Of a stretch of 64,000 nt of DNA, positions 1 through 64,000 are shown piece after piece. Every line of letters begins with the position of its first letter. Position 1 is the stretch's first letter. A model generated the notes under the pieces. That model had not been told where the DNA came from and made no database searches. It saw only the letters and a list, made by a program, of their open reading frames with translations. Where the stretch lies: the NCBI RefSeq assembly GCF_029264495.1, contig NZ_JARIBH010000076.1, positions 16,822-80,821 of the forward strand, written 5' to 3'. The translations under genes were made by a program, and so were the position numbers. This DNA is from Peptacetobacter sp. (GTDB lineage: Bacteria > Bacillota > Clostridia > Peptostreptococcales > Peptostreptococcaceae).

Positions 1-115
1 TTCCTTTCTTTCAATTAATTATTTATATTTTACGAATTTCCGATTAACACAATCCTCTCTATCATATATTAAATTTCTATTATAGTCAATATCATAGAGT
101 TTTCTTATGAAATTT

Positions 116-832
116 TTAGTTGAATAATACACATACTTTTACTTGTTCTGACTTTTCTTTAACTAAATTTGCAAATATTACTGAACTTTTATCTCCATTA
201 CATCTTTCTTCAAATTCCATCATTAATTCTGAAATGTATTCAAAAGTAACTCTTTCATCACCCTCTAATATTATGATACATTTTCTAGAAATAAACTCAT
301 CTCCTGTACTTTCTATATCTTCCATTATTTTTTCTACAGCTATTTTAGATTCAGTACCATAATTTATATTCGTGCATATATATTTTATATCTTTGTCAGT
401 AATCATTATATCTCTTAAATCTGTTATGTCTAAATTAAGTATAGGTTCTTCTGTTATAGATTCTGCCATCATATCCATTAAATCAGCTATTTTTTCAATA
501 TTTTTTTCTTCTGTTTTTATATATCTATCTATTTCTTCTATTTTTTTAGATTTATCTGTTGAAAAATCAAACCCTATACATAGAGTTTTTCTTTCTGATG
601 CCATAAACCCTATAGCTTTTACTATTTCTATTGCTCTTTTATCTGATGAGTCAAATATAAGATATAATATTTCTATATCATCTAATAAATTTCTTACAAA
701 ATCTTTATCTACATCTTTATCTTTATCTATTCTTTCTATATTAACATGACTTAATTCAAATTTAGATATCTCATTTACTATTTCAATTCCTTTTTCAGAA
801 ATTCCTATTGCTTTTGATATTTTACCCATCAT
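116..832 (-). CDS. Degenerate FtsZ/tubulin-like protein
   Basis: 238-residue protein. The second half reads like the FtsZ C-terminal domain: a T7-loop-like LNLDITDLRDIM (FtsZ has NxDxxD), then a helix region, then CIIILEGDERVTFEYISELM and a final VIFANLVKE...VKVCVLF strand, matching FtsZ order and spacing. The first half has a short Rossmann-like start (KISKAIGISEKGIEIVNEI) and DIEILYLIFDSSDKRAIEIVKAIG where FtsZ has the GGGTGTG tubulin signature; the glycine-rich loops are absent and the domain is shortened by roughly 70 residues. It should not bind GTP normally. A site GGAGGAGAA precedes two adjacent ATG codons. The assignment to the FtsZ fold rests on eye alignment. The downstream flippase-like gene lies on the other side of the stop and is read in the same direction ahead of it. 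Role unknown; a filament-capping or scaffold role is speculation. Confidence 0.6.
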   Translation of the reverse strand: MMGKISKAIGISEKGIEIVNEISKFELSHVNIERIDKDKDVDKDFVRNLLDDIEILYLIFDSSDKRAIEIVKAIGFMASERKTLCIGFDFSTDKSKKIEEIDRYIKTEEKNIEKIADLMDMMAESITEEPILNLDITDLRDIMITDKDIKYICTNINYGTESKIAVEKIMEDIESTGDEFISRKCIIILEGDERVTFEYISELMMEFEERCNGDKSSVIFANLVKEKSEQVKVCVLFN

Positions 833-936
833 ATTTCATTCTCCTCCAAAATTGATTATTTAAATAAATTTTATTTTTCTATTGTAATCTTGATGATTTT
901 ATTGTTTATTGAATTTATTATACTATATTCTTTTAT

Positions 937-2028
937 TTATTCTAGAGATTCTTTTATTTTTTGAGATTCTTTTTTTATATTTCTTAATTCATCTTCATCC
1001 ATTTTATTCATGTAATAGTGTGAAATCCATGTACATATACCTGATAGTAATAGTATAAAATAATATACTAAAAAACTATACATAATAACAGCATATCCTA
1101 TATATCTTTTTGGAAAAACTCTATTGAATATTCCAAAGAAAGTTATTTCGTTTGCTCCTACATTTCCTGGTGTTGGAATAGGAGATATAGTCATATACAA
1201 TAAAACTTGTAATGAAAATAGCATATAAAAGCTAGTTCCAGATAATTTTGATGCTTTATATATACAAAAAACTATGCTGAAATATATGAATAACTGTAAA
1301 AAAGTTAAAAATATTGTAATTATTAAAGATTTAACATCTTTTATATACATTAATATTGATTTATTGAAATCATCAATATAATTATAACATCTTTCATTTT
1401 TATCTCTTAAAAACTTAAATATTCTAAATCTTCCTAAAGCACTAATTACAATATCTACAAATTTTTTCATTAACTTTGGATTTAATACTATCATCATACC
1501 ACCTAATATTGTAACCATATTCATAGCCATACCGAATGTTAAAAGCATTATAATATGTCTATAATCTGATACAATCATAGATTTATTTAGTAGTATAACA
1601 GCTCCACATATAAAAGTTACTACAGTTTGAAATAATACTGTTTTATTTGTCACTATAGCAACAGCTTTACTAAGACTTATTCCATATCTATTCATTACAT
1701 AAATTTGCATTGGTTGGCTACCTGATGCAAATGGTGTTACAAGATTATAATAAAGCCCCATTGTACCCATTTGTAATCCAATTGTTCGTTTTTTCTTATC
1801 TTTCTCTACAGAATTTATAATTAATTGAAAAACAAGTGTTTCTAAAATAATATATATTAAAACCAATAACATTCCAAAGAATAAAAATTTCTTATCTACA
1901 AAAGCTATTACATCAGGAATTCTCCTATAGTCTATTGTTGTAGAAACTATATATACAGTAAGTCCTATTAAAAATAATAGAAAAACATACTGCAATATAT
2001 TCTTCTCTGTTTTTGTCAATTTTCTCAT
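937..2028 (-). CDS. Flippase-like / LPG synthase TM-domain membrane protein
   Basis: 363-residue polytopic membrane protein of the UPF0104/lysylphosphatidylglycerol-synthase transmembrane family (the MprF N-terminal half without the aminoacyl transferase domain). About eight hydrophobic segments are visible, with the family signature region GLYYNLVTPFASGSQPMQIYVMNRYGIS near residues 90-120 and PIPTPGNVGANEITFFGIF near 285-305. Family members are thought to move lipids or lipid-linked molecules across the membrane; the substrate here is unknown. Start ATG is preceded by AAAGGGGAATAAAGGTT. A short charged tail (KMDEDELRNIKKESQKIKESLE) ends the protein. Confidence 0.8.
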   Translation of the reverse strand: MRKLTKTEKNILQYVFLLFLIGLTVYIVSTTIDYRRIPDVIAFVDKKFLFFGMLLVLIYIILETLVFQLIINSVEKDKKKRTIGLQMGTMGLYYNLVTPFASGSQPMQIYVMNRYGISLSKAVAIVTNKTVLFQTVVTFICGAVILLNKSMIVSDYRHIIMLLTFGMAMNMVTILGGMMIVLNPKLMKKFVDIVISALGRFRIFKFLRDKNERCYNYIDDFNKSILMYIKDVKSLIITIFLTFLQLFIYFSIVFCIYKASKLSGTSFYMLFSLQVLLYMTISPIPTPGNVGANEITFFGIFNRVFPKRYIGYAVIMYSFLVYYFILLLSGICTWISHYYMNKMDEDELRNIKKESQKIKESLE

Positions 2029-2215
2029 AACCTTTATTCCCCTTTGTTTTTATTCCACAATATATTAGTATACATTTTAAAAATGTTTTTGAAAATACAT
2101 TATTAGTTTTTATCACTCTATTATTATAATAACTCATTTTTCTTAAGATTATATAAAAAAATTTATAAAGTTTTTAATATAATTTTCAAATTTGTACATT
2201 ATTTTTATTTTTTTT

Positions 2216-2246
2216 CACAAAAAAGGACGAGATAAATCTCGTCCTT
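2216..2246 (-). terminator. Intrinsic terminator of purine permease gene
   Basis: Perfect stem AAGGACGAGAT/ATCTCGTCCTT followed on the minus strand by a T-rich run, 23 bp after the permease stop codon. Confidence 0.9.
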
Positions 2247-2268
2247 GATTTTTTATACTGATTTTTTA

Positions 2269-3645
2269 TTACATGTATATTAATTTAAGTGCAAATAATA
2301 TAGCTAGTATTATTATTACTACAGATATTTTCTTTCTATCTTCTTTTTTAGCTATTAAGTTATAAACTACATTTACTAAAACATAAGATAAAACACCTAA
2401 AGTTAATCCATCACCTATACTATATGTTAAAGGCATTCCTGCTATTGTTATGAATGCTGGTAAACCTTCTGTTATGTTGCTGAAATCTATTTCAACTATT
2501 GAAGATAACATTAAGTATCCAACATATATTAATGCAGGAGCTGTTGCACAACTTGGTATAGCTATGAATATTGGAGAGAAGAACATTGCTATAAAGAATA
2601 ATATACCTACTGTTATAGCTGTCCATCCAGTTCTTCCGCCTTCCATAACACCAGTTGAACTTTCAACGAATGTAGTAACTGTTGATACACCCATTAAAGA
2701 ACCTGCTGTTGTAGCTATTGAGTCTGCTAATAAAGCTCTTCCTGCGTTAGGAACATTTCCATCTTCATCTAACATTCCTGCTTTTGAAGATACACCTACT
2801 AATGTACCAACTGTATCAAAGAAGTCAACAAATAAGAATGTACATACTATTCCTATAAATCCTCTTATATTTTTAGGATCAAATATATATCCGAAATCTA
2901 CTTTTCCTGCTATTGGTGCCATGCTTTCAAATTTGAATACTCCTGAAGGAAGGTATATTCCTAATTCCTGTGCATGAGCTGGATTTATCATAGCATATCC
3001 CCATGCTAAAAGTGAACTTACTACTATACCAATAAGTATAGCTCCTTTCATTCCTCTTTTATCAAGCACTGCTATTAAAACTAAACCTATGCAAGCTATT
3101 ATAGCTGTTGGAGTAAATTCTCCTAAAGCAACTAATGTTGCATCATTAGAAACTACTATTCCACTTCCTACTAATCCTATTAAAGCTATGAATAAACCTA
3201 TACCTCCTGTAACCGCTAATTTCATATTAACTGGTATAGAATTTACTACTGCTTCTCTAACTTTAAATAAAGTTAGTATTATAAATATGATACCTTCTGC
3301 AAATACTGCTGTTAAAGCCACTTCCCAAGGAACTTTCTGTCCGATAACTACAGTAAAAGCGAAAAATGCATTTAATCCCATTCCTGATGCTAAACCAAAT
3401 GGTAAATCTGCTAAAAGCCCCATCATTAAACATCCAAATGCTGCTGATAAGCAAGTTGCTGTAACTAATGCCCCTGCTGGCATTCCTGTAGCTGATAATA
3501 TATTAGGGTTAACAGCTATTATATACGCCATTGTTAAGAATGTAGTAATACCAGCTAATATCTCCTTTTTCATATCTACAGGTCTGTTACTGAAAAGTGG
3601 AAATAATTTTTGTAAAGAACTATTTCCTTGTCCCGTTGTCTTCAT
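2269..3645 (-). CDS. NCS2 family (AzgA/PbuG-type) purine permease
   Basis: About 458 residues with 12 or more hydrophobic segments. The N-terminal EILAGITTFLTMAYIIAVNPNIL and GLASGMGLNAFFAFTVV are signatures of the AzgA/PbuG (guanine-hypoxanthine) branch of nucleobase/cation symporter 2. DSIATTAGSLMGVSTVTTFVESSTGVMEGGRTGWTA is the conserved substrate-site region. The ORF track begins at a GTG that lies inside the ribosome site GGAGGTG, so the ATG of MKTTGQGN at 3645 is chosen. A purine riboswitch precedes the gene, which supports purine uptake controlled by guanine or hypoxanthine. Confidence 0.9.
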   Translation of the reverse strand: MKTTGQGNSSLQKLFPLFSNRPVDMKKEILAGITTFLTMAYIIAVNPNILSATGMPAGALVTATCLSAAFGCLMMGLLADLPFGLASGMGLNAFFAFTVVIGQKVPWEVALTAVFAEGIIFIILTLFKVREAVVNSIPVNMKLAVTGGIGLFIALIGLVGSGIVVSNDATLVALGEFTPTAIIACIGLVLIAVLDKRGMKGAILIGIVVSSLLAWGYAMINPAHAQELGIYLPSGVFKFESMAPIAGKVDFGYIFDPKNIRGFIGIVCTFLFVDFFDTVGTLVGVSSKAGMLDEDGNVPNAGRALLADSIATTAGSLMGVSTVTTFVESSTGVMEGGRTGWTAITVGILFFIAMFFSPIFIAIPSCATAPALIYVGYLMLSSIVEIDFSNITEGLPAFITIAGMPLTYSIGDGLTLGVLSYVLVNVVYNLIAKKEDRKKISVVIIILAILFALKLIYM

Positions 3646-3724
3646 TATAAACAACACCTCCTATTAAATTTTTAAAACGATTCGCCTCTGCTTTTCGTTG
3701 TATAATCTGGAGTACTTAATTCAG

Positions 3725-3790
3725 TATCATAGGCAGCCATATTACGGTGGCTGGTAGAGACTTTTGACCCATATTGTCAAAATTATATGA
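3725..3790 (-). ncRNA. Purine riboswitch aptamer (guanine class)
   Basis: Minus-strand order is TATAATTTTGA, CAATATGGGTCAAAAG, TCTCTACC, hairpin CAGCCA..TGGCTG, then CCTATGATA. This matches the xpt-type aptamer: the L2 AATATGG, J2/3 TCTACC and a J3/1 with C at the position that pairs with the ligand, pointing to guanine/hypoxanthine and not adenine. J2/3 is GTCTCTACC where xpt has GTTTCTACC, so position 48 appears to be C. The expression platform is not obvious. Confidence 0.85.
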
Positions 3791-3835
3791 TTACAATGAT
3801 TAATATATCCAATTTCATCTATTCTTCATTATGTT

Positions 3836-3864
3836 ATTTTATTTTATTTTTTTATTTTTGTCAA
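3836..3864 (-). promoter_or_regulatory. Promoter of purine permease leader
   Basis: TTGACA, 17 bp, TAAAAT on the minus strand, about 40 bp upstream of the purine aptamer. Confidence 0.65.
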
Positions 3865-4131
3865 TATTATTCGTCCCTTTTAAAAATGTTTTTATTGATT
3901 TTATTAATTAATATTCACATTACTTAAAAAATAGTTCTTGTAAAGGAATATTTTAAGAGTTTTTTCACATTCATTTTTTACAATAATCTAAATTTTTATA
4001 ATTATGTGTTTATTTATTTTGGAAAAACTTTGTTTAAAATTTATTTATTTTTGAAAAACAGTTTATCACTTTAAAAAAATATGTGTTATAATTGTCATTA
4101 GGGAAACTTTTTCTTAAGGAGGATTTTTATA

Positions 4132-5919
4132 ATGAAAATATCAGAAAGAATAGCAGAACTTCGTGTTCTAATGAAAGAAAAAAATATTGATGCTTATGTT
4201 GTTCCTACAGCAGACTTCCATCAGAGTGAATATGTTGGAGAACATTTCAAAGCTAGAAAATTTATAACAGGATTCTCAGGTAGTGCTGGTACTGCTGTAA
4301 TAACAGCTGATGAAGCTTATTTATGGACAGATGGTAGATACTTTATACAGGCAGCTCAGCAAATAGAAGGAACAGGTGTTGAACTAATGAAAATGGGTGA
4401 ACCTGGAGTTCCTACAATAAATGAATACTTAGCTAATAAACTTCCTGAAAACGGTATTTTAGGATTTGATGGTAGAGTTATAGCTATGGGTGAAGGTGAA
4501 GGATACGAAAATATAGTTAAATCTAAAAATGGTTCTATAGTTTATGAATATGATTTAATAGATCAAATATGGAAAGATAGACCTTCACTTTCTGAAAAAC
4601 CAGTTTTTGAACTAGGTGTTGAATATGCTGGAGAAACTGTTGAATCTAAATTAACAAGAATAAGAGAAGAAATGAAAAAATGTGGAGCTACTGTTCATAT
4701 ACTTACTACATTAGATGATATATGTTGGACTTTAAATATGCGTGGAGATGATATAGACTTCTTCCCACTTGTATTATCTTATGCTGTTATAACTATGGAT
4801 AAAGTTATACTATATATAAATGAAATAAAATTATCTGAAGAAACTAAAGCTAATTTTGCTAAAGATGGTATAGAATTAAGACCTTATAACGATATATATG
4901 AAGATGTTAAATCTATAGATAAAAATGAAGTTTTATTAATAGACCCAACAAAATTAAATTACTCTTTATTCAATAATCTTCCTTCAGAAGCTAAAAAAGT
5001 AGCTGCTAGTAATCCAGAAATAATATTTAAAGCTATGAAAAATGAAACTGAAATAGAAAATATCAAAAAAGCTCAGATAAAAGATTCAGTTGCTCATGTT
5101 AGATTCATGAAATGGGTTAAAGAAAATGTAAATAAAGAAGTTATAACAGAAATGAGTGCATCTGATAAACTTGATGAATTCAGAAAAGAAATGGGTAACT
5201 TCATAAGACCAAGTTTTGAACCAATAAGTTCTTATGGACCACATGCTGCTATGTGTCACTATACTTCTTCTCCAGAAACTGATGTTCAGTTAAAAGAAGG
5301 AGATATATTCTTAACAGATACAGGTGCTGGATTCTGGGAAGGTTCAACTGATATAACTAGAACTTATGCTTTAGGTGAAATACCTGCAAAAACAAAAGAA
5401 TATTTCACTTTAGTTGCAATAAGTAACCTTCATTTAGGAGAAGCTAGATTCCTTCATGGAACAACAGGAATGGTTCTTGATATATTAGCTAGAAAACCAT
5501 TCTGGGATAGAGACCTTAACTTTAATCATGGTACTGGACATGGTGTTGGATACCTTCTTAACATACATGAAGGACCTGCTGGATTCAGATGGACTTTCAG
5601 ACCTCATGAAACTCATACATTAGAAAAAGGTATGATAATAACTAATGAACCTGGTATATACTTTGAAGGTGAATTTGGTATAAGATTAGAAAATGAATTA
5701 TTATGCTGTGAAGGTACTAAAAATGAATACGGACAGTTTATGCATTTTGAAGCAATAACATTTGTTCCATTTGACCTTGATGCTATAGATACTTCTATAA
5801 TGACAGAACATGACAAAGAACTTCTTAATAATTATCATAAAGAAGTATTTGAAAAAGTTTCTCCATACCTTAATGATGAAGAAAAATCTTGGTTAGAAAA
5901 ATATACTAGAGCTATATAA
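4132..5919 (+). CDS. Aminopeptidase P (Xaa-Pro aminopeptidase, M24B)
   Basis: 595-residue cytosolic metallopeptidase that removes an N-terminal residue preceding proline. Three-part organisation typical of the long (about 600 residue) form: creatinase-type N domain beginning ERIAELRVLMKEKNIDAYVVPTADFHQSEYV, a second creatinase-like domain, then the M24 pita-bread domain. Metal ligands are visible: TDTGAGFWEGSTDITRTY near residues 395-410 (two Asp), GTGHGVGYLLNIHEGP near 467 (His), NEPGIYFEGEFGIRLENELL near 504 (Glu and Glu). Start ATG follows AAGGAGGATTTTTATA. The gene stands alone, with a TATAAT at 4087-4092 and a strong terminator after it. Confidence 0.93.
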   Translation: MKISERIAELRVLMKEKNIDAYVVPTADFHQSEYVGEHFKARKFITGFSGSAGTAVITADEAYLWTDGRYFIQAAQQIEGTGVELMKMGEPGVPTINEYLANKLPENGILGFDGRVIAMGEGEGYENIVKSKNGSIVYEYDLIDQIWKDRPSLSEKPVFELGVEYAGETVESKLTRIREEMKKCGATVHILTTLDDICWTLNMRGDDIDFFPLVLSYAVITMDKVILYINEIKLSEETKANFAKDGIELRPYNDIYEDVKSIDKNEVLLIDPTKLNYSLFNNLPSEAKKVAASNPEIIFKAMKNETEIENIKKAQIKDSVAHVRFMKWVKENVNKEVITEMSASDKLDEFRKEMGNFIRPSFEPISSYGPHAAMCHYTSSPETDVQLKEGDIFLTDTGAGFWEGSTDITRTYALGEIPAKTKEYFTLVAISNLHLGEARFLHGTTGMVLDILARKPFWDRDLNFNHGTGHGVGYLLNIHEGPAGFRWTFRPHETHTLEKGMIITNEPGIYFEGEFGIRLENELLCCEGTKNEYGQFMHFEAITFVPFDLDAIDTSIMTEHDKELLNNYHKEVFEKVSPYLNDEEKSWLEKYTRAI

Positions 5920-5959
5920 TAGATAAATTCATTAATAGATTTGATAAAAATAACTTTAA

Positions 5960-5992
5960 AAAGCTGAACATTTTTCTGTTCAGCTTTTTTTT
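5960..5992 (+). terminator. Intrinsic terminator of aminopeptidase P gene
   Basis: AAAGCTGAAC/GTTCAGCTTT hairpin with a run of eight T on the plus strand. Confidence 0.92.
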
Positions 5993-6340
5993 ATATACTT
6001 ATATCATATTTTTACTTCATGTTAAATTCACTTTAAATTCATTTTATATTTTTGTTAGGCATACCCTAAACACCTTTAAATCAAGCCATTTATTTTTAAT
6101 TCGAAATTATCTTTATCCCTTATAATTACTATTTTATTTTTGATAATAATAATCAATAGAATTGTTGTATATATTGAAATTAAAGCATTTTGTCACTTTT
6201 TAAGTTTTGCCCAATTCATATTCTATTCACTCTTTCTTCGTTTGACTTTTATAGTCAATAATCATAACATATACTTATGTGTAATAATAACATTCATTTA
6301 TATATTTTAAACTATAATGAATTAATAACAACTTAATACA
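5993..6340. other. Intergenic AT-rich region upstream of yhgE-like gene
   Basis: About 350 bp with no convincing ORF. It holds the palindrome TTGACTTTTATAGTCAA at 6242-6258 and possible promoter elements; otherwise I see nothing. Confidence 0.5.
6242..6258 (+). promoter_or_regulatory. Palindrome and possible -35 region of yhgE-like gene
   Basis: TTGACTTTTATAGTCAA is a perfect 6-bp inverted repeat with a 5-bp centre. Its left arm TTGACT is followed after 17 bp by TAACAT, so it could be both a -35 element and an operator. About 100 bp upstream of the start codon. Confidence 0.35.
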
Positions 6341-6356
6341 AGGAGGATGATTACAG

Positions 6357-9116
6357 GTGTTTAAAGAAGAATGGAAATCAATCTTCAAAAACAAATTCCT
6401 AATAGTTGTACTTATAGCTATTGCTTTTATACCAGCTTTGTACAACATAATATTTTTAAGTTCGATGTGGGATCCATATGGTGCAGTGGATAAACTTCCA
6501 GTTGCCATTGTAAACCACGACAAACCGGTAAAATATGAAGGAAGAACTTTAAAAGTTGGTGACGAACTTGTAGATAATCTTAAAGAAGATAAAAGTATGG
6601 ATTTTCACTTTGTATCTCAAGAAGATGCTGATAAAGGCATAAACGATGGTGAATACTACATGGTTGTCTCAATACCTGAAAATTTCTCTAAAAATGCATC
6701 TACTCTTATATCTGATAATCCAAAAAAAGTAACTATAGATTATCAAACAACAGAAGGAAGAAACTTTATAGCTTCTAAAATGTCTAAAACTGCTGTAACA
6801 GAGATGAAAGATCAGCTATCATCTCAAATAACAGATATGTACGTTACAGCTGCTCTTGAACAATTTGAAAAGGTTGGAGATGGAATGACTACAGCTTCTG
6901 ATGGAAGTCAGAAATTAAAAGATGGTTCTATCAAAATTATAGAAGGTAATAAAACTATAAATACTAACCTAAATAAATTAGCTAAAAGTTCACTTACTTT
7001 TGCCAATGGTGCGGAAACATTATCAGTTGGACTTGATCAATATGTAGCTGGTGCTCTTGAATTAAATAACGGTGCTCATCAGCTTAACAATGGGATACAA
7101 TCTTTAGCTGAAAAAGTGCCAGCTTTAGCCAATGGTGTAAAAGCTCTTTCTGAAGGAGCTACAAAATTAGGTAATGGTGTTATGCAGTTTGTATCTGGAA
7201 TAACTCAAGTTGATAATGGTGCAAAACAGTTAAATTCTGGTTTGAATCAATTAGATGAAAAAACTACTGCTCTTCCTCAGCAAACTGAAGCTTTAAATCA
7301 AGGTGCTCAACAACTTGCATCAGGACTTCAAAATGCTGGTTCTTTAACAGAAAATAATAGAGTTGGTATGGTTAGTTATGTAAATAGTGTGCAAACTTAT
7401 CTTGGAGAAGTTAGTTCCGCTTTAGATAAATTACCTTCAAATAAACCTAATGGTTCATCTAATAATATAGCTGAAATTAAAACTTCTTTAGAATCAATTG
7501 GAAAAGATTTAGCTATTATAAAAAATGGCCTTTCTAATTCTTCTGGTTCTTCATCTTCAGGAGCATCTTCTGAAGATATAAAATCTGCATATTATTCTGA
7601 TACAGAGTCTCATGCAGAAGCTGCCATATCTGCTTTAGAAGGTAGTGGAGTTGAACTTACTGATTCTCAAAGATCTGCTGTTAGATCTGCTGTTAAAAAT
7701 AGTGGTGGTGAAACAGTTTCTGAAGCAAGTAATATATCTTCTACTTCAGGTGGTGGAAGTGTTGATTCTTCAGTTGTAAGTGCACTTGAAGATGCTCAAA
7801 AAAACTTAAGTTCAGTTAGTAATGGTTTAACTGCTTTAAGTGGTGGTGCTACTGCTTTACCAGATTTATCAAAATTAAAAGAAGCTACTAAAAGTTTACA
7901 AGCTCGGAGTATTAAAGCCACTCCTGGAATAATTAATTCAGTAAACGGACTTTATGCTATAGGTTCTTCTGCTGCTCCTGGTTCTGCTGCTCTTGCATCT
8001 GGAACTAAACAGCTTTCAGATAATATGCCTATGCTTTCTCAGTCTATAAAAGCTTTAGCAGATGGAAGTAACAAATTATCTGCTGGTACTTCTCAATTAG
8101 CCGCAAGTGCTCCTATTTTAAATGCGGGTGCACAGCAAGTTGCCGCTGGTGGAGAAAAACTTTCTGAAAATGTTCCTGTTTTAACTGCTGGTATTTCAAG
8201 ACTTTCTAGTGGTTCTGCTGCTTTAGCGGGAGGTACTTCTCAGTTAGCTGCAAACGGACCTAAACTTACTGGTGGTGCTGGAAAACTTAAAGAAGGTGCT
8301 TTATTAATATCTTCTGGTAGTGGTAAATTAGCTGCTGGAAGTAATAAACTTTCTGATGCACTTAATCAAGTTAGAGATGGATTAACAACTCTTACAGATT
8401 CATTAAAATCAGGTGCAGAAAAAATAAAAGATACTAATACTAGTGATACTGCTGCAAATGCAATTGCTAGACCTGTAAAAACTAGTCATGTAGATAAAGA
8501 TAAAGTTCCTAATAATGGTACTGCTATGGCTCCATATATGCTTTCAGTTGCATTATTCATAGCCCCTATAACTCTTAATATGCTTTACGATGCCTTTAAT
8601 CCAAAGAAAAGACCATCTTCTGGTATAGCTTGGTGGGCAAGTAAAATGTCTGTTATGGGTCTTGTTGCTATAGTAGCAGCTTCAATAGTGTTCTTTGCTC
8701 TTACAGGATTACTTGGATTAAAACCTCTTTATCCTGCAAAAACATTAGCATTCTTAATGCTAATTTCATTGACATTTATGTCATTTGTAACGCTATTCAA
8801 TTTATTATTAGGAAAAATCGGAGCATTCTTAATGTTAATATTCATGATATTACAGCTAGGAGGTTCTGCTGGTACTTATGCAATACAACTTTCTAATAAG
8901 TTCTTTATTGCAATAAGTCCTTATTTACCTATGACTTATACTGTAAGTGGTTTAAGACAATTAATCTCTATTAGAGGTGATGTAACAACTCAAGTTGCAG
9001 TTTTAACAGGTGTATTAGTCGTTACAAACTTACTTATGATTTTATTCTTCCATATGAAGACTAAAACATATCCAGATAAAATATTTGATAAAAATATTAT
9101 AGCTGACGAAAAATAA
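6357..9116 (+). CDS. yhgE: YhgE/Pip family membrane protein
   Basis: 919 residues, GTG start preceded by AAGGAGGATGATTACAG. Architecture typical of YhgE/Pip (phage infection protein) family: one N-terminal transmembrane helix (about residues 14-35), a very large extracellular section, then about five helices in the last 220 residues (ABC-2 permease-like). The central part is built of repeated heptad-like units such as LNNGAHQLNNGIQSLAEKVPALANGVKALSEGATKLGNG and SAGTSQLAASAPILNAGAQQVAAGGEKLSE, likely forming a long coiled coil. A Ser/Gly-rich insert near residues 395-475 interrupts the repeats. Members act as phage receptors or as parts of type VII-like secretion or export; the exact role here is unknown. 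Monocistronic, with its own terminator. Confidence 0.88.
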   Translation: MFKEEWKSIFKNKFLIVVLIAIAFIPALYNIIFLSSMWDPYGAVDKLPVAIVNHDKPVKYEGRTLKVGDELVDNLKEDKSMDFHFVSQEDADKGINDGEYYMVVSIPENFSKNASTLISDNPKKVTIDYQTTEGRNFIASKMSKTAVTEMKDQLSSQITDMYVTAALEQFEKVGDGMTTASDGSQKLKDGSIKIIEGNKTINTNLNKLAKSSLTFANGAETLSVGLDQYVAGALELNNGAHQLNNGIQSLAEKVPALANGVKALSEGATKLGNGVMQFVSGITQVDNGAKQLNSGLNQLDEKTTALPQQTEALNQGAQQLASGLQNAGSLTENNRVGMVSYVNSVQTYLGEVSSALDKLPSNKPNGSSNNIAEIKTSLESIGKDLAIIKNGLSNSSGSSSSGASSEDIKSAYYSDTESHAEAAISALEGSGVELTDSQRSAVRSAVKNSGGETVSEASNISSTSGGGSVDSSVVSALEDAQKNLSSVSNGLTALSGGATALPDLSKLKEATKSLQARSIKATPGIINSVNGLYAIGSSAAPGSAALASGTKQLSDNMPMLSQSIKALADGSNKLSAGTSQLAASAPILNAGAQQVAAGGEKLSENVPVLTAGISRLSSGSAALAGGTSQLAANGPKLTGGAGKLKEGALLISSGSGKLAAGSNKLSDALNQVRDGLTTLTDSLKSGAEKIKDTNTSDTAANAIARPVKTSHVDKDKVPNNGTAMAPYMLSVALFIAPITLNMLYDAFNPKKRPSSGIAWWASKMSVMGLVAIVAASIVFFALTGLLGLKPLYPAKTLAFLMLISLTFMSFVTLFNLLLGKIGAFLMLIFMILQLGGSAGTYAIQLSNKFFIAISPYLPMTYTVSGLRQLISIRGDVTTQVAVLTGVLVVTNLLMILFFHMKTKTYPDKIFDKNIIADEK

Positions 9117-9156
9117 AATAAAATTAAATATAATAAGATAGATGATTTAGAGAAAA

Positions 9157-9186
9157 AAAGAGGCTAAAAATTTTAGCCTCTTTTTT
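9157..9186 (+). terminator. Intrinsic terminator of yhgE-like gene
   Basis: AAAGAGGCTAAAA/TTTTAGCCTCTTTTTT, a perfect stem with T run. Confidence 0.93.
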
Positions 9187-9323
9187 ATTTTATAATTTTT
9201 ATAAATTTTAAACATTTTCTCTATTATCTCTGTTTATATAAGTTTTATACTATTTATTCTCTATTATATTTGTATTATTTTATAATTTTAAAGACTTTCC
9301 TATACCATACATTCTTTAAAATC

Positions 9324-9965
9324 CTATATACTTTCTTTTCTATTATATACAATATAAGAAATATTGTAAGATACTAAAATTATAATAAATGATATTAGAA
9401 TCATACTAAAGCTAAAAGATTTTATATATGTTCCAGTAAAATTTACTATATCTTCAATTGCAGTTGAAACACTTATAGGAATCATAAATCCTATTAAAGA
9501 AATTATTCTGCTTTTTATACCGTCAAAAGCCAAATTAGCCGGTATTATTATCGCCATCGAAAAAACAGTACTTAAAATTCCTACACTCGCCAATTCTAGC
9601 ATATATCTAAATTCAAAAAAATTTATTGAAAATCTACTTTTTATAAGATGAACTAAAAAATAAAGAGATACTCCTACAATAACACCTATAATTCCAAGTA
9701 AGTATCTTGATTTTACAAAATCTTTTTTATTTATAGGTATATATGAAATTAAAATATCAATGTCACTTAAATTTTCATAAGCCATTATCATATAAGTAAA
9801 TATGTATCCCATTATATTTATTAACATAACAAAATATATAGATTCACTTTCTCCATCTGATAATAAGGCTGCGACTACTATAAAACCTATAGCCCATATC
9901 ATCATTTTCTTAATAGAATTTAAATTGTACAAACTCATTTTAGTTAATTTCAATATATTTTTCAT
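9324..9965 (-). CDS. ABC-2 type permease of YtrA-operon transporter
   Basis: 213-residue membrane protein with about six hydrophobic helices, of the ABC-2 permease type found after YtrA-family regulators and a solo ATPase. Cytoplasmic start MKNILKLTKMSLYNLNSIKKMM, and an ISYIPINKKDFVKSRYLLG segment, which is typical of these permeases. The ATPase gene ends 4 bp before its ATG, so they are translated together. Likely exports a drug, peptide or lipid; substrate not evident. Confidence 0.85.
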   Translation of the reverse strand: MKNILKLTKMSLYNLNSIKKMMIWAIGFIVVAALLSDGESESIYFVMLINIMGYIFTYMIMAYENLSDIDILISYIPINKKDFVKSRYLLGIIGVIVGVSLYFLVHLIKSRFSINFFEFRYMLELASVGILSTVFSMAIIIPANLAFDGIKSRIISLIGFMIPISVSTAIEDIVNFTGTYIKSFSFSMILISFIIILVSYNISYIVYNRKESI

Positions 9966-9969
9966 AAAT

Positions 9970-10821
9970 TTACCTCCTGATATAGAATTTTAATAAGTCT
10001 TCTATTTTTGGTCTTGAATATGTAGCTTCCTCACCCATTAATTCAAATACTGATTCACAATCATTTGTTAAACCCTCAAAACCAAATTTATTTTCATCTA
10101 TACTTATAAAATATTTTCTTGTTTCATTATCGAGAAGTTCTAGTCTTCCCTTTACGATCTTATGAGAATCTATGATATCATCTCTGTATCCTTTTAAAAA
10201 TATTTTCCCATCTTCTATAAACGCTATACTATCACATACATTTTCTAAATCTGAAGTAATATGAGTTGAATAAAATACTGTCATTTCATATTTTTCCATA
10301 ATATTCTGAATTATTTCTATAAATTCATCTCTCACAACAGGATCTAAATTTGATGTAGGTTCATCCATTATTAAAATTTCGGGTTTATGAGATAATGCCA
10401 TAGTTATATCAAATTTTCTCTGCTGTCCTTTAGAACAATCTTTATATACTTTGGACTCATCTAATTCAAATTTTTTTATTAAGTTATTATAAAGTTCTTC
10501 GTCCCAATTTTTATAAAAAAGAGATATGCTATTTTTTATATCTTTCAATCTTGATTCCTTCATAAAACCAGACTTATCACCAATATATCCTATTTTTTCT
10601 TTTATATTTAGTTCTTTTCCAGTATACTCTTTTCCAAGTATTTTTATATTACCACTATCTCTTCTTAAAAAATTCATTATCAAATTTATTGTAGTACTCT
10701 TACCTGCTCCGTTTTTACCTACAAATCCAGTTATAATTCCTTTTTCTATTTCAAAATTATCTATATCTAATTTAAAATCACCTAACTTTTTTATCAATCC
10801 ATTTATTTCTATAGCATTCAT
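9970..10821 (-). CDS. ABC transporter ATP-binding protein
   Basis: 283-residue ATPase. Walker A GKNGAGKST near residue 37, signature region CSKGQQRKFDITMALSHKPEILIMDEPTSNLDP (C-motif SKGQQ and Walker B together), and the H-loop STHITSDLENVCDSIAFI. A C-terminal extension of about 70 residues follows. GTG/ATG choices upstream in the ORF track fall before the ribosome site; GGAGGTGTAGATTT directly precedes the ATG at 10821. It lies between the GntR regulator and the permease and overlaps the regulator's end closely, forming a three-gene operon. Confidence 0.92.
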   Translation of the reverse strand: MNAIEINGLIKKLGDFKLDIDNFEIEKGIITGFVGKNGAGKSTTINLIMNFLRRDSGNIKILGKEYTGKELNIKEKIGYIGDKSGFMKESRLKDIKNSISLFYKNWDEELYNNLIKKFELDESKVYKDCSKGQQRKFDITMALSHKPEILIMDEPTSNLDPVVRDEFIEIIQNIMEKYEMTVFYSTHITSDLENVCDSIAFIEDGKIFLKGYRDDIIDSHKIVKGRLELLDNETRKYFISIDENKFGFEGLTNDCESVFELMGEEATYSRPKIEDLLKFYIRR

Positions 10822-10825
10822 AAAT

Positions 10826-11200
10826 CTACACCTCCTCATAAATACTCTTAAATATTTCTAAACTTTCATCAAAAGAAATTCCAATTGATTTCATTTGCCT
10901 TATCGTATCTTCTAATTTATTTTCTATATCATACATGGCAATTTCTTTCATTCTCTCTTTATTTTTATTAGATACAAAAGTTCCTTTTCCTTGTACTGTT
11001 TCTAAAAAGCCTTCTTTTTCTAATTCTTCATAAGCTCTTTTTGTTGTAATTATACTTACTTTTATCTCTTTTGCTAGATTTCTTATAGAAGGTAACATTT
11101 CTCCAGGCTTTATATCTCCAGCTAGAATTTGAGATTTTATTTGGCTTTGTATCTGCTCATACAAAGATAATTTTGATTTATCATCTATTATTATATTCAA
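10826..11200 (-). CDS. YtrA-type GntR transcriptional regulator
   Basis: About 124 residues: a GntR winged helix (LSLYEQIQSQIKSQILAGDIKPGEMLPSIRNLAKEIKVSIITTKRAYEELEKEGFLETVQGKGTFV) with a short helical tail, as in the YtrA subfamily that represses linked ABC operons in response to antibiotics or cell-envelope stress. The ATG in the ORF track lies upstream of the ribosome site; AGGAGG is followed at 7 bp by a TTG (TTGAATATAATAATAGAT), which I take as the start at 11200. First gene of an operon with the ATPase and permease, and directly downstream of a promoter flanked by palindromes, so autorepression is likely. Confidence 0.85.
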   Translation of the reverse strand: MNIIIDDKSKLSLYEQIQSQIKSQILAGDIKPGEMLPSIRNLAKEIKVSIITTKRAYEELEKEGFLETVQGKGTFVSNKNKERMKEIAMYDIENKLEDTIRQMKSIGISFDESLEIFKSIYEEV

Positions 11201-11228
11201 TATAATCCTCCTAACCGATAACAATTGT

Positions 11229-11245
11229 ATATATACTGTATATAT
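11229..11245 (-). promoter_or_regulatory. Putative YtrA-type operator, downstream copy
   Basis: ATATATACTGTATATAT, a perfect 8-bp palindrome around one T, just downstream of the predicted transcription start and upstream of the regulator gene. Confidence 0.55.
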
Positions 11246-11258
11246 TGTTTATATACAC

Positions 11259-11287
11259 ATAATAACACCTTTTAATTTTACTGTCAA
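11259..11287 (-). promoter_or_regulatory. Promoter of ytrA-type operon
   Basis: Minus-strand TTGACA, 17 bp, TATTAT: a near-consensus sigma-A promoter directed at the GntR gene. Confidence 0.75.
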
Positions 11288-11311
11288 CTGTATATATTGT
11301 ATATTTACAGT
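11287..11311 (-). promoter_or_regulatory. Putative YtrA-type operator, upstream copy
   Basis: ACTGTATATATTGTATATTTACAGT, an inverted repeat with ACTGTA/TACAGT ends, abutting the -35 element. It shares the TGTATATA core with the downstream palindrome. Confidence 0.5.
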
Positions 11312-11401
11312 TTGTGTTGAATTTAATTTTTAAATAATAATTTTCATAAAATTCTTAAGTACTAAAATATATTTAAAATTGCAATAATTTGAAATTTTAT
11401 A

Positions 11402-11446
11402 AATAAAAAAAGCTATTATACTAATTTTATAGTAATAATAGCTTTA
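11402..11446 (-). terminator. Intrinsic terminator of ArsC/Spx-like gene
   Basis: AAGCTATTATTACTATAAAATTAGTATAATAGCTT stem with a T run on the minus strand, 19 bp after the stop codon. Confidence 0.85.
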
Positions 11447-11464
11447 TATATTATTGGGGGTAAT

Positions 11465-11821
11465 TTATTTGCTAATTAATGCTTCTTTCCAAGCTTCTTC
11501 TTTAAAACCGATAAGTACTATTTTACCTGCATCAAATATAGGTCTTTTTATAAGCATACCATCTGATGAAAGTATATCAAGAAGTTTATCATCTGATTCG
11601 ACTTTTACAACATCTTTTAAATTTAATTCTCTATATTTTTTTCCGCTACTATTAAAGAATTTTTTTATCTCAAGACCACTTCTTTTGTACATATCTTCTA
11701 TTTCTTCTTTTGTAGGTGTTTCCTTAACAACATCTACTTCTTCAAATTCTATATTATTTTCTAATAGCCAAGCCTTGGCTTTTTTCACTGTAGATCATCT
11801 AGAATATCCATATAATTTCAT
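11465..11821 (-). CDS. ArsC/Spx-like thioredoxin-fold protein, probable selenoprotein (UGA = Sec9)
   Basis: The ORF track starts at a GTG and misses the true N terminus. A site GGAGG with 9-bp spacing precedes ATG at 11821, giving M-K-L-Y-G-Y-S-R-(TGA)-S-T-V-K-K-A-K-A-W. Arsenate reductase/Spx-like proteins normally read YGYxxCSTxxKAxxWL here, so the TGA stands at the catalytic Cys. The remainder (EEIEDMYKRSGLEIKKFFNSSGKKYRELNLKD...LLSSDGMLIKRPIFDAGKIVLIGFKEEAWKEAL) is intact and full length (118 residues in total). A short hairpin lies 14 nt after the TGA. Selenocysteine is the simplest reading; a nonsense mutation or sequence error is the alternative. Probable role: thiol-disulfide or arsenate-type reductase. 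Single gene with its own terminator. Confidence 0.75.
11766..11780 (-). promoter_or_regulatory. Candidate bacterial SECIS stem-loop
   Basis: AGCCA-AGGCT-TGGCT hairpin in the coding RNA, beginning 14 nt downstream of the in-frame UGA, so the loop falls at about +20, the distance expected for bacterial SECIS elements. The hairpin is small and could arise by chance. Confidence 0.45.
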
Positions 11822-11932
11822 AATAATTTTCCTCCACACAAATACTTTTTGTATAAAATATAAATGGTATTTATTTTAATATTTATATTTTATATCTACC
11901 CAAATGAATTATATATTAAACAGATAATTATT

Positions 11933-12553
11933 TTAATATATTTTCATTTCATCTATTGTTTCTTTTATATTATTACTTTTCATAATTAAAGACATAACTG
12001 CAAAATCATCAGCATATTTTAATACTTCTGAAACATTTTTTGAATCAATTCCTCCGAGAGCTACTCTCTTGACCTTTGTTAAATTTCCGCTATTTTTCAA
12101 AATATCAAGACCCTTTGGTTTTAATCCTTTTTTGCATTTTGTTTCATATATATGTGAAAGAGTAATATATGAAATTTTTATTCCTTTATTTTTACAAATT
12201 TCTTCCATCTCAACTACTTCTTCCGTACTGTGTAGAGAAAGTCCTATTTGCTTTTTTTCATCAAATTTATAACCTTCTTTTAATTTTTCCTTAAATAGCC
12301 AATATGGTAGATGTATTCCATCACAGTCTGTTTTTTCATAGGCCTTCATTTTACTATTTATCAAAATTGAAGTCCTTTTTCTAATATTTTTAGGTAGAGA
12401 TTTTGATATTTTTTCATATATAATCTCTACTTCTTCATCTGATAAATCTTTTTCTCTTATTATTATATTTTCTACTCCACAAAGACAAGCTTCTTTTATT
12501 CTTTCAAAATACTCTTCTTTGTCGCATAGATTTCTATTCGTAATTAAATACAA
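11933..12553 (-). CDS. thiE: Thiamine phosphate synthase
   Basis: 206-residue TIM-barrel enzyme coupling HMP pyrophosphate with the thiazole phosphate. Family motifs: MYLITNRNLC at the start, IIIREKDLS, SILINSK and DGIHLPYW (pyrophosphate/pyrimidine site), IGLSLHSTEEV, SYITLSHIYETKCKKGLKPKGLDIL, and VALGGIDSKNV. Somewhat shorter than usual and with the final AVMSLIM where many ThiE have VaVvsaI. Last gene of the thiamine operon, 64 bp after thiH. TenI, the related aminase-like protein, is the alternative, but REK and the THDT-like region favour ThiE. Confidence 0.85.
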   Translation of the reverse strand: MYLITNRNLCDKEEYFERIKEACLCGVENIIIREKDLSDEEVEIIYEKISKSLPKNIRKRTSILINSKMKAYEKTDCDGIHLPYWLFKEKLKEGYKFDEKKQIGLSLHSTEEVVEMEEICKNKGIKISYITLSHIYETKCKKGLKPKGLDILKNSGNLTKVKRVALGGIDSKNVSEVLKYADDFAVMSLIMKSNNIKETIDEMKIY

Positions 12554-12617
12554 ATTATCACTACCTCAAATTTTTAATATATATCTTTATAAAACAAATA
12601 TATTTTTTATAAATTGA

Positions 12618-13745
12618 TTATTTTTGACTTCTTGCTGTATAGTCAAATCTTTCCCAATCTTTAAATACATGTTGGTATCCTATTTCTTTAAGCATTTTTG
12701 TTACTTCTTCAACTTCACAATCGTGATTTGGTTCAAATTGAGCTGTGTCATGTTCATCTTGAGAGTGTCCACCTACATCTGTTGATACACCTGCACTCAA
12801 TTTTGTAACTCCAAATGGTATTATATGTCTTCTTGTTTCTAAACTTTCTCTAGTAGATACATTAAGCCCTGCATGAGGATCAAATAATCTCATAACTAAC
12901 ATGGCTTGAACCATATTTGTATCATTTACTTCCATTATACCTTCAAAACAACCTTTAAATGGTCTTATTCTAGGTGCAGAATAAGATAATTCAATATAAG
13001 GATAATTATTTTTTAGATACTCTCCATGAAGAATTGTAAAGAACGCATCACTTCTCCATTTATAAAGACCTAATAGTGCTCCTAATGTAAGAGTTCTCAT
13101 ACCAGCTTTTGCTCCTCTTTCAGGTGCATCAAGTCTGAATTTATAATTAGCTTTTGGACCTTTTATATGTACCTTTTTATACATTTCTTCATTATAAGTT
13201 TCTTGATATACAGTAAGACCTTCTGCACCATTTTTTACTAAATGCTTATACCCTTCAACATCCATAGGATATACTTCTATTCCTATTGAAGGGAAATATT
13301 TAGTAGCACATTTTACAGCTTCTCCTATATATTCAATACTTGATTTTGTCTCACTTTCACCAGTAAGAACTAATATATGTTTGAATCCTTGTTTAGCTAT
13401 AGCTTGACATTCTTTATCTATTTCTTCTAAATTTAATTTTTTTCTTTTTATTCCACTGTGACAATTATATCCACAATATACGCAATGATTTTCACAATAA
13501 TTAGCTATATACATAGGTGTATATAAAGTTAATGATCTCCCAAAGTTTTGTATACTTATTCTATGTGCTTTTTGTGCCATTGCTTCTAAATGTTTTTCTG
13601 CTGTTGGAGATAAAAGATTTAAAACATCTTTATGATCTAATTTATCTTTTTCTAAACTTCTTAATACATCATAATCAGTTACATTTTCCCAATATTTATC
13701 AAAATCAAAATCTCTATATTGTTCTATTACTTCATAGAAACTCAT
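12618..13745 (-). CDS. thiH: 2-iminoacetate synthase (radical SAM tyrosine lyase)
   Basis: 375 residues. The radical SAM motif CENHCVYC (CX3CX2C) sits near residues 83-90, followed by KQGFKHILVLTGESE, and a C-terminal VGGHSQDEHDTAQFEPNHDCEVEEV typical of ThiH. It cleaves tyrosine to give dehydroglycine (2-iminoacetate) for thiazole formation, the anaerobic alternative to ThiO, in complex with ThiG. Lies 28 bp after thiG in the operon. Long antisense ORFs opposite it are shadows. Confidence 0.95.
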   Translation of the reverse strand: MSFYEVIEQYRDFDFDKYWENVTDYDVLRSLEKDKLDHKDVLNLLSPTAEKHLEAMAQKAHRISIQNFGRSLTLYTPMYIANYCENHCVYCGYNCHSGIKRKKLNLEEIDKECQAIAKQGFKHILVLTGESETKSSIEYIGEAVKCATKYFPSIGIEVYPMDVEGYKHLVKNGAEGLTVYQETYNEEMYKKVHIKGPKANYKFRLDAPERGAKAGMRTLTLGALLGLYKWRSDAFFTILHGEYLKNNYPYIELSYSAPRIRPFKGCFEGIMEVNDTNMVQAMLVMRLFDPHAGLNVSTRESLETRRHIIPFGVTKLSAGVSTDVGGHSQDEHDTAQFEPNHDCEVEEVTKMLKEIGYQHVFKDWERFDYTARSQK

Positions 13746-13772
13746 TATTATCGCCTGCTTTCTTTTTTGTTA

Positions 13773-14555
13773 CTATTTATTTAAATTTCCTAAAAATCCT
13801 GTTAATGGTGAAGACGCATTTGCAAATTCAGATACTGCTCCTGTTTTAGCTAAGTAAGCAGCTCTACCACCTTCAACCGCTAATTTAAAAGCTCTAGCCA
13901 TTTCAACTGGATCTCCTGCAGATGCTATAGCAGTATTTACTAAAACTGCTGCTGCTCCCATTTCCATAGCTTCCATAGCTTGAGATGGTTTTCCTATACC
14001 AGCGTCAACTATTATTGGTATATCTAATTCTTCTATCATTATTTTTATCATTTCTTTCATCTGTAATCCTCTATTTGAGCCTATTGGTGCTCCTAGTGGC
14101 ATAACTGCTGCTGCTCCAGCTTCTATTAATCTTCTTCCTGCATAAAGATCTGGTGTCATATATGGTAAAACAACAAATCCTTCATCAGCTAAAACTTTTG
14201 TAGCTTTTATAGTTTCTTCATTATCTGGAAGTAAGTATCTCATATCTGATATTATTTCTATTTTAATAAAATCTCCACATCCCATTTTTCTTGAAATTCT
14301 AGCAATTCTAATAGCTTCTTCTGCATTTGTAGCACCTGAAGTATTTGGTAATATTGTCATATTTTTAGGTATGTATGTAAGTATATTTTCTTCTTTATTT
14401 CTTTCATCTAAATCTACTCTTCTTAGTGCCATTGTTATTATTTCACTTTTACTAGATTCTATAACTTTAGGTAATATATCATTTGAACCATATTTTCCTG
14501 TTCCTATTAATAGTCTGCTATCAAATTCATGTCCTTTTAGTACTAATTTATCCAT
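13773..14555 (-). CDS. thiG: Thiazole synthase
   Basis: About 260-residue TIM barrel forming the thiazole phosphate from DXP, dehydroglycine and ThiS thiocarboxylate. Motifs: [30 protein letters not shown] (Lys/Arg region), [91 protein letters not shown]. The first codon in the track is a GTG within GAGGTG; the ATG of [11 protein letters not shown] at 14555 is preferred. Between thiF and thiH. Confidence 0.95.
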
Positions 14556-14575
14556 TTTTTTCACCTCAATTGAAA

Positions 14576-15370
14576 TTATTCACCATCTACTAGTATTTGT
14601 ATCACTTTATTTGCCATATGATTTGCACAAATTGAAACTCTAGGAGCCATAAGACCATCTCCTTCTTTAGCTTCATTTATAAAATCTCCACAAATATAAA
14701 ATTTATCTCTTAATTTTTTCGTTTGTATTATATTTGAATCATAATATCCTGCCATTCCAGAAGATGCAACTAAATATTTATCTTTCATATGAATAAGTAC
14801 ATAATTACTTATTTCAGCTTTGCATTTTGGATTATCAAATGCTTCCACAATAATATCCGCATCAGAAAATAAATTCATATTTTCTTTACTTATCCTATCA
14901 TTTATTATTTTTATTTCAACAAAAGGATTTATCATTTTTATATTATCCGCTGTTGCTGACGTTTTCAATTTTCCTATGTCATTTATAAAATAATTCTGTC
15001 TATTTAAATTAGATGGTTCAACTACATCAAAATCTGCTAAGATAAGTTTTCCAACTCCAACTCTAGCAAGGGAACTTGCTATATTAGAGCCAAGTCCCCC
15101 CAAACCTAGAATTGCAACTGTTCCTTTTTTCAATCGTTCATGTACTTTAGGTGTATGTCTAGCTGTTAAAAGAGTTTCAAACTCATCAATAGTTGGTTTT
15201 CTACCTCTTTTTATAAGTACAACTCTATCATTTTCTTGCAAAATTTTATCTTCAATTTGAAATCCATTTACAATTATTACATCACTTTCACTGTCAAATT
15301 TATCTCTTAATTCTTTGGCAGTAATTTCTTTTATGACGGATATTTTCTTTTCGTTTAAAAAAATATCCAT
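14576..15370 (-). CDS. thiF: ThiS adenylyltransferase with N-terminal ThiS-like domain
   Basis: About 264 residues. The first 60 residues ([56 protein letters not shown]) form a ubiquitin-like ThiS-type domain without a GG tail. The E1-like domain follows: [41 protein letters not shown] (nucleotide site GxGGxG and the DxxxxxNxxRQ motif). The zinc CXXC pairs of MoeB-type enzymes are not seen. This matches the clostridial ThiF class found beside thiS, thiG and thiH. ATG at 15370 sits just after the thiS stop with GGAGG inside the thiS end. Confidence 0.92.
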
Positions 15371-15374
15371 TCTT

Positions 15375-15569
15375 TTATCCGCCTCCAACAAAAGCTATAA
15401 GTTCAACCATTGCTTCTTTATCCGGTATATATGTGTCATACTCAGATTCATCTATTATATTCATATCTATCTCAACAACTACTTTATTTCTGTCTATTTT
15501 GTAATTTTCAAGTATTTGTGCAACAGTAGTACCTTCTTTAAATTCTACTTCTTTACCATTTACTTTCAT
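15375..15569 (-). CDS. thiS: Sulfur carrier protein ThiS
   Basis: 64-residue ubiquitin-like carrier: MKVNGKEVEFKEGTTVAQILENYKIDRNKVVVEIDMNII...MVELIAFVGGG. The C terminal GG (here GGG) becomes adenylated by ThiF and then thiocarboxylated, and donates sulfur to ThiG. Start follows AGGAGGTGCATT. Sits between thiC and thiF, the stop nearly overlapping thiF. Confidence 0.95.
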   Translation of the reverse strand: MKVNGKEVEFKEGTTVAQILENYKIDRNKVVVEIDMNIIDESEYDTYIPDKEAMVELIAFVGGG

Positions 15570-15695
15570 AATGCACCTCCTAACTACTTTAAATTGATAA
15601 AACTTTAAATTATTTTCTTCAAATAATTGTTTTTACATTAATCATGTTCAATTTTATTTATAGTAATTAGTTTATTTTGACTTAAGATATAATTA

Positions 15696-17003
15696 TTAAT
15701 CAAATACTAAATCTACTTCTTCACCTGCAAATATTTTATTAACTGTTCTAAGTGCACACATTTTTCCACACATAGTACAACTATCTTCATGTTCTGGCTT
15801 AGATGAGTCTCTATATTTTCTTGGTTTTTCAGGGTCTAGTGCAAGTTCAAACATTGTAGGCCAATCTAAATCTGCTCTAGCTTTAGACATTGCATTATCC
15901 CATTCTCTAGCACCTTTTATACCTTTTGCAATATCACCTGCATGTGCTGCTATTTTTGTAGCAACAATTCCTTCTTTCATATCATTTAAATCTGGTAATC
16001 TTAAATGTTCTGCTGGTGTTACATAACATAAGAAATCTACTCCTTTTGATGCAGCTAAAGCTCCACCTATAGCACTAGTTATATGGTCATATCCTGGTGC
16101 AACATCTGTAACTAATGGCCCAAGTACATAAAATGGTGCTTCATGACATAGTTTTTTCTCTAACATAACATTAGCTTCTATTTCATTTATAGCCATATGT
16201 CCAGGACCTTCTATCATTACTTGTACGTTTCTTTCCCATGCTCTTTTTGTAAGTTCGCCAAGATTTATAAGTTCTTGTATTTGTGCATAATCTGTTGCAT
16301 CAGCTATTGAACCTGGTCTACAAGCATCTCCTAGACTTAATGTAACATCGTATTTTTCACATATATCAAGTATTTTATCAAAATTAGTAAGCATTGGATT
16401 TTCCTTATTATTCATATACATCCAACCAAATAATAAAGAACCTCCTCTTGATACTATATGAGTTAATCTTTTATCTTTTGCTATTCTATCTCCTATTTCT
16501 TTAGTAAGACCAGCGTGTATTGTCATAAAGTCTACACCATCTTTTGCATGCTGTTCTATTACTTGTAAAAATTGTTCTTCTGTTATTTTTACTAAAGCTG
16601 TTTCAGTAAATCCAACAGCATCATACATAGGAACTGAACCTATCATTGCTGGAGACATTTCAACAACTTTTTCTCTAAATTCTCTAGTTTTTCCATAATT
16701 ACTAAGATCCATTATCGCTTCTGCTTTCATTTCTATAGCAGTTTTGACTTTTTCTAATTCTTTATCTATATCTTTACAGTCTCTTGATATACCAAGATTT
16801 ACATTTATTTTTGTTCTTAATCCTTTTCCTATACCTTCTGCACTAAGAGATTTATGATTTTTATTAGCTGGAATAACAACTTTTCCTTCTGCTATTAACT
16901 CTCTTAATTCTTCTACATCCATCATTTCTTTTGCAGCAACAGTTTCCATTTCTTTCGTTATTATGCCTTTTTTAGCTGCATCAAGCTGTGTAGTATAATT
17001 CAT
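15696..17003 (-). CDS. thiC: Phosphomethylpyrimidine synthase
   Basis: About 435 residues. Converts aminoimidazole ribotide to HMP phosphate by radical SAM chemistry. Recognised by [31 protein letters not shown] near the start, [69 protein letters not shown], and a C-terminal iron-sulfur motif CTMCGKMC. The extended ORF start is rejected; GGAGGTATCTAT directly precedes ATG at 17003 (MNYTTQLD). First gene of the thi operon, behind a TPP riboswitch and attenuator. Confidence 0.96.
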
Positions 17004-17070
17004 ATAGATACCTCCATTTTCTAGAAAGACTTTTCTTTCATTTAATAAACTTAAATTTAAAAATTCCAAT

Positions 17071-17103
17071 AAAAAAAGTGCAACCCCTGAAGGAAAGCAC
17101 TTT
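17071..17103 (-). terminator. Attenuator terminator in thiC leader
   Basis: AAGTGC...GCACTT stem followed by TTTTTTTATT on the minus strand, between the TPP aptamer and the thiC ribosome site. Probably formed when TPP is bound. Confidence 0.8.
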
Positions 17104-17173
17104 CATATTCTCTCTATTAACTTAGTATCCTAATTAATTATTATAATATAGATTACTTTTGTTTTTAAAAATT

Positions 17174-17276
17174 ATATATCAGCTTCCCTTCGCAAGCATT
17201 ATCTTGATCAGGTGTTTAGGGTTTGTAAGTTTTTGGCTTTCTCTCTCAGCTGACCATATTTCAGCGCCCCTAGCAT
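17174..17276 (-). ncRNA. TPP riboswitch (THI element)
   Basis: Minus-strand AGGGGCGCTGA, GTCAGCTGAGAGAGA, AACCC, ACCTGATCAAGATAATGCTTGCGAAGGGAAGC: the complete THI-box consensus (GGGGxGC, CTGAGA, ACCTGATCxxGATAATGCxxGCGxAGGGAA). It lies in front of thiC. Confidence 0.97.
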
Positions 17277-17310
17277 TTTATTTATTATTAAATCTTTTTT
17301 AGTTAATTTC

Positions 17311-17339
17311 AGTATAGCACATTAATTTAGTTTATACAA
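17311..17339 (-). promoter_or_regulatory. Promoter of thiC operon
   Basis: TTGTAT, 17 bp, TATACT on the minus strand, 35 bp upstream of the TPP aptamer. Confidence 0.65.
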
Positions 17340-17405
17340 ACTTTTTATATTTATACCTTTTATCTTTTATAGATTTTAAGATATTTTAAATATAATATGT
17401 AATCA

Positions 17406-18839
17406 CTATTTTTCTTTATGCCAGTATTCTACATTTTCAAGTCCATCTATTCCATCTACAAAAAACTTAGGATCTTTAATTCCAGATTTTTTCTGTTTTG
17501 TATAATCCTCTAAAGCTATATATGCAAATTTACCTAATTTTGCTATAACAATCATATTTATAATCGCCATTAATGCCATAAATAAATCTGCTAAATCCCA
17601 TACAACTTGAAGTTTTGCAATTGAACCAAAAAATACCATTGCACAAACTAATATTCTATATACATTTAAAGCTGATTTTTTTTCTGTTATAAATTGTATA
17701 TTTGATTCGCCATAGTAGTAATTTCCTACAATTGAACTAAAAGCAAATAAGAATATACAAATAGCAAGGAAAATTCCACCGATTGGGCCTATATGAGCAG
17801 TAAGTGCTTCTTGTGCTAAAGCTATACCTTCATTAGCACTTGAACCATATCCATTGTAAAGTAATACCATAAATGCTGTGCAAGAACAAATAATTATAGT
17901 ATCAGTAAATACACCTAATGTCTGTATTAGACCTTGTTTTACTGGATGAGAAACTTCTGCTGTGGCAGCTGCATTAGGAGCAGAACCCATACCCGCTTCA
18001 TTTGAAAATAATCCTCTTTTTACTCCTGTTAAAAGAACAGTCATAAATCCTGCACTTGTACCCATTATCATTTGTCTAGGTTTAAATGCACTTGATACTA
18101 TATCAGTTATAAGCGCTGGAAATTTATCTATATTTATTAAAGTTATACCAATTGCTACTAGTATATACATACCTGCAAAAACTGGCACTATAACTTCTGA
18201 AACTTTTGCAATTCTATGTACTCCTCCAAATATTACTAATCCTGTAAGTATAGCTAATATAATACCAATAACCATGTGTTTCGTATTAAATACATTACTT
18301 AAAGCTAATGATAAAGTATTAGATTGTACTGAATTAAATACAAATCCGTAAGTTATGCTTATTAATATTGTAAATATTACTCCTAGCCATCTAAGATTTA
18401 ATCCTTGTTCAATATAGTAAGCTGGGCCTCCTTTATATGCAGTTCCATTTTTCACTTTGTATATCTGTGCTAGCGTACTTTCAACAAAGCTAGATGCTGA
18501 ACCGATCAAAGCCATCACCCACATCCAAAATATTGCACCAGGACCTCCTCCTGCTATAGCAAGTGCTATCCCAGCTATATTTCCTGTACCAACTCTTGAA
18601 GATGTACTTATACAGAAAGCTTGGAAAGATGAAACTTTCCCTTCTTTTTTAGCATTTTTATTTGCATCTCCATCTGTTAATAACCTAAACATCTCTTTAA
18701 AATATCTAAACTGTACAAAATTTGTTTTAATTGTGAAGTAAATTCCTAAAACAACTAACATAACAATTAAGATATAAGACCATAAATAATTATTTAATAA
18801 TGTAACTGTAGAATAAAATAAATTAAATATAGATTTCAT
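17406..18839 (-). CDS. AgcS-type sodium:alanine/glycine symporter
   Basis: About 478 residues, ten or more membrane helices. Family signatures: FRYFKEMFRLLTDG, QAFCISTSSRVGTGNIAGIALAIAGGGPGAIFWMWVMALIGSASSFVESTLAQIYK, GGPAYYIEQGL, and RGLFSNEAGMGSAPNAAATAEVSHPVKQGL. Takes up alanine or glycine with Na+, as expected for an amino-acid fermenter. The long upstream extension in the ORF track is rejected; AAGGAGG lies at 18846-18851, giving ATG at 18839 (second of two adjacent ATG codons) with proper spacing. Confidence 0.92.
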   Translation of the reverse strand: MKSIFNLFYSTVTLLNNYLWSYILIVMLVVLGIYFTIKTNFVQFRYFKEMFRLLTDGDANKNAKKEGKVSSFQAFCISTSSRVGTGNIAGIALAIAGGGPGAIFWMWVMALIGSASSFVESTLAQIYKVKNGTAYKGGPAYYIEQGLNLRWLGVIFTILISITYGFVFNSVQSNTLSLALSNVFNTKHMVIGIILAILTGLVIFGGVHRIAKVSEVIVPVFAGMYILVAIGITLINIDKFPALITDIVSSAFKPRQMIMGTSAGFMTVLLTGVKRGLFSNEAGMGSAPNAAATAEVSHPVKQGLIQTLGVFTDTIIICSCTAFMVLLYNGYGSSANEGIALAQEALTAHIGPIGGIFLAICIFLFAFSSIVGNYYYGESNIQFITEKKSALNVYRILVCAMVFFGSIAKLQVVWDLADLFMALMAIINMIVIAKLGKFAYIALEDYTKQKKSGIKDPKFFVDGIDGLENVEYWHKEK

Positions 18840-19148
18840 CATTTTCCTCCTTATTATATATTTTCTTTTTTTTATTATTATTAAAATTATAAACTTTTTC
18901 CAAATTTTAAAATAATTGAAAGAATAATATTTTTCTAAATCATTTATACTGATTATAAATGATTTTTTTATTATTTTCAATATTTTTTTGAATATTAAGT
19001 GTCTATTTAATTCATTTGTGTTATTTTTAAATAAATTGCACAATAACTTGTAAAGTATTCAAATATCAAAACATTGTTTCCTTATTTATTAAAGTTTTAA
19101 CAGGAAATTACTTTCTTTGTTTAAAAAATATTTATTAATAAAATCTAT

Positions 19149-19177
19149 TGAATTATCCTTTAAAAAGTACTATTATA
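19149..19177 (+). promoter_or_regulatory. Promoter of ArsB/NhaD-like permease gene
   Basis: TTGAAT, 17 bp, TATTAT on the plus strand, about 110 bp upstream of the start codon. Confidence 0.6.
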
Positions 19178-19184
19178 GACACTG

Positions 19185-19203
19185 TTCTGTGATGTGCACA
19201 GAA
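19185..19203 (+). promoter_or_regulatory. Palindrome TTCTGTG-N5-CACAGAA at transcription start
   Basis: Perfect 7-bp inverted repeat starting about 8 bp after the -10 box, so it covers the likely transcription start. Candidate repressor operator or 5' mRNA hairpin. Confidence 0.45.
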
Positions 19204-19285
19204 TACAAAATAGTTACTCAAAATAACTAGAAATTTTAACTTAATCATTTATTAATAAAATTTTATACACAGGAGGATTTATAAT

Positions 19286-20551
19286 ATGAATTTTCAACAA
19301 ATACTTGCAATCCTTATCTTTGTATGTGTAATGGCTGCTATAATATCAGAAAAGATAAATAGAACGGTAGTTGCTCTATCTGGTGCTATTTTAATGATAT
19401 TAACAGGTATACTTACATTTGATGCAGGACTTAAACATGTTGACTTTAATACAATTGGTGTTCTTATTGGTATGATGCTTTTCGTATCAGTAATAAAAAA
19501 CTCTGGACTATTTGAGTACATAGCAATATGGACAGCAAAAAAAACTAAGGGTGATCCTTGGAAAATAATGGTTTATTTCATGATTGTAACAGCAGTTCTT
19601 TCAGCTGTTTTAGACAATGTTACAACAGTATTACTTATTGGTCCGATGACTATAGTTGTAACTCAACTTCTTGGAGTAAATCCAATACCATTCTTAATGA
19701 CACAGATATTAGCTTCTAATATAGGTGGTACTGCTACACTTGTTGGGGATCCACCAAACATAATGATTGGTAGTGCCGCTGGACTTAGTTTCTTAGATTT
19801 CGTTGTACATTTAGGACCTGTAGTTGTTGTTATATTATTTGTAACTATAGTATGTTTTAAATTTATATACGGTAAAAAACTTATTGTATCTGATGAAGCA
19901 AAACAGAGTATAATGGAACTTGATGAAAAAAAATCAATACAAGATAAAGCTCTTCTTAAAAAAAGTATAGTAATGATATTATTTACATTAGTAGGATTTG
20001 TTTTCCATTCTAATTTAGGAATAGAATCTTGTGTTGTTGCAATAACAAGTGCTGTTATAATGCTTTTAATCGGTAAACAAGATGTAGATGATATATTTGC
20101 AAGTGTAGAATGGTCTACTATATTCTTCTTCGTTGGATTATTTATAGTTGTTGGAGGATTAGTGGAATCAGGAGTTATAGGCTCACTTGCTGAATTAATA
20201 ATAAATGCTACTGAAGGTCATCTTGTAGCAACTACAATGATAATATTATGGTTATCAGCTATAATTTCATCATTCCTTGATAATATACCTTTTGTTGCAA
20301 CTCTTATACCTTTAATACTTACTATGCAAGCTAATGGTATAGATGTAACTCCTCTTTGGTGGGCAACTTCTTTAGGTGCTTGTCTTGGTGGTAATGGTTC
20401 ACTTATAGGAGCTTCAGCAAATGTTGTTCTTGCTGGTGTTAGTGAAAAACATGGACATCCTATATCTTTTGGATATTTCTTAAAAATAGGATTCCCTTTA
20501 ATGATATTATCAGTTTTAATATCTACAGTATATCTTCTAATAGTATTCTAA
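19286..20551 (+). CDS. ArsB/NhaD-type ion transporter
   Basis: 421 residues with about 11 hydrophobic helices. IT-superfamily signature: LIGMMLFVSVIKNSGLFEYIAIWTAKKTKGDPWKIMVYFMIVTAVLSAVLDNVTTVLLIGPMTIVV and ASNIGGTATLVGDPPNIMIGSAAGLSFLDFV, repeated in the second half as SSFLDNIPFVATLIPLI and GACLGGNGSLIGASANVV. Relatives transport citrate, Na+/H+ or arsenite; no arsenic genes are adjacent, so the substrate is left open. Start ATG follows CAGGAGGATTTATAAT. A small conserved unknown gene follows 85 bp later. Confidence 0.85.
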   Translation: MNFQQILAILIFVCVMAAIISEKINRTVVALSGAILMILTGILTFDAGLKHVDFNTIGVLIGMMLFVSVIKNSGLFEYIAIWTAKKTKGDPWKIMVYFMIVTAVLSAVLDNVTTVLLIGPMTIVVTQLLGVNPIPFLMTQILASNIGGTATLVGDPPNIMIGSAAGLSFLDFVVHLGPVVVVILFVTIVCFKFIYGKKLIVSDEAKQSIMELDEKKSIQDKALLKKSIVMILFTLVGFVFHSNLGIESCVVAITSAVIMLLIGKQDVDDIFASVEWSTIFFFVGLFIVVGGLVESGVIGSLAELIINATEGHLVATTMIILWLSAIISSFLDNIPFVATLIPLILTMQANGIDVTPLWWATSLGACLGGNGSLIGASANVVLAGVSEKHGHPISFGYFLKIGFPLMILSVLISTVYLLIVF

Positions 20552-20636
20552 TAAATTAAAATATATAAATTAAAATTTATTATTGTTAAAAGAATAATTA
20601 TTGTTGTATAATATTATTAAAGGAGTAGTGATTTAT

Positions 20637-21092
20637 ATGGATTTAAATACTTTTGAAGCCGATTCAATCGAGCTTTTACTTAGACAACTTGGAGCAACAG
20701 AAATTAAAAAGGTTAGAGGTATATTATACTTTATAGAATTTGATATCGATGAAAATCTTCAAGTTTCTTATTGCTACAATATAAACAAAAAAGGTAAATA
20801 TTTTCTTCAGAGAATAAACCCTTATCCAATTTCAGAAGGAGTTTTTGAAACTGAGATAGAAGTTGTTACATTTATTACTAAAGACTTAAAAAAATTCAAA
20901 AATGCAAGAAATAGTAGTAACTTCAATAAATTCTTAGAAATAACAAATAAAGTCAATAAAATGACAGATTGTATTGAATATCTATTCTTAAACTACAATG
21001 TTGAAGGAAGCGATATGGATACTTTAAATAGAGAGTTAGATGATATTAGCTCAACTGTTGATACAATAGAAAAAAATGCAAAAGAACTTTAA
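20637..21092 (+). CDS. Hypothetical protein, mixed alpha/beta with coiled tail
   Basis: About 151 residues, soluble, acidic. I do not recognise the family. The N-terminal half is beta-like (IKKVRGILYFIEFDIDENLQVSYCYNINKKGKYFLQRINPYP), and the C-terminal half is helical (FNKFLEITNKVNKMTDCIEYLFLNYN...LNRELDDISSTVDTIEKNAKEL). AAAGGAGTAGTGATTTAT precedes ATG at 20637; the longer ORF start is rejected. It follows the ArsB/NhaD-like transporter on the same strand and ends at a strong terminator. Confidence 0.7.
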   Translation: MDLNTFEADSIELLLRQLGATEIKKVRGILYFIEFDIDENLQVSYCYNINKKGKYFLQRINPYPISEGVFETEIEVVTFITKDLKKFKNARNSSNFNKFLEITNKVNKMTDCIEYLFLNYNVEGSDMDTLNRELDDISSTVDTIEKNAKEL

Positions 21093-21102
21093 ATTAATAT
21101 AA

Positions 21103-21134
21103 AAAAAGTCCTCATTAATTATGAGGACTTTTTT
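21103..21134. terminator. Bidirectional terminator
   Basis: AAAAAGTCCTCAT/ATGAGGACTTTTTT serves the convergent genes ending at 21092 and 21147. Confidence 0.92.
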
Positions 21135-21146
21135 ATTTAGATATTA

Positions 21147-21524
21147 TTAATGATGATGTAAACAAGTGTTATTTATATCAAATAATATTAATTTTTTATC
21201 TTTAATAAGTTTTAAGTTTTCTCCTACATTAAGAGTTGCATTTCCTTGATATACACTTATACCTGCATCTCCTAATTTACTCATAGCTCCTTTTCCTATT
21301 CCAGCAACTACAACAACATCAACTACTGCTCCATTAAGTGCTTTTATTGGATTACACCCACCTTCTGGATGTTTTCCTGTTAATGGATCTAGATGCCCAT
21401 TTTCAACTACTTCTACACTATCATTTTCTGTATCACAAACTATAAATATTGGTGCTGTTCCAAAATGACCATATAGCATACTTTCTAAACCATTATTTTC
21501 TTTTACTGGGAAACATATTTTCAT
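21147..21524 (-). CDS. NifX/NifB-C-terminal-like (dinitrogenase FeMo-Co domain) protein
   Basis: 125-residue small ribonuclease-H-like fold protein: MKICFPVKENNGLESMLYGHFGTAPIFIVCDTENDSVEVVENG...EGGCNPIKALNGAVVDVVVVAGIGKGAMSKLGDAGISVYQG. This is the Nitro_FeMo-Co domain, found in many anaerobes as stand-alone proteins tied to iron-sulfur or metal-cluster handling rather than nitrogen fixation. It ends with a CLHHH tail that could bind metal. No nif genes are nearby. Start follows AAGAGGAGAGTTTAAT. Confidence 0.88.
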   Translation of the reverse strand: MKICFPVKENNGLESMLYGHFGTAPIFIVCDTENDSVEVVENGHLDPLTGKHPEGGCNPIKALNGAVVDVVVVAGIGKGAMSKLGDAGISVYQGNATLNVGENLKLIKDKKLILFDINNTCLHHH

Positions 21525-21691
21525 ATTAAACTCTCCTCTTCCTTTAATTACTATTTTTAATATTATTATATTATATATTTCATTAAAATATTATATACAA
21601 TATTATAATTTTTTATTTTTAATATAAATTTATTGTTTTAATCATTTATTTTACTAATTATAACTTTTAGTTACAGTATAAAATTATATTT

Positions 21692-22573
21692 TTAGTTATT
21701 CTTTTTTATCTTATCTAAATATGAAACTGCACTAAGACCTGCTACTTGACCTTCTCCCGCTGCCTTCATAAACTGATATGGCTTTCCAGTACAATCTCCA
21801 GCAGCAAAGCAGCCCAATATATTAGTGCTCATATCTCGATTTACTTTTATATGAGCTCCTTCTGTATCTAATCCGGGAACTAATTCTTTGGGTGATACAC
21901 TGTCTTTTAGTATAAATACTCCATCAATATCTATAGATTCTTCTTTAAATACTAATTTATTTACATGTTGTTCATTACCTTCTATTTTTGTAGGTCTAGA
22001 TGATATAATTTCTATATTTTTATCTAATCCATCTATTTCAGAAGAATTTTTTAGATTATATAAAGGTATATAGTAAGTTTTCTCAGCTATTTCATTTATA
22101 TAATTTGCTTCTTCTTCAGCATCAGGAGTATGTCCTATTATAGCCACTTTTTTCCCTTTATAAAGAGGTGCATCACAAGTAGCACAATACCCAACTCCTT
22201 TGCCTAGAAATTCTTCTTCTCCTACCATAGCTCTTGTAAATTCAACTCCTGTTCCAAGAATTACAGTAGTCGCTTCAAACATCTCCTGTCCTGACATCAA
22301 AGCAAAATAATCGCCCATAGAATATATGTTATTAATTTTTTTATTAACTATTTCAAGACCCATTTTTTCTATATGCTCTTTAAAACTTTGCATCAAATCT
22401 TTTCCTGTTATATGTGCTAATCCTAAGTAGTTATCTACTACTGGAGCTTTTATAAGTTTATTACTTAAATTTTTTGAACCAAATATTATTATATTTTTAT
22501 TTCTTATTTTTGCATTTATCGCTGCTGATAGTGCAGCAGGACCACTTCCTATTATTGCTATATCATATCTCAT
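21692..22573 (-). CDS. Thioredoxin-reductase-like flavoprotein without NADPH motifs
   Basis: About 293 residues. FAD site IAIIGSGPAALSAAINA at the start, redox pair CATCD near residues 129-132, and the second FAD motif GCFAAGDCTGKPYQFMKAAGEGQVAGLSA. The NADPH domain is altered: VAIIGHTPDAEEEANYI replaces the usual VAVVGGGNSAxEEA, and YIPLYNLKN replaces the HRR phosphate-binding motif. That pattern is known in ferredoxin-dependent flavin thioredoxin reductases of clostridia and other deviating TrxRs. TTG in the ORF track is upstream of GAGGATAAATAAT; ATG at 22573 chosen. Thioredoxin lies immediately upstream, which is probably its substrate. Confidence 0.85.
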   Translation of the reverse strand: MRYDIAIIGSGPAALSAAINAKIRNKNIIIFGSKNLSNKLIKAPVVDNYLGLAHITGKDLMQSFKEHIEKMGLEIVNKKINNIYSMGDYFALMSGQEMFEATTVILGTGVEFTRAMVGEEEFLGKGVGYCATCDAPLYKGKKVAIIGHTPDAEEEANYINEIAEKTYYIPLYNLKNSSEIDGLDKNIEIISSRPTKIEGNEQHVNKLVFKEESIDIDGVFILKDSVSPKELVPGLDTEGAHIKVNRDMSTNILGCFAAGDCTGKPYQFMKAAGEGQVAGLSAVSYLDKIKKNN

Positions 22574-22712
22574 ATTATTTATCCTCAACCTATTTATTTT
22601 ATTTATATAAATTTAAAGATAAGTCTCTTCCAAATAATATATAAATATTGAAAAATGGAATCAACTTATCTTTCACCTAAGTCTATAAATTATAAGTATT
22701 TTTTATATAATC

Positions 22713-23030
22713 TTATAAATTATTTTTTACTCTTTCTATTAATCTATCTTTTGGCATAAATCCAACTATTTGATCTACTGCCTTTCCATCTTTAAATACT
22801 ATAATAGTTGGAACTGAAGATACATTAAACTGTTGTGCTATTTCTAAACTTTGATCTATATCTAATTTATAGAAATTTGCATCTTCCTTCATTTCTTCTC
22901 CTGCTTCTGCAAATATTGGTGCTAACATCTTACAAGGTCCACACCAAGTAGCAAAGAAATCTACTACTGCTACTCCATTTCCATTTTCTACTATATTTTT
23001 AAATTCTGATGTATTTATAACTTTTGCCAT
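22713..23030 (-). CDS. trxA: Thioredoxin
   Basis: 105 residues with the canonical active site WCGPC at residues 29-33, VPTIIVFKDGKAVDQIVGF with cis-proline near 75, and full family length. GGAGGAAGAAAAA precedes the ATG. Lies 140 bp before the atypical thioredoxin reductase on the same strand. Confidence 0.97.
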   Translation of the reverse strand: MAKVINTSEFKNIVENGNGVAVVDFFATWCGPCKMLAPIFAEAGEEMKEDANFYKLDIDQSLEIAQQFNVSSVPTIIVFKDGKAVDQIVGFMPKDRLIERVKNNL

Positions 23031-23122
23031 TTTTTCTTCCTCCGGATATTTAATTATTTAGTATTTTACTATTATCTTTTCGATACTCATTTTATACCCA
23101 GTATTTTTGTCTTCTAACATTT

Positions 23123-24385
23123 TTATTTTTTTATTTTATTTTTATTTTTTAAATCTTCCTTTTTCACTTTTATAAAGAAACTACTTCCTTTTTTATACTC
23201 AGACTCTACCCCTATATCAACTCCTATATTTTTAGACATTATATCTGCTATAGAAAGGCCTATTCCTGAACCGTCTATATCTTTACTTCTTACATTATCA
23301 CTTCTAAAAAATCTATCAAATATATTAGGTATGTCTTCGCTTAAAATTCCTATTCCTGTATCATTTACAGAAATTTTTAAAGTATTTTCTAAATTTTTGT
23401 CATCTTCTATTTTGATATTTATACTATCTCCTGAATTAGTATATTTAAATGCATTATCTATAAATATTCTTAGAATTTGTTTAAATTTACTTTTATCATT
23501 ATATATATATGTATTTTTAGATAATATTTTACAAGAAAATTCTTTTTCTTGATATTCTGCAATATCAAAATAATCTTCTTGTATCTCATCTAAAATATCT
23601 TTTAAATTAAAGATTTCTTTGTTTAATTGGACTATTCCATCTTCTTTTGTAAGAGATAATAAGTCATTTACCATTTTCTTTAATCTTCTAGTTTCTTTCA
23701 TAGCAATTGCTATTGTTTCTGCTTCATCTTCAATAGTATTTTCAGGACTTTTAAGTAATAATTCTAACTTAGAAGATACTATTGTAATTGGTGTTCTAAG
23801 TTCATGTGATGCATCTTGAATGAATTTTGCTTGATTTTTCCAAGCAGTTTCAATAGGTATAAGTGCTTTTTTTGTTAAATATAAAGAAATTATATATATA
23901 AAAATTAAAGATACTATCCCTATAAATAATAAAATAGATATTAATTTTGAAACAGAGAATATTTCTGAATCTATATTTCTGATTATTTGTATATGATAAT
24001 CTGAAACGTTTATATTTAATTCTCTAAAAACATGTCCTTTTTCTATAAACTTTGTAAATACTTGCTTATCTTCAAAATTTTTTTCTGGAAGTAATTTATC
24101 AAAATAATCATTTTCTGTATAATACTTTATTCTATCATTTTCATAAATATATACCATATCTTTAGGATCTAACAATTTTATTGGTTCGTATCTTTCATTT
24201 CCCAACTGGGATAGAATGTATTTAAATTCTCTACCTAATTCTCTATCTATATTATTGTATGTTATATAACTAAAATAAAACATAGTAAAAGTTAAAAGTA
24301 TCCCTAAAAAGCACATAACAACAATCATATTCATTTTTAGCAACTTTTTCTTTGTCTTTACAAAAACATCCTTATTTATCTTCAT
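23123..24385 (-). CDS. Sensor histidine kinase
   Basis: 420 residues. Two membrane helices (about 17-40 and 133-160) bracket an extracellular domain of about 90 residues. The dimerisation domain has the phosphorylated His in QDASHELRTPITIVSSKLELL near 195, followed by N-box IDNAFKYTN, G1 VNDTGIGIL, F-box IFDRFFRSD and G2 GSGIGLSIA. No HAMP domain is evident. Start overlaps the response-regulator stop by 14 bp, so the pair is translationally coupled. The signal is unknown; neighbouring thioredoxin genes may be coincidental. Confidence 0.93.
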   Translation of the reverse strand: MKINKDVFVKTKKKLLKMNMIVVMCFLGILLTFTMFYFSYITYNNIDRELGREFKYILSQLGNERYEPIKLLDPKDMVYIYENDRIKYYTENDYFDKLLPEKNFEDKQVFTKFIEKGHVFRELNINVSDYHIQIIRNIDSEIFSVSKLISILLFIGIVSLIFIYIISLYLTKKALIPIETAWKNQAKFIQDASHELRTPITIVSSKLELLLKSPENTIEDEAETIAIAMKETRRLKKMVNDLLSLTKEDGIVQLNKEIFNLKDILDEIQEDYFDIAEYQEKEFSCKILSKNTYIYNDKSKFKQILRIFIDNAFKYTNSGDSINIKIEDDKNLENTLKISVNDTGIGILSEDIPNIFDRFFRSDNVRSKDIDGSGIGLSIADIMSKNIGVDIGVESEYKKGSSFFIKVKKEDLKNKNKIKK

Positions 24386-25046
24386 CGAAAATATAACCTA
24401 CTTTTCTTTTTGTTTTTATATATTTATCGTACCCAAATTTGCTAAGTTTTTTTCTTAAATTACTTACATATACCTCTACTATTTCTATTGTAGCATCAGA
24501 ATCTATACCCCATATTCTGTCATATATTTGTTCTTTAAGTAAAATTGCACCTCTATTTATCACAAAATATTCTAAAAGATTATATTGTTTATTTTGTAAA
24601 GTTATTTCTTCATCTTTAATATATACTCTTTTTTCAGATGTATCTATATACATATCTTTAAATTGAAGACCTGTTTTTTCAGTAAGTTTTCCATTTGTTC
24701 TAAGAATAGCATAAACTCTTGCAACAAGTTCCTCCATATAAAAAGGCTTTGTAAGATAATCATTTGCACCAATGCCAAAAGCTTCCACTTTATCATCAAG
24801 AGATTCTTTGGCCGTAAGTATAAGTACAGGAATATCCATTCCATCCTTTCTAATACTTTTTAATATTTCCATTCCATTCATTCCAGGAAGCATAATATCA
24901 AGTATTACTAAATCGTATATACCCTGTTCTATCATATATAATGCTTCATCTCCATCTTCACATTTTTCTACATCAAAATGTTTAGATAATTCTTCTACTA
25001 TACTATCTAAAAGAGTTTTGTTATCCTCTACTGCTAAAATTTTCAT
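24372..25046 (-). CDS. OmpR/PhoB-family response regulator
   Basis: 224 residues. Receiver domain with phosphoacceptor Asp50 (YDLVILDIMLPGMNG), acidic E7/D8, Thr (LTAKE) and Lys (DYLTKPF), then a C-terminal winged helix (YNLLEYFVINRGAILLKEQIYDRIWG...VEVYVSNLRKKLSKFGYDKYIKTKRKVGYIF). Partner of the adjacent kinase. Confidence 0.95.
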   Translation of the reverse strand: MKILAVEDNKTLLDSIVEELSKHFDVEKCEDGDEALYMIEQGIYDLVILDIMLPGMNGMEILKSIRKDGMDIPVLILTAKESLDDKVEAFGIGANDYLTKPFYMEELVARVYAILRTNGKLTEKTGLQFKDMYIDTSEKRVYIKDEEITLQNKQYNLLEYFVINRGAILLKEQIYDRIWGIDSDATIEIVEVYVSNLRKKLSKFGYDKYIKTKRKVGYIFDEDK

Positions 25047-25092
25047 ATTTTCTCATCCTTTTGTTCATTATTATAATTAATTTATTTTTATT

Positions 25093-25713
25093 TTAGAATA
25101 AATTTCTATGCTCTCTTAAAAAATCTTTTATAATCTGAGTTAATACTTCATTTTTTTTAAAGCCTAAATTACTACAGATAACATCAAAATCTTCCCAAAC
25201 TTGTCTATCTACATTTATAGAAGCTCTCTTTGTATCCTTAATATTTTTTTCTTCTATTATAAATTCCTTATTTTCAGATTTCTCTGTAGCTGCATTATAA
25301 CTTATTGTATCTTTTACACTTAAATACCAATCATAAACCTCACACAATTTATCCATATCTTCCTGAGAAATATTTATTTTTCTATCTTTTTTAGGAGCTG
25401 CTTTTTTCTTAGTGGTACTAGTTTTAGAACTTGTTTTATTTGTAGCTTTATTGTTTGTACTGATTTTATTTTCATTCACGTCCTCTTTTGAAGCTGATTT
25501 CTTTTTTCTTGTTTTTTTGACTGTACCATTATCTTCTTTTTTTAGCTCTTTAGCGTTATTTTCTTCTTTATTTTCTAATTTTTTAGAAGACGTACTTCTT
25601 TTTCTTGTTTTAGTTTTAACTTCTTTTTCATTGTTTTTTGTTTCTAATTTCTCTATAGATGAAAAAGACACTTGCTCTTCGCTTTCGTTTACTTTTTTCT
25701 TTTTACTTACCAT
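25093..25713 (-). CDS. Lysine-rich protein with C-terminal ribbon-helix-helix-like segment
   Basis: 206 residues. The first 105 are low complexity and strongly basic, with repeats of the type KTRKRSTSSKK, KKTRKKKSASK and TTKKKAAPKK, resembling histone H1-like tails. A helical spacer follows (QEDMDKLCEVYDWYLSVKD). The C terminus KRASINVDRQVWEDFDVICSNLGFKKNEVLTQIIKDFLREH has the strand-helix-helix pattern of ribbon-helix-helix DNA-binding domains. No named family recognised. Likely nucleoid- or DNA-associated; this is inference. GAGGAAAAAG precedes ATG. Lies between AlkD and the response regulator, on the same strand. Confidence 0.65.
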   Translation of the reverse strand: MVSKKKKVNESEEQVSFSSIEKLETKNNEKEVKTKTRKRSTSSKKLENKEENNAKELKKEDNGTVKKTRKKKSASKEDVNENKISTNNKATNKTSSKTSTTKKKAAPKKDRKINISQEDMDKLCEVYDWYLSVKDTISYNAATEKSENKEFIIEEKNIKDTKRASINVDRQVWEDFDVICSNLGFKKNEVLTQIIKDFLREHRNLF

Positions 25714-25740
25714 CTTTTTCCTCGCTTCTATCTCATATTT

Positions 25741-26460
25741 TTATATTCTTTTCATATTTTTTAACATATATTTATCTTCTTTGCTTACTCTAAGGGATTC
25801 TCTTGTTTTTTGAATAGCTTTATTATATGTAAAATCATCTAGATTACAATCTCTAAAATATGCTAAAGTTTCTTCTCTAAACTTAACAAAACATATAGAT
25901 AATAGCCAAGCAACCGCCATCTTATAATAGTATTCATCATCTTTTACAGTATCACAAATATTGAAAATATCATTTAAATATTCGCTTGAAATATAATAAT
26001 CTAAAAGCATGACTATAGAAAATCTCTTTCTCCACGGATTTTTAGATTTTAAATTATCTAATATGAATCTATACATCCTATCTTTATATTTTTTAGTAAT
26101 TTTAAGAGAAGAACATAGAGAATCATTTACAGACCAACAATCTATACCTCCTATAAAATCATCTATATAATCTATAATTTCTTCTATATCACAATCGTTG
26201 ATATTTGATATTACAAATCCTCTTAAAAACTCTTCTTCTATATATCCTTGATCATTTTTATATGATACTTCTAAAAAAGTTTTCCAATCTCCATTTGATA
26301 TATTCTTAGCTTCCTTTTTTAAATTCGGCAACCTTATACCTATAATTTTCTCTTTATTTGGATTTAAATTTAGTGTAAATTCTCTATATTTCTCATCAGA
26401 ATTTTCTTTAAGACTATCAATAAATTCTATGTATTTAATGCTATTCCAAAAATCACTCAT
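25741..26460 (-). CDS. DNA alkylation repair protein (AlkD-like)
   Basis: 239-residue all-helical HEAT-like protein. Motifs of AlkD glycosylases: IIGIRLPNLKKEAKNIS near the start, VSYKNDQGYIEEEFLRGFVI, FIGGIDCWSVNDSLCSSLKI (DNA-binding Trp/Asp region), KSKNPWRKRFSIVMLLDYYI, and YYKMAVAWLLSICFVKFREETLAYF. Removes alkylated bases. Start follows AAAGGAGAAAAAT. It precedes the lysine-rich protein gene by 28 bp, suggesting co-transcription. Confidence 0.88.
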   Translation of the reverse strand: MSDFWNSIKYIEFIDSLKENSDEKYREFTLNLNPNKEKIIGIRLPNLKKEAKNISNGDWKTFLEVSYKNDQGYIEEEFLRGFVISNINDCDIEEIIDYIDDFIGGIDCWSVNDSLCSSLKITKKYKDRMYRFILDNLKSKNPWRKRFSIVMLLDYYISSEYLNDIFNICDTVKDDEYYYKMAVAWLLSICFVKFREETLAYFRDCNLDDFTYNKAIQKTRESLRVSKEDKYMLKNMKRI

Positions 26461-26583
26461 ATTTTTCTCCTTTAATATTTATCTATTTTTTTATTAATTT
26501 TCCTTAAATAGAAAATATTTTTATACTAGCATTATAACATCTTGATACTTTATCTACAATATAACCTATATTTAAGTATAATA

Positions 26584-26619
26584 TAAAAAAACTGCCACAT
26601 AAATTTTAACGTGACAGTC
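26584..26619 (-). terminator. Intrinsic terminator of small 52-residue ORF
   Basis: ACTGTCAC/GTGGCAGT stem with TTTTTTTAT on the minus strand. Confidence 0.85.
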
Positions 26620-26636
26620 TAGTTACATCTTTATTT

Positions 26637-26795
26637 TTAATGGATTTTTTCTTTTTTCATTCCTTTAAATACACCTCTTTTGACTTCAAAATAAAATCCT
26701 AATTGTTTATATATTTCATTTAATTCATATAAAGTTACTTCACCATGTTCTAAATTTAAAAAAGTTATTTCTCTTATAGTTCTTTCTCTTTTCAT
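26637..26795 (-). CDS. Small basic hypothetical protein (52 aa)
   Basis: Missing from the ORF track. Reads MKRERTIREITFLNLEHGEVTLYELNEIYKQLGFYFEVKRGVFKGMKKEKIH. ATG is preceded by AATAGGAGTGAATTTTT (GGAG at normal spacing) and a perfect terminator follows 20 bp after the stop, so it looks like a complete gene. No family recognised; the sequence could be a small regulator or a translation-linked peptide. Confidence 0.6.
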   Translation of the reverse strand: MKRERTIREITFLNLEHGEVTLYELNEIYKQLGFYFEVKRGVFKGMKKEKIH

Positions 26796-27057
26796 AAAAA
26801 TTCACTCCTATTAAATTTGTCTATATTAATATTTATACTATACATCATAAATCATATAGAACATCTGTTCCTTTTGTTGATTATATTATACCATACATAC
26901 GTTCGATATGTAATCTTTTTTGTTCTATTTTTATAACTTTTTTTATTAATTTCTCATGAATAGATTATATTTTATTTTTTTAATATAAATTATTGATATA
27001 TTTTAAAAAAAGTTTTAAAGTATGATATATACTTTAATTTAAGTTTTGGAGGTCTAT

Positions 27058-27354
27058 ATGAAAAAGAATTTTGAATCAAAAATAGTAGATTTTCATTCAA
27101 AAGATAAAAAATTAAATCATGATAAAATTAATTTAAAGGAATCTATGACAGTTAATCAGTTCACAGGCAAAAAAATAGCTGAAAAGGAAGATAAAGTTGT
27201 AGATTTTAAGAAAGCTAAAAATAGGCATCTTGTTAATAATTATAAGAAAAAATTTTATAATAAAGAATTTGATTCTAAAAAGAGTATTATAAAAAAAATA
27301 TATATATTTCTTTTAGTGCTTATATTTATCTTGTTTATCTTAAAATTTATATAA
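27058..27354 (+). CDS. Small basic protein with C-terminal membrane anchor
   Basis: 98 residues. The first 75 are highly charged and basic (KNFESKIVDFHSKDKKLNHDK, DFKKAKNRHLVNNYKKKF), followed by a single hydrophobic C-terminal helix IYIFLLVLIFILFILKFI. This suggests a tail-anchored inner-face protein. No family recognised. GGAGGTCTAT precedes ATG at 27058; the track's upstream TTG overlaps the ribosome site. The gene ends in a strong terminator. Confidence 0.65.
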   Translation: MKKNFESKIVDFHSKDKKLNHDKINLKESMTVNQFTGKKIAEKEDKVVDFKKAKNRHLVNNYKKKFYNKEFDSKKSIIKKIYIFLLVLIFILFILKFI

Positions 27355-27381
27355 AAAAAGAGCTTATAAGCTCTTTTTTAT
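27353..27381. terminator. Bidirectional terminator
   Basis: AAAAAAAGAGCTTATAAGCTCTTTTTT between convergent genes. Confidence 0.92.
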
Positions 27382-27395
27382 ATTCTGTTAAATTT

Positions 27396-27710
27396 TTAAC
27401 TGACTATAAATAATCCAATTGTAGATAATATTATTGCTATTGACATTAAAATTCTTGCTTTTGGAAAATCTTTTTCTCTAAATACAAATGATGCTACACC
27501 TGGAATAAATACTAATGTTGCTATTATTTTTAATACCATATTAGAGTTTGGAACTACTGAAAATAATAGTACACATAAAACAAACATATAAAGCCCTATT
27601 GCATTAAATACTATTTTATTTGAACTGAACTTCTTCATCAAAAACATTATTAGTAATGCAAAAACATCTATACCTAAAAATACATACATTATTGTTGTTA
27701 TATCTTTCAT
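27396..27710 (-). CDS. Small four-helix membrane protein
   Basis: About 104 residues, four hydrophobic helices, no recognised domain. ATG of the ORF track lies in the ribosome site GGAGGATAGAAAA, so ATG at 27710 (MKDITTIMYVFLG) is preferred. It starts 21 bp after alaX on the same strand and is likely co-transcribed with it. Confidence 0.65.
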   Translation of the reverse strand: MKDITTIMYVFLGIDVFALLIMFLMKKFSSNKIVFNAIGLYMFVLCVLLFSVVPNSNMVLKIIATLVFIPGVASFVFREKDFPKARILMSIAIILSTIGLFIVS

Positions 27711-27731
27711 TTTTCTATCCTCCATATAAAT

Positions 27732-28931
27732 TTATTCAAAATAATTTAATATACTTTTATAAGATTTTTCAATAAATTCATCTAGTCTATTGTTATTTTT
27801 TCCTGCACCTTGAGTTAAATATTTATTTCCTCCACCTTTTCCATCTAATATATTTATATTTTTTTGTAAAATTTTATTCAAATCTGGTCCTTCCATTCCT
27901 TTATTGTATGCAAATACAACATTTACTTTATCAGTAGTTGTATTAAATAGCATAATGATTATGTTTTTCTTTTCTGTTAATTTTTTTACTATTTTATTGA
28001 GATATTTAGCATCTTTATCTTTGAATATATGTTTTATTATTTCAATATTTCCTATTTTATTTGAATTTTTTAATAACTTGTCTATTTTATAATTCAAAAG
28101 CTCCTCTTCCAATATATTTCTTTGATGAATAATATCATCGAGATTGTTTTCAATATTTAATATACATTTTTCTATATTTTCTTCGTTACAGCTTAAGTGT
28201 TTACAAATTTTAGACATTACATTATCTCTTTTTAAAACATATTCAATTGCTCTAGTTCCTGCTAAAAACTCTACTCTAGTAGCATTTCTACTTTTTTCAG
28301 TTCTCTTTATTTTTAATAATTTTAACTCACCTGTATATTCTGGATGACATCCACAACAAGCATTTGTATCTAAGTCACCTATTTTTACAATTCTTATTTC
28401 TTCTGCTGTATCTGGTAATTTTCTTCTAGTCCATGTTTCTTTTAGTTCATCTTTTGATGGGACAAATATTTCTACATGAATATTTTGTTTAATTATATCA
28501 TTTGCCATTTTTTCTATATATATTATTTGTTCTTCTGTTAGATCTCCTTCTATATCTACTGTACTTATCTCTTCTCCTAAATGAAAGCCACATGTATTTT
28601 TATGATATTTAGTATAAAAACATCCTGAAAGTACATGTTGTCCAAAATGCTGATGCATACCATCTTCTCTTCTATCCCAATCTATAACACCTTTTACTTC
28701 TTTTTTTGTCAATTTTTCTTTCATTACATGATATATTCTTCCATCTTCTTCTATCATATCTATAACTTCTTTTCCATCAATCATCCCTCTATCAGAAAAT
28801 TGACCTCCCCCTCCAGGGAAAAATGCTGTTTTATCCAATTCTACTAAATAAACATCTTCTCTTTTTTGTATTTTTTCCACTTTTGCAAAAAATTCTTTTT
28901 TATATCTATCTGTATAATATAATTTTTCCAT
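27732..28931 (-). CDS. Alanyl-tRNA editing protein (AlaX-L type)
   Basis: 399 residues. Resembles the editing and DHHA1 parts of AlaRS without the aminoacylation domain. TAFFPGGGGQFSDRG and MHQHFGQHVLSG are the editing-site start and zinc His pair; CCGCHPEYTGEL supplies Cys/His ligands; the C terminus has the DHHA1 GGGNKYLTQGAG. Hydrolyses mischarged Ser- or Gly-tRNA(Ala) in trans. Start ATG at 28931 has a weak upstream AGAGATGTGTT. Confidence 0.92.
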   Translation of the reverse strand: MEKLYYTDRYKKEFFAKVEKIQKREDVYLVELDKTAFFPGGGGQFSDRGMIDGKEVIDMIEEDGRIYHVMKEKLTKKEVKGVIDWDRREDGMHQHFGQHVLSGCFYTKYHKNTCGFHLGEEISTVDIEGDLTEEQIIYIEKMANDIIKQNIHVEIFVPSKDELKETWTRRKLPDTAEEIRIVKIGDLDTNACCGCHPEYTGELKLLKIKRTEKSRNATRVEFLAGTRAIEYVLKRDNVMSKICKHLSCNEENIEKCILNIENNLDDIIHQRNILEEELLNYKIDKLLKNSNKIGNIEIIKHIFKDKDAKYLNKIVKKLTEKKNIIIMLFNTTTDKVNVVFAYNKGMEGPDLNKILQKNINILDGKGGGNKYLTQGAGKNNNRLDEFIEKSYKSILNYFE

Positions 28932-29149
28932 AACACATCTCTTTCTTTTAGTATAATTTTTTTATTATTCTGTCTTTTTATTTTATTATATCATTTATTT
29001 TAAATTCAAAACATATATTATTGAAGAAAGTTATTATATTTATGAAGTTTTATGTTTAAAAATCATTTTCATTGGGAATATAGGTTATCAAGAAGATAAG
29101 TTAGAATAAAATACTTAATACAAATTTAAAAATAAAGGATGTGTTATAT

Positions 29150-30103
29150 ATGATAAAAAAAGCTACATTTGCTGGTGGTTGTTTTTGGTGTATGGTAAAA
29201 CCATTTTCTAAATATGATGGTATTTTAGAGATTGTATCTGGATATACTGGTGGAGAAAAAGAAAATCCTACTTATAGGGAAGTTTGTAGTGGTACAACAG
29301 GACACTATGAAGCTATTGAGATAACATATGATGATGATTTAATAAATTATAAGGATATTTTAGAAGTTTTTTGGAAACAAATAAATCCAACTGATGCAAA
29401 TGGCCAATTTGTAGATAGGGGAACACAGTATCGACCTGCAATATTTGTTCACGATGATGAACAAAAAAATATAGCTGAGGAATCAAAAAAAGACTTAAAT
29501 GAAAGTAAAAGATTTTCAGATCCAATTGTTGTTGAAATATTAGATGCTACTGTATTCTACCCTGCTGAAATAGAGCATCAAGACTATTATAAAAAACAAC
29601 CTCTTCATTATAATTCATATTATAAAAATTCTGGAAGATATAATTTTGTTAAAGCTTTTTGGGATGGAAGTAGACCTGATAGAGAAGAATTGAAAAATAA
29701 ACTTTCAGATATAGAATTTGAAGTAACTCAGAATGATATGACTGAATGTCCTTTTGAAAATGAATATTTTAATCATTTTGAAGATGGTATTTATGTAGAT
29801 GTTGTTGGTGGAGAAGCTTTATTTTCGTCAAAAGATAAATTTGAATGTGATTGCGGTTGGCCAAGTTTTTCAAAGCCTATAGAAAAGAACGCTTTGCTAG
29901 AAAGAACTGATTTTTCAATGGGTATGATTAGAACTGAGGTTAGAAGTAGATTATCAAATTCTCATTTAGGTCATGTATTTAATGATGGTCCTAAAAATCT
30001 TGGTGGTCTTAGATATTGTATAAATTCTGCTGCACTTAAATTTATTCCTAAGGAAAATTTAGAAGAAGAAGGTTATTCTGATTATTTAAAAATATTTATA
30101 TAA
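29150..30103 (+). CDS. msrAB: Bifunctional methionine sulfoxide reductase A/B
   Basis: About 317 residues. MsrA domain first: [13 protein letters not shown] (catalytic Cys), [44 protein letters not shown]. MsrB domain second: [47 protein letters not shown] and [11 protein letters not shown] with catalytic Cys near residue 289. Both active Cys residues are ordinary Cys, not selenocysteine. Start ATG at 29150 is set by AAAGGATGTGTTATAT; the GTG at 29141 is too close to it. Repairs oxidised methionine. Stand-alone gene. Confidence 0.95.
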
Positions 30104-30131
30104 GATATATATTAAAGTTTCTATATTAAAT

Positions 30132-30201
30132 AAAAAGGGCTATCATATTATAATTATATACATATATAATTATTAAATAATATGTTAAGCCCTTTTATTT
30201 T
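30132..30201. terminator. Bidirectional terminator, long stem
   Basis: AAAGGGCT...AGCCCTTTTA with a long AT-rich internal stem (TATTATAATTATATA), between convergent msrAB and the MFS gene. Confidence 0.85.
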
Positions 30202-30234
30202 TAAAATTTTACTAGATTTTACATTTTTAATACA

Positions 30235-31464
30235 TTATTTTTTAGAAGTATTTATTTTTCTTGTTGATATTAAATCATTTTTATAAATTACTCTAAATAT
30301 AAGTACACCTACTATATAAAGTAATACTGTTACAAAGTACGGTGTATTATAAGACATTTGTTCCATTAAAAAACCACCTATAGTTATACCTATTGCACGA
30401 CTTAAATTCTGTACAACAGCTGCTAAACTACTTAAATTAGTTCTTTCATCTTCTTCTATTAATTCCATCTCTAGATTTTGTATTACTGGTGTAGCCATAT
30501 TCATAAGACCATTTCTCATAAAAAATGCTATTGTTATCATTATTATTCCTTGTGGAAACATAATTGATAATAAAAATGGTATTGATACTAATTGACATAA
30601 TATTACTGTTCTTGCTCTACCAACTTTTGATACTATAAATGGTATTATCATTCCACCGATTATACATCCGAATTGAGATATTGATAGTATTGTTCCAACT
30701 ATGGCATCGCTTATATTCATACTATACTTTAGATAAATACTAAAAAATGGAACGACTAATCCTGCTCCTATACCTATTATTGCATAATATATCATAAAAG
30801 CTATAACATTTTTTTTCATAATATTTTTATATGCCTTCATACACCCTTTCATATCTCTCGGAATATGATTTTTAGGATCTTTCATTAAAGCTATTGGTAC
30901 TATTGCTAATAATGACATTCCAGTAGAAATTAGAAATATTATCTGAACTGCTGTTTTTGAATCAATATAATGTGCCATAAAAGAAGATATTAATCCCCCT
31001 AAAAATGTAGCTAGTACGTATCCCATATTATATATTACATAACTAAGGCTAAATACAGCAACTCTATCCTCTTCTTCAGTATTTTCTGTTATAAACATAC
31101 CTTCAGCTGTTGCTCTTACACTAAGTCCAAATCCTACTAATGTAGACATTATAAGTATTAATATTTTACTTTTTACAAATATTATTCCTATACTGCCTAG
31201 TGCAGTAAATAAAAATCCCATCATGAAACTATATCTTCTACCTATTTTTTCTAAAAAATAAGCACTAAATACAGAACCAAATGCAATAACTAAAGTATTT
31301 ATCGATAACACATATCCTACAAAATGTTCTCCATATCCTATTTCTTTTAAATAGATGCCTACAAATGTATTAAATACTCCCATTACAAAACATTCTATTA
31401 AATTTACTATTAGAAACATTCTCATATTTCTATTTAATTTTTTTATTACTTTTATTGTTTCCAT
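30235..31464 (-). CDS. Major facilitator superfamily transporter
   Basis: 409 residues, 12 hydrophobic helices. MFS motif A-like loop FLEKIGRRYSFMMGF between helices 2 and 3 and its counterpart SKVGRARTVILC in the second half. Central loop ALMKDPKNHIPRDMKGCMKAYKNIMKK. Substrate unknown; resembles efflux permeases of drugs or peptides. GCGAGAAAATG start region. Its upstream neighbour 63 bp away is the PatB-like lyase gene. Confidence 0.85.
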   Translation of the reverse strand: METIKVIKKLNRNMRMFLIVNLIECFVMGVFNTFVGIYLKEIGYGEHFVGYVLSINTLVIAFGSVFSAYFLEKIGRRYSFMMGFLFTALGSIGIIFVKSKILILIMSTLVGFGLSVRATAEGMFITENTEEEDRVAVFSLSYVIYNMGYVLATFLGGLISSFMAHYIDSKTAVQIIFLISTGMSLLAIVPIALMKDPKNHIPRDMKGCMKAYKNIMKKNVIAFMIYYAIIGIGAGLVVPFFSIYLKYSMNISDAIVGTILSISQFGCIIGGMIIPFIVSKVGRARTVILCQLVSIPFLLSIMFPQGIIMITIAFFMRNGLMNMATPVIQNLEMELIEEDERTNLSSLAAVVQNLSRAIGITIGGFLMEQMSYNTPYFVTVLLYIVGVLIFRVIYKNDLISTRKINTSKK

Positions 31465-31527
31465 TTTCTCGCCTTGTCCTAATTATTAAATATTTTCATA
31501 TACTATAAAATCATATACTATAAAAAA

Positions 31528-32718
31528 TTACATATTTTTAAATACTTTATATATCCTATTCATACATTCTTCTATTACTTTTCTAGAACAAGCGATATTT
31601 ATTCTTTCAAAACCGCTTCCTTCTTCTCCAAACATTGTTCCTTCATCAAAAATAAGTCCTGCTTCTTCAAGCATTTTTGTTTCAAGTTCTTCAGCAGAAA
31701 TTCCATATTCATTAAAATCTAACCACATTAAATATGTTCCTTCTGTAGGTATTACTTTTATTTTAGGAAGTTTTCTTTTTACAAAATCTTTTACAAACTC
31801 TACATTAGAATCTAAATATTCATTTAATTCATTCAACCAATCTTCACTTTCATCATATGCTGCTATTATTGCTTCTATTGAAAATGGATTTGGATTACTT
31901 TGAGCTGCACATCTTGAAACTTCTTCTAACCATTTTTCTCTAAGTTCGTTAGTATTTATTATTATATTAGACATTTGCATTCCAGCAAGATTAAATGTTT
32001 TACTTGGAGCTAAACAAGTAACTATATTTTCTTTATACTCTGGACACAATTTTTGTAAATTTATATGTTTATTACCTTTTCTTATTAAGTCATTATGTAT
32101 TTCATCTGCTATTATAAAAACATTATTTTTTTTGCATATTTCAACAACCTTTTTTAATTCTTCTTCTTTCCAAACTCTACCAACTGGATTATGAGGAGAA
32201 CAAAGTATCATAAGCTTATTATTTGGATTAGATGCTTTTTCTTCTAAATCTTCAAAGTCCATTGAATATTTTCCTTCTTTATATATAAGAGGATTATTTA
32301 TAACTTTTCTATTATTTTCTTTTATTTTATTTGTAAAAGGATAATAAACAGGTCTTTGTATTATTACTCCATCATTTTCATTTGTTAATAATCTTATAAG
32401 TATAGATATTGCTGGAACTACACCTCCACTAAACATAATAGATTCTTTTTCTAGTTCCCAATCAAATCTTCTTTTGTACCAATTCAAAATAGCATTATAA
32501 AATCTATCTATCTCTCTTGTACTATATCCAAATATTTTCCTATCTGCTACATTGTGTATAGATTTAATTATAGGTTCTGCTACTTCAAAATCCATATCTG
32601 CAACCCACATAGGTATTGAGTCTTCCTTTGCTCTTGGAAATGACTTATCTAAATTATCCCATTTTATACAGTTTGTATTTCTTCTTTCTACATATTTGTC
32701 GAAATCATATTTTCCCAT
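31528..32718 (-). CDS. PatB/MalY-type PLP-dependent C-S lyase or aminotransferase
   Basis: About 396 residues. Class I/II PLP fold with the MalY/PatB opening YDFDKYVERRNTNCIKWDNLD, and IPMWVADMDFEVAEPI, FGYSTREIDRFY, LCSPHNPVGRVWKEEEL, IIADEIHNDLI (Asp of PLP N1), and the lysine motif SKTFNLAGMQMSNIII. MalY/PatB proteins act as cystathionine beta-lyases and aminotransferases in sulfur amino-acid metabolism. TTG start in the track overlaps GGGAGATGGGAAA, so ATG at 32718 is chosen. Confidence 0.9.
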   Translation of the reverse strand: MGKYDFDKYVERRNTNCIKWDNLDKSFPRAKEDSIPMWVADMDFEVAEPIIKSIHNVADRKIFGYSTREIDRFYNAILNWYKRRFDWELEKESIMFSGGVVPAISILIRLLTNENDGVIIQRPVYYPFTNKIKENNRKVINNPLIYKEGKYSMDFEDLEEKASNPNNKLMILCSPHNPVGRVWKEEELKKVVEICKKNNVFIIADEIHNDLIRKGNKHINLQKLCPEYKENIVTCLAPSKTFNLAGMQMSNIIINTNELREKWLEEVSRCAAQSNPNPFSIEAIIAAYDESEDWLNELNEYLDSNVEFVKDFVKRKLPKIKVIPTEGTYLMWLDFNEYGISAEELETKMLEEAGLIFDEGTMFGEEGSGFERINIACSRKVIEECMNRIYKVFKNM

Positions 32719-32906
32719 TTTCCCATCTCCCAACTTAAATATTAAATTTATAAATCTTTTTTCTTTTACCCTATTATATTATAATCCATTTTTACTACTT
32801 ATGTTAATATTTTTCAAAATTTTTTATATATTAAAAATTTATATAAAATAATAAATCTATCTTCCATATATAAAAATAATCTATCTAAATTTTATAATTT
32901 TCTATA

Positions 32907-32936
32907 CAAAAAAGTCGTCAATAATTTTTGACGACT
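32907..32936 (-). terminator. Intrinsic terminator of EamA transporter gene
   Basis: GTCGTCAAA/TTTGACGAC stem with T run on the minus strand, after the stop at 32976. Confidence 0.88.
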
Positions 32937-32975
32937 TAATGTTTTATTTATATATTTTTATCTATACTATCAATA

Positions 32976-33854
32976 TTAATTATCACTAATTTTTTCCGAT
33001 GAATCTAATTTTTTATTATATATAAACATATATAACGCTGCTGTGAATATTATAAAATATCCTACTATACTCCATTTATCTGGATAAACTCCAAAAATAA
33101 ATATACTCAATATAGCTGAGAATATAATATTAGTATAATCAAATATCGATATTTCTTTTGCTGGTGCATATCTATATGCTAAAGTTACTCCAAACTGTCC
33201 TATACTAGCAAAAATACCTGCTAAAATCATATATATAAATTGAGTTATTGTTATTGGTTCATATACCATTATTACTATAGGCAATATAGAAATCATAGAA
33301 AATACTGAGAAGAAAAATACTATTGTATAGTAATCTTCTTTTCCTCCAATAGCTCTAAGACAAGTATATGCTGATGCTGCAAACATTGCACCTAATATGC
33401 CTGCTATATAAGGTATTATTTGTATACTAAATGTTGGTTTAATAATAAATAACGCTCCAATAAATGCTATTATTATCATAGAAACTTGCTTTGAATTGAT
33501 TTTTTCTTTTAAGAAAATTGCACTCAAAATTACTACTAAGAAAGGACTTATTTTATTTAACATATTTGCATCAGATAGTATAAGTTTATCTATAGCATAA
33601 AAATTAAATATAACTCCCAATGTTCCAAATATTGATCTCCATAATAATAGCTTTCTATTTTCTTTTTTACCTACAAAACTTCCTTTATGTTTTATGATAA
33701 GATATAATGCTATTATTGTTGAAATGAGATTTCTAAAAAATACCTTCTGAAAACTCGGTAAATCTCCAGCTAGTTTAACAAAGGCAGACATTCCTGCAAA
33801 TCCTGCTGCAGATAAAATTATAAAAAATATCCCTTTTAATCTATTTGATTTCAT
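32976..33854 (-). CDS. EamA/DMT superfamily transporter
   Basis: 292 residues, ten hydrophobic helices in two EamA repeats (first GIFFIILSAAGFAGMSAFVKLAG, second GILGAMFAASAYTCLRAI). The WRSIFGTLGVIFNFYAI and LNKISPFLVVILSAIFLKEKI segments are typical of EamA carriers. Exports metabolites such as amino acids; substrate unknown. GGAGGTAATT precedes ATG. Terminator follows. Confidence 0.87.
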   Translation of the reverse strand: MKSNRLKGIFFIILSAAGFAGMSAFVKLAGDLPSFQKVFFRNLISTIIALYLIIKHKGSFVGKKENRKLLLWRSIFGTLGVIFNFYAIDKLILSDANMLNKISPFLVVILSAIFLKEKINSKQVSMIIIAFIGALFIIKPTFSIQIIPYIAGILGAMFAASAYTCLRAIGGKEDYYTIVFFFSVFSMISILPIVIMVYEPITITQFIYMILAGIFASIGQFGVTLAYRYAPAKEISIFDYTNIIFSAILSIFIFGVYPDKWSIVGYFIIFTAALYMFIYNKKLDSSEKISDN

Positions 33855-33861
33855 AATTACC

Positions 33862-34190
33862 TCCTTTTTAAAATTAAATTTTAATATATTTAGTTATTAT
33901 TAAATATTTCTTTCTTTATTAGTTTATATTTATTATAATTAGCTGTCAAGTTAGTATAAATGTTGAAATATAAGCAATCCATTATATATATCGTTTTCAT
34001 TTAAAATTTATTTTTTTAAATTTTTATTTTTTTATTTATTAAATTCCTCTAAAAATACTCATTCTCTAAGTTTATATTATTTTAAAACTAGCTTAAATAG
34101 ATTTTTATATTTACTAAATTTTATTAAAATTTATATTCATACTAGATTATTTTTTAAATATATATTATAATTTTATAGCGTATTAAATTT
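33862..34190. other. Divergent intergenic region, no gene seen
   Basis: About 330 bp of very AT-rich DNA between the EamA gene and the RidA-family gene. I see only scattered promoter-like elements; TATAAT-like ATTATAAT near 34165 could serve the RidA gene. Confidence 0.5.
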
Positions 34191-34204
34191 AAGGAGGACG
34201 ATTT

Positions 34205-34549
34205 ATGACAATTGAAAGATTCGAAGGAACAGGTAGAATGAGTAGAGTTGTTAAACATGCCAATACTATTTATTTATGTGGTCAGACTTGTGCAGAAGGA
34301 GATATAATAGAACAAACTAAAGGTGTTCTTGCTAAAGTTGAAGATTTATTAGAAAATTATGGTTCTGATAAGAAAAATATACTTTCTGTTACTATATACT
34401 TAAGAGATATGAAAGACTTTGAAAAAATGAACTCTGTATGGGATGCTTGGGTTGAAGAAGGTCATGAACCAGCAAGAGCATGTGTTGAAGCTAGATTAGC
34501 TAGAGAACATCTTCTTGTTGAAATGAGCGTTGTTGCAGCAGAAAAATAA
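34205..34549 (+). CDS. RidA/YjgF family protein
   Basis: 114 residues, shorter than most RidA proteins (about 125). Recognised by [61 protein letters not shown], and [23 protein letters not shown], with the conserved Arg in PARxxVxARL that binds the 2-imino acid. Such proteins hydrolyse reactive enamine/imine intermediates from PLP enzymes. AAGGAGGACGATTT precedes the ATG. Confidence 0.9.
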
Positions 34550-34669
34550 TCTTGTTAATAAAAGCGATTTATTTGAATATTTTAAGTTCATTTAAATTGC
34601 TTTTTATTTTTTATATTTAAAGGAAATTTTATTTTAATAAATTTCTATTTTTTTAAAATTTTACATAGC

Positions 34670-34698
34670 TCGACAAGTATGTTAAAATATTATAAAAT
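34670..34698 (+). promoter_or_regulatory. Promoter of BusR-like regulator gene
   Basis: TCGACA, 17 bp, TAAAAT, 35 bp before the start codon. Confidence 0.5.
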
Positions 34699-34732
34699 AG
34701 AAGTATTATAATTAATTAAAGTAGGTGATTTA

Positions 34733-35368
34733 ATGGATACCAATTATACAATGCCTATATATCAAAAAATAGCACTTGATATAGCTAATAAGATATATAC
34801 TGGTGAAATAGAAGAAAATTCGATTTTATACGGACGTTCTGTTTTAGCTGGTAAATATAATGTCTCTCCAGAAACGGTTAGACGTTCAGTTAAAATACTT
34901 GAAGACATTGGAGTTGTTAAAAGTATTAAAGGAAAAGGTGTTATAGTACTTTCATCTACTAAAGCATCTTCTTTTATAAAAAAATATCAAGATCTTACTA
35001 ATATATCATCATATAAATCAGATTTATATGATCTTTTAGATGCAAAATCAAAAATTGAAGATAATATATTAGATACTATAAATAAGATTTTGGATTATTC
35101 TAATAGACTAGAAATTATAAATCCTCTTGTACCTGCACAGTTTGTTCTTACAAAAGAATGTAAGTATATTGGCCAAGATGCTGGTAAAACTAAATTTTGG
35201 CAAAATACTGGAGGTACAATTGTTGCTATAAAAAGAGATGATGAGCTTATAATATCACCTGGACCTTATATAGAATTTATGGAGGGTGATACTCTTCTTG
35301 TCGTTGGTGATAAGCATATATTTAATTCTGTACCTATGTTTTTATATGGACAAGACGAAAAAAAATAA
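34733..35368 (+). CDS. GntR-type regulator with RCK_C (TrkA-C) domain, BusR-like
   Basis: 211 residues. N-terminal GntR winged helix MPIYQKIALDIANKIYTGEIEENSILYGRSVLAGKYNVSPETVRRSVKILEDIGVVKSIKGKGVIVL, a helical middle, and a C-terminal RCK_C-type domain (QDAGKTKFWQNTGGTIVAIKRDDELIISPGPYIEFMEGDTLLVVGDKHIFNSV). This fusion is the BusR arrangement, in which cyclic di-AMP binding to RCK_C controls osmolyte or potassium transport genes. No transporter target is adjacent, so its target is elsewhere. A near-consensus promoter precedes it. Confidence 0.85.
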   Translation: MDTNYTMPIYQKIALDIANKIYTGEIEENSILYGRSVLAGKYNVSPETVRRSVKILEDIGVVKSIKGKGVIVLSSTKASSFIKKYQDLTNISSYKSDLYDLLDAKSKIEDNILDTINKILDYSNRLEIINPLVPAQFVLTKECKYIGQDAGKTKFWQNTGGTIVAIKRDDELIISPGPYIEFMEGDTLLVVGDKHIFNSVPMFLYGQDEKK

Positions 35369-35401
35369 TTTTATAATAATATCCGTTTGATTAAAATTAA
35401 T

Positions 35402-35440
35402 AAAAGGACTTAAATTAAAATCTAATTTAGTCCTTTTTAT
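35402..35440. terminator. Bidirectional terminator
   Basis: AAAGGACTTAAATTA/TAATTTAGTCCTTTTT between convergent genes. Confidence 0.9.
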
Positions 35441-35445
35441 ATTTT

Positions 35446-36153
35446 TTATATTATTTTATTTTCTATAAAATCTATGGCCTCATCTGAACTTTCAAACTTA
35501 GCTAATAATATTTCTTCTACTTCACTAGGTGCATTTTTTATTAAATCAGGAATCATTATAGGATTCATTCCAGCTAAATCAGCTGCAATTATTCCTTTTG
35601 GAGAATCTTCAAATGCTATACAATTATTATAGTTTACCTTTAACTCATCACATGCTTTTATATATATTTGTGGATCTGGTTTAGATTTTGTAACCATATC
35701 TCCACATATTATAATATCAAAATATTTTTCTATACCAACTTTTTTTATTTTATCCATTGCAAATGCTCTACTTGATGATGTAGCTACAGCCATTTTTATT
35801 TTATTATTTTTTAGGTATTCTAATATATTTTTTAATCCCTTTTTTATAGGTATCCCATTTTTTTCCATATATAATGAAGAAACTTCTCTATATCTTTCCG
35901 TAAATTTATCAAATTCAAATTCTTCTCCATATTTTTCTCTAAAGTATTCTTTTCTTTGATTATGGTTCATTCCTAATGTATTAAATATATTATCACCAAA
36001 GTTTTCAAATCCCATCTCTTTTCCAACAATATCCCAAGAATATTTAATTATCCATTCTGTATTAAATATCAATCCATCCATATCAAATACTACTGCTTCT
36101 AGATTTTTTCTTAAAGTTTTTGCTTTTATTTCATTAAATTCATTTATTTCCAT
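35446..36153 (-). CDS. HAD-family phosphatase (beta-phosphoglucomutase-like)
   Basis: 235 residues. Motif I AVVFDMDGLIFNTEW (two Asp), cap domain, motif II MAVATSSSRA, motif III Lys in KSKPDPQIY, motif IV CIAFEDSPKGIIAA. Acts on small phosphosugars or nucleotides; the specific substrate cannot be told. A GGGGAGA site precedes ATG. The start is 20 residues upstream of motif I. Confidence 0.9.
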   Translation of the reverse strand: MEINEFNEIKAKTLRKNLEAVVFDMDGLIFNTEWIIKYSWDIVGKEMGFENFGDNIFNTLGMNHNQRKEYFREKYGEEFEFDKFTERYREVSSLYMEKNGIPIKKGLKNILEYLKNNKIKMAVATSSSRAFAMDKIKKVGIEKYFDIIICGDMVTKSKPDPQIYIKACDELKVNYNNCIAFEDSPKGIIAADLAGMNPIMIPDLIKNAPSEVEEILLAKFESSDEAIDFIENKII

Positions 36154-36242
36154 CTTATTCTCCCCTTTATTTTTCTTATCTCAATTTTATTATATATTTA
36201 AATCATCATAAAATACATCATTTTATATAATTTTTACAAATT

Positions 36243-36278
36243 AAAAACCAGTAGAGTTCCCAAGTTCTACTGGTTTTA
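36243..36278 (-). terminator. Intrinsic terminator of NhaC-type carrier gene
   Basis: ACCAGTAGA/TCTACTGGT stem with T-rich tail on the minus strand, 100 bp after the stop. Confidence 0.82.
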
Positions 36279-36377
36279 TGGTTAGTGAATCATTTTTATT
36301 TTTAAATTTACCAAACTTTTAAATTGATAAATTTTTAAACGTTTTAAATATATTTATTATATTCTTATTTTACAAAT

Positions 36378-38003
36378 TTATTCTATATATGTTCCATTTG
36401 CTTTTTCTCTATTTTTTATAAATGCTAATACTCCTATTACTGATAGAAGACCTAGTCCTAAAGATATATATACATTTTTTGTAAATCCAGCTATTATATA
36501 TGTTATAAAAGATATAATAGCTACTATTGAGGCATATGGTATCTGTGTTGAAACGTGATTTACATGGTCGCTTTGTGATCCTGCTGATGCCATTATTGTT
36601 GTATCAGAAATTGGTGAACAGTGATCTCCACATACAGCACCTGCCATACAAGCTGATATAGATATTATCATCATTTCATGATTATTTGCAAAAACTCCAA
36701 CAACTATTGGTATAAGTATTCCGAAAGTACCCCAAGATGTTCCAGTTGCAAATGCTAAAAAACAACCTACTATAAATATAACTGCTGGTAGGAAATTCAT
36801 TAATGATTTTGCATTTCCTTTCATTATAGCTTCTACAAATGGTGCTGCCCCTAAGCTATCAGTCATAGCTTTTAAAGTCCACGCAAATGTTAATATCATT
36901 ATTGCTGGTACCATAGATTTAAATCCTTCAGGTATACAATCCATACATTCTTTAAATGTTAAAACTTTTCTAGAAACATAAAGTATTATTGTAACAACTA
37001 ATGCAAAGAAACTTCCTAATGCTAAGCCAACAGAGGCATCTGCTTTTGAAAATGCTGTTACTATGTTAACACCACTAAAATATCCACCTGTATATACCAT
37101 ACCTATGACACAAAATACTATAAGAGATGCTATTGGAACTATTAAATCTATAACATGTCCATTATTATTTTCTTTTATTTCTTCATTATAAGCGTATGGT
37201 CTAGCTCCTGTAGTAAATAAATCACCTTTTTTTGCATTATCTTCATGAACTTTCATAGGTCCAAAATCTACTTTTAAAAGAACTATTCCTAACATCATTA
37301 TAATAGTAAATAATGCATAGAAATTGTATGGTATAGCTTGAACAAATATTGATAAACCATCTTCTCCTGGTACAAATCCTGTTACTGCCGCAGCCCATGA
37401 TGATATAGGTGCTATTATACAAATTGGTGCAGCTGTTGAATCTATTAAATATGCTAATTTCGCTCTAGATACATTGTGTTTATCAGTTATCGGTCTCATA
37501 ACACTTCCTACTGTTAGACAGTTGAAATAATCATCTATAAATATCAAACATCCTAATATTATTGTTGTTATCTGAGCTCCTACTCTTGTTTTTATATGTT
37601 TACTTGCCCATCTTCCAAATGCAGCAGATCCACCTGCTCTATTCATTAAACTTACCATAGCTCCTAATATGACTAAGAATATTAATATCCCTACATTATA
37701 AGGATTAGATAAAACTTTTATTATTCCGTCATTTAATACATGAGTTAATGTTTTCTCTACATTACCTCCACCATAGAATATACCACCTACTAAAATACCT
37801 ACAAACAATGAACTATATACTTCTTTTGTTATAAGTGCTAATGATATAGCTACTACTGGTGGAACTAGTGCCCATGCTGTTGCATATAAACTTGGTACAT
37901 ATTCACTTGTTGTATTCCCTTCTGCAAATACTACCACTGTCATTGTCATTATAATCATTATGCATATCGATAAAATGCTAAATAATCTTTTAAAATTCCT
38001 CAT
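36378..38003 (-). CDS. NhaC-family Na+/H+ antiporter-type carrier, predicted lysine transporter
   Basis: 541 residues, 12 or more membrane helices, beginning with a signal-like hydrophobic stretch. NhaC/TC 2.A.35 signatures: FIDDYFNCLTVGSVMRPITDKHNVSRAKLAYLIDSTAAPICIIAPISSWAA and a second-half counterpart FATGTSWGTFGILIPIVVGVF...CMAGAVCGDHCSPISDTTIMASAGSQSDHVNHVSTQIPYA. Members under lysine riboswitches are considered lysine importers, and this one has such a leader. AGGGAGGAAAGTAGAAA precedes the ATG. Confidence 0.9.
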   Translation of the reverse strand: MRNFKRLFSILSICIMIIMTMTVVVFAEGNTTSEYVPSLYATAWALVPPVVAISLALITKEVYSSLFVGILVGGIFYGGGNVEKTLTHVLNDGIIKVLSNPYNVGILIFLVILGAMVSLMNRAGGSAAFGRWASKHIKTRVGAQITTIILGCLIFIDDYFNCLTVGSVMRPITDKHNVSRAKLAYLIDSTAAPICIIAPISSWAAAVTGFVPGEDGLSIFVQAIPYNFYALFTIIMMLGIVLLKVDFGPMKVHEDNAKKGDLFTTGARPYAYNEEIKENNNGHVIDLIVPIASLIVFCVIGMVYTGGYFSGVNIVTAFSKADASVGLALGSFFALVVTIILYVSRKVLTFKECMDCIPEGFKSMVPAIMILTFAWTLKAMTDSLGAAPFVEAIMKGNAKSLMNFLPAVIFIVGCFLAFATGTSWGTFGILIPIVVGVFANNHEMMIISISACMAGAVCGDHCSPISDTTIMASAGSQSDHVNHVSTQIPYASIVAIISFITYIIAGFTKNVYISLGLGLLSVIGVLAFIKNREKANGTYIE

Positions 38004-38031
38004 TTTCTACTTTCCTCCCTTTTTAAATAAT

Positions 38032-38076
38032 AAAAAAACCATAAATGATATATCACAAAGAATATAGCATTTATGG
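38032..38076 (-). terminator. Attenuator terminator of lysine riboswitch leader
   Basis: CCATAAATG/CATTTATGG stem followed by TTTTTTTATT on the minus strand, between the lysine aptamer and the carrier gene. Confidence 0.85.
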
Positions 38077-38112
38077 CTGTATTTTACTAAATAAAAAAAG
38101 AATCTATTTTTA

Positions 38113-38276
38113 TAACCAAGATAGCGCTCCACTCATTGTGACAGTGCATCGCATATTTTACGATGCCCCAGAACAGACTTTGGTGCAAAATCTGAACTTC
38201 GGCGACATTTCCTTTCAATACTAACAGCTGCCCTGCTATAGTTAGTACATACTAATAAATATCGCGCCTCTATCAT
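38113..38276 (-). ncRNA. Lysine riboswitch (L box)
   Basis: On the minus strand the conserved blocks follow in order: AGAGGCGCGA, AGGGCAGC, GAAAGG, GTCGCCGAAG, CTGGGGC, GTCACAATGAGTGGAGCGCTATCTTGG. The five-helix arrangement with the GCCGAAG and GGAGCGCTATCT motifs identifies the L box. The aptamer sits directly upstream of the attenuator. Confidence 0.95.
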
Positions 38277-38304
38277 TTTACGATAATATTAAGTTTATGC
38301 AATT

Positions 38305-38333
38305 ACTTTATCATTTTAATTTTATACTGTCAA
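38305..38333 (-). promoter_or_regulatory. Promoter of lysine riboswitch leader, inside pfkB 3' end
   Basis: TTGACA, 17 bp, TAAAGT on the minus strand. The -35 box and spacer overlap the last codons and stop of the upstream kinase gene, so the carrier is separately transcribed. Confidence 0.65.
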
Positions 38334-39240
38334 TAGAAAAATATAAATTTTCTATCATTTCTTTTGACGATGGTTTTGTTCCTATTGTCATTACAGCACC
38401 TACAGACATTGCAGTTGCTAGTTTAGCTGTCTTTTCAAAATTTAATTTATTACCTATACCATAAATTAATCCTGCCATAAGTGCATCTCCTGCACCAACA
38501 GTAGAATGTGTCTTAACTTTTGGAGATATACATAAATATGTATCTTCTTTTGTAGTGAACATCGCTCCTTTTTCTGCCATAGAAACTACAACATATTTAA
38601 TTCCCTTTTTTATAAATTCATTCGAAATTTCTAAAATTTCTTTTTCTGAAATATCGTCTTTTTTATATACTTTTTTTAATTCTTTTAATTTTATTTTTAA
38701 TATTTCTGGTTTTTCCATTAATACATCATCTAAAATTTCTCCTGAAGAATCTATCGCAACCTTAGCCCCTCTTTCATGAGCTAGATTTATTATTTTTTTG
38801 AATAAATCAGATTCTATTCCTTGAGATATTTTACCAGATAACACAAATAATGTATCTTCTGTTGCATAACTATCTATTTTTATCATCATTTCATTTATCC
38901 GATCTAATGATATTTCAGGACCTATACCATTTAATTCTGTAATATTTCCATTTTTTTCAATTATTTTTGTATTTATTCTTGTTTCTCCATATATATAGGT
39001 AAAATCATTTTTAATTTGTAAATTATTTATCATATCTTTAAAAATATTTCCTATTCTTCCACCTATAAATCCAAGAATTACAGGATTTTCTGATAATACT
39101 TTTAAATTTTTAGCTACATTTATTCCTTTTCCACCTGCATCTATTTCCATATGTTCCACTCTATTAATTCCAGTATATTTATAATTATTTATATCTATAG
39201 TTTGGTCAATTGCAGGATTAAAAGATATTGTTATAATCAT
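38311..39240 (-). CDS. 1-phosphofructokinase/tagatose-6-phosphate kinase-type PfkB kinase
   Basis: About 309 residues of the hexose-phosphate PfkB (1-PFK) type. N-terminal SFNPAIDQTIDINNYKYTGINRVEHMEIDAGGKGINVAKNLK (family signature 1) and catalytic THSTVGAGDALMAGLIYGIG (signature 2, GAGD base). Where most 1-PFK proteins have xIKPNxxEL, this one has LKIKLKELKKV, an unusual change. No PTS genes are adjacent, so the exact substrate is uncertain. GAAGGAGAAAAAT precedes ATG at 39240. Confidence 0.85.
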   Translation of the reverse strand: MIITISFNPAIDQTIDINNYKYTGINRVEHMEIDAGGKGINVAKNLKVLSENPVILGFIGGRIGNIFKDMINNLQIKNDFTYIYGETRINTKIIEKNGNITELNGIGPEISLDRINEMMIKIDSYATEDTLFVLSGKISQGIESDLFKKIINLAHERGAKVAIDSSGEILDDVLMEKPEILKIKLKELKKVYKKDDISEKEILEISNEFIKKGIKYVVVSMAEKGAMFTTKEDTYLCISPKVKTHSTVGAGDALMAGLIYGIGNKLNFEKTAKLATAMSVGAVMTIGTKPSSKEMIENLYFSIDSIKLK

Positions 39241-39356
39241 ATTTTTCTCCTTCATAACTTATTTCTATTAAGTATAAGTATAACATATTTTTACAAAATA
39301 AAAAATTTTAAAATAATTATAATAGCATAAATTCTTTGTAGTATAAATTCTTTTAA

Positions 39357-39391
39357 AAAAATAATAGAGAAAATAATTTTCCTCTATTATT
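39357..39391 (-). terminator. Intrinsic terminator of MATE transporter gene
   Basis: AATAATAGAGG/CTCTATTATT stem with T run on the minus strand, starting about 7 bp after the stop at 39398. Confidence 0.8.
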
Positions 39392-39397
39392 TTAAAT

Positions 39398-40774
39398 TTA
39401 TTTTATAGATAACGGTTTAGCCTTTATAATATATCCTATCATTAATATTGCTCCAATTAACCATGATATTGGATAAAGTATATAAACGTTGTCTATTCTT
39501 GTCATAGGTATAACATATAAAATACAAATTACTCTAAATAAACATAATGATACTAAAAGAACTATCATTGGTGGAATTGACTTTCCTACACCTCTTACTG
39601 TTCCTGCAAGAGAATGTAGTATAGCTAACAGTACATAGAATGGGCAGAAATATTTCATAGCTACAACACCTGCTTTTATAACTTCTGTGTCTTGACTAAA
39701 CATGTGTATAACATCACTTGGATTTTTTAGTAAAACAGCTCCTATTACTACTGTATATACTATACTCATAATTAAAGTTATCCACATACCTTTTTTTACT
39801 CTATCCATCTTGCCTGCTCCATAGTTTTGCCCTGTAAATGTAGTACTTGCCATACTAAAACTTAATACAGGTAAAATATTAAATCCATCTACCTTTAAAT
39901 ATGCTCCAAATCCTGCCATTGCTACTGGTCCAAATATATTTACACTAGATTGTATTAATACATTAGAAAGTGATACCACCATATTTTGTATTCCCCGTGG
40001 TAACCCTATTTTAATTAATTTTATTGCCATATCTTTATGAATTTTAATTTTAGAAATAATTACTTTGTAATCCTCTGAAACTCTTATCAAATATAATAGT
40101 GTTATTAGACATGCTATTGCTTGACTTATATTTGTTGCAATTGCTGCTCCTGAAACTCCAAGTTTTAATGTTTTTATAAATAATAAATCAAATAAAATAT
40201 TTATTCCAGAAGCTATTCCTAAATATAATAATGATCTCTTTGAGTTTCCTACCGAATTTAAAATACCTGCCTCCATATTATAAATAACATTAAAAATTAA
40301 TCCTATTGAGTATAGTCTTAGATATTTTACTGATTCAACCATAACTTCATTAGGAGTATGCATTAATTTTAATAATTGTGGTGTGAAAATAAATCCTAAT
40401 ATAGATAATATTGCACCTAGTACAATAGAAATTGATATCGATGTATGAACTGATAATTGAATATCTCTCTTATTTTTTGATCCTATTGCTTGTGAAACTA
40501 TTACTCCTGATCCAACAGATATACCTTGACTAAATGCAATTAATAAATATATTATTGATGAACTTGATCCGACTGCTGCCAAAGCATTACTTCCTACATA
40601 ATTCCCAACTATTATAGAATCTACTGTATTGTACATCTGCTGTAATAAATTACCCAATATAAGCGGTATAGAAAATATTAAAATTGTCTTAAAAATACTA
40701 CCTTCTGTCATTGTATTTTTAGATAATTTACAGGTCTCTTCATCGCATAAATTTTCTTTTTTGTTTAACTCCAT
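39398..40774 (-). CDS. MATE family multidrug efflux transporter
   Basis: 458 residues, 12 hydrophobic helices. MATE hallmarks: IFSIPLILGNLLQQMYNTVDSIIVGNYVGSNALAAVGSSSSI and FSQGISVGSGVIVSQAIGSKNKRDIQLSV, ending with a long cytosolic start MELNKKENLCDEETCKLSKNTMTEGS. Na+/H+-driven drug or metabolite export. GGAGGTTAAA precedes the ATG. Confidence 0.93.
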   Translation of the reverse strand: MELNKKENLCDEETCKLSKNTMTEGSIFKTILIFSIPLILGNLLQQMYNTVDSIIVGNYVGSNALAAVGSSSSIIYLLIAFSQGISVGSGVIVSQAIGSKNKRDIQLSVHTSISISIVLGAILSILGFIFTPQLLKLMHTPNEVMVESVKYLRLYSIGLIFNVIYNMEAGILNSVGNSKRSLLYLGIASGINILFDLLFIKTLKLGVSGAAIATNISQAIACLITLLYLIRVSEDYKVIISKIKIHKDMAIKLIKIGLPRGIQNMVVSLSNVLIQSSVNIFGPVAMAGFGAYLKVDGFNILPVLSFSMASTTFTGQNYGAGKMDRVKKGMWITLIMSIVYTVVIGAVLLKNPSDVIHMFSQDTEVIKAGVVAMKYFCPFYVLLAILHSLAGTVRGVGKSIPPMIVLLVSLCLFRVICILYVIPMTRIDNVYILYPISWLIGAILMIGYIIKAKPLSIK

Positions 40775-40855
40775 TTTAACCTCCTTAATATATTTTTACT
40801 AATCTTTATTTGTTATTGAAATATAAATTTTTCAATATATTTAACCAAAACATAT

Positions 40856-41593
40856 TTACTTAAAGTATTTTTTTATAATTTTACACCCTTTATTATAAAT
40901 TGAGAGTCTATGTTTTTTCCCTATATCTAAAAAATATCCTTCTCCATTATTTTTATTTACAATAACAAAAACTGTATTTTCTTTAATATAAGGATTTAAT
41001 ACATTCTCATAAACAATGAATTTTTTAGCTAAATTTTTTGTTTCATTTATAGAGTCGACATCTATATTATCTAAATATATAAATAAACATAAACAAAATG
41101 TCTTATTCTTTTCTATTTCATTAAATAATTCACTTTCTCTATTTACACAACTATTTATTCTTTTACTATCTACTAATCTAAAATAATATGTTATAGAATC
41201 TCTCATAAGATTGAATTTTTTCTTTTTATAATACATACCATCTTTTTTAAATTTGTTGCTATATAGCACTTTTTCAACATCTGATTTATTTACATTGTTT
41301 AATTTGTATAATTCTTTTCCTTTATACTCATTTTCCAATCTCAAAACTTCAAATTCTAATACTCTTTTATATGATTTAATACAAAAAATTAACCCAACGA
41401 TTAAACAGAGCAATGCCATTATTACTAATAAAAATAACAAATTTTTTGTTAATTTATTTTGTAAAATTGCAACTGATAATATAAAAATAAATGATAGTAT
41501 TTCTAGGAATAATCCTATAAACAAGATTTTTACTCCTTTTTTTATTTCAATATCGGATTCTTTATATGTATTTAAAAAATTATTATTTTTCAT
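40856..41593 (-). CDS. Hypothetical protein with two membrane helices
   Basis: About 245 residues. Two adjacent helices near the start (GVKILFIGLFLEILSFIFILSVAIL and LLFLLVIMALLCLIVGLIFCI), then a soluble C-terminal domain of about 170 residues. No family recognised. It may be a pilin-like or sensor-like membrane protein, but nothing in the sequence tells. Start uncertain: ATG at 41593 follows GAAGGTCGAAATATAT; the longer track start has no better site. A long unexplained AT-rich gap lies upstream. Confidence 0.6.
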   Translation of the reverse strand: MKNNNFLNTYKESDIEIKKGVKILFIGLFLEILSFIFILSVAILQNKLTKNLLFLLVIMALLCLIVGLIFCIKSYKRVLEFEVLRLENEYKGKELYKLNNVNKSDVEKVLYSNKFKKDGMYYKKKKFNLMRDSITYYFRLVDSKRINSCVNRESELFNEIEKNKTFCLCLFIYLDNIDVDSINETKNLAKKFIVYENVLNPYIKENTVFVIVNKNNGEGYFLDIGKKHRLSIYNKGCKIIKKYFK

Positions 41594-41644
41594 ATATATT
41601 TCGACCTTCTTTTTGTCAGATTTTAAAACATAAAAAATTACCAT

Positions 41645-41998
41645 TTTTTAATATATCATATTATTAATATTTTTAAAATACAGCTTCATTATATTTAAAA
41701 TTTTTTATGCTGTTGTAGAAAAAATTTTATAAATATCTATTTTTAAAATATATAAATTCATTTTTTTCAATAAATTACTTCATATATCAAAAGAAGATAA
41801 GTACATAAAATTTAAATTTTAAATATATTTATGTATATTTTGTTAAATTTATAAATAAAATAATGACGATATCCTTAAAACAATATATAATAGACTTATA
41901 AATAAATTATAAGTATTATTTCTATAAAATAAAAAATCCATATAATTTATTTATGTAAAATTGTATTTGTTTTGAATTTTATTCTGGAGGATTGTAAA
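41645..41998. other. AT-rich intergenic region upstream of DUF1877 gene
   Basis: About 350 bp with no convincing ORF. It contains the ribosome site CTGGAGGATTGTAAA at its right edge; I see no other structured signal. Confidence 0.5.
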
Positions 41999-42520
41999 AT
42001 GGGACTAATTGCAAATTATCAAGAAATTGAGACAAACGAACTTGATGAAATTATTGAAAGTATTGAATCTGAAGAAAATATTGATTTATCTACTAAAATA
42101 GACTTTTTATCTGAAAGTAGCACTCTAAATCAATATAATATGGATAAAATGTGGGACTCTCTAAATTTTCTCATTTCAGGAGAACGTTTCGAAGATTTAA
42201 CTTTTAAAAATTTAATATCTGATGCTGTATTTGGAAGTTGTCAATTTCCTGAAAATATATCTGATCAGTATCTTTCATTTGTAGCACCAGATACTGTTTG
42301 TGATATAGCAGATGAATTAAATGAAATAGATATAGACTCATATTTAGAAAAGTTTAATATGAATGAATTTGCTAAGAATAATATTTATCCTGAAATTTGG
42401 GAATATACTGATGAAAAAGATTTTATAAAATGTGATTTAAAAAAATGCTTTGAAGGATTAAAAGATTTTTATACTGAAATTGCTAAAAATGGAAATAGTG
42501 TTCTAGTTTCTATTGGTTAA
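41999..42520 (+). CDS. DUF1877 (YfbM-like) family protein
   Basis: About 173 residues, acidic. Begins MGLIANYQEIETNELDEIIESI and has MDKMWDSLNFLISG, which match the DUF1877 pattern (start MGMIGNY-like, then dKaWxxLhfLLtG), and a C-terminal IYPEIWEYTDEKDF. Soluble protein of unknown function. The track's upstream start is rejected; GGAGGATTGTAAA precedes ATG at 41999. Terminator follows, shared with the convergent UDG gene. Confidence 0.8.
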   Translation: MGLIANYQEIETNELDEIIESIESEENIDLSTKIDFLSESSTLNQYNMDKMWDSLNFLISGERFEDLTFKNLISDAVFGSCQFPENISDQYLSFVAPDTVCDIADELNEIDIDSYLEKFNMNEFAKNNIYPEIWEYTDEKDFIKCDLKKCFEGLKDFYTEIAKNGNSVLVSIG

Positions 42521-42558
42521 ATTTTATGTAATTATTTTAAATTGTTATAGATTATAGA

Positions 42559-42594
42559 AAAAAGGAGATTGAATGATTACAATCTCCTTTTTTC
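42559..42594. terminator. Bidirectional terminator
   Basis: AAAAGGAGATTG/CAATCTCCTTTTTT between the DUF1877 and UDG genes. Confidence 0.92.
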
Positions 42595-42603
42595 TTATAT
42601 TTT

Positions 42604-43170
42604 TTATTTTTTAATTATATCTAGTTCGTCTATTTTTTTCTTTAATTCTTTTAAATCTTCAAAGGCTATTTTTTTCTTTGATTCATCTCTTAATAATGCT
42701 GATGGGTGATATGTTGCCATCATCCAACAATTTTTTTTCTTATACCAAGTACCATGTTCTTTGGTTATCCTGAACCTAGAATCTATAATTGATTGAGCTG
42801 CTATCCTTCCCAAACATAATATAATTTGTGGTTTTATAAGTGCAAATTGATATCTAAGATATTCTATACAGCAATTTTTCTCATCAGTCTCTGGATCTCT
42901 ATTCCCTGGAGGTCTGCATTTTACAACATTAGCTATATATACATCCTCTCTTGATAAACCAATACAGTCTAACATTTTGTCTAAAAGTTGTCCTGCTGGC
43001 CCAACAAAAGGTATACCAGATAAATCCTCTTTCTCTCCAGGACCTTCTCCTATTAATAGAATTTTTGCTTTTTTATTTCCATCTCCTACAACAACATTTG
43101 TCCTTGTTTCAGCAAGTCTACACCTATTACATGTTTGGCAAGCACACTCAAGTACTTCCCATGAAAACAT
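42604..43170 (-). CDS. Type 4 uracil-DNA glycosylase
   Basis: About 188 residues. Iron-sulfur cluster Cys pair CQTCNRC near the start and CRPPGNRDPETDEKNCC further on, plus the active-site motifs LLIGEGPGEKEDLSGIPFVGPAGQLLD (GEGPG in place of the family-1 motif) and YHPSALLRD. Excises uracil from DNA. GTG in the track overlaps AGGTGATAAAT; ATG at 43170 (MFSWEVLECACQ) chosen. Follows the Cys/His-tail gene by 21 bp, probably in one transcript. Confidence 0.93.
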   Translation of the reverse strand: MFSWEVLECACQTCNRCRLAETRTNVVVGDGNKKAKILLIGEGPGEKEDLSGIPFVGPAGQLLDKMLDCIGLSREDVYIANVVKCRPPGNRDPETDEKNCCIEYLRYQFALIKPQIILCLGRIAAQSIIDSRFRITKEHGTWYKKKNCWMMATYHPSALLRDESKKKIAFEDLKELKKKIDELDIIKK

Positions 43171-43191
43171 ATTTATCACCTAACTTAATTT

Positions 43192-43686
43192 TTATTTATG
43201 GTCATGGCATCCACATTTACAATTTTCTTCGTGATCATGGCATCCACAATCACAATCTTCTCCATGTTCTGCTTCATGTAATTTTGCTTCTTCTTCCATT
43301 TCTTTAAATTCTTTTACCATTGTATCGTATTCAGGTAAATCTTTTTCTTCGTTTTCTTCACCTCTCCAATCAGCGTACATCATCTGATCTCCATTAGTTA
43401 AAACAACTCTTCCTGATAAAGTAACATCATCTATTTCTTCTAATCTTTCTATGTGTTTTTCTAATGCTTCGCCTTCCATTGGAGTATCTTCATCTAAACA
43501 TTGTATAACCATTACTGGTGCATAATACCCTTCATCATCCATTACATTAACTAATACGTCTATTTCACCTTCCATACCTTCTGCAAATTCAGATAATGAT
43601 ACGTTTGTATCTATCATATCTAGTGGTACATATAAATTTTCTGTTAAGTATTTTATTACTCTATCCTGAACTAATTCTTTTGACAT
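43192..43686 (-). CDS. HsdR_N-like domain protein with Cys/His-rich tail
   Basis: About 164 residues. The first 110 residues (VIKYLTENLYVPLDMIDTNVSLSEFAEGMEGEIDVLVNVMDDEGYYAPVMVIQCLDED) resemble the small HsdR_N/PD-(D/E)XK-like fold seen in stand-alone proteins; I see only part of the catalytic signature. The last 30 residues contain two CxCGCHDH units (DCDCGCHDHEENCKCGCHDH), a likely zinc or nickel site. No family name is certain. GGAGGATTAAA precedes ATG at 43686. Precedes the UDG gene on the same strand. Confidence 0.65.
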   Translation of the reverse strand: MSKELVQDRVIKYLTENLYVPLDMIDTNVSLSEFAEGMEGEIDVLVNVMDDEGYYAPVMVIQCLDEDTPMEGEALEKHIERLEEIDDVTLSGRVVLTNGDQMMYADWRGEENEEKDLPEYDTMVKEFKEMEEEAKLHEAEHGEDCDCGCHDHEENCKCGCHDHK

Positions 43687-43965
43687 TTTAATCCTCCTAA
43701 TATTATTACTTCTAGTAATCATTTATTTTTATGTTTTCTTATATTATAATATTTTTTTTCTTTATTAACAATCTATCTATAATAAGTTAAATACTTTTTT
43801 ATAATAATTCTCATTTTTAAAATATATTACAAATATTTAATTTTTTATTTTACATAGATAACATTATTGTAATCGATTTATTTTTAAAAATAGTGTAATA
43901 TTAAATATATCAAATTTGCAATAATATTTATTGTAAATTTAATTTTTTATAAAAGGAGATTTAGT

Positions 43966-45553
43966 ATGAGTTTAAGAAAAAAGATAGCTTCATTGGCTAT
44001 ATGCTCTGTTTTAATTCTAGGAAGTTCAAATATTACATTTGCTGATGGCTCTAGAGTTGTAACAATAGGTGTTAATAATAGTCCTCAACAAAGAGCTACT
44101 ATTTTAAAATACTTTGGAGTAAATGAAAATGAAGCTGTAATACTAGAAGTAAATAATCAAGAAGAAAGAAAATATTTAGAAGGTTTTGCTACAGAAGCAC
44201 AAATCGGTAAAAAAACATATTCTTGTGCATATGTTGAGCCAACAAAAGCTGGTAGTGGTATAAATGTTAAAACAGCCAACCTTACATGGTTAACATCTTC
44301 AATGGTAGCATCTACTTTATCAACAGCAGGTCTTACTGATGCTGATGTTGTAGTTGCATCTACATTTCCAGTTAGTGGTACAGGAGTAACACTATAATAC
44401 ATATTATATAGCTCCGTATGTAAAGAAATTTGCATAGGACACAACTTTAATTGCAGGTAATCCCTAAAGCTCTACACCACAGTATATCTGAAAAGAATAT
44501 ATGATGGTACGAAAGTAGAAAAAACGTAGAGATAAATATATGGTTAAATCCTAAGTATTTTTTAAATGGGTGTTCATGCAGGGAATATCCTAAGTCTTTT
44601 GATATGGATATCCTTCAACGACTATCCCTGAAATGGGAGTACATCACAAGCTATTGGTGATGGAAACAAGTTGCCCCTAACGTATATGGCGAGGGTGAAG
44701 AAATAGTCTTCTCACGTTCTGAAAAGAAGTGGTTATTAGAGAAATCGAAATAACATTATAAGTGTAGCGACTTATAGTAAAATTTGTTATCCTAAATGGT
44801 TAACATATGGCTTTAACTGGTATAATGAAAGCATTTGAAGATTCAACAGGAAAACCTCTTGATGAAAAGAAAAAAGAATTAGCAACTGAAGAATTAATAA
44901 TAACAGGTGATTTAGGAGAAGATATTGGTGCTGATAAAGCCACTGGTGTTGTAAATGATATAAAAACAGAAATCATTAAAAACAATACTAGTGACACTAC
45001 TCAAATAGCTGATACAATAAACAATATAACTAATAATTATAATATTTCTTTAACACCTGAACAAAAACAGCAATTAGAAGATTTTATGTCAAAAATTGCA
45101 AAGCAAAACTATGATTATGATAAAATGAAAAATACTTTAGATGGCATAAAAGATACAGTTAATGACAAATTAAATGAACTTGGAGAAGCTCCTAAGGAAG
45201 GATTTTTCGCTTCTATAAAAAATTGGTTCTCTAATTTATTCGGTGGAGATAAAAATAAGGATTTAGGTATATTAGAACATACAGATGATAGTATTTTAGG
45301 CAATAATGCTATCATTGATGCTACTGATGAAAAAGCTATAAATTTACCTTCTAGTGATGAAGTTGAAGGTATTTTTGCCAAAATAAAACATTGGTTTACA
45401 AATTTATTTGGCAATAATTCTGATATGAATAATGATAATTCATCAAATTCTAATAATAATTCTGATGAAAATAATATTGATCAATCAGTAGAGTCATTAG
45501 AAGAAAATTCCACTACAGATACAAATGTTCAGCCTGATTCTTCACAAAATTAA
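43966..45553 (+). CDS. Exported DUF1002 (YpuA-like) protein split by group I intron
   Basis: Two ORFs read as one gene. ORF 1 (43966-44397) has a signal peptide ending near TFADG, and ...NQEERKYLEGFATEAQIGKKTYS...GSGINVKTANLTWLTSSMVASTLSTAGLTDADVVVASTFPVSGTG. ORF 2 (44807-45553) begins ALTGIMKAFEDSTGKPLDEKKKELATEELIITGDLGEDIG. In the DUF1002 family these are contiguous (VSGTaALTGixKAyE), so an intron separates them between about 44387 and 44810. The second half ends with two amphipathic repeats IKNWFSNLFG and IKHWFTNLFG and an Asn/Ser/Asp-rich tail. ORF 2 has no ribosome site of its own, so splicing is needed. Spliced length about 387 residues, longer than YpuA (about 290). Function of the family is unknown; exported. 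RBS AAAAGGAGATTTAGT precedes the first ATG. Confidence 0.82.
44388..44809 (+). ncRNA. Group I intron (ribozyme) in DUF1002 gene
   Basis: The core is recognisable: AATTGCAGGTAATCCC (Q-like, P4), TCCTAAGTC...GATATGGAT, TTCAACGACTA (R, P7 5' strand), and GAAGAAATAGTCTTC (S, P7 3' strand), as in the Tetrahymena and bacterial group I introns. P1 is supported by GGAGT at the exon end pairing with GCTCC in the intron, with a U-G wobble at 44387. A hairpin TATAAGT/ACTTATA lies near the 3' end. The 3' end is uncertain: TAACATATGG with the terminal G at 44809 or 44810. No homing endonuclease or transposase ORF fits inside. The exact junction does not resolve cleanly in frame (see findings). Confidence 0.82.
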
Positions 45554-45571
45554 TAGTAAGGAAATAAGTAT

Positions 45572-46417
45572 ATGAAAAATAAAACAAAAAAAATAATTGC
45601 TTTATTGTCTATTTTTATAATTTGTATAATTACTTTTACTAATTTTCATTTAAATGCAAATTCAAATGAGATTGTTTTTACTAATATGAACGATTCAAAA
45701 TCAAAGGAAGAAGTTATTGAAATTTTAAAAAAACATAAAATTTCTAATTACCAAATTTATAAATTAGAACAATGGTTAAAAGATTTTAATTCTCAAGTAA
45801 AAGGGAATTCACTTACAACTGGATTTAAGATAATGGATAATAATGTAGTTGATTATTCAAAATTACAATTTAAAAATACTCCTTCTTATCTTGTAAATTG
45901 TAGACTAACATCTTTTTTACTTGTAAGGAATATTATAAATACAAATTGTAAACCTGATAATACAGATACTTATCTAGCATTTGATTTGGAAGAAATAAAT
46001 AATAATTCTGAGCTTTCCATGACTAAACAAGATAAGTTAAACTATGCTACATTATTTAATTGGATACCTTTAGATAATGCAAAAACTTTAAAGCAACATA
46101 TAAATAAAATAGAGTCTAAATTAAAAGAAAGAAATATATATATTGATGATTCTAAAGGAATTTCACTTATAAATGTATATTTACATTCTCCTTTTGATAA
46201 TGCTCGTTTTGTAGGTCATACTGGAGTATTGATTGATAATGGTAAAGAATTACTATTTATTGAAAAATATGGTCCTTATGCTCCATTCCAAGCAACTAAA
46301 TTTAATAGTAGAGATGAACTGAAAAAATATCTCTTATCTAGATCAGATTTATATGGTGGAGATGATGAATTAGAACCTATTATATTTGAAAATTATAAAG
46401 TAATTAAAACTAAATAA
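45572..46417 (+). CDS. Exported DUF4300 family protein
   Basis: 281 residues with an N-terminal signal or anchor helix (KKIIALLSIFIICIITFTNF). DUF4300 is recognised from the C-terminal block HSPFDNARFVGHTGVLIDNGKELLFIEKYGPYAPFQATKFNSRDELKKYLLSR and the middle SYLVNCRLTSFLLVRNII. The GHTGVLI and EKYGPYAPFQATKF pattern suggests an NlpC/P60-like fold, though I do not claim a catalytic role. It starts 18 bp after the DUF1002 gene, with AAGGAAATAAGTAT as ribosome site, so the two form an operon of exported proteins. Confidence 0.82.
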   Translation: MKNKTKKIIALLSIFIICIITFTNFHLNANSNEIVFTNMNDSKSKEEVIEILKKHKISNYQIYKLEQWLKDFNSQVKGNSLTTGFKIMDNNVVDYSKLQFKNTPSYLVNCRLTSFLLVRNIINTNCKPDNTDTYLAFDLEEINNNSELSMTKQDKLNYATLFNWIPLDNAKTLKQHINKIESKLKERNIYIDDSKGISLINVYLHSPFDNARFVGHTGVLIDNGKELLFIEKYGPYAPFQATKFNSRDELKKYLLSRSDLYGGDDELEPIIFENYKVIKTK

Positions 46418-46452
46418 TACTAAATATTATATTATTTATCAAAAATAAAGAA

Positions 46453-46485
46453 AAAATAACCCTTAATCTATTTAAGGGTTATTTT
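46453..46485. terminator. Bidirectional terminator
   Basis: AAAATAACCCTTAA/TTAAGGGTTATTTT between the DUF4300 gene and the convergent ABC operon. Confidence 0.9.
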
Positions 46486-46512
46486 CATTTAACAATTATT
46501 ATTTATATACTA

Positions 46513-48243
46513 TTAAGATGCTCTTCCATCTTTCATTTTAATAACTCTATCAGCTATTTTCATAGTAGATTGTCTATGAGATACTATTATTATTGTTTTT
46601 TTACTTCTCTCTTCATTTAATACTTTTAATATTGCTCCTTCATTTAAACTATCTAAATTACTAGTAGGTTCATCCAACAATATTACATCACTATCATGTA
46701 AAAATGCTCTTGCTATTCCTATTCTTTGTCTTTCTCCACCTGATAATTGATGGTGTCCTTCTCCTATAATAGTATCATATCCATTTGGAAGAGTTTCTAT
46801 AAATTCATGTATATTTGCTTTTTTACAAGCTTGCACTATTTCTTCATGTGTTGCATTTAAATTTGCAAGTTTTACATTATTTTCTATACTATCTACAAAT
46901 AAATATGTATCTTGTATTACATAACTTTCTGAATTTCTAATATCTTCTGTATTCCAATCTTTTATATTTTTGCCAGAAATTTTTATCTCACCTGATGAAG
47001 CATCAAAAAATCTCATCATAAGTTTTATTAAGGTAGATTTCCCTGAACCACTTTTTCCAGATATCCCTAATATTTCACCTCTTGAAATTTCTAAGCTAAC
47101 ATCTTTTAATATTATTTCGTCTTCATTTCCTAAATAAGCGAAGTCTATATTTTTACAATCTATTATATTTTCTTTTAATTCATCTGATATAGACATTTTT
47201 TCTTTATTAGATACTTCTTCTATAAGAGGTTTTTCCTCTAATATATCTAATATCCTATTCCCACTTGCAAAAGTATGCAATAGATTATTTGCCAAATTAC
47301 TTAATGCTGTAACAGGTCCAAATGATCCAAGCATTCCCATAGAACAAATTACAGTTCCTTCTATAGTCATTTTACCTTTAGAATTTAATATTGCACAAGT
47401 TATAAGCATTATAAAAGAAAATATAAGTATAAGACTATCACAGTTTGCTCTAGACTTTCCTTCACATTTTTTTAAATTGTCATTTAAATCTGCTAAATAA
47501 TCACTTTGTCTATCTATTTCTTTTATTCTTATATTTCCATATCCATACTGAATTACTTCTTTTAAACCTCTTATACTATCTAAAAGATACGTATTTATTT
47601 CTCCAAACCGTTGTCTATATTTATTTCCATCATCTTTTCCATAGTTACTAGTAATCATTGGTAAAATAATACCTACTGATATATATGCAATAGTAGCTAT
47701 TATAGCTGCTACAAAACTATACTGTGCAAAAAATATTACCATTATCAAGCAAGTTAAAAATGCTATACAAACAGGAGATATTGTATGTGCATAAAATACT
47801 TCTAAAAGTTCTATATCACTAGTTATTATAGAAATTAAATTACCTTTATCTCTACCTTCTAATTTCGCTGGTGCTAATTTTCTAAGTGCTTTAAATACTT
47901 TATCTCTTATAATTGCAAGTAGTTTAAATGCAATATAATGATTTGAAGCTTGTTCTCCATATCTCAAAACACCTCTTAAAATAGCCATTATAATTACCAC
48001 TACGAATATTTTACTTAAATCTATACTATTTTGGCTAACACCTGAAATAGATAAAATAGCATATCCACCCATTATCGATATAAATATGGCACATAAAAAT
48101 CCTAATACTCCTAATATTATAGCCGTTATCATTATTGGAATCATAGGCTTTACTAATCCTATTAGTTGCATAACTATTTTTAATCCACTTCTTCTTTTTG
48201 CTGTTTTTTTTGTATTATTTTGGGAATCAATTATTTTTTCCAC
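46513..48243 (-). CDS. ABC exporter-type half transporter (second subunit)
   Basis: 576 residues: six-helix membrane domain, then ATPase with Walker A GKSGSGKST near residue 393, LSGGERQR signature, and Walker B VILLDEPTSNLDS. GTG start overlaps the upstream stop (TAGTG), so translation is coupled. Pairs with the preceding half transporter as a heterodimer. Exporter-type fold pairs under Fur include siderophore importers such as YbtPQ/IrtAB and heme or thiol exporters (CydDC); which applies here is open. Confidence 0.9.
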   Translation of the reverse strand: MEKIIDSQNNTKKTAKRRSGLKIVMQLIGLVKPMIPIMITAIILGVLGFLCAIFISIMGGYAILSISGVSQNSIDLSKIFVVVIIMAILRGVLRYGEQASNHYIAFKLLAIIRDKVFKALRKLAPAKLEGRDKGNLISIITSDIELLEVFYAHTISPVCIAFLTCLIMVIFFAQYSFVAAIIATIAYISVGIILPMITSNYGKDDGNKYRQRFGEINTYLLDSIRGLKEVIQYGYGNIRIKEIDRQSDYLADLNDNLKKCEGKSRANCDSLILIFSFIMLITCAILNSKGKMTIEGTVICSMGMLGSFGPVTALSNLANNLLHTFASGNRILDILEEKPLIEEVSNKEKMSISDELKENIIDCKNIDFAYLGNEDEIILKDVSLEISRGEILGISGKSGSGKSTLIKLMMRFFDASSGEIKISGKNIKDWNTEDIRNSESYVIQDTYLFVDSIENNVKLANLNATHEEIVQACKKANIHEFIETLPNGYDTIIGEGHHQLSGGERQRIGIARAFLHDSDVILLDEPTSNLDSLNEGAILKVLNEERSKKTIIIVSHRQSTMKIADRVIKMKDGRAS

Positions 48244-50000
48244 TAAAATTCACCCCCTCTTGCATAAAGCTCTAACTCTCTTTGAGCATTATACATTTTT
48301 TCATATCTCCCTTTTTTCTCCATTAAACTTTCATGTGTTCCTTTTTCTATAATTTTACCATCATCCATCATATATATTAAATCACTCTCTAAAACATTAG
48401 CTAGACGATGAGTTATTTGTATTATAGTTTTTTCACTTTTTAATCTTTTTATTAAAGAGATTATTATTTCTTCACTTTCTGCATCTATATTGCTTGTAGC
48501 TTCATCAAATATATAAATATCACTATTATGAAGAAATGCCCTCGCTATACAAAGTCTTTGTCTTTGACCTCCTGATAAATTACTTGCTTGTTCTGCTAAT
48601 TTTGTATCTAATCCATTTTGGTTCATAAAGAAATCATATAAATTGACTGACTTTAATGCTTTTAAAAGTTTATCGTCTTCTAAATTATCTTTCCCCATTA
48701 ATAAGTTTTCTCTTACTGTTCCTTTAAATAAATAATTTTGGAATGACACCATAGTCATTAGCTTCATTCTTTCTTCAGAAGTTATATTCTCTATTTTACT
48801 ATTACCTATTTTTAATTCTCCAGAATTAATATCATTGTATCCCATAATTAATGACGCTAATGTACTTTTTCCACAACCTGATTCTCCTACTATAGAAACA
48901 AACGCATTTTTAGGTATTTCAAATGATATATTTTTTATTATATTTTTATCTTTTTCATATCCAAATACTATATCTTTTCCTATTATAGTATTCTCTTCAT
49001 TTAAAATTGTACTTTCTTCATTATTTCTTTTTATATTTATATCTTCTTCTATATCTAATAATTTAAATATCTTTTCACTAGCAGCCATACCATTCATTGC
49101 TATATGGAAAAAAGAACCTAGTAATCTAAGTGGTATAAAAAATTCTGCTGCTAATAGAATTATAGCTATTGATTGTGCAAATGTAGTTTTCCCCGCCATA
49201 TATTCCATACTTACAAAAATAACCCCTAAAGCACTTCCTCCATATGCAATTAAATCCATAAGTGTAACAGAGTTTAATTGCATTGTAAGCACTTTCATAG
49301 TTATTTTTCTAAAATTCTCAGCATCTATATTCATTTCATTATTTTTAAATTCATCACTTTGATATACTTTTAAAGTTGTTAATCCTTGTAAATTATCTAA
49401 AAAATGATCCCCTAATTGAACATAACTTCCCCAATATTTAGATAATAATTTTTTTGCAAATTTTTGTATCCGTATTATAGAAATCGGTATAAGTGGCACA
49501 CATACAAATAATACTATTGCTGTTTTTATACTTATAAATGATACTATTACAAAAAGTGTCAATGGTGCTAATAAACTATAAAATAATTGTGGTAAATATT
49601 TACTAAAATATATTTCAAGTTGCTCAACACCTTCAGCTGTTACTTGCAATATCTCAGCAGAAGAAAATTTATTTTGATATTTACTTCCTATTTTTAATAA
49701 TTTATCATAAATCATATGACGTAATTTTGTTTTTACAACCTTACTTGATTCTCCTGAATACATCGCTTCTTTACAAAGTACAAAATGTCTTACACAAATA
49801 ACTATTAAAAATACTGCTACAATTTTTATTATTTCTGTACTATTTATTTCTTTTTGAACAATTACATTTTGTAAAAAGTTAGATAATATAAATACCATAA
49901 CAATATTGCAAATAAGGGCTATCCATTGCAAAAGTATTTGCAAACCTATATATTTTTTCGTATCACCCATTTCATTTATTAATCTTTTATTTATCATCAT
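48243..50000 (-). CDS. ABC exporter-type half transporter (first subunit)
   Basis: 585 residues. Six-helix domain followed by ATPase: Walker A GESGCGKST near residue 378, LSGGQRQRLCIARAF signature, Walker B IYIFDEATSNIDAESEE, and an H-loop ITHRLA. Start ATGATG follows AAAGGAAATTTAGTATT. Two half transporters overlap by a base pair; DUF454 and a small membrane protein lie upstream in the same operon. Iron-related function is suggested by the Fur-like box before the operon. Confidence 0.9.
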   Translation of the reverse strand: MMINKRLINEMGDTKKYIGLQILLQWIALICNIVMVFILSNFLQNVIVQKEINSTEIIKIVAVFLIVICVRHFVLCKEAMYSGESSKVVKTKLRHMIYDKLLKIGSKYQNKFSSAEILQVTAEGVEQLEIYFSKYLPQLFYSLLAPLTLFVIVSFISIKTAIVLFVCVPLIPISIIRIQKFAKKLLSKYWGSYVQLGDHFLDNLQGLTTLKVYQSDEFKNNEMNIDAENFRKITMKVLTMQLNSVTLMDLIAYGGSALGVIFVSMEYMAGKTTFAQSIAIILLAAEFFIPLRLLGSFFHIAMNGMAASEKIFKLLDIEEDINIKRNNEESTILNEENTIIGKDIVFGYEKDKNIIKNISFEIPKNAFVSIVGESGCGKSTLASLIMGYNDINSGELKIGNSKIENITSEERMKLMTMVSFQNYLFKGTVRENLLMGKDNLEDDKLLKALKSVNLYDFFMNQNGLDTKLAEQASNLSGGQRQRLCIARAFLHNSDIYIFDEATSNIDAESEEIIISLIKRLKSEKTIIQITHRLANVLESDLIYMMDDGKIIEKGTHESLMEKKGRYEKMYNAQRELELYARGGEF

Positions 50001-50037
50001 AATACTAAATTTCCTTTCTTAAAAATATTTATATACT

Positions 50038-50400
50038 TTATACTTTTAATGTTTTCACTTTAAATATAAAGTAATAATATTTAAATGCTATTAAAAAAGC
50101 TATAAAAGTCCTTCCATATATATTTTCCATTGCAAAAAATGCTATAAGAAGTAAAATCGTTGCAAATGCTAATATAGAAATCTTTGTATTCATTTTCATT
50201 TCTCTATTATTAACAAAATCTTCTAAATGATTTTTATATATCTTTGTTCCTTTAAACCATCTATCTAACCTCTTGCTTCCTTTTGCAAAACATATTGCTG
50301 ACAACAATAAAAATGGTGTAGTTGGCAAAATAGGAAGTGCTATCCCTACAGTTCCTAAAGCTAATGATATAAAACCTAAAATTATATATATTATTTTCAT
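50038..50400 (-). CDS. DUF454 (YbaN-like) inner-membrane protein
   Basis: 120 residues with three hydrophobic helices. DUF454 opening LGFISLALGTVGIALPILPTTPFLLLSAICFAKGSKRLDRWFKGTKIYKNHLEDF is plain. Members are frequently found near heme and iron genes. Its start overlaps the upstream stop by four bases (ATGA), so it is coupled. Confidence 0.9.
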   Translation of the reverse strand: MKIIYIILGFISLALGTVGIALPILPTTPFLLLSAICFAKGSKRLDRWFKGTKIYKNHLEDFVNNREMKMNTKISILAFATILLLIAFFAMENIYGRTFIAFLIAFKYYYFIFKVKTLKV

Positions 50401-50774
50401 ATTATTACTCCTCCTATATGAATTATTATTAAAATCATAGCTATTATAGCCATTAATCTATGTATTTTCATCCATTTTTCTTTATTAATATTTTTAAATA
50501 TAATCAATAAAGACATTAATAGTATAAATATCCAAGATATTTTACCAGATTTTACACCATCTACAGAACCACTTTTTATAGCTAAAATACCATGAATTAG
50601 TGAGAATATTAAAAATAATCCTCCTATAAGTATGTGGTTTTTCTTGAGTTTATAGTAAACTTTATTTTTAAATTCTCCACTTAAATTATTTATTTTTAAA
50701 TTTTTAAGTGGGTATATAATCATTAATAAAAAAAATAATATTAATGATACAATTGATAATATTTTACTCAACAT
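50397..50774 (-). CDS. Small four-helix membrane protein with conserved His residues
   Basis: About 125 residues, four hydrophobic helices. His residues lie in KKNHILIGGLFLIFSLIHGI and in KIHRLMAIIAMILIIIHIGG, a spacing that fits a heme b pair across two helices, as in cytochrome b561/ferric reductase-like or HsmA-like proteins. This is inference. AAAGGAAAATTT precedes the ATG at 50774. First gene of the operon, with the Fur-like box upstream. Confidence 0.7.
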   Translation of the reverse strand: MLSKILSIVSLILFFLLMIIYPLKNLKINNLSGEFKNKVYYKLKKNHILIGGLFLIFSLIHGILAIKSGSVDGVKSGKISWIFILLMSLLIIFKNINKEKWMKIHRLMAIIAMILIIIHIGGVII

Positions 50775-50819
50775 AAATTTTCCTTTCATATCATTTTTCG
50801 TTATTGCGATAGTTTATTT

Positions 50820-50838
50820 AATGAAAATAAATATCATT
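50820..50838 (-). promoter_or_regulatory. Fur-box-like palindrome
   Basis: AATGAAAATAAATATCATT is a 19-bp near-palindrome close to the Fur consensus (GATAATGATAATCATTATC-type, halves AATGA.AT/AT.TCATT). It lies 45 bp upstream of the first gene of the ABC operon, suggesting iron-dependent repression. Confidence 0.55.
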
Positions 50839-50900
50839 TTATAAGCGTTATTATTTTACCATATAATTAATTTATTTTGCAATATATTTTTTTTACAATA

Positions 50901-50935
50901 AAAAAAAGATATCGTTCTAAAAGCGATATCTTTTA
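50901..50935 (-). terminator. Intrinsic terminator of XRE-cupin gene
   Basis: AAGATATCGCTTTTAGAACGATATCTT stem with eight T on the minus strand. Confidence 0.9.
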
Positions 50936-50959
50936 AATAATAATTTATATTTACATATT

Positions 50960-51568
50960 CTATTTATTACAATAAGGATTTGTTGCACTTACAATTAAAA
51001 TTTTAGTCATTTTATTAGTTTTATTAAGAAGAGCATGATTATAATTTACCATTTTATTTTCTTCTCCGTCTTTATTTTTTACCAAAACTTTATTTTTATA
51101 TAAAGAGTGAACAGAATCTCCTGGGAACATATCAACCTCTATATCTGATGTTTTTAAAGTTAATGTTCCTTCAAGCACATAAATAAATTCCTCACCTGAA
51201 TAATTAAATCCCTCATTTTCTACTGCTCCAGGCAATATCTCTATCATTCGTGGAAACATTTGCTTATCAGATAAATTTGAAGATAAATGATAATTAATAT
51301 ATTTTTCATTTGTTATTTCAAACACTTCTTTTTCATAACTTCTTATAATGGTTTTTTTATGTTCTTTTGGTTTCATAAAGAAATAAGTAAGATCTACCTC
51401 GAGTACATCAGCAATTTTTTCAAGTGAGTCTGTAGCTACACTTGTCAATCCTCTTTCAAGTTGAGATAAAAAACCAATCGAAAGGTTAGTCTTTTCACTC
51501 ATATCTTTTAGAGTCATCTGTTTTTGTGTTCTGAGTTTTTTTATTTTTGCACCTATATTTTTATTCAA
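50960..51568 (-). CDS. XRE-family regulator with cupin domain
   Basis: About 202 residues. Helix-turn-helix KIKKLRTQKQMTLKDMSEKTNLSIGFLSQLERGLTSVATDSLEKIADVL at the start and a C-terminal cupin with GEEFIYVLEGTLTLKTSDIEVDMFPGDSVHSLY. This pairing is common in regulators of amino-acid, polyamine or sulfur metabolism. GTG in the track is inside AGGTG; TTG at 51568 (LNKNIGAKI) with GAGGTGAGCGTA is chosen. The next genes upstream are metNIQ, so it might act on them, but that is a guess. Confidence 0.85.
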   Translation of the reverse strand: MNKNIGAKIKKLRTQKQMTLKDMSEKTNLSIGFLSQLERGLTSVATDSLEKIADVLEVDLTYFFMKPKEHKKTIIRSYEKEVFEITNEKYINYHLSSNLSDKQMFPRMIEILPGAVENEGFNYSGEEFIYVLEGTLTLKTSDIEVDMFPGDSVHSLYKNKVLVKNKDGEENKMVNYNHALLNKTNKMTKILIVSATNPYCNK

Positions 51569-51579
51569 TACGCTCACCT

Positions 51580-51890
51580 CTACAGATTTATTTTTTTTAC
51601 ACGACTTTTTCTTAAATTACTGAATTAATATTACTAAATCTATACCCTAATATAATTTTTTATTATACTTTTATTGTATATTTTTTTTTAATAAAATACA
51701 ATCTATTTATCAAAAAAAATTTCGTATTTATTTAATTTTTTTATTTAAATAGATTTTTAAAACTTAACTAAGATTAGAAATTGTTTTCTATTTTATTATT
51801 ATGAATATTTTTTAAAATATAAATAATTATTAATATCAATATTGTTTTAATTTTATTCTTTTTTAATATATATTCTATAATTAAATTTTA
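51580..51890. other. AT-rich intergenic region between metQ and XRE-cupin genes
   Basis: No convincing ORF; it holds only promoter-like AT-rich DNA for the XRE gene. Confidence 0.5.
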
Positions 51891-51892
51891 TA

Positions 51893-51940
51893 AAAAAAAT
51901 CCTATAGATTATAAATTATACTTTATAGTCTATAGGATTT
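51893..51940 (-). terminator. Intrinsic terminator of metNIQ
   Basis: AAATCCTATAGACTATAAAGTATAATTTATAATCTATAGGATTT stem with T run on the minus strand, after metQ. Confidence 0.88.
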
Positions 51941-51960
51941 AATTAATTCATATTTTTATA

Positions 51961-52764
51961 TTAAAAAGCTGGTATTATTGCTCCATCATACTTTTCTTCT
52001 ATATATTTTTTAGTTTCTTTACTATTTAATGCTTTTGTCAATGCTTTTATTTTTTCACTGTCTTTATTATCTTCTCTACAAGCTAATATATTAGCATATG
52101 GAGAATCAGAAGATTCTATTACAATTGCATCTTTAGTAGGTTTTAAATCTGCTTCTAATGCATAATTAGCATTTATTACTGCACAATCAACATCTTCTAA
52201 AGCTGTAGGTAATTGTTCTGCATTCATATCTATTATTTCTATATTTTTAGGATTTTCTGTTATATCAAGTTTTGTTACTAATTCTTTATCTTTTAATTTT
52301 ATTACATTATTTTTTGCTAATAATTCTAATGCTCTTGAGCCATTTGTTGGATCATTTGGTATCGCTATTTTTGCTCCATCTTTTAAATCATCTAAAGATT
52401 TTATTTTTTTAGAATAAACTCCCATTGGTTCTATATGTACTTTTGCTGTATATGTTAATTTATATCCTTTTTCTTTAACATTTTCTTTTAAATATGGTAT
52501 ATGTTGGAAGTAATTTGCATCTAGTGAACCATCATCTAATGCTGTATTTGGTAATACGTAATCACTAAATTCTTGTACTTCTAATTTATAACCATCTTTT
52601 TCAAGTAGAGGTTTTACAGCTTCATTAAGTATTACTGCATGAGGATTTGATGATGCACCTACAATTATTTTTTTATCATCACTTGCTGTTTTTCCTCCAC
52701 AACCTACAACTGATAATGCTATTACTGATGCTATGGCTACTGATAATATTTTTTTAAATTTCAT
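51961..52764 (-). CDS. metQ: Methionine ABC transporter substrate-binding lipoprotein
   Basis: 267 residues. Signal peptide with lipobox VVGCGG, lipidated Cys22, then the NlpA/MetQ fold: IIVGASSNPHAVILNEAVKPLLEKDGYKLEVQEFSDYVLPNTALDDGSLDANYFQHIPYL, IHIEPMGVYSKKIKSLDDLKDGAKIAIPNDPTNGSRALELL, DCAVINANYALEA. Binds methionine outside the membrane and delivers it to MetNI. GGAGGAAAAAATC precedes the ATG. Confidence 0.93.
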   Translation of the reverse strand: MKFKKILSVAIASVIALSVVGCGGKTASDDKKIIVGASSNPHAVILNEAVKPLLEKDGYKLEVQEFSDYVLPNTALDDGSLDANYFQHIPYLKENVKEKGYKLTYTAKVHIEPMGVYSKKIKSLDDLKDGAKIAIPNDPTNGSRALELLAKNNVIKLKDKELVTKLDITENPKNIEIIDMNAEQLPTALEDVDCAVINANYALEADLKPTKDAIVIESSDSPYANILACREDNKDSEKIKALTKALNSKETKKYIEEKYDGAIIPAF

Positions 52765-52884
52765 GATTTTTTCCTCCTAAATTAAGTATTAAATTATTTA
52801 TAATTACTAATTAAAATAGATACTGCAGATCTCTATTTAATTTTATAATTCATTTTTAATTTATATTTTGTTATTTGTATTTTA

Positions 52885-53538
52885 TTATTTTAATTTTTTA
52901 TAAAGTAAGTTTCCTAAAGACTGTATTATTTGTACTAATATTGCAAGTGCTATTACTGTATACAGCATTACATTATCATCAAATCTCTGATATCCATATA
53001 CCATAGCAACCTTACCAAATCCTCCTGCTCCAACAGTACCTGCCATTGCAGTACATCCTAGTATAGAAATTATAGATAATGTTATTCCTGATACGATAGA
53101 TGGCATTGCTTCTTTTATCATTACTTTAAATATTATTTGTGATTTTGTTGCTCCAAATGATTTTGCTGCTTCTATAAGTCCTTCATCCACTTCATTTAAT
53201 GCACTTTCTATAACTCTTGCTATAAATGGAGCAGATCCTATTGTTATAGGTACTATTGCTGCTGTTTCACCAATATTTGTTCCAACTATAAATCTAGTAA
53301 GAGGCATTATTGCTATCATTAATATTATAAATGGAAAACTTCTTAAAATATTTACAATGAATCCAACTATTGAATTTAATGTTTTGTTAGGACTTAAACC
53401 ATTTGGCTTTGTTTGAACTAATATTATAGCCATTATAAATCCTATTATTGTTGCAACTAATGTTGGAACTAATGTCATATATAAAGTTTCTCCCAAAGCA
53501 TCTAAAAATAATTCATTTAAAAATTGGCTTATTGACAT
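52885..53538 (-). CDS. metI: Methionine ABC transporter permease
   Basis: 217 residues, five to six hydrophobic helices, and the EAA-type loop ALNEVDEGLIEAAKSFGATKSQIIFKVMIKEAMPSIV that contacts the ATPase. The opening is VPTLVATIIGFIMAIILVQTKPNGL. Its start overlaps metN by no bases and lies directly after it, so the two are coupled. Confidence 0.93.
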   Translation of the reverse strand: MSISQFLNELFLDALGETLYMTLVPTLVATIIGFIMAIILVQTKPNGLSPNKTLNSIVGFIVNILRSFPFIILMIAIMPLTRFIVGTNIGETAAIVPITIGSAPFIARVIESALNEVDEGLIEAAKSFGATKSQIIFKVMIKEAMPSIVSGITLSIISILGCTAMAGTVGAGGFGKVAMVYGYQRFDDNVMLYTVIALAILVQIIQSLGNLLYKKLK

Positions 53539-54495
53539 TTATATTTCCTCCCATCTTATATTTCTACTATCTAAAAATTCTCTAACTTCTTTTCCTCTTT
53601 TTTCAGGTACATTTATTATTAAAGAACCTAAAACATCATCTTTAAACTTTTCTAACCTACCAAATACAATAGAAACATCTAAATCTAATTCTCTAGCCAT
53701 ATTTGTTATTATAGAATCATTTGAAATATCTTTTGGGAATAATATCTTTATATTAGTTCCTTCTGGTAAAACAATATTTTCTTCACCAAGTAATTTTCTT
53801 AAACCTGATGTATTTTTTAGGAATATTTCTTCAGTATCTCCCACTTCTAAAACTTGTCCATTTTCCATTATTGCTATTCGTCCACATATCTGTTTTATAA
53901 CTTCCATTTGATGTGTTACTATAACAACAGTTATTCCCATTTTTTTATTTATATCTTCTATAAGAGAAAGTATCGATTTTGTTGTATTAGGATCTAAAGC
54001 TGATGTAGCTTCATCACATAATAATACTTTTGGTTTAAGGGCTAATGCTCTTGCTATTGCAACTCTTTGTTTTTGACCTCCAGATAAATTCCTAGGTTTA
54101 TCATTTTTTCTTTCTTTTAATCCGACTAAATCTAAAAGTTCCATAACTCTCTTATCTATATCTGATTTCGAATATCCAAAACATTCTAGAGGAAGTGCTA
54201 CATTTTGATATATTGTTTTTCTTTCTAATAATGAAAAATGCTGGAAAATCATACCTAAATCTTTTCTTAATTCTCTCATTTCTTTTTCATTTAAATCTTT
54301 TACTTCTTTTCCATCTATTTTTAAACTTCCTTCTTGATATTCTTCAAGTCCATTCATACATCTTAATATAGTAGATTTTCCCGCACCACTATGACCTATT
54401 ATTCCAAATATTTCTCCTTCATTTATTTCAATATTCACATTTTTCAAAACCTGTTTTTCACCAAAATATTTATTAACATTATTTACTGAAATCAT
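53539..54495 (-). CDS. metN: Methionine ABC transporter ATP-binding protein
   Basis: 318 residues. Walker A GHSGAGKST, signature LSGGQKQRVAIARAL, Walker B VLLCDEATSALDP, and H-loop VVIVTHQMEVI. The C-terminal NIL/ACT-like domain that binds methionine for feedback inhibition follows (TNIKILFPKDIS...REFLDSRNIRWEEI). First gene of metNIQ, behind the SAM riboswitch. Confidence 0.95.
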   Translation of the reverse strand: MISVNNVNKYFGEKQVLKNVNIEINEGEIFGIIGHSGAGKSTILRCMNGLEEYQEGSLKIDGKEVKDLNEKEMRELRKDLGMIFQHFSLLERKTIYQNVALPLECFGYSKSDIDKRVMELLDLVGLKERKNDKPRNLSGGQKQRVAIARALALKPKVLLCDEATSALDPNTTKSILSLIEDINKKMGITVVIVTHQMEVIKQICGRIAIMENGQVLEVGDTEEIFLKNTSGLRKLLGEENIVLPEGTNIKILFPKDISNDSIITNMARELDLDVSIVFGRLEKFKDDVLGSLIINVPEKRGKEVREFLDSRNIRWEEI

Positions 54496-54541
54496 TGTTA
54501 TTTATTCCTTTCTTTTATAGTCAATCATATAATCATTGAAA

Positions 54542-54571
54542 ATAAATAATGCCCGAGTATAAACTCGGGCA
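54542..54571 (-). terminator. Attenuator terminator of SAM leader
   Basis: GCCCGAGTTTATACTCGGGC stem followed by ATTATTTATT on the minus strand, between the SAM aptamer and metN. Confidence 0.88.
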
Positions 54572-54594
54572 AAATGTACGGATTTATACTCATC

Positions 54595-54703
54595 TATCAA
54601 CTGTTTATTACTAGTTGCAGGATTTAGCACCGCTGTATATTAGTATATACCGGTTGCCGGGTTTCAAAGGGCCAGTCCCTCCACCTCTCTTGATAAGACG
54701 TTA
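54595..54703 (-). ncRNA. SAM-I riboswitch (S box)
   Basis: Minus-strand order TATCAAGAGAGGTGGAGGGACTGGCCC, GAAACCCGGCAACC, hairpin, GGTGCTAAATCCTGCAA, then TTGATA closing P1. This is the full S-box consensus ahead of metN, so methionine uptake is on when SAM is low. Confidence 0.97.
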
Positions 54704-54743
54704 AATATTTTTATATGATTTTTGTAAATCTATCTTGATTAAT

Positions 54744-54772
54744 ACTATATATTTTTTTATTTTATTTGTCAA
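54744..54772 (-). promoter_or_regulatory. Promoter of SAM riboswitch leader
   Basis: TTGACA, 17 bp, TATAGT on the minus strand, 40 bp upstream of the aptamer. Confidence 0.65.
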
Positions 54773-54898
54773 TATATTTTTCTTATTTTTTTATTTTTTC
54801 AGAAAATTAACTATATATGAATTTTTTCTTTTAATTATATTAATTTATAAAATATTTTTAAAAGTATTTTGTAATTAAAATTTATAAATTCTATTCAA

Positions 54899-54939
54899 TA
54901 AAAAAGAATGGACTTCTTTAAAAAGAAGTCCATTCTTTA
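54899..54939 (-). terminator. Intrinsic terminator, minus strand
   Basis: AAAGAATGGACTTCTTTTTAAAGAAGTCCATTCTTT with a T run on the minus strand. It lies 190 bp beyond clpB, so it may end clpB transcription or a small transcript in between. Confidence 0.85.
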
Positions 54940-54988
54940 AGCAGATTATTTTTTATATTGTTTATGTTAGGAGATAAGCAATATAAAT

Positions 54989-55007
54989 ATAAGAAAACGT
55001 TTCTTAT
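54989..55007. promoter_or_regulatory. 19-bp palindrome ATAAGAAA-ACG-TTTCTTAT
   Basis: Perfect 8-bp inverted repeat around ACG, between clpB and its distal terminator. The AAAACGTTT centre recalls catabolite-repression cre sites. No gene starts next to it. Confidence 0.4.
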
Positions 55008-55130
55008 GTTTTATATAATAACATTTTTTTAGAAATTTTTAAAGTTATCTCGATATATTTTTTATATTATTTTTTTAATAAATTTAATATATAAAAATAT
55101 ATTTTATATTAATATACTTTAATAGATGTT

Positions 55131-57725
55131 TTACTTAACTTTTATTTCTATATTTTCTCCTTCTCCATTTATAACAATAGTTGATCCATTATATATTTCA
55201 CCAGAAATTAATTTTTTAGCTATCATAGTTTCTAGAGTTCCACTAATATATCTTTTTAAAGGTCTTGCTCCATATACAGGGTCATATCCTTCATTTATCA
55301 TTATTTCTTTTGCTGAATCTGTAAGTTCTAAATCTATTCCTCTATCTGATAACCTATTTCTTAATCCATTCATGAATATATCTATTATTTGTTTAATTTC
55401 TTCTTTATTTAAAGGAGTAAACATTATAACATCATCAACTCTATTTAAAAATTCTGGTTTAAATCTATGTTTCATTTCAGACATTACTACATCATTTACT
55501 TCTTTTGTTATATTTCCATTTGACTCTAATAGATATTGACTACCTATGTTAGATGTCATTATTATTATAGTATTTTTAAAATCTACAGTTTTACCTTTAT
55601 TATCAGTAAGTCTACCATCATCTAATATTTGTAGGAATATATTAAATACATCTTCATGTGCTTTTTCTATTTCATCAAATAATATAACTGAATATGGTTT
55701 TCTTCTTACAGCTTCTGTTAATTGTCCTCCTTCTTCATATCCTACATATCCTGGAGGTGGACCAACTAATCTTGATACTGAATGTTTTTCCATATACTCA
55801 GACATATCTATTCTTATTATATTTTCTTCACTATCAAATAAATTTCTAGCTAATGTTTTAGCAAGTTCAGTTTTACCAACTCCTGTAGGTCCTAAAAAGA
55901 TAAATGAACCTATTGGTTTATTTTCATCTTTTAATCCTGCTCTTGCTCTTATTACTGCATCAGATACAGCAGTTACAGCCTTATCCTGACCAATTACTCT
56001 TTTATGTAATTCTTCTTCTAATTTCAATAATTTTTCTCTTTCACCTTCAAGAAGTTTTGTAACAGGAATTCCAGTCCATTTTGATACTATTTCTGATACT
56101 TCATCTTCTGTAACATCTTCTTTTAATAGATGTGTTTCAGAATCATTTCTCATTTTTTCTTCTTTTTCTCTTATTTTTTCTTCTAATCCTGGTATTTCAC
56201 TGTATTTGACTTCTGCTGCTTTATTGTAATCATATTCTCTTTCATATTTTTCAACTTTAGCTCTTGCGTCGTCTAATTGTGATTTTAGATTTTTTATTTC
56301 TGTTATATATGATTTTTCTTTATCATATTTTGCTGTCATTTCATCATTTTTAGATTTTAATTCAGCTATTTCTCTTTGTAAATCCATTAATCTGACTTTA
56401 CTTTTTTCGTCATCTTCTTTTAGTAGTGCTTCTCTTTCTGTTTCTAGAGTAAATAATTTTCTTCTTATTGAATCTAATTCAGTTGGAAGTGAATCTATTT
56501 CACTTCTTATCATTGCACTTGCTTCGTCTATTAAATCTATAGCTTTATCTGGTAAATATCTATCAGTTATGTATCTATCTGATAATTTAGCAGCAGCAAC
56601 TATTGCATTGTCATGTATTCTTATACCATGATGTATTTCAAATCTTTCTTTTAAACCTCTAAGTATAGATATTGTATCTTCTACACTAGGTTCTTCAGCT
56701 ATTACTGTTTGGAATCTTCTTTCAAGTGCTTTATCTTTTTCAATATATTTTCTATATTCATCAAATGTTGTCGCACCTATACAGTTAAGTTCTCCTCTAG
56801 CTAACATAGGTTTTATTAAATTACCTGCATCCATTGAACCTTCTGTTTTACCTGCACCGACAATATTATGTATTTCATCAATAAATAATATTATCTTACC
56901 TTCAGAACCTTCTACTTCTTTAAGTACAGCTTTTAATCTTTCTTCAAATTCTCCTCTATATTTTGCTCCAGCTATAAGAGCTCCCATATCTAATGAGAAT
57001 ATTATTTTATCTTTTAAACCTTCTGGAACATCTCCTCTAACTATTCTTTCTGCCAATCCTTCAACTATTGCAGTTTTACCAACCCCTGGTTCACCAATTA
57101 GTACTGGATTATTTTTTGTTCTTCTTGATAATATTCTTATAACACGTCTAATTTCTTCATCTCTTCCTATAACAGGGTCTAATTTATTTTGTTTTGCCAA
57201 TTCAACTAAATTTGTCCCATATTTAGCTAGTGCATCATAAGTTCCTTCTGGGTCTTGAGTTTCTACTCTTTGATTACCTCTTACTTGATGTAGCACTCCT
57301 AAAAAAGAATCTTTAGTTATACCATATTCATTTAATATTTTTCCTATAGATGTATTTTTTTCTTTTTCGATTATTGCTAACATTACATGTTCTACACTTA
57401 TATAGGAATCTTTAAAATCTTTTGATATTTCTTCTGCTTTTAATAATACTTCATTTATTTTTCTTGTAGCTGTAACTCCTTGAGATTGAACTCCTTCACC
57501 ATAAACTTTTGGAATTCTTTCTAATTCATTTTCTATTGATTTTTTTACTGAATCAAGTGAAATCCCCATTTTTTCTATTATATTTGGTATTAACCCATTT
57601 TCTTGATTTACCAATGCTGAAAGTAAATGTATTGTATCTACTTGTTGATTATTATGTCTAACGGCTTCTTGAAAAGCTTCATTTAGTCCTTTTTGTACTC
57701 TTACTGTCATTTTTTCTACATCCAT
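55131..57725 (-). CDS. clpB: ClpB disaggregase
   Basis: About 864 residues, the usual ClpB length. N domain [34 protein letters not shown], first AAA+ with GEPGVGKT near residue 210, a long coiled middle domain ([32 protein letters not shown]...), second AAA+ with GPTGVGKT near 610, and sensor motifs [34 protein letters not shown] and DEIEKAH. Rescues aggregated proteins with DnaK. ATG at 57725 follows TTGGAGGGATATATA; the longer start contains this site. No clear CtsR or CIRCE box is seen upstream. Confidence 0.96.
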   Translation of the reverse strand: [864 protein letters not shown]

Positions 57726-57813
57726 TATATATCCCTCCAATTATTATATTTATTTAAATTTTATGTTTGTGTTCTCTTTGAAAGTATTTCCAAAATTATA
57801 TCTATTTTAAAAC

Positions 57814-58410
57814 TTAAGATTTATCACTTATTATTATAGATTTTCTTAAATCTATAAGACTATCTAATAAATTTTCCTCTTTTGCTATATCAAATTTTAA
57901 ACTCATAGCAAATGTTCTATCATCATTGAAAAATTTGAATTTTTCATTTGATTCTGCATTTAAATATAAATCTCTTCCTATTTTTCTATCCTCATCCACT
58001 TTTAAATTTCTACATTTTTCTAAAAATGAATTTCTAAAGTTTACAGTATATGCACCTAAATTTTGATTGTAGCTATAAAAAGCGATTGTATCAAATATTC
58101 CTATTAAGTTAGCATTTATAAAATTGTAAATTCTATTGTTGTTATATATAGAAATCTGTTCACAGATATACTCTCTAAATATAGGATGAACATTTTCTTC
58201 TAATATAACTACTAATTCTTGAGGCATCTCAAAATATATCTTCCAGTATTTAGGGTTATCTTTTTCTAAAGTAAGAATTGTTTTTTGTCTTCCTTTCTCC
58301 TCTATCCTATATAATTTGCAGATAAAGTTGCTTTCTTGAAAGAATGTTTTTTGTTCTTCAAAAAAATAATCAAACCACTGGAGAATATTTCTGTCTAATT
58401 TTAGTGACAT
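57814..58410 (-). CDS. Hypothetical soluble protein
   Basis: 198 residues, no membrane helix and no recognised domain. Aromatic-rich N terminus (ILQWFDYFFEEQKTFFQESNFICKLYRI) and a C-terminal FNDDRTFAMSLKFDIAKEENLLDSLIDLRKSI. AGGAGGAAATATTGAT precedes the ATG. It lies between clpB and a winged-helix gene in the same direction; possible operon with them. Confidence 0.6.
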   Translation of the reverse strand: MSLKLDRNILQWFDYFFEEQKTFFQESNFICKLYRIEEKGRQKTILTLEKDNPKYWKIYFEMPQELVVILEENVHPIFREYICEQISIYNNNRIYNFINANLIGIFDTIAFYSYNQNLGAYTVNFRNSFLEKCRNLKVDEDRKIGRDLYLNAESNEKFKFFNDDRTFAMSLKFDIAKEENLLDSLIDLRKSIIISDKS

Positions 58411-58438
58411 ATCAATATTTCCTCCTCTTTATCTAAAT

Positions 58439-58828
58439 TTATAAAGAATTATATATCTCCATAAGATAATTTCTTTCAGGCTTACTTCCTTTATAAGAAA
58501 TCGCTGGATTTATCATATATTCTCCATTTCTTACTCGTTTTAAAAAATCTCTTTTCTTTAACTTTGTAAATAATGTTGAAAGAGAAGTTTTTGGATAATC
58601 AAATTTGATAGACATTTCTTCTAATGTCATTCTGATTCTATTTTCTTTATCCATACATTCTACTAACATTAAAGGTATCAAATCTTTTTTTGTGTAAGAA
58701 TTTTCTACTACTTTAATAAAATTCTTAAAACAAAAGTTTGAGTATTTATCTTTTTTCTGTATGAGGTCTTTACTCTCAGTATATCTTTGATCTGCATCTA
58801 TCTTTGATGAACTATTTATTTCAAGCAC
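58439..58828 (-). CDS. RepL-like winged-helix protein
   Basis: 129 residues, GTG start after GAGGTGATAGA. The C terminus IKFDYPKTSLSTLFTKLKKRDFLKRVRNGEYMINPAISYKGSKPERNYLMEIYNSL resembles RepL-type plasmid replication proteins (winged helix with GxYMINPxxxxKG). No plasmid origin or other replicon genes are nearby. It may now be a chromosomal regulator. Assignment is by pattern only. Confidence 0.55.
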   Translation of the reverse strand: MLEINSSSKIDADQRYTESKDLIQKKDKYSNFCFKNFIKVVENSYTKKDLIPLMLVECMDKENRIRMTLEEMSIKFDYPKTSLSTLFTKLKKRDFLKRVRNGEYMINPAISYKGSKPERNYLMEIYNSL

Positions 58829-59090
58829 TCTATCACCTCACTTCTCCTCTTTCATTAACCATATCATAGTACTTTTTTTTATGTCTGTCAAAAGCGATTT
58901 TGCAAAAAGTTTATCTTTTAGATAAACTTTTATTCATCTCTTAAATAAACTTTTTGTTTTTTTAATTTCTAGTTATTTCAACATTTAAAACGTTATTTTT
59001 ATCTAAATTTTATTTTTTTGAAAAAAAATTTTTATTAAATTTATATGGTATAATATTTTTAAATAAGTGATATAAATAAGAGGTGTTTTT

Positions 59091-60239
59091 ATGAACAATA
59101 ATAACTTTTTTATAAATCAAAACTTTATTTATGATATAAATGCTATTTTGCTTTTATTTGGACTATTTTTAGTATTTTTATTTTTATTATTGAATAAATA
59201 TATAAATGAAGTTGTATCATCAAATTTTTTATTTTTAGGATTATTTGATGCTATGCTTTCTTTATCGCTTTTTTCTTTTAGTTTTAACAATAAAAGCTAT
59301 AATTTTCTATTTTTGGGATTATCTATTATTCCGCTTATAAAGTTACTACAATCATTTTGTAATAGTAAGTATACAAATATAATAAAAATTTTAATTCGTT
59401 GTACTTTAATTATAAGTGTAATTGTATTTTTATTTGATAATACATCTATATTTTCTATAGAAGATTCTGATACAGTTATTTATATTCTATTATTTTTAGC
59501 ATTTTTAATAGGAACAACTTTATCTTTTAATATTTATAAAGAAAAGAATATATCAATAAAATTTACAATTTCAAATTTAATACTTATTTTAGGTGTTATT
59601 TGTGGTGTTTTAAGTGAAAATATTTTGATTGTATTAATATCTGTACTATTATTTTCATTTGTAGCTACTATCTCTATAACAGAATATTTTATAAATTCTT
59701 ATAGAAATAAAATAATTACTTTAATGAGAGAAAAATTAGTTTATAAAGATACTCTTACATCTATGAAAAATAGACATTCTTTTGAAAAGCAAATAGACGA
59801 GGACTCTAAAAATATCAATAATTATACATCTTATTGGGCTATTTCAATTGATATAAATGATTTAAAATATATCAATAATAATTTTGGATATTCACACGGA
59901 GATAGACTTATTAAGAATTTAGCTGATAGCATAGAAGAAACTTTTGATGATATTGGTAAAAGTTTTAGGATAGGTGGAGATGAATTTATTATTCTTATAA
60001 AAAATGAATCTGATGAAAAAATAGAACGATATATAGAGTTATTTCAATCTTTGATTACATCATATAATAAAATACATGATATTAAACTTACTATTTCTAT
60101 AGGATATGATTCTTATAAATTTGGATATGATAAATCTATATTTGATTTGATTACAAGAGTCGACTACATATTACTAAAAAATAAAAAGAAAAATAAATCT
60201 TCTTGGTTATCAGATGAGGATTTACATTCTTTTGAATAA
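59091..60239 (+). CDS. Membrane-bound diguanylate cyclase (GGDEF)
   Basis: 382 residues. N-terminal half has seven or eight hydrophobic helices without an identifiable sensor fold. The C-terminal GGDEF domain begins VYKDTLTSMKNRHSFEKQIDE and has RIGGDEFIILI near residue 294. The usual RxxD inhibitory site five residues before GGDEF is replaced by DDIGKSF, so product inhibition may be lost. Makes cyclic di-GMP. AAGAGGTGTTTTT precedes ATG. Confidence 0.9.
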   Translation: MNNNNFFINQNFIYDINAILLLFGLFLVFLFLLLNKYINEVVSSNFLFLGLFDAMLSLSLFSFSFNNKSYNFLFLGLSIIPLIKLLQSFCNSKYTNIIKILIRCTLIISVIVFLFDNTSIFSIEDSDTVIYILLFLAFLIGTTLSFNIYKEKNISIKFTISNLILILGVICGVLSENILIVLISVLLFSFVATISITEYFINSYRNKIITLMREKLVYKDTLTSMKNRHSFEKQIDEDSKNINNYTSYWAISIDINDLKYINNNFGYSHGDRLIKNLADSIEETFDDIGKSFRIGGDEFIILIKNESDEKIERYIELFQSLITSYNKIHDIKLTISIGYDSYKFGYDKSIFDLITRVDYILLKNKKKNKSSWLSDEDLHSFE

Positions 60240-60242
60240 ATA

Positions 60243-60281
60243 AAAAAGGTTGTATATATTAAATATATATACAACCTTTTT
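60243..60281. terminator. Bidirectional terminator
   Basis: AAAAAAGGTTGTATATAT/ATATATACAACCTTTTTTT between convergent genes. Confidence 0.92.
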
Positions 60282-60295
60282 TTACTTATTTTTTA

Positions 60296-61543
60296 TTACA
60301 TTTCTTTTATTTTGTAATCAAAGCCTGATTCGTCCATTATTTTTAAATATGGTGTTGGGTCAAAATATTCTGGTGAATATACACCTTCTCCAGTCCATAT
60401 TCCTTTTGCAATAAGTTCTATTGCTATTGCTGCACCAAACCCTGTTTGAGCAACAACTGCTTGCATTCCCCATTTTTTCATAGATTCTTGATTATCAAAT
60501 ATTTGATACATCATAATTTCTTTTTCTTTTGAATCTTTTATTCCTTTACAATGTATACCTACACACATTTTGCCAATCATTTCGTTTCCTATATCTTTTG
60601 GTTGTGGTGCACAAGCTGCAACAACATCTCTTGGACAAACTTTTACTCCACCTACTTCAACTGGTTTAGTTCCTCTAAGCCCTAGTTTATCAATAACTTT
60701 AAGAGCATTCATTAGACTTTCATCTAATGAAATTTTATAAGTTACTTTTTCTAAACCATATTTTTCAAGATATCTTGGCATAGTAACAGTTTCTTCATGT
60801 TCAATTTTTACTAATATGTTTTCTCCTACCTCAGGCATATCAAATTTTTCTTCCCCTGCAAAAGCATCTTCCACTATAAATCCACCATTATGTTTATCCC
60901 ACTCAACGTTTGGATTCATACATTCATCTAAAACTGTCCATACATTAAATCCAAATGTTATATCATCCTCTGAGGCAGAAGGAATTTGTAAATTTCCTCC
61001 ATCTTTTACATGTATTTCTTTTATTTCATCAAATAAATTTGTAGCTGCATATTTCGCAAAAACATTTACTACACCTGGGTCTATACCCATACAAATACAT
61101 GCTAATTTCCCTTTTTTTGCCCATTCTTCATGTCTATCAAAATTATATTTTGTCATAGGTTCTGTATAGCTGTTTTCTATTCCTAATCCAAATTTTGGAT
61201 TATCCATAGGTACAGACCAAGTTCCCATATTCCCATAATTTGCACCTGCTTCAAAAGCAGCATCAAATATATAATTACTTAAAAATGGTGCTGTTGCATC
61301 CATTACAAAATCTAAATTATATTTTTTTATTAATTCTTTCATACTTTCCTTAGATTTTGCATTAACAAATTCTGGTATAAATCTTTCATTATCATTTAAA
61401 TTTGAGCAAACCTCTTTTGCTCTTTCTAAATCATAATCAGAAACCACAACAAATTCTAGCCATTCACAATCTTTATCTCTATCTTTTAAAATTCTTAAAA
61501 TAGATTCTCCTACCGCTCCTGCGCCTACTAATAACATTCTCAT
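60296..61543 (-). CDS. Saccharopine dehydrogenase family protein
   Basis: 415 residues. NAD(P)-binding start MRMLLVGAGAVGESILRILKDRD, and family segments DFVMDATAPFLSNYIFDAAFEAGANYGNMGTW, LACICMGIDPGVVNVFAKYAATNLFDEIKEIHVKDGG, and GFGAAIAIELIAKGIWTGEGVYSPEYFDPTPYL. Saccharopine dehydrogenase-like enzymes act on amino-acid imine conjugates; whether this one works on lysine, ornithine or a glycine-derived compound cannot be told. A tandem glycine riboswitch controls it. AAGGAGATATTTTTT precedes the ATG. Confidence 0.85.
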   Translation of the reverse strand: MRMLLVGAGAVGESILRILKDRDKDCEWLEFVVVSDYDLERAKEVCSNLNDNERFIPEFVNAKSKESMKELIKKYNLDFVMDATAPFLSNYIFDAAFEAGANYGNMGTWSVPMDNPKFGLGIENSYTEPMTKYNFDRHEEWAKKGKLACICMGIDPGVVNVFAKYAATNLFDEIKEIHVKDGGNLQIPSASEDDITFGFNVWTVLDECMNPNVEWDKHNGGFIVEDAFAGEEKFDMPEVGENILVKIEHEETVTMPRYLEKYGLEKVTYKISLDESLMNALKVIDKLGLRGTKPVEVGGVKVCPRDVVAACAPQPKDIGNEMIGKMCVGIHCKGIKDSKEKEIMMYQIFDNQESMKKWGMQAVVAQTGFGAAIAIELIAKGIWTGEGVYSPEYFDPTPYLKIMDESGFDYKIKEM

Positions 61544-61644
61544 AAAAAATATCTCCTTATATAAATACTACATCTTACACAAATATGGATTTCTTTTTTA
61601 TATATTGATAGTCAATTATTTTACAAAATAAAACTGGCAAAACA

Positions 61645-61679
61645 AAAAAAGACATAGATGATAAAACATCTATATCTCT
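61645..61679 (-). terminator. Attenuator terminator of glycine riboswitch
   Basis: AGAGATATAGATG/CATCTATGTCT stem followed by TTTTTTTG on the minus strand. Its 5' arm overlaps the end of aptamer 2 (GGACAGAG), so glycine binding would block terminator formation and turn expression on. Confidence 0.82.
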
Positions 61680-61858
61680 GTCCTTTTGCCAGTTGGTTAT
61701 ATCCTCGTAGGCGATGAATTTAATCATTCTCTCCAAAGTATCGTCAGACTGCCCTCCTTTTGCCTGTCAGTTTCCACAGAAATAAGATGAAGTTTCTGCT
61801 TTGCTTCTTCGGCGCTTTAAAATTATTTATTAAAGTCTCTAATGCAATCCTCTTCCGA
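61676..61858 (-). ncRNA. Tandem glycine riboswitch (two gcvT-type aptamers)
   Basis: Minus strand: aptamer 1 GCGCCGAAGAAGCAAAG...AACTGACAGGCAAAAGGA, linker ATACTTTGGAGAG, aptamer 2 ATCGCCTACGAGG...AACTGGCAAAAGGACAGAG. Both carry the conserved CGCCxAxGxxG and CxGGCAAAAGGAC blocks of gcvT-type glycine aptamers. Aptamer 1 spans about 61740-61858, aptamer 2 about 61676-61738. Confidence 0.9.
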
Positions 61859-61879
61859 ACATATTTGATTATATTATTT

Positions 61880-61908
61880 ATGATATAAAATTTCTTTTAA
61901 TATGTCAA
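61880..61908 (-). promoter_or_regulatory. Promoter of glycine riboswitch leader
   Basis: TTGACA, 17 bp, TATCAT on the minus strand, just upstream of the tandem aptamer. Confidence 0.65.
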
Positions 61909-61981
61909 ATTTATTCTCAAATGATTTTTTATTTATATCAATATCAAATTTTTCTACTATTATACATCTACACATCAAACT

Positions 61982-63253
61982 TTATTCATCAAAGTTTATA
62001 TTTTCATTTGATATATTTTTATTTGAAAATCCAATATCATCTAATATATTTTTTTCAAACTCCTTTAAAATACTTTCTTTAAATGTTATTGGCGTTATCC
62101 TTTCAATTGGTTTTACTATTTTCAATGCTAAATTTTTTAAATCTGCTATTTTAGAGTTGTTTGTATCATCTATATCAGATTTTTTTACACATTCAATAAA
62201 TTCATCTAATGTATATATTTTAAATCTATCTATATTTCTTGTACTTGCAACTTCTTCTAACAATGCTATAAATATATCTTGATAACTAGCTTCTTTATTT
62301 AATTTTAATGTGTCTGCGGTTTCTGGTATTATTTTTTCAAATAGTATTCTTTTTGAATCCATATTTTCTATTCCTCTAGCTTTTGCAAATAGCAATATTT
62401 TATCATCAGGATAAGAAATTAATCTTTTTATGAAATCTTCTTCTTTTATACCTTCTATATAATATTTATTTCCTCTTAGTCCTTCTATTTTTTTTATCCG
62501 ATCAAAATAGCCTTTTAACATATTTTCTCTTATAGTTTCATTATTGAATATAAGACCTCTTCCTAATGGTTCTACTGGTTTTATCTCTATAAATTTTGTT
62601 TCCTCTTTTATAGGTTCTCTTAATTTTCTATTCGGTGAAACTCTAACTGCTATAAGATTATCATATCCTTTACTTTCTAAAAGTCTTAACGGACAATTAT
62701 CATAAAATCCACCGTCTATAAAAAATTTACCATCTACATCTTCTATTTTGAATACAGGTAAATTTGCACTAGCCATAATATAGTCTTTTATTTTCCCATA
62801 TGGTATATCTTCTTTAAATATTTCTATAGGATTTGTTTTTATTCCATCTACTTCTATTGTTACAAGACCAAAATCCATTTTAGAATTTCTTATTTTATCT
62901 TCATCAATATAAGTATCCAATACTTTTCTTAATTTATCTGTATTAATTCCTCTATTATTTATAATTTTTTTTGCTTCATTAGATGCGTATTCTAACATAT
63001 CTTTACTTATATTTTTATCAATTAAGTCTTCCATAAACTGATTATCTATATCAAATAATGTTTCAGGTTGTACATTTTTCCAAAAATTATAGCAAACATC
63101 AAAATCTCCTTGTACAATCATTGCTGCATTAAAAGCTCCTATAGATGTTCCAACCGCTCCATCAAATTTATATCCTCTTTCAAATAATGCTTTCATTACT
63201 CCTAAGTGGTATGCCCCTTTTGATGATCCACCCTCTAATGCAATGCCTTTCAT
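61982..63253 (-). CDS. Patatin-like phospholipase
   Basis: 423 residues. Patatin core: oxyanion loop EGGSSKGAYHLGVMKAL, nucleophile GTSIG, catalytic Asp in FIDGGFYDNCPLRLL. A C-terminal helical region of about 190 residues follows with no recognised domain. Likely lipid acyl hydrolase. GGAGAATAAAT precedes the ATG. No terminator is obvious; the riboswitch promoter of the next gene begins close to its end. Confidence 0.92.
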   Translation of the reverse strand: MKGIALEGGSSKGAYHLGVMKALFERGYKFDGAVGTSIGAFNAAMIVQGDFDVCYNFWKNVQPETLFDIDNQFMEDLIDKNISKDMLEYASNEAKKIINNRGINTDKLRKVLDTYIDEDKIRNSKMDFGLVTIEVDGIKTNPIEIFKEDIPYGKIKDYIMASANLPVFKIEDVDGKFFIDGGFYDNCPLRLLESKGYDNLIAVRVSPNRKLREPIKEETKFIEIKPVEPLGRGLIFNNETIRENMLKGYFDRIKKIEGLRGNKYYIEGIKEEDFIKRLISYPDDKILLFAKARGIENMDSKRILFEKIIPETADTLKLNKEASYQDIFIALLEEVASTRNIDRFKIYTLDEFIECVKKSDIDDTNNSKIADLKNLALKIVKPIERITPITFKESILKEFEKNILDDIGFSNKNISNENINFDE

Positions 63254-63312
63254 ATTTATTCTCCTTTTATATAATTATTGACTATACTTATAAAAAGTAT
63301 AGCCATATTTTT

Positions 63313-63861
63313 TTAATATCCTAATCCGAACTTTTTACCTAATTTCAAAAGACCTCCATCAAGATATTCAGTATTTACATTAAATTTCCATTCTCCGTTG
63401 TGTCTATACATTTCTCCAAATACTATCTCTGTATTTTGACCTACATTATCATCTATTTGATAGTTGTATATTACTTCTTCCTTATCTAAATCTATTATTC
63501 TCATAGATAAATAATCAAATCTATCATAATATCTATGAATTTCTCCATATTCAGTAAGTGTAAGTGCAAAAGCAATTTTTCTTACTTTATTTGGTATTTT
63601 TGAAATTGTTATAAAAACTTTATCTTCTCTCTTATTTATTGAAACTGATTCTGAAGGGTGATTTTTATTCTCGCTATATAAAAAATCTTCATAATTCATT
63701 ATAGTTCCACTACCATCTGTTAAAAAAACTGCTGTCCCCATTTCAAAATCATCTTTTTTCATATAATTATTTACTCTATAATCAAATTCAACTAATATAT
63801 TTTCAATTTCTGGCATTTCCTTTGTAAGTTCAACTTTTTGACCTTTTTTTATATCTTTCAT
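63313..63861 (-). CDS. TerD family protein
   Basis: About 182 residues. TerD-fold signature MKDIKKGQKVELTKEMPEIENILVEFDYRV, FLTDGSGTIMNYEDFLYSENKNHPSESVSI, KVFITISKIPNKVRKIAFALTLTEYGEI, and VGQNTEIVFGEMYRHNGEWKFNV. TerD proteins bind calcium and are linked to tellurite or phage stress. AAGGAGATAGTTTTA precedes the ATG at 63861; the longer track start is rejected. Only one TerD copy and no terZABC neighbour in view, though the window ends 140 bp upstream. Confidence 0.9.
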   Translation of the reverse strand: MKDIKKGQKVELTKEMPEIENILVEFDYRVNNYMKKDDFEMGTAVFLTDGSGTIMNYEDFLYSENKNHPSESVSINKREDKVFITISKIPNKVRKIAFALTLTEYGEIHRYYDRFDYLSMRIIDLDKEEVIYNYQIDDNVGQNTEIVFGEMYRHNGEWKFNVNTEYLDGGLLKLGKKFGLGY

Positions 63862-64000
63862 TAAAACTATCTCCTTATTTAAAAATCTATATTTTAAATT
63901 ATACAACAAATAAGGATAAGTTTCATTTGATATAACTATTATTTTTAAAATTTATACAAAAATATTCTATTTCATACAATTTCAACAAGTAAAATTATCA

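Follow-up and report, generated by a model that had tools for sequence, protein, structure and literature searches.

A candidate stand-alone group I intron of IA2 type in a DUF1002 gene of Peptacetobacter, probably cut before an intronic U

The DUF1002 gene in the 64,000-nt stretch of Peptacetobacter DNA analyzed here (the window) is interrupted by what is most likely a stand-alone, ORF-less, IA2-type group I intron that removes itself from the transcript, the 5′ cut falling before U44387 (probability about 0.88). This reading is supported by a conserved and covarying intron core, the homology of the two exons, retention of the insertion site in a second genus, a join that is in frame only if the U is left out, and selection on the host gene. 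The end of the intron (UGG, as opposed to the CGG of group B IStrons) was counted against it.

Host gene and intron core

DUF1002 is a bacterial gene family of unknown function. The ORFs flanking the intron match its profile (PF06207) at positions 1-107 (2e-37) and 108-218 (2.3e-34), with no gap between the two matches, in agreement with an earlier sequence-only reading that had joined them into a single DUF1002 protein. Exon 1 (43966-44386, forward strand, as are all intron features below) ends in ACA GGA G, and exon 2 spans positions 44811-45553. Compared to the gene of Intestinibacter bartlettii, dN/dS is 0.18 for exon 1 and 0.23 for exon 2. Both exons are thus under purifying selection, and the value for exon 2 indicates that the downstream half of the gene is still in use.

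The same reading had called the insert a group I intron, to be checked by an Rfam covariance search. When the region was searched alone, RF00028 matched positions 44393-44731 with 50.2 bits (E = 1.1e-11), a score barely above the gathering score of 50; a fast-filter Rfam scan of the whole window gave no RF00028 report for this intron. The core motifs listed in that reading are present in the sequence, and matches to MicX and FTX_4 in the intron-region search were under the cut-off. Across the window's genome, the DUF1002 intron is the top of four group I intron matches. The second of these (G000:C2:284-625; 47.9 bits) is possibly part of an IStron.

The group I core, P3 to P9 with the guanosine site in P7, is present in the predicted 424-nt intron (44387-44810, UAAC...AUGG). 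Its first helix, P1, consists of GGAG plus U (44383-44387) and the guide GCUCC (44411-44415); in the minimum free energy fold, GGAGU is paired with GCUCC and an internal loop follows. The P2 hairpin (44417-44436) retains 8/8 pairs in every relative shown, and two of these pairs carry two-sided changes. P3 (44442-44447 with 44668-44673) reads CAACUU/AAGUUG here and CAGACU/AGUCUG in a related intron in a DNA methylase gene. The P4-P6 domain with its P5 extensions (44452-44613) is followed by P7, in which GACUA (44620-44624) pairs with UAGUC (44704-44708) and which is invariant in 18 sequences, and P8 was drawn at 44675-44695. The hairpins P7.1 and P7.2 (44625-44662), together with an extended P9 domain (44713-44776) in which P9, P9.1, and P9.2 fold, are hallmarks of the IA2 type, an assignment based solely on P7.1/P7.2 and P9.1/P9.2. 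A 3′-terminal hairpin (44786-44804, GUUAUCC/GGUUAAC) occurs only in the DUF1002 introns, and its U-U mismatch in the window corresponds to a G-U pair in I. bartlettii.

Covariation was assessed in a MAFFT alignment of 18 related introns, using an 85-pair structure hand-drawn on the window sequence. Two-sided changes were found in 34 of the 85 pairs, a number reached by none of 500 shuffles (mean 18.0). Paired cells amounted to 82%, versus 33-51% in slid controls, although the former figure is biased upward because one of the aligned sequences served as the template for the structure. The two-sided changes in P7.1 (4/4 pairs with compensatory changes), P7.2 (3/6 pairs), P3, P5, and P6a are therefore better evidence than the paired-cell figure. 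P5a, P9, P9.1, and P9.2 score badly in some relatives, apparently as a result of a register shift in the alignment. The P1 target and guide also covary: GGAG/CUCC in the DUF1002 introns, GAGG/CCUC in those ahead of an acetyltransferase gene, AGG/CCU in a cysS intron, and CAG/CUG in the methylase intron.

Relation to IStrons and other known introns

The DUF1002 intron shares several features with the group B IStrons BcISt1 and CsISt1 (PMC4227781), namely, the IA2 type, an exon ending in G before an intronic U, protein-coding hosts, and an internal loop after the U-G pair; like CsISt1, it is inserted after AG. Group B IStrons, however, carry IS607-type ORF A and/or B (TnpA/TnpB), end in CGG, and have an AU-rich inverted-repeat stem of 15-34 bp near the 3′ end. 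In contrast, the DUF1002 intron ends in AUGG (AAGG in I. bartlettii) and has only the 7-position hairpin at 44786-44804. No ORF of at least 60 aa was found within 44387-44810, so that the intron contains neither tnpA nor tnpB, as had been stated before, nor a homing endonuclease gene of the kind that defines HEG-bearing mobile introns. Since it has none of the IStron ORFs, no CGG end, no long AU-rich repeat, and no GAAC/GAAU motif after P9.2, the element was not filed as an IStron.

It is possible, though doubtful, that the element is instead a stripped group B IStron, that is, an intron-IS607 chimera that has lost its ORFs and inverted repeat while retaining splicing. The splice-site rule would be identical, ORF-less copies of BcISt1 are known, and cysS of a congener is interrupted by a TnpB-bearing relative with 69% identity. 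Against this stand the missing IStron parts and the closest relatives, in I. bartlettii and ahead of the acetyltransferase gene, which also lack IS parts. The methylase intron carries some 200 additional nt. The missing GAAC/GAAU motif is a weak point in this argument, in that the TnpB-bearing cysS relative lacks it too. On balance, a stand-alone intron is favored over a stripped IStron, and the element is best named a stand-alone relative of the group B IStrons. An IA2 intron of Turicibacter at GGAGG (PMC4227781), likened here by its published description rather than by sequence, is likewise a stand-alone relative of group B IStrons, with no IS part and a G-ending site.

The c-di-GMP allosteric ribozyme of Clostridioides difficile (Lee et al. 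2010, reviewed in PMC3984707) is another group I intron from a related clostridium, but it is tied to a c-di-GMP aptamer, whereas the DUF1002 intron lies inside a coding sequence. An Rfam search found no c-di-GMP aptamer or other riboswitch near the DUF1002 gene or its leader. Elsewhere in the window, purine (3710-3810), TPP (17168-17281), lysine (38114-38280), SAM (54587-54699), and glycine (61674-61858) riboswitches were found on the reverse strand.

Splice sites and reading frame

Group B IStrons have a 5′ exon that ends in G, the intron itself beginning with U, as demonstrated for BcISt1 by RT-PCR (Tourasse et al. 2014, PMC4227781). The sequence-only reading had placed the 5′ cut after U44387 and the intron at 44388-44809. 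Based on the group B rule and on the in-frame joins obtained with the U excluded, the cut most likely lies after G44386, leaving U44387 intronic despite its place in the U-G pair of P1. The most likely bounds are thus 44387-44810, with both ends deduced from exon homology; a G is common to the two ends (GGA/G...G/GCT), such that a cut one base earlier would yield an identical mRNA. None of the 32 uninterrupted DUF1002 homologues among the matches listed has an extra residue between the two halves; only removal of U44387-G44810 (or the equivalent G44386-G44809) would reproduce this. The frame-restoring join that the earlier reading had also recognized, GGAG to CT, was correct, yielding VSGTG-ALTG as in the uninterrupted homologues. 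Judged by these joins, its "unresolved splice frame" is a one-base error in cut placement, a paradox that arose because the usual rule (exon 1 ends in U) had been applied.

Joining G44386 to C44811 in silico leaves the protein open, while both U-retaining joins of the DUF1002 gene reach a stop within about 10 codons. With the U excluded, proteins read on at four insertion sites (DUF1002, cysS in congener G032, the methylase gene in G007, and a gene in G059). If the U is retained, stops interrupt DUF1002 (in the window and in I. bartlettii alike), cysS, and the methylase gene, and no open frame is left in the G059 gene.

With respect to the chemistry and to splicing in vivo, we infer removal by two guanosine-initiated transesterifications. 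The guide CUCC (44412-44415) would pair with GGAG (44383-44386) of exon 1, U44387-G44411 would form the splice-site wobble, and cleavage would occur between G44386 and U44387, as in group B IStrons. The 3′OH of G44386 would then attack after G44810, producing GGAG/CUUUAAC with the codons GGA-GCU and the protein junction VSGTG-ALTG. For I. bartlettii DSM 16795, the predicted spliced junction is GGAGCUUUAAC, not GGAGUCUUUAAC. The earlier suggestion that the guide pairs with both exons holds in part: after a G/U cut, A44410 and G44411 are free to pair with CU of exon 2 (a possible P10, with CUU in I. bartlettii), but this pairing is not general, as none was found in the cysS or methylase introns.

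The canonical alternative, in which U44387 stays in exon 1 and the frameshift yields a truncated N-terminal half of DUF1002, appears very unlikely. Exon 1 ends in U in nearly all group I introns, and gene 1 of I. bartlettii is an N-terminal half stopping at the same codon; however, exon 2 has kept an open frame and evolves under purifying selection in two genera, a canonical cut would break cysS and a methylase as well, and splicing after G is established for BcISt1. About as unlikely is a loss of splicing with the halves made as two separate proteins. An ATG does lie by chance ahead of exon 2 (44807), but it lacks a clear ribosome-binding site upstream and is missing from I. bartlettii; moreover, the helices of the core are preserved and covary. 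As a start codon for exon 2, the ATG was rejected as accidental; I. bartlettii has ATAAAGGC / ATAAAGGCTTTAAC at this place.

Distribution, history, and implications

DNA matches to the intron region (E ≤ 1e-4) were detected in 36 of 72 genomes of the family and, at E ≤ 1e-15, in 28 of 396 sampled genomes of the order, 26 of them in the same family; these counts are based on DNA similarity and are minimum values as far as diverged introns are concerned. The same intron occupies the same DUF1002 codon in I. bartlettii DSM 16795 (CP102273.1) and a sister isolate, with 90% identity to the window over 461 bases including exon flanks and 91% over the intron alone; the I. bartlettii host gene differs in lying within a Tn554-like element, beside a disrupted paralogue. 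Other relatives interrupt cysS, the methylase gene, or the gene in G059, or precede the acetyltransferase gene. Introns of Enterococcus, Staphylococcus, and Enterocloster phages match the core alone, at about 68-74%.

The cysS intron is TnpB-bearing and IStron-like (GAAGAAGG/UAAC...AACGG/AAAGG), and splicing after G would restore the protein, which intact copies from the window's genome and a congener match at 99% and 95% identity over 75 aa. The cysS gene is expected to be essential. In the methylase intron, exon 1 of a DNA cytosine-methylase-like gene ends in CAG, and the roughly 200 nt of extra sequence are on the 3′ side.

In the gene tree, the window's DUF1002 gene is sister to gene 2 of I. 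bartlettii (support 100/98), while DUF1002 of Peptacetobacter hominis groups with Clostridioides. The locus is syntenic with that of congener G032, where UDG is 87%, a 176-aa gene 88%, and DUF4300 60% identical, but DUF1002 just 54%. The most economical scenario would be replacement of the native DUF1002 gene by a transferred copy that held the intron. When the upstream region was compared with I. bartlettii by BLAST, the matches were mostly AT-rich noise. The possibility that the contig is contaminated was rejected on account of the neighboring UDG and 176-aa genes, syntenic and 87-88% identical within the genus. A separate recent homing event, considered because the intron is 91% identical and the exons 82% and 79%, is unneeded: the acetyltransferase introns share about 94% identity at a similar dS (0.69), so that 91% roughly fits co-inheritance.

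Related introns were observed in the 5′ leader of a GNAT-like acetyltransferase gene (Pfam match just under the cut-off) in 13 genomes (e.g., L016:1486-1887), with 92-95% identity at dS of about 1 and no Rfam riboswitch found beside them. On excision, AGAGG would be joined to UGUCUAUUUUG and come to lie some 8 bases ahead of the start codon, such that splicing would assemble the ribosome-binding site of the gene.

A 12-13 kb element was also observed in a DUF1002 gene of I. bartlettii (L067:1954-16302) and of G071 (L069, L070), 2-3 bases from the intron position. It contains three consecutive recombinase-like genes, of which two match Phage_integrase weakly, below the Pfam cut-off, and was termed Tn554-like for this gene arrangement rather than by a membership test. 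Near its left end, the element carries its own full DUF1002 gene; in I. bartlettii, this carried copy holds the intron. That the intron shields DUF1002 from a transposon targeting the same VSGTG/ALTG codon pair seems improbable; if true, the rescue copy on the transposon would be safe from insertion, splicing would keep it functional, and the intron would confer target-site immunity.

The frame paradox is settled by a published but little-known splice rule, to which the introns described here, one of them in cysS, would add new independent natural cases of exon G/intron U cleavage. The two side stories, namely, an intron and a site-specific transposon that both hit one codon of a gene, and a conserved intron in an acetyltransferase leader, are possibly the better ones. 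The DUF1002 intron would represent a chromosomal, IS-free group I intron retained in a protein gene across two genera.
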